Shown here: positions 1 to 6,959 of the stretch, piece by piece
How the letters are laid out: every line of letters starts with the position of its first letter
Numbering within the stretch: position 1 is the stretch's first letter
Source of the DNA: Candidatus Aerophobetes bacterium Ae_b3b
GTDB taxonomy: Bacteria > Aerophobota > Aerophobia > Aerophobales > AE-B3A
Reading direction: 5' to 3'
Assembly (NCBI GenBank): GCA_005223085.1
Contig: NJBP01000078.1
Location: 1 to 6,959 of the forward strand
DNA length: 6,959 bases
Notes under the pieces: model-generated
Told to the model about the DNA's origin: nothing
Databases searched by the model: none
What the model saw: only the letters and a program-made list of their open reading frames with translations
Program-made: the position numbers and the translations under genes

Positions 1-616
1 CCATTACTCCTTCTCCTTCCCACCAGCCCGTGGCAACATCGCAGGAGCTTACACTATTAACGAAGAGTCCGGAGGCTTTTTGTCCCGAGTGTCCAATGAG
101 ATCTATCTGCACCTGTCCTGGCAAGAGTCTATCCCAGTCTCCTGCCTTAACTGGTATTCTCGCACTAGATTAAGAGGATTCCTCTTTCGATGGTACTTTT
201 TGTTTAGGTGAAGAACCTGTCTTTGGTGTTTGAGGGCTCGGTCAATGGTTCGGGGACTGATTCTTTTAAGCTTGTTGGCTACCTCATTAGGAATGATGAG
301 CTCCTCCAGCTGCCTTAAGCGGTCCACCTCAGTCTTTAACAGGGGAGCAAGTCTTTGCCCACAAGGATAATCAAAGATCTCCCAGACTTTTACCAAAGCT
401 ACCTTGACATAGCCATCGTAGACCACCTCCTTTCCTCCTCTTCTTTTGGGTACTAAGGAGATGGAGGAGTTTAGCTTTCTGATGACATACTTCCTATTCT
501 GTCCGGTATTACCGCAGTACTCGTCCAGGATGGAGGATTTTTCCTTTCGGGACTTCGCCATGAAGTATTTCCCTTGGAGAACCTTGAGGTACTCACTTTC
601 TCGCACTCATATCCAT
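1..616 (-). pseudogene. rve-type DDE transposase, N-terminal part, two frameshifts, truncated by window
   Basis: The main open frame (606 to 103) gives a basic N-terminal region with KYVIRKLN, YDGYVKVALVKVWEIFDYPCGQ and ISPRTIDRALKHQ, typical of DNA-binding and linker segments in transposases with an integrase-core (rve) DDE domain. Near 157-160 the frame breaks. Shifting by one base continues as IPVKAGDWDRLLPGQ, then VQIDLIGHSGQ and CDVATGWWEGEGV up to the window edge; the Asp of QIDLIGH fits the first catalytic Asp. A second break lies near 596: the natural start at 616, by analogy with copy 2 (ATG AAT GTG AGT GCG AGA), runs into TGA after seven codons, so only a GTG at 606 opens the long frame. 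Two single-base shifts argue for a decayed gene, though sequencing error cannot be excluded. The closest family is probably IS481/ISNCY-like; the exact IS family is not assigned. Confidence 0.75.
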
Positions 617-672
617 TTTCTCCTTCTCCCCGGTTACTTGTTATTTAACCTAGGGAGCAGTGTATCATACTT

Positions 673-715
673 CGGTTACATTTCATATGGCAGAACCATT
701 CCCTCTTCGGTTACA
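673..715 (-). repeat. Subterminal TGTAACCG repeats, left end of copy 1
   Basis: The motif TGTAACCG occurs twice on the minus strand (715-708 and 680-673). The equivalent pair in copy 2 is at 4163-4170 and 4199-4206, spaced 36 bp, and single copies lie in the right-end repeats at 4543-4550 and 6561-6568. Repetition at both ends of one element suggests transposase binding sites (inference). Confidence 0.6.
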
Positions 716-869
716 TTATAGAGAGCTCTGAAAAACTGGGCTATTTTTGCGGTCTTTCACCTTGACTTGAGTTTTTTTGAAGTGAAGCACCAGGAAACAA
801 CTCCTTTTTCTCTCTGTCTTTTCTTGAATCCTCCTTTGTCTTCTGAGAATTGACGCTCTTTGACTCATT

Positions 870-2310
870 CTATCCTGAAGGTAGAGCTAAGCTCACCGAA
901 TCTTGCTTTATCTCGAGAAGCTTAACCATTCTCTTTAAGTTCATCACCATGAAGGTCATGAATACCTGGATGGCGACTCTGCATCTACCACGATACCGTG
1001 CTCGTGCCATTCTGTGATGCGTTTTGGCTTCTCCAAACTTCGCTTCTATTCTTCTGCGTTTACTTAAGGCCTTCTTCCTTTCCTTGAGGATCAACCTTGA
1101 TATACAGAAGATGGCTCTCGCTCACATACAACGTTGGCCTATTCTCGCTGCAAGGACATCCTTCTTTTTCATCACAGGCCTTACAGAGACGAGAAGAAAA
1201 GTAGTAGACATAAGCGTCTTCATGGTAGGTCTTTCCAATAGAAGAGTATCCTTTCTGGCAGATGAATTCATCGTCCCTCTCACTGTAGATGAAGTCATCG
1301 AGCTTTTTCTTCTTTCTCTTTTCTGGAATGTAGTGCTTCATTCCTCTTTTCTGTATGTTGGTCCGGTTAGCCAAGGAGTCATACAGAGCATCACATGCTA
1401 CAGCTTCTGCGGCGAGGCCCTTTTTATCTTCCTTTTTGAGAAGGCTTTCTAGGTTACTTTTTTCTCCTTCGTTTTCATCTCCAAGGAGGGTTTCACAGCT
1501 GGTGACGATCTCGGATTCGTCCTTGGCTATGTGTGCTTTGTATCCAGCAAATTTGGTTCCAAATCGAGCCTCGGGATCGACGAAGCTCACCAGTTTTCTC
1601 TTCTTCTCTGGATGAGCTACTTTCTCCAAAAGAGCGGTGAGTTCTTCTACTCGGGAAGAGTACTTTCCCTTGACTTTTCCTATGAGTTCTTTGCACAGAT
1701 TGAATTCTTTGGTGAGATCCTCTTTGCTTGGCTTTTGGGAAGAATTCTCCGGAAGGTATCTCTTTAAAGAGTGATCCAATTTCTTTTTCTCTTGCTCTAG
1801 TTGCCCGAGAATTCTCTTTCTTCCTTCTCTTAGAAGATTGACCGTATTGGGAATCGCTACATCCGCTACGATGTGAGTAGCATCAACGGCTTTGAGTTTT
1901 TCCTGAAGAAGTCCCTTTTCTTTGCACTGTTCGATGAATTTATCGAAAATTCTCTCGAATCTTTCTTCTCCGAGCCTTTTTCGAAAGACAACTAAGGAAG
2001 TATCATCAGGAAGAGGATCCTCGATCTTAATTTTGGCAAAGTAGCGAAAGAGAACATTGAACCTTAGTTGTTTCACTACCTCCACATCAGAAAGGTTATA
2101 GTAGAATTCGAGGAAGAGAATCTTAAACATCGCCTCCGGAGGATAGGAGGGTCTTCCCGCTACTTTAGCGTAAAGATCTTTGGTTTCTTCCTCAATGAAG
2201 GAGAAGTCCACCTTCTCCTTGATCTTGAGAAGTTCATGTTCTTTCGGCAGAAAGTACTTTTCAACATAGGAGTCGAAGAAGCTAGCTTGAGGGTCAGTTT
2301 TTCCTAACAT
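870..2310 (-). pseudogene. IS1182/IS5-like DDE transposase, frameshifted near 1094
   Basis: The first frame (2310 to 1060, 416 aa) contains the N-terminal GRPSYPPEAMFKILFLEF region typical of DUF772/IS5-IS1182 transposases. The first catalytic Asp is D143 (AVDATHIVAD) and the second D307 (VACDALYDS). A cysteine cluster C376-x2-C379-x5-C385-x-C387 precedes the usual C-terminal block. The frame then reads into DPQGKEEGLK and TAA. The true continuation, LKERKKALSKRRRIEAKFGEAK, lies in the +1 frame (1094 to 870) and holds the expected catalytic Glu (RIEAKFG, codon about 1046-1044). Joined, the protein would be about 480 aa, a normal length. Without the shift, the product lacks the third catalytic residue. 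Start choice: ATG at 2310 has AAGGAG nine bases upstream and a strong promoter. No known slippery heptamer is visible at the junction, so an indel is more likely than programmed frameshifting. Confidence 0.85.
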
Positions 2311-2315
2311 CTAGG

Positions 2316-2395
2316 TTCTCTCCTTGTAGAATTTTGACATGAAATTACTTCAAATATACACTAGATGCAGGTTTTTGTCAAATCCAAGGAGAGAA
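2316..2395 (-). repeat. Bipartite inverted repeat spanning promoter and ribosome binding site
   Basis: The outer arms TTCTCTCCTTG (2316-2326) and CAAGGAGAGAA (2385-2395) are perfect 11-bp complements. The inner arms TTTGACA (2333-2339) and TGTCAAA (2376-2382) are perfect 7-bp complements. The transposase ribosome binding site AAGGAG lies in one outer arm. The opposite arm lies upstream of the -35 box. Only RNA initiated outside the element would contain both arms and could fold to occlude the site; RNA from the element's own promoter would not. Confidence 0.65.
2353..2381 (-). promoter_or_regulatory. sigma70-type promoter of the IS1182-like transposase
   Basis: On the minus strand a perfect TTGACA (2381-2376) is followed, after exactly 17 bases, by TATATT (2358-2353). 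The expected transcription start is near 2346, about 35 bases before the ATG at 2310 and upstream of the AAGGAG ribosome binding site. The spacing and both hexamers fit a strong vegetative promoter. Confidence 0.75.
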
Positions 2396-2459
2396 AATTG
2401 AGAAAGAGCAGAGGAAAATTCCATTAATTTGCTAAACTAGCTATGACTTTTTCGTCGTT

Positions 2460-3887
2460 CTATGTCAAGATCCTCTCACTAACATTCATAATACTCTGAT
2501 CTTTCTTTTCAATTTCTTCTAATTCTGCTAGAATATTTAGAGGGGGTAAGACAAGGCTTTCTATCTCGTCTGAGGATTCTTTAATCCTCAAGCTACGAGA
2601 TTGCCATCTTGCCCTCCCTAAATTTTTAGTTCTTTGACTTCTTTTGATAATATTTTTGATAGCTAGCTCTCTATCATAAGGCTCTTTGGTTTTCATCATT
2701 TTCCAGACAATGTCTGAGATTTTTCTGTCTACTCTTTTTAGAGCTTGAGATTTGGAAAGGCCTCGAGATAGACACCTTTGGTAGTAGGCTCTGCTCAGAG
2801 GTTCTCTGACAATAGCAGTAACAGAAATTTGTCTTAGAGTTCTTTTAAGACGACGGTTACATCCTTTTCGGGCTCGATGTTTAGCTCTTCCTCCGGAGCT
2901 TCTCTCTTGAGGAGCAGAACCGTTGTATCTGGCAAACTTATCACGAGTGCTGAATCTGTCTGGATTTAAGGTTTCCCCCAAAAGAACCGAAGCAGTCACT
3001 GTATCTATAGACTTTAGGGAAGTGAGACTTTGATGGGTCTCGGGAAGAAGATCTTTATTTAGTTTTCTTCCTATAACTTTAATACTAGCTTTAACCTGAG
3101 AAATGTTGGCCACGAGTTCTTTTATTATCTCTTTTTTCATTTGCCTTTCTAAGTTCAGCGGCAGATCTTTGATACCTTTGATTGATGAGAGAATAAGTTT
3201 TGCTTTCTCCTGGGCTATCTCTCTGGGATTTCCTCTGCCCAGACGATGAGAACTAGCCTCATACAGAAATCTGGCGAGTTCTTTTGCCTTTGTCTCTTTA
3301 AGAACTTGGGGAATGGAATAGGCGCTAAAAAACTCTAAGGCTATTTTATTCTGCAAACTTGAGAAGAAATTCTTGTAGGCTCCACCCCAGGTTTTAGTGA
3401 GGTAAAAATGAAGTCGATTTACGTTTTGCGTCTTCATTTTGACCAAAATTTCCCTGAATCTTTCTGCTTCTCTGATCGAGGCATAAATCTCGTTATCTTC
3501 CTCTATTTTGGGCAGGCTCTCATAAGAGCGTAGAAGAATTTGAGCAATACACCTGGCGTCTATCTCATCGGATTTGTCGCCACCATAGAAGTCCTTCTGG
3601 CGATTGGTTTTCAAAGGATTCACTTCTCTTATCTCTCTAGGTCGAGAGGTAAGAACGTCTTTAATAGTTTTCCCATAAGCACCTGAGTCTTCAAGACCGT
3701 AGATAACTTTTAAACCGTTCTTTCGAGCTAGCTTCATCACTTTCTCATCAAAGGAGGAAATAGCTTCATAGCTATTTTCAAACTGAGAGTTGAGAAGTTC
3801 TACCTCTGGATAAGCTAAAGCTACTCCCTGGTGAACTCCTTTAGCAGGATCTATTCCTACTGCCATGATATCTGTTGGTATCTTCAT
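2460..3887 (-). CDS. IS110-family transposase/recombinase (DEDD plus serine)
   Basis: This 475-aa protein catalyses RNA-guided excision and insertion of its own element in the known IS110 mechanism. The N-terminal RuvC-like DEDD domain shows D13 (AVGIDPAKG), E66 (YGLEDSGAYG) and D107/D110 (GGDKSDEIDARCIAQ). A coiled, basic middle region (about 130-280) leads into a helix-hairpin-helix-like Transposase_20 domain (LKSIDTVTASVLLGE, 291-305). The serine motif GSAPQERSSGG follows (S331 is the likely nucleophile, S330 the alternative), then the conserved RKGCNRRLKRTLRQIS. The frame is intact with no missing key residue. The ATG at 3887 has a perfect AGGAGG seven bases upstream. The last codons (Leu-Thr, stop) carry the -35 hexamer TTGACA of the circle-junction promoter, so coding and regulatory functions overlap. 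The C-terminal tail after about residue 400 is long and unassigned. Confidence 0.95.
   Translation of the reverse strand: MKIPTDIMAVGIDPAKGVHQGVALAYPEVELLNSQFENSYEAISSFDEKVMKLARKNGLKVIYGLEDSGAYGKTIKDVLTSRPREIREVNPLKTNRQKDFYGGDKSDEIDARCIAQILLRSYESLPKIEEDNEIYASIREAERFREILVKMKTQNVNRLHFYLTKTWGGAYKNFFSSLQNKIALEFFSAYSIPQVLKETKAKELARFLYEASSHRLGRGNPREIAQEKAKLILSSIKGIKDLPLNLERQMKKEIIKELVANISQVKASIKVIGRKLNKDLLPETHQSLTSLKSIDTVTASVLLGETLNPDRFSTRDKFARYNGSAPQERSSGGRAKHRARKGCNRRLKRTLRQISVTAIVREPLSRAYYQRCLSRGLSKSQALKRVDRKISDIVWKMMKTKEPYDRELAIKNIIKRSQRTKNLGRARWQSRSLRIKESSDEIESLVLPPLNILAELEEIEKKDQSIMNVSERILT
2463..2468 (-). promoter_or_regulatory. TTGACA -35 box of the IS110 circle-junction promoter
   Basis: A perfect TTGACA forms the last two sense codons (Leu, Thr) of the recombinase gene and overlaps the right-end sequence. 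It points outward in the inserted element. On circularisation the spacer to TATAAT is eight bases of right end, a two-base core and seven bases of left end, 17 in total. Confidence 0.7.
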
Positions 3888-3915
3888 CGAGCACCTCCTG
3901 AATATGATATTTTTT

Positions 3916-4128
3916 TTCCTTCGAGTCGTTGCCGGGTATAAAGCGTTCGTCGCATCGTTCTATTACCGTTGCTCGAAGGAACTCTGGGATGAGAGGGCAG
4001 ACGAAAAAAAGCCTTATCCTTTGCAGGATGGCACAGAGCTCCGGCCTTATCTCACCCCAAAGCTATTCTATCAAACCAGAGGTGTTAGTGCAAAGATCTG
4101 AATATTGCCGGGGTTATAATATTCTGTC
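3916..4128 (-). ncRNA. Candidate IS110 bridge RNA
   Basis: The leader upstream of the recombinase folds, by eye, into the expected order of elements. The 5' stem-loop has a perfect 7-bp stem GAATATT/AATATTC (4124-4118 with 4106-4100). A target-binding candidate stem CACCTC/GGGGTG (4084-4079 with 4058-4053, one G-U pair) encloses about 20 nt. A small hairpin ATCCT-GCAA-AGGAT (4029-4016) has a GNRA loop. The donor-binding candidate has a perfect 10-bp stem TTCCTTCGAG/CTCGAAGGAA (3981-3972 with 3925-3916) and a 46-nt loop. In that loop, ATAGAACGATG (3963-3953) matches the right end and ATACCCG (3939-3933) is complementary to the left end. The 5' end is estimated from the TATAAT at 4140-4135. The 3' end is not defined and may run toward the ribosome binding site. 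Confidence 0.7.
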
Positions 4129-4134
4129 ATTTAT

Positions 4135-4140
4135 ATTATA
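4135..4140 (-). promoter_or_regulatory. TATAAT -10 box of the IS110 circle-junction promoter
   Basis: A perfect TATAAT lies eight bases inside the left end of the IS110 element. In the inserted form no good -35 hexamer sits 17 bases upstream, because that position falls in flanking DNA. In the excised circle the right end supplies TTGACA at the correct distance. It would drive the bridge RNA and the recombinase. Confidence 0.7.
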
Positions 4141-4261
4141 ACATACCCAGAGGTCTCTAAAATGTAACCGAAGGGTAACCGGCTCTGCCAAATGAAATGT
4201 AACCGAAAACATGATAGACTAGTCCCCAGTCAGATAATAGTTGACCGGGGAGAAGGAGAAA

Positions 4262-4524
4262 ATGAATGTGAGTGCGAGAAACCAGTACCTGAAGGTGCTA
4301 CAGGACAAGTATTTCATGGCAAAGTCCCGAAAAGAGAAATCAGCGATTCTGGAAAGTTGTGCAGTAATACTCATCAGAATCGAAAGTATGTGACGAGGAA
4401 GATAAGATCTTCCATCTGCTTAGTCACGAAAAGAAGAGGAGGAAAGGAGGTAGTCTATGATGGTTATGTGAAAGCTGCTCTGGCTAAGATCTGGGAGATT
4501 TTTGACTATCCCGGGGGGCAATAG
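4262..4524 (+). pseudogene. rve-type DDE transposase, N-terminal fragment, frameshifted and deleted
   Basis: ATG at 4262 follows AAGGAG and opens MNVSARNQYLKVLQDKYF, equivalent to the N-terminus of copy 1, and stops at 4391-4393 after 43 codons. The homologous continuation NTHQNRKYVTRKI and KRRGGKEVVYDGYVKAALAKI is in another frame and ends at TAG 4522-4524. Comparison with copy 1 (GAGTACTGCGGTAAT) shows one base missing around 4354-4365. All catalytic residues are absent because the gene is fused to the element's right end after DYPGGQ. It is non-functional. Confidence 0.8.
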
Positions 4525-4571
4525 CGGGTGAAGCTGGGAAAAGTGTAACCGCGAGCGGGTTAGTTCTGTCG
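4511..4571 (+). repeat. 61-bp direct repeat, copy A (element right end)
   Basis: This matches 6529-6589 at 55 of 61 positions with no gaps. It contains CAATAGCGG, GTGTAACCGC and the imperfect palindrome TAACCGC/GCGGGTTA. Since it forms the end of the deleted copy 2 element, it is read as that family's right end. Confidence 0.85.
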
Positions 4572-4643
4572 TTCCCGCTAAAATGACGAACGACTTGTTT
4601 TTATGATTAGACGGGAGACTCAAAAGGAAAGGAGGAGGTAGAC

Positions 4644-6221
4644 ATGAAGCGTAAGGCTCTCTCATTGGTTCTGTTCATAACGTTATGTTTCGTTGTTTCT
4701 CCATCAATAGCCGAGGATAAATTTGAACCAAATGATTTAAGGAACTTCATTAAAACGGAAATGAAGAACTGGAACGTGCCGGCTGTCGCCGTTCTGATCG
4801 TCAAAAATGACAAAGTCATTTTTTCAGAGGGTTTCGGCTATCGGGACGTGGAAAAGAAACTGAAAGTAACGTCGAACACCGTTTTCCCTATCGGTTCCGT
4901 TAGCAAGTCTTTTACCGCCCTGGCCTTGGGTATGCTGGCGGACGAGAAAAAGCTGGACTTTGACCAGCCGGTTCGCAACTATCTGCCAACGTTTAGGATG
5001 TATGATGATTACCTGACCGAGCATATCACCCCCCGGGATATGCTTTCGCACCGTTCGGGCCTTCCGAGGCACGACCTCGTGTGGTACAATGCAGGACTAA
5101 CCGGTGAAGAGACGACCAAAAGAATCAGATATCTTCAACTGAGTTATGGATTTCGGGAACGTTTTCAATACAACAATTTGATGTACCAGGCATCCGGATG
5201 TCTCGTGAGAAAGCTTACCGGAAGAACGTGGGAAGAATTTGTGAAGAAAAGGATATTCATGCCGCTGGGAATGAAAAGCAGCAATTTTTCGATCGAAGAA
5301 TTACAGAAATATCCGGATTATGCTCTCCCATACTCGATGAACGTCAATAGCGTGAAGAAATTCCCTGAAAAACTTTCAGATATTGACATTAAACGGATTC
5401 CGTTCTTTGAAATGACCGCCAACGGTCCCGCAGGCTCCATCAACTCCAACCTCAAGGACATGGCCAAGTGGGTCCGATTTCACTTGGCCGAAGGCAAGGT
5501 CGACGGCAAGCAGATTATCGCCAGAGAGACACTGCTTCAGATGCATGCTCCCCAGATGGTCATACCATTGGACTCAGCATTTAAATTTCTCATCTCCGAT
5601 GAAACGCCAACGATCAACTATGGCCTGGGCTGGTTCATTCAACCTTACCGCGGTCATTACATGGTTAATCACGGGGGAAATGTACCCGGTTTTTCAGCCT
5701 TGGTCAGTTTCATACCTAAAGAGAAGATTGGCATCGTTGTGCTTACCAATATGACTGGGACCTCTTTGACCTATACAATAACCTTCAATATTTTCGACCG
5801 GCTCCTGGGCCTCAAGCCGATCGACTGGAGTAAAAGGCTGATGATGCGGGAACGTGAAAACTGGGAAAAAAAGAAGGAGGTTCAGGCAGAGGCCGAAAAG
5901 CAACACCGAAAGAACACCCGCCCCAGTCATCCCCTTGTGGACTATGCGGGTCATTACAGGCACCCGGCCTATGGCCAGATCATTATTGGAAAGGAAGGCG
6001 AATGGCTGAACATCAAATTCAGGGACAGAACCGTGCCAATAGAACATTATCATTATGACACCTTCAGGATTTCCGACGAGGATCCCGAGCATCTCCTCGT
6101 CCATTATGAGGTAAAAAAGGTGACTTTCCTGCTCAATAAAAATGGCGACATCGACAGACTTGCACTCCCTCTTCAGGCGGGTGTGGACGACATTGTGTTC
6201 CAGAAAGTGACCAGGAAATAG
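4644..6221 (+). CDS. Exported serine hydrolase, beta-lactamase-like (S12/PF00144) with C-terminal DUF3471
   Basis: A 525-aa protein with a clear signal peptide: KRK, a hydrophobic core to about residue 19, and SPSIA before ED (likely cleavage after A23), so it acts outside the cytoplasmic membrane. The catalytic domain spans about 28-390: S85-V-S-K88 (FPIGSVSKSF) supplies the acyl-enzyme serine and lysine, Y176-N-N178 is the YxN motif, and H343-G-G345 (VNHGGNVPGF) replaces the KTG box, as in many esterase- or peptidase-like members. A charged linker (about 400-425) joins DUF3471 (about 430-522, with DYAGHYRHPAYG, HYHYDTFR and DIVFQKV). The substrate is unknown; D-amino peptides, esters or lactams are possible, and resistance should not be assumed. 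ATG at 4644 has GGAGGAGG six bases upstream. No partner gene is adjacent. It is flanked by direct repeats and mobile-element debris, yet intact, so it is probably under selection. Confidence 0.93.
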   Translation: MKRKALSLVLFITLCFVVSPSIAEDKFEPNDLRNFIKTEMKNWNVPAVAVLIVKNDKVIFSEGFGYRDVEKKLKVTSNTVFPIGSVSKSFTALALGMLADEKKLDFDQPVRNYLPTFRMYDDYLTEHITPRDMLSHRSGLPRHDLVWYNAGLTGEETTKRIRYLQLSYGFRERFQYNNLMYQASGCLVRKLTGRTWEEFVKKRIFMPLGMKSSNFSIEELQKYPDYALPYSMNVNSVKKFPEKLSDIDIKRIPFFEMTANGPAGSINSNLKDMAKWVRFHLAEGKVDGKQIIARETLLQMHAPQMVIPLDSAFKFLISDETPTINYGLGWFIQPYRGHYMVNHGGNVPGFSALVSFIPKEKIGIVVLTNMTGTSLTYTITFNIFDRLLGLKPIDWSKRLMMRERENWEKKKEVQAEAEKQHRKNTRPSHPLVDYAGHYRHPAYGQIIIGKEGEWLNIKFRDRTVPIEHYHYDTFRISDEDPEHLLVHYEVKKVTFLLNKNGDIDRLALPLQAGVDDIVFQKVTRK

Positions 6222-6226
6222 TTTAA

Positions 6227-6455
6227 AGTTCTGCACCAAGGCCTACGTTGAAGCCTGGCATCAGGGAGGTGGACCTGTACGGCGGCACCGGCACAGAATA
6301 GCCAGCGCCTACAGGAGTACTTCAGCCTACAGGAAATCAAAGAGGCAACCATGCACGTTACCAACTCGGCCTTGCAGCGGTATTTGAGGACGGATATGCG
6401 AAAACTTAAGTGGGTATACGAGAAAGCCGGCTCACCCGGTTGCCCGGAAAGATGA
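6227..6455 (+). pseudogene. Tyrosine recombinase (phage-type integrase) C-terminal remnant
   Basis: The segment starts six bases after the hydrolase stop. One frame reads TLKPGIREVDLYGGT (6245-6289). After an apparent one-base loss the next frame reads RHRIASA (about 6290-6309), and after another it reads LQEYFSLQEIKEATMHVTNSALQRYLR and on to TGA at 6453-6455. The H-x8-Y spacing in MHVTNSALQRY fits the conserved His and nucleophilic Tyr of tyrosine recombinases, and VDLYGGTRH is a motif I associate with the box around the second Arg in one integrase group (from memory). Two frameshifts within about 25 bases and the missing N-terminal part make it non-functional. It has no start codon or ribosome binding site of its own. 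Confidence 0.6.
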
Positions 6456-6528
6456 TCCCCAGAATCAGCAGGATCGGGATGGGCTTGAAAAGCGGATACC
6501 AGGCCGGGATGGCGTGGATCAGGGAATG

Positions 6529-6589
6529 CCGGTGGACAATAGCGGCTAAAGCTGGCAAAAGTGTAACCGCCAGCGGGTTAGTTCTGTCG
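6529..6589 (+). repeat. 61-bp direct repeat, copy B (solo right end)
   Basis: This is the partner of 4511-4571, in the same orientation, with six mismatches. No left end or transposase remnant of the same family lies next to it, so it is a solo end. The stretch before it (6456-6528) shows no recognisable gene. The sequence after it (6590-6767) differs from that after copy A at once. Confidence 0.85.
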
Positions 6590-6767
6590 CTAGACAAATC
6601 AAGCTCAACATCCGTTCCTCGGACCTCACCACAATTTACCTTCGCTACACGTCGGCAAAACGTCGTATATGCTGAAGACGTTGTGCGTAAAAACGATTGG
6701 AAGTTAAGACCGTAGCCGTTGGAGTAGAACATCCTGAATAAAGTCCTAAAATGGCCAGAACATTTGT

Positions 6768-6944
6768 TTACCTCCCTTTGTATTTGCAAGCTTTTGTGGC
6801 GGTTTTCCTATTGATGCTTAAGCTCTTCGCTATTTGCCCGTAGCTCATTCCTAGCAGGCGCAGTTGGGTTGCTTTCCTGGATAATTCTTGACATAAATAG
6901 CGTTGGCGAACAGGAAGTATTCTGATATGTGCAGTTGTTTCCAG
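6768..6944 (-). pseudogene. Helix-turn-helix fragment of recombinase/transposase type
   Basis: The minus-strand open frame between TAA at 6947-6945 and TAA at 6770-6768 ends in RKATQLRLLGMSYGQIAK, SLSINRKTATKACKYKGR. The pattern GMSYGQIAKSLSINRKTATKA is a canonical helix-turn-helix of the kind found in IS and recombinase N- or C-termini. The upstream part (ILPVRQRYLCQEL) has a single Cys and resembles nothing that I can name. No good start codon or ribosome binding site precedes it, and an overlapping frame from ATG at about 6955 (MTYNWKQLHISEYF) stops early, so a frameshift or truncation is likely. The window ends 15 bases beyond. Confidence 0.45.
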
Positions 6945-6959
6945 TTATACGTCATGCAG

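What the first reader, a model, noticed from the sequence alone, without database searches (positions are those of the whole stretch)
3916..3981. IS110 leader stem-loop carries guide-like matches to both ends of its own element
A perfect 10-bp stem (3981-3972 with 3925-3916) closes a 46-nt loop. Read on the minus strand, ATAGAACGATG (3963-3953) agrees with the right end (2463-2453) at 10 of 11 positions, and ATACCCG (3939-3933) pairs with the left end TGGGTAT (4149-4143) at 6 of 7. The two mismatches are at the core and both allow G-U pairing. Order (left-donor guide before right-donor guide) and polarity (one identical to, one complementary to, the top strand) are those of the donor-binding loop described for IS110/IS621 bridge RNAs. 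The matches are short, so chance is limited mainly by the independently defined ends. This appears to be a new bridge RNA with readable donor guides.
Basis: partly seen in the sequence, partly recalled or inferred. Interest (0 to 1): 0.82.

Follow-up and report, generated by a model that had tools for sequence, protein, structure and literature searches.

The report
IS110 bridge RNA aimed at transposon ends
A small jumping gene in an uncultured Aerophobota bacterium carries, just upstream of its recombinase gene, a guide RNA whose two loops spell out its own ends and the site it inserts into, and that site is the end sequence of other jumping genes; it is a clear new example of a recently discovered RNA-guided system rather than a new kind.

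Summary
The 10-bp stem (3981-3972/3925-3916), LDG 3963-3953 and RDG 3939-3933 are present, and such an ordered match to both ends arises in about 1-5 of 10,000 shuffled leaders. A second stem-loop (4062-3982) carries the target guides: LTG GGAGCTCTG (4042-4034) and RTG TTTTTCG (4008-4002). They predict the target (A/G)GAGCTC-TG-AAAAA. This site is found uninterrupted in the same contig at 721-735. GAGANCTCTGAAAAA occurs 52 times in 17 Aerophobota genomes, against 0 for the reversed control. It is the terminal inverted repeat (TIR) of several MITEs with 5-bp target duplications, and it borders a DUF772/DDE (IS1182-like) transposase here and in one relative. Circularisation of the IS110 would build TTGACA-17-TATAAT. 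The recombinase has Pfam IS110 domains, DEDD and the catalytic serine. In six copies the left flank is always GAGANCTCTG. In one genome (G015) both LTG variants match that genome's own two abundant TIR variants. RNA expression was not testable, and donor guides are conserved rather than covarying. Verdict: a genuine IS110-group bridge RNA, a new member of a known kind, targeting transposon/MITE TIRs.

The parts
2460..3887 (-). IS110-group recombinase, 475 aa; DEDD = D13, E66, D107, D110; Tnp serine = S331
   Evidence: Pfam DEDD_Tnp_IS110 E 6.5e-22 and Transposase_20 E 3.9e-17; PDB match to IS621 and ISCro4 with residues aligned
3916..4147 (-). Left-end non-coding region holding the bridge RNA gene (transcript ends inferred)
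   Evidence: Conserved in G015:C83 and G016:C66 over full length and in 4 partial copies; RNA fold of 3900-4062 z = -4.2, 0 of 200 shuffles as stable
3982..4062 (-). Target-binding loop stem-loop (13-bp outer stem 4062-4050/3994-3982, inner hairpin)
4034..4042 (-). LTG GGAGCTCTG: same sense as left target plus core
   Evidence: 8/9 identical, 9/9 with wobble, to the empty site AGAGCTCTG; 8/9 with wobble to its own left flank AGACCTCTG
4002..4008 (-). RTG TTTTTCG: complement of core plus AAAAA
   Evidence: pairs with TG/CG-AAAAA; invariant in 3 leaders
3916..3981 (-). Donor-binding loop: 10-bp stem 3981-3972/3925-3916, 46-nt loop
   Evidence: sequence; conserved with 2 double-sided changes in 3 sequences
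3953..3963 (-). LDG ATAGAACGATG
   Evidence: 10/11 identical to RE 2463-2453, 11/11 with wobble; invariant in three full leaders
3933..3939 (-). RDG ATACCCG
   Evidence: complement of LE TGGGTAT with one G-U; invariant in three full leaders
2453..2463 (-). Right end: LD ATAGAACGA + core CG; overlaps the recombinase stop codon
   Evidence: same RE in G016:C124 and G016:C252 followed by AAAAA
4143..4149 (-). Left end: core TG + RD GGTAT
   Evidence: homology to the empty site stops here; shared by the relative copies
2463..2468 (-). -35 box TTGACA in RE, which meets TATAAT (4140-4135) at 17-bp spacing in the circle
4135..4140 (-). -10 box TATAAT in LE
   Evidence: same spacing in a composite of G016 ends
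4148..4157 (-). Left target half GAGACCTCTG = outer part of the split TIR of the DUF772/DDE element
2448..2452 (-). Right target half AAAAA = inner part of the split TIR
721..735 (+). Uninterrupted target GAGAGCTCTGAAAAA = other TIR of the same DUF772/DDE element
   Evidence: same placement near a related transposase in G002:C165
1060..2310 (-). DUF772/DDE_Tnp_1 (IS1182-like) transposase of the element whose TIR is split

Best explanation
This is the bridge RNA gene of an IS110-group insertion sequence. After excision the RE-LE junction of the circle forms a sigma-70-like promoter (TTGACA-17-TATAAT) that transcribes the left end. The RNA folds into two loops. The donor-binding loop (LDG 3963-3953, RDG 3939-3933) pairs with the element's own junction ATAGAACGA-core-GGTAT. 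The target-binding loop (LTG 4042-4034, RTG 4008-4002) pairs with GAGANCTC-TG-AAAAA, the terminal inverted repeat of DDE elements and MITEs common in Aerophobota. The DEDD/serine recombinase then exchanges strands at the core and inserts the IS110 in one orientation inside the TIR. Shown by sequence: ends, four guides, target, promoter boxes, catalytic residues, homologues. Inferred: transcription, RNP formation, recombination, and immobilisation of the host transposon by splitting its TIR.
For: Recombinase domains and residues. Guides in the order and polarity of IS621. Both guide pairs together in 0 of 20,000 shuffles; donor pair 10, target pair 6. Stable fold z -4.2 and conserved two-loop structure. 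Target predicted by LTG+RTG found uninterrupted at 721-735 and 52 times in the phylum, 0 in the reversed control. Target motif sharply bounded at its outer edge, with inverted pairs and 5-bp duplications of MITEs. G015:C27 shows the LE inside such a MITE TIR. LTG variants AGATTTCTG and GGACCTCTG in G015 match that genome's 25 GAGATTTCTGAAAAA and 15 GAGACCTCTGAAAAA sites. Junction promoter with perfect boxes and 17-bp spacing. From the IS621 structure numbering, the bases after RTG (TC) can pair with donor positions 7-6 and the base after RDG (G) with target position 7 (sequence).
Against: No expression data. Donor guides do not vary in three full leaders, so donor covariation is not shown. G015:C83 has LE GGCTAT against RDG ATACCCG (one mismatch), though that copy is broken by stops. 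LTG position 4 mismatches the actual flank in C7 (G against C). Minimum-free-energy folding of the DBL interior pairs some guide bases internally. Guide lengths were chosen after seeing the data, so shuffle counts are somewhat optimistic.
Confidence: 0.94

Rival explanations
1. The leader stem-loops are a cis-acting regulator of the recombinase mRNA (attenuator or translation control), and the matches to the ends are chance.
For: The stems lie directly upstream of the recombinase start codon and fold stably.
Against: No U-run follows the DBL stem in the transcribed strand. Four guide matches in the right order and polarity do not arise in 20,000 shuffles. The predicted target proves real.
Confidence: 0.03
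2. The leader repeats are remnants of the TIR/MITE sequence itself (a nested copy), not guides.
For: LTG is nearly identical to the TIR, and IS elements in this contig are nested.
Against: RTG is complementary to the TIR and separated from LTG by a conserved hairpin, and LDG/RDG match the IS110 ends, not the TIR. The arrangement is conserved in three genomes.
Confidence: 0.02
3. The bridge RNA is real by descent but this copy is no longer functional.
For: The other copies found are truncated or interrupted by stops. LTG has one mismatch to its own flank. Low copy number in the genome.
Against: The window copy has an intact 475-aa ORF, all catalytic residues, both ends, promoter boxes and all four guides.
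Confidence: 0.3

Closest known systems
IS621 bridge RNA (IS110 group, E. coli; PMC11208160, PMC11208158)
   Same: LE-encoded two-loop RNA, LTG/RTG then LDG/RDG, core dinucleotide in all guides, RE-LE junction promoter, DEDD + Ser recombinase, repetitive target
   Different: Core TG/CG instead of CT; target is a TIR instead of REP; RTG about 7 nt; shorter DBL hairpin; recombinase 475 aa against 326; only remote protein similarity (PDB E 3.7e-7)
IS4321/IS5075 (IS1111 group; Partridge and Hall 2003, cited in PMC11187229)
   Same: Insert at a fixed position inside terminal inverted repeats of other transposons (Tn21 family)
   Different: IS1111 group: RNA gene downstream of the transposase and long sub-terminal inverted repeats; here the RNA is upstream and the STIR is ATA/TAT only
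ISEc21 seekRNA (IS110 type; PMC11187229)
   Same: Upstream non-coding RNA, circle-junction promoter, target inside another IS family
   Different: Target is an IS3 transposase codon region, not a TIR

Membership tests
IS110 group bridge-RNA elements | Recombinase with RuvC-like DEDD domain (PF01548) and Tnp domain with conserved serine (PF02371) | tested here: met
IS110 group bridge-RNA elements | Long non-coding LE upstream of the gene, short RE | tested here: met
   LE about 260 nt, RE overlaps the stop codon
IS110 group bridge-RNA elements | Structured RNA with target-binding and donor-binding loops | tested here: met
   (prediction and conservation, not probing)
IS110 group bridge-RNA elements | LDG/RDG match the element's own ends, including the core | tested here: met
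IS110 group bridge-RNA elements | LTG/RTG match the target, including the core | tested here: met
IS110 group bridge-RNA elements | Guide changes accompany target changes | tested here: inconclusive
   Suggestive: G015 LTGs match G015 TIR variants, but only five LTG/flank pairs
IS110 group bridge-RNA elements | Guide changes accompany donor-end changes | tested here: inconclusive
   Donor guides invariant in three leaders; ends differ by wobble-compatible changes in G016, one mismatch in decayed G015:C83
IS110 group bridge-RNA elements | Promoter formed across RE-LE junction | tested here: met
   TTGACA-17-TATAAT; promoter activity itself not measured
IS110 group bridge-RNA elements | RNA expressed and bound by the recombinase | not testable with these tools
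   no RNA or binding data
IS1111 group | RNA gene downstream of the gene; long (7-17 bp) sub-terminal inverted repeats | tested here: not met
   RNA upstream; only ATA/TAT repeat at the ends

The most novel reading that the evidence does not exclude
This IS110 lineage is a specialised parasite of transposon/MITE terminal repeats. Its target guide evolves in step with the TIR variants of each host genome. Because the LTG gene is itself a half target, the recombinase may also cut its own guide DNA, which would explain copies truncated exactly at the LTG core (G000:C40, G015:C27).
Probability: 0.15. Interest if true: 0.62.

Novelty: new member of a known kind. Interest (0 to 1): 0.47.

Why it matters
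It is a complete bridge RNA with all four guides, promoter, ends and target site readable from sequence in an uncultured phylum, with a core other than CT. It gives an IS110-group counterpart to TIR-targeting IS1111 elements. Within one phylum it suggests natural reprogramming of the target guide to match the terminal repeats of local MITEs, which makes guide-target co-evolution testable.

Tried and rejected
Rfam gave no match at gathering threshold and only chance-level hits near E 1-2. A viral-contig search gave no relatives. The genome-contig scan gave one relative, Candidatus Aerophobetes AUK284. The plasmid collection gave only <30% identical IS110s among the best rows, too distant to align leaders. 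The covariance model R1 found no full-length leader beyond the three used to build it. More distant IS110s in the phylum (about 25-33% identity) were looked at but their ends could not be fixed, so they were not used. GAGANCTCTG being part of the element was considered and rejected, because it occurs joined to AAAAA in 52 uninterrupted sites. A copied TIR as the source of the leader matches was rejected because RTG is complementary and set apart. No literature on insertion sequences in Aerophobetes was found in the held library. No structure prediction was run; domain and residue evidence sufficed.

Full report
OBSERVATION. All coordinates in the finding are right. The stem 3981-3972/3925-3916 is perfect and closes a 46-nt loop. 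ATAGAACGATG (3963-3953) matches RE 2463-2453 at 10 of 11, and ATACCCG (3939-3933) is complementary to LE 4149-4143 at 6 of 7. The RDG alone is weak (6,109 shuffles at >=6/7), so the weight lies on LDG and on the pair.

THE ENDS ARE INDEPENDENTLY SUPPORTED. The contig holds a second sequence, 678-730, that is 83% identical to 4200-4148 (minus) and whose similarity stops exactly at the left core. Six left ends (window; G000:C40; G015:C83; G015:C27; G016:C66; G005:C33) begin G(G/C)TAT after a shared GAGANCTCTG with unrelated sequence further out. Three right ends (window; G016:C124; G016:C252) read TTGACATAGAAC(G/A)AC(G/A) followed by AAAAA(A/G). Joining RE to LE yields TTGACA-17 bp-TATAAT, a consensus promoter that exists only in the circle, as described for IS110 elements.

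Directly upstream lies a second stem-loop, 4062-3982, with a 13-bp outer stem and an inner hairpin. The whole region folds with z = -4.2, and the two-loop structure is kept in the two full-length relatives. It contains LTG GGAGCTCTG (4042-4034) and RTG TTTTTCG (4008-4002). By the IS621 rules these predict the target (A/G)GAGCTC-[T/C]G-AAAAA. The uninterrupted site in the same contig, 721-735, is GAGAGCTCTGAAAAA. The ordered LTG+RTG pair arises in 6 of 20,000 shuffles, and donor and target pairs together in none. The core is TG on the left and CG on the right. LTG and LDG carry TG while RTG and RDG carry CG, so each guide pairs with either core through at most one wobble. The bases after RTG (TC) can pair with donor positions 7 and 6 (A, G), and the base after RDG (G) with target position 7 (C); these are three of the four handshake positions described for IS621 (sequence). 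This is my own reading, with no separate test of chance.

WHAT THE TARGET IS. GAGANCTCTGAAAAA occurs 52 times in 17 Aerophobota genomes, against 0 for the reversed pattern. In 20 distinct contexts the sequence information stops sharply at the first G and is unrelated outside. It occurs as inward-facing pairs giving elements of 91-217 bp; five of these MITEs have 5-bp duplications (gtggt, aagtt, tatat, tcttc, gaata). It also stands about 340 bp beyond the 3' end of a DUF772/DDE transposase gene in the window and in G002:C165. In the window the two sides of the IS110, GAGACCTCTG and AAAAAGTCATAGC, rejoin to a sequence that aligns with the 721 end over 50 bp. So the IS110 sits inside the TIR of that element. 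At G015:C27 an IS110 left end lies in the left TIR of a MITE whose other half is still present.

GUIDE AND TARGET VARIATION. LTG/own flank: window GGAGCTCTG/AGACCTCTG (one true mismatch); G016:C66 GGAGCTCTG/AGAACTCTG (wobbles only); G015:C83 AGATTTCTG/AGATCTCTG (one wobble); G015:C27 GGACCTCTG/AGACCTCTG (one wobble); G000:C40 AGAGCTCT-/AGACCTCTG (truncated, one mismatch). In G015 the TIRs are mostly GAGATTTCTGAAAAA (25) and GAGACCTCTGAAAAA (15), and its two LTGs are AGATTTCTG and GGACCTCTG. In G016 they are mostly GAGAGCTCTGAAAAA (12 of 14), and its LTG is GGAGCTCTG. This is good but small-sample evidence that the guide follows the local TIR. For donors the guides are invariant in three leaders. 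The G016 right ends differ by G-to-A changes that still wobble-pair, and the decayed G015:C83 left end has one mismatch. Donor covariation is therefore not demonstrated.

RECOMBINASE. Pfam IS110 domains; remote match to the solved IS621 and ISCro4 transposases; D13, E66, D107, D110 and S331 align with the IS621 catalytic residues (D13 by the first conserved GID motif, the others by alignment). Close relatives were found only in Aerophobota among the collections searched.

CONCLUSION. The finding is a real IS110-group bridge RNA, with donor and target guides readable. It works like IS621 and meets every testable defining feature of the group except formal covariation, which is inconclusive for want of relatives. 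TIR targeting is known for IS4321/IS5075 of the IS1111 group (cited in PMC11187229), so the biology is a new member with an appealing target rather than a new kind.

Noticed in passing
L002 541-663 (G000:C40) and L019 (G015:C27): Both truncated IS110 left-end copies lose similarity exactly at the LTG core, as if the guide DNA, itself a half target, had been a recombination point; in G015:C27 a TCTGTG microhomology spans the deletion joint.
   Followed up: partly
window 103-720 and 4158-4524: Two diverged copies of a third element (TGTAACCGAA repeats near its end, ORF fragments MRESEYLKVLQGKYF.../QYLKVLQDKYF...) flank the DUF772/DDE element in inverted orientation.
   Followed up: partly
L074, L075, L047, L076, L077-L080, L082: Several MITE families of 91-217 bp in Aerophobota share the TIR GAGANYTCTGAAAAA and some copies show 5-bp target duplications; one of them contains a GTTATTGCGAGCAGG-like dispersed repeat.
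   Followed up: partly
window 870-1094: A separate short minus-strand ORF (74 aa) appears to continue the DUF772/DDE transposase in another frame, which suggests a frameshifted 3' end of that gene.
   Followed up: no
window 4644-6221: Intact 525-aa serine beta-lactamase-like protein (PF00144 + DUF3471) with an N-terminal signal-like segment, next to the nested transposons.
   Followed up: no
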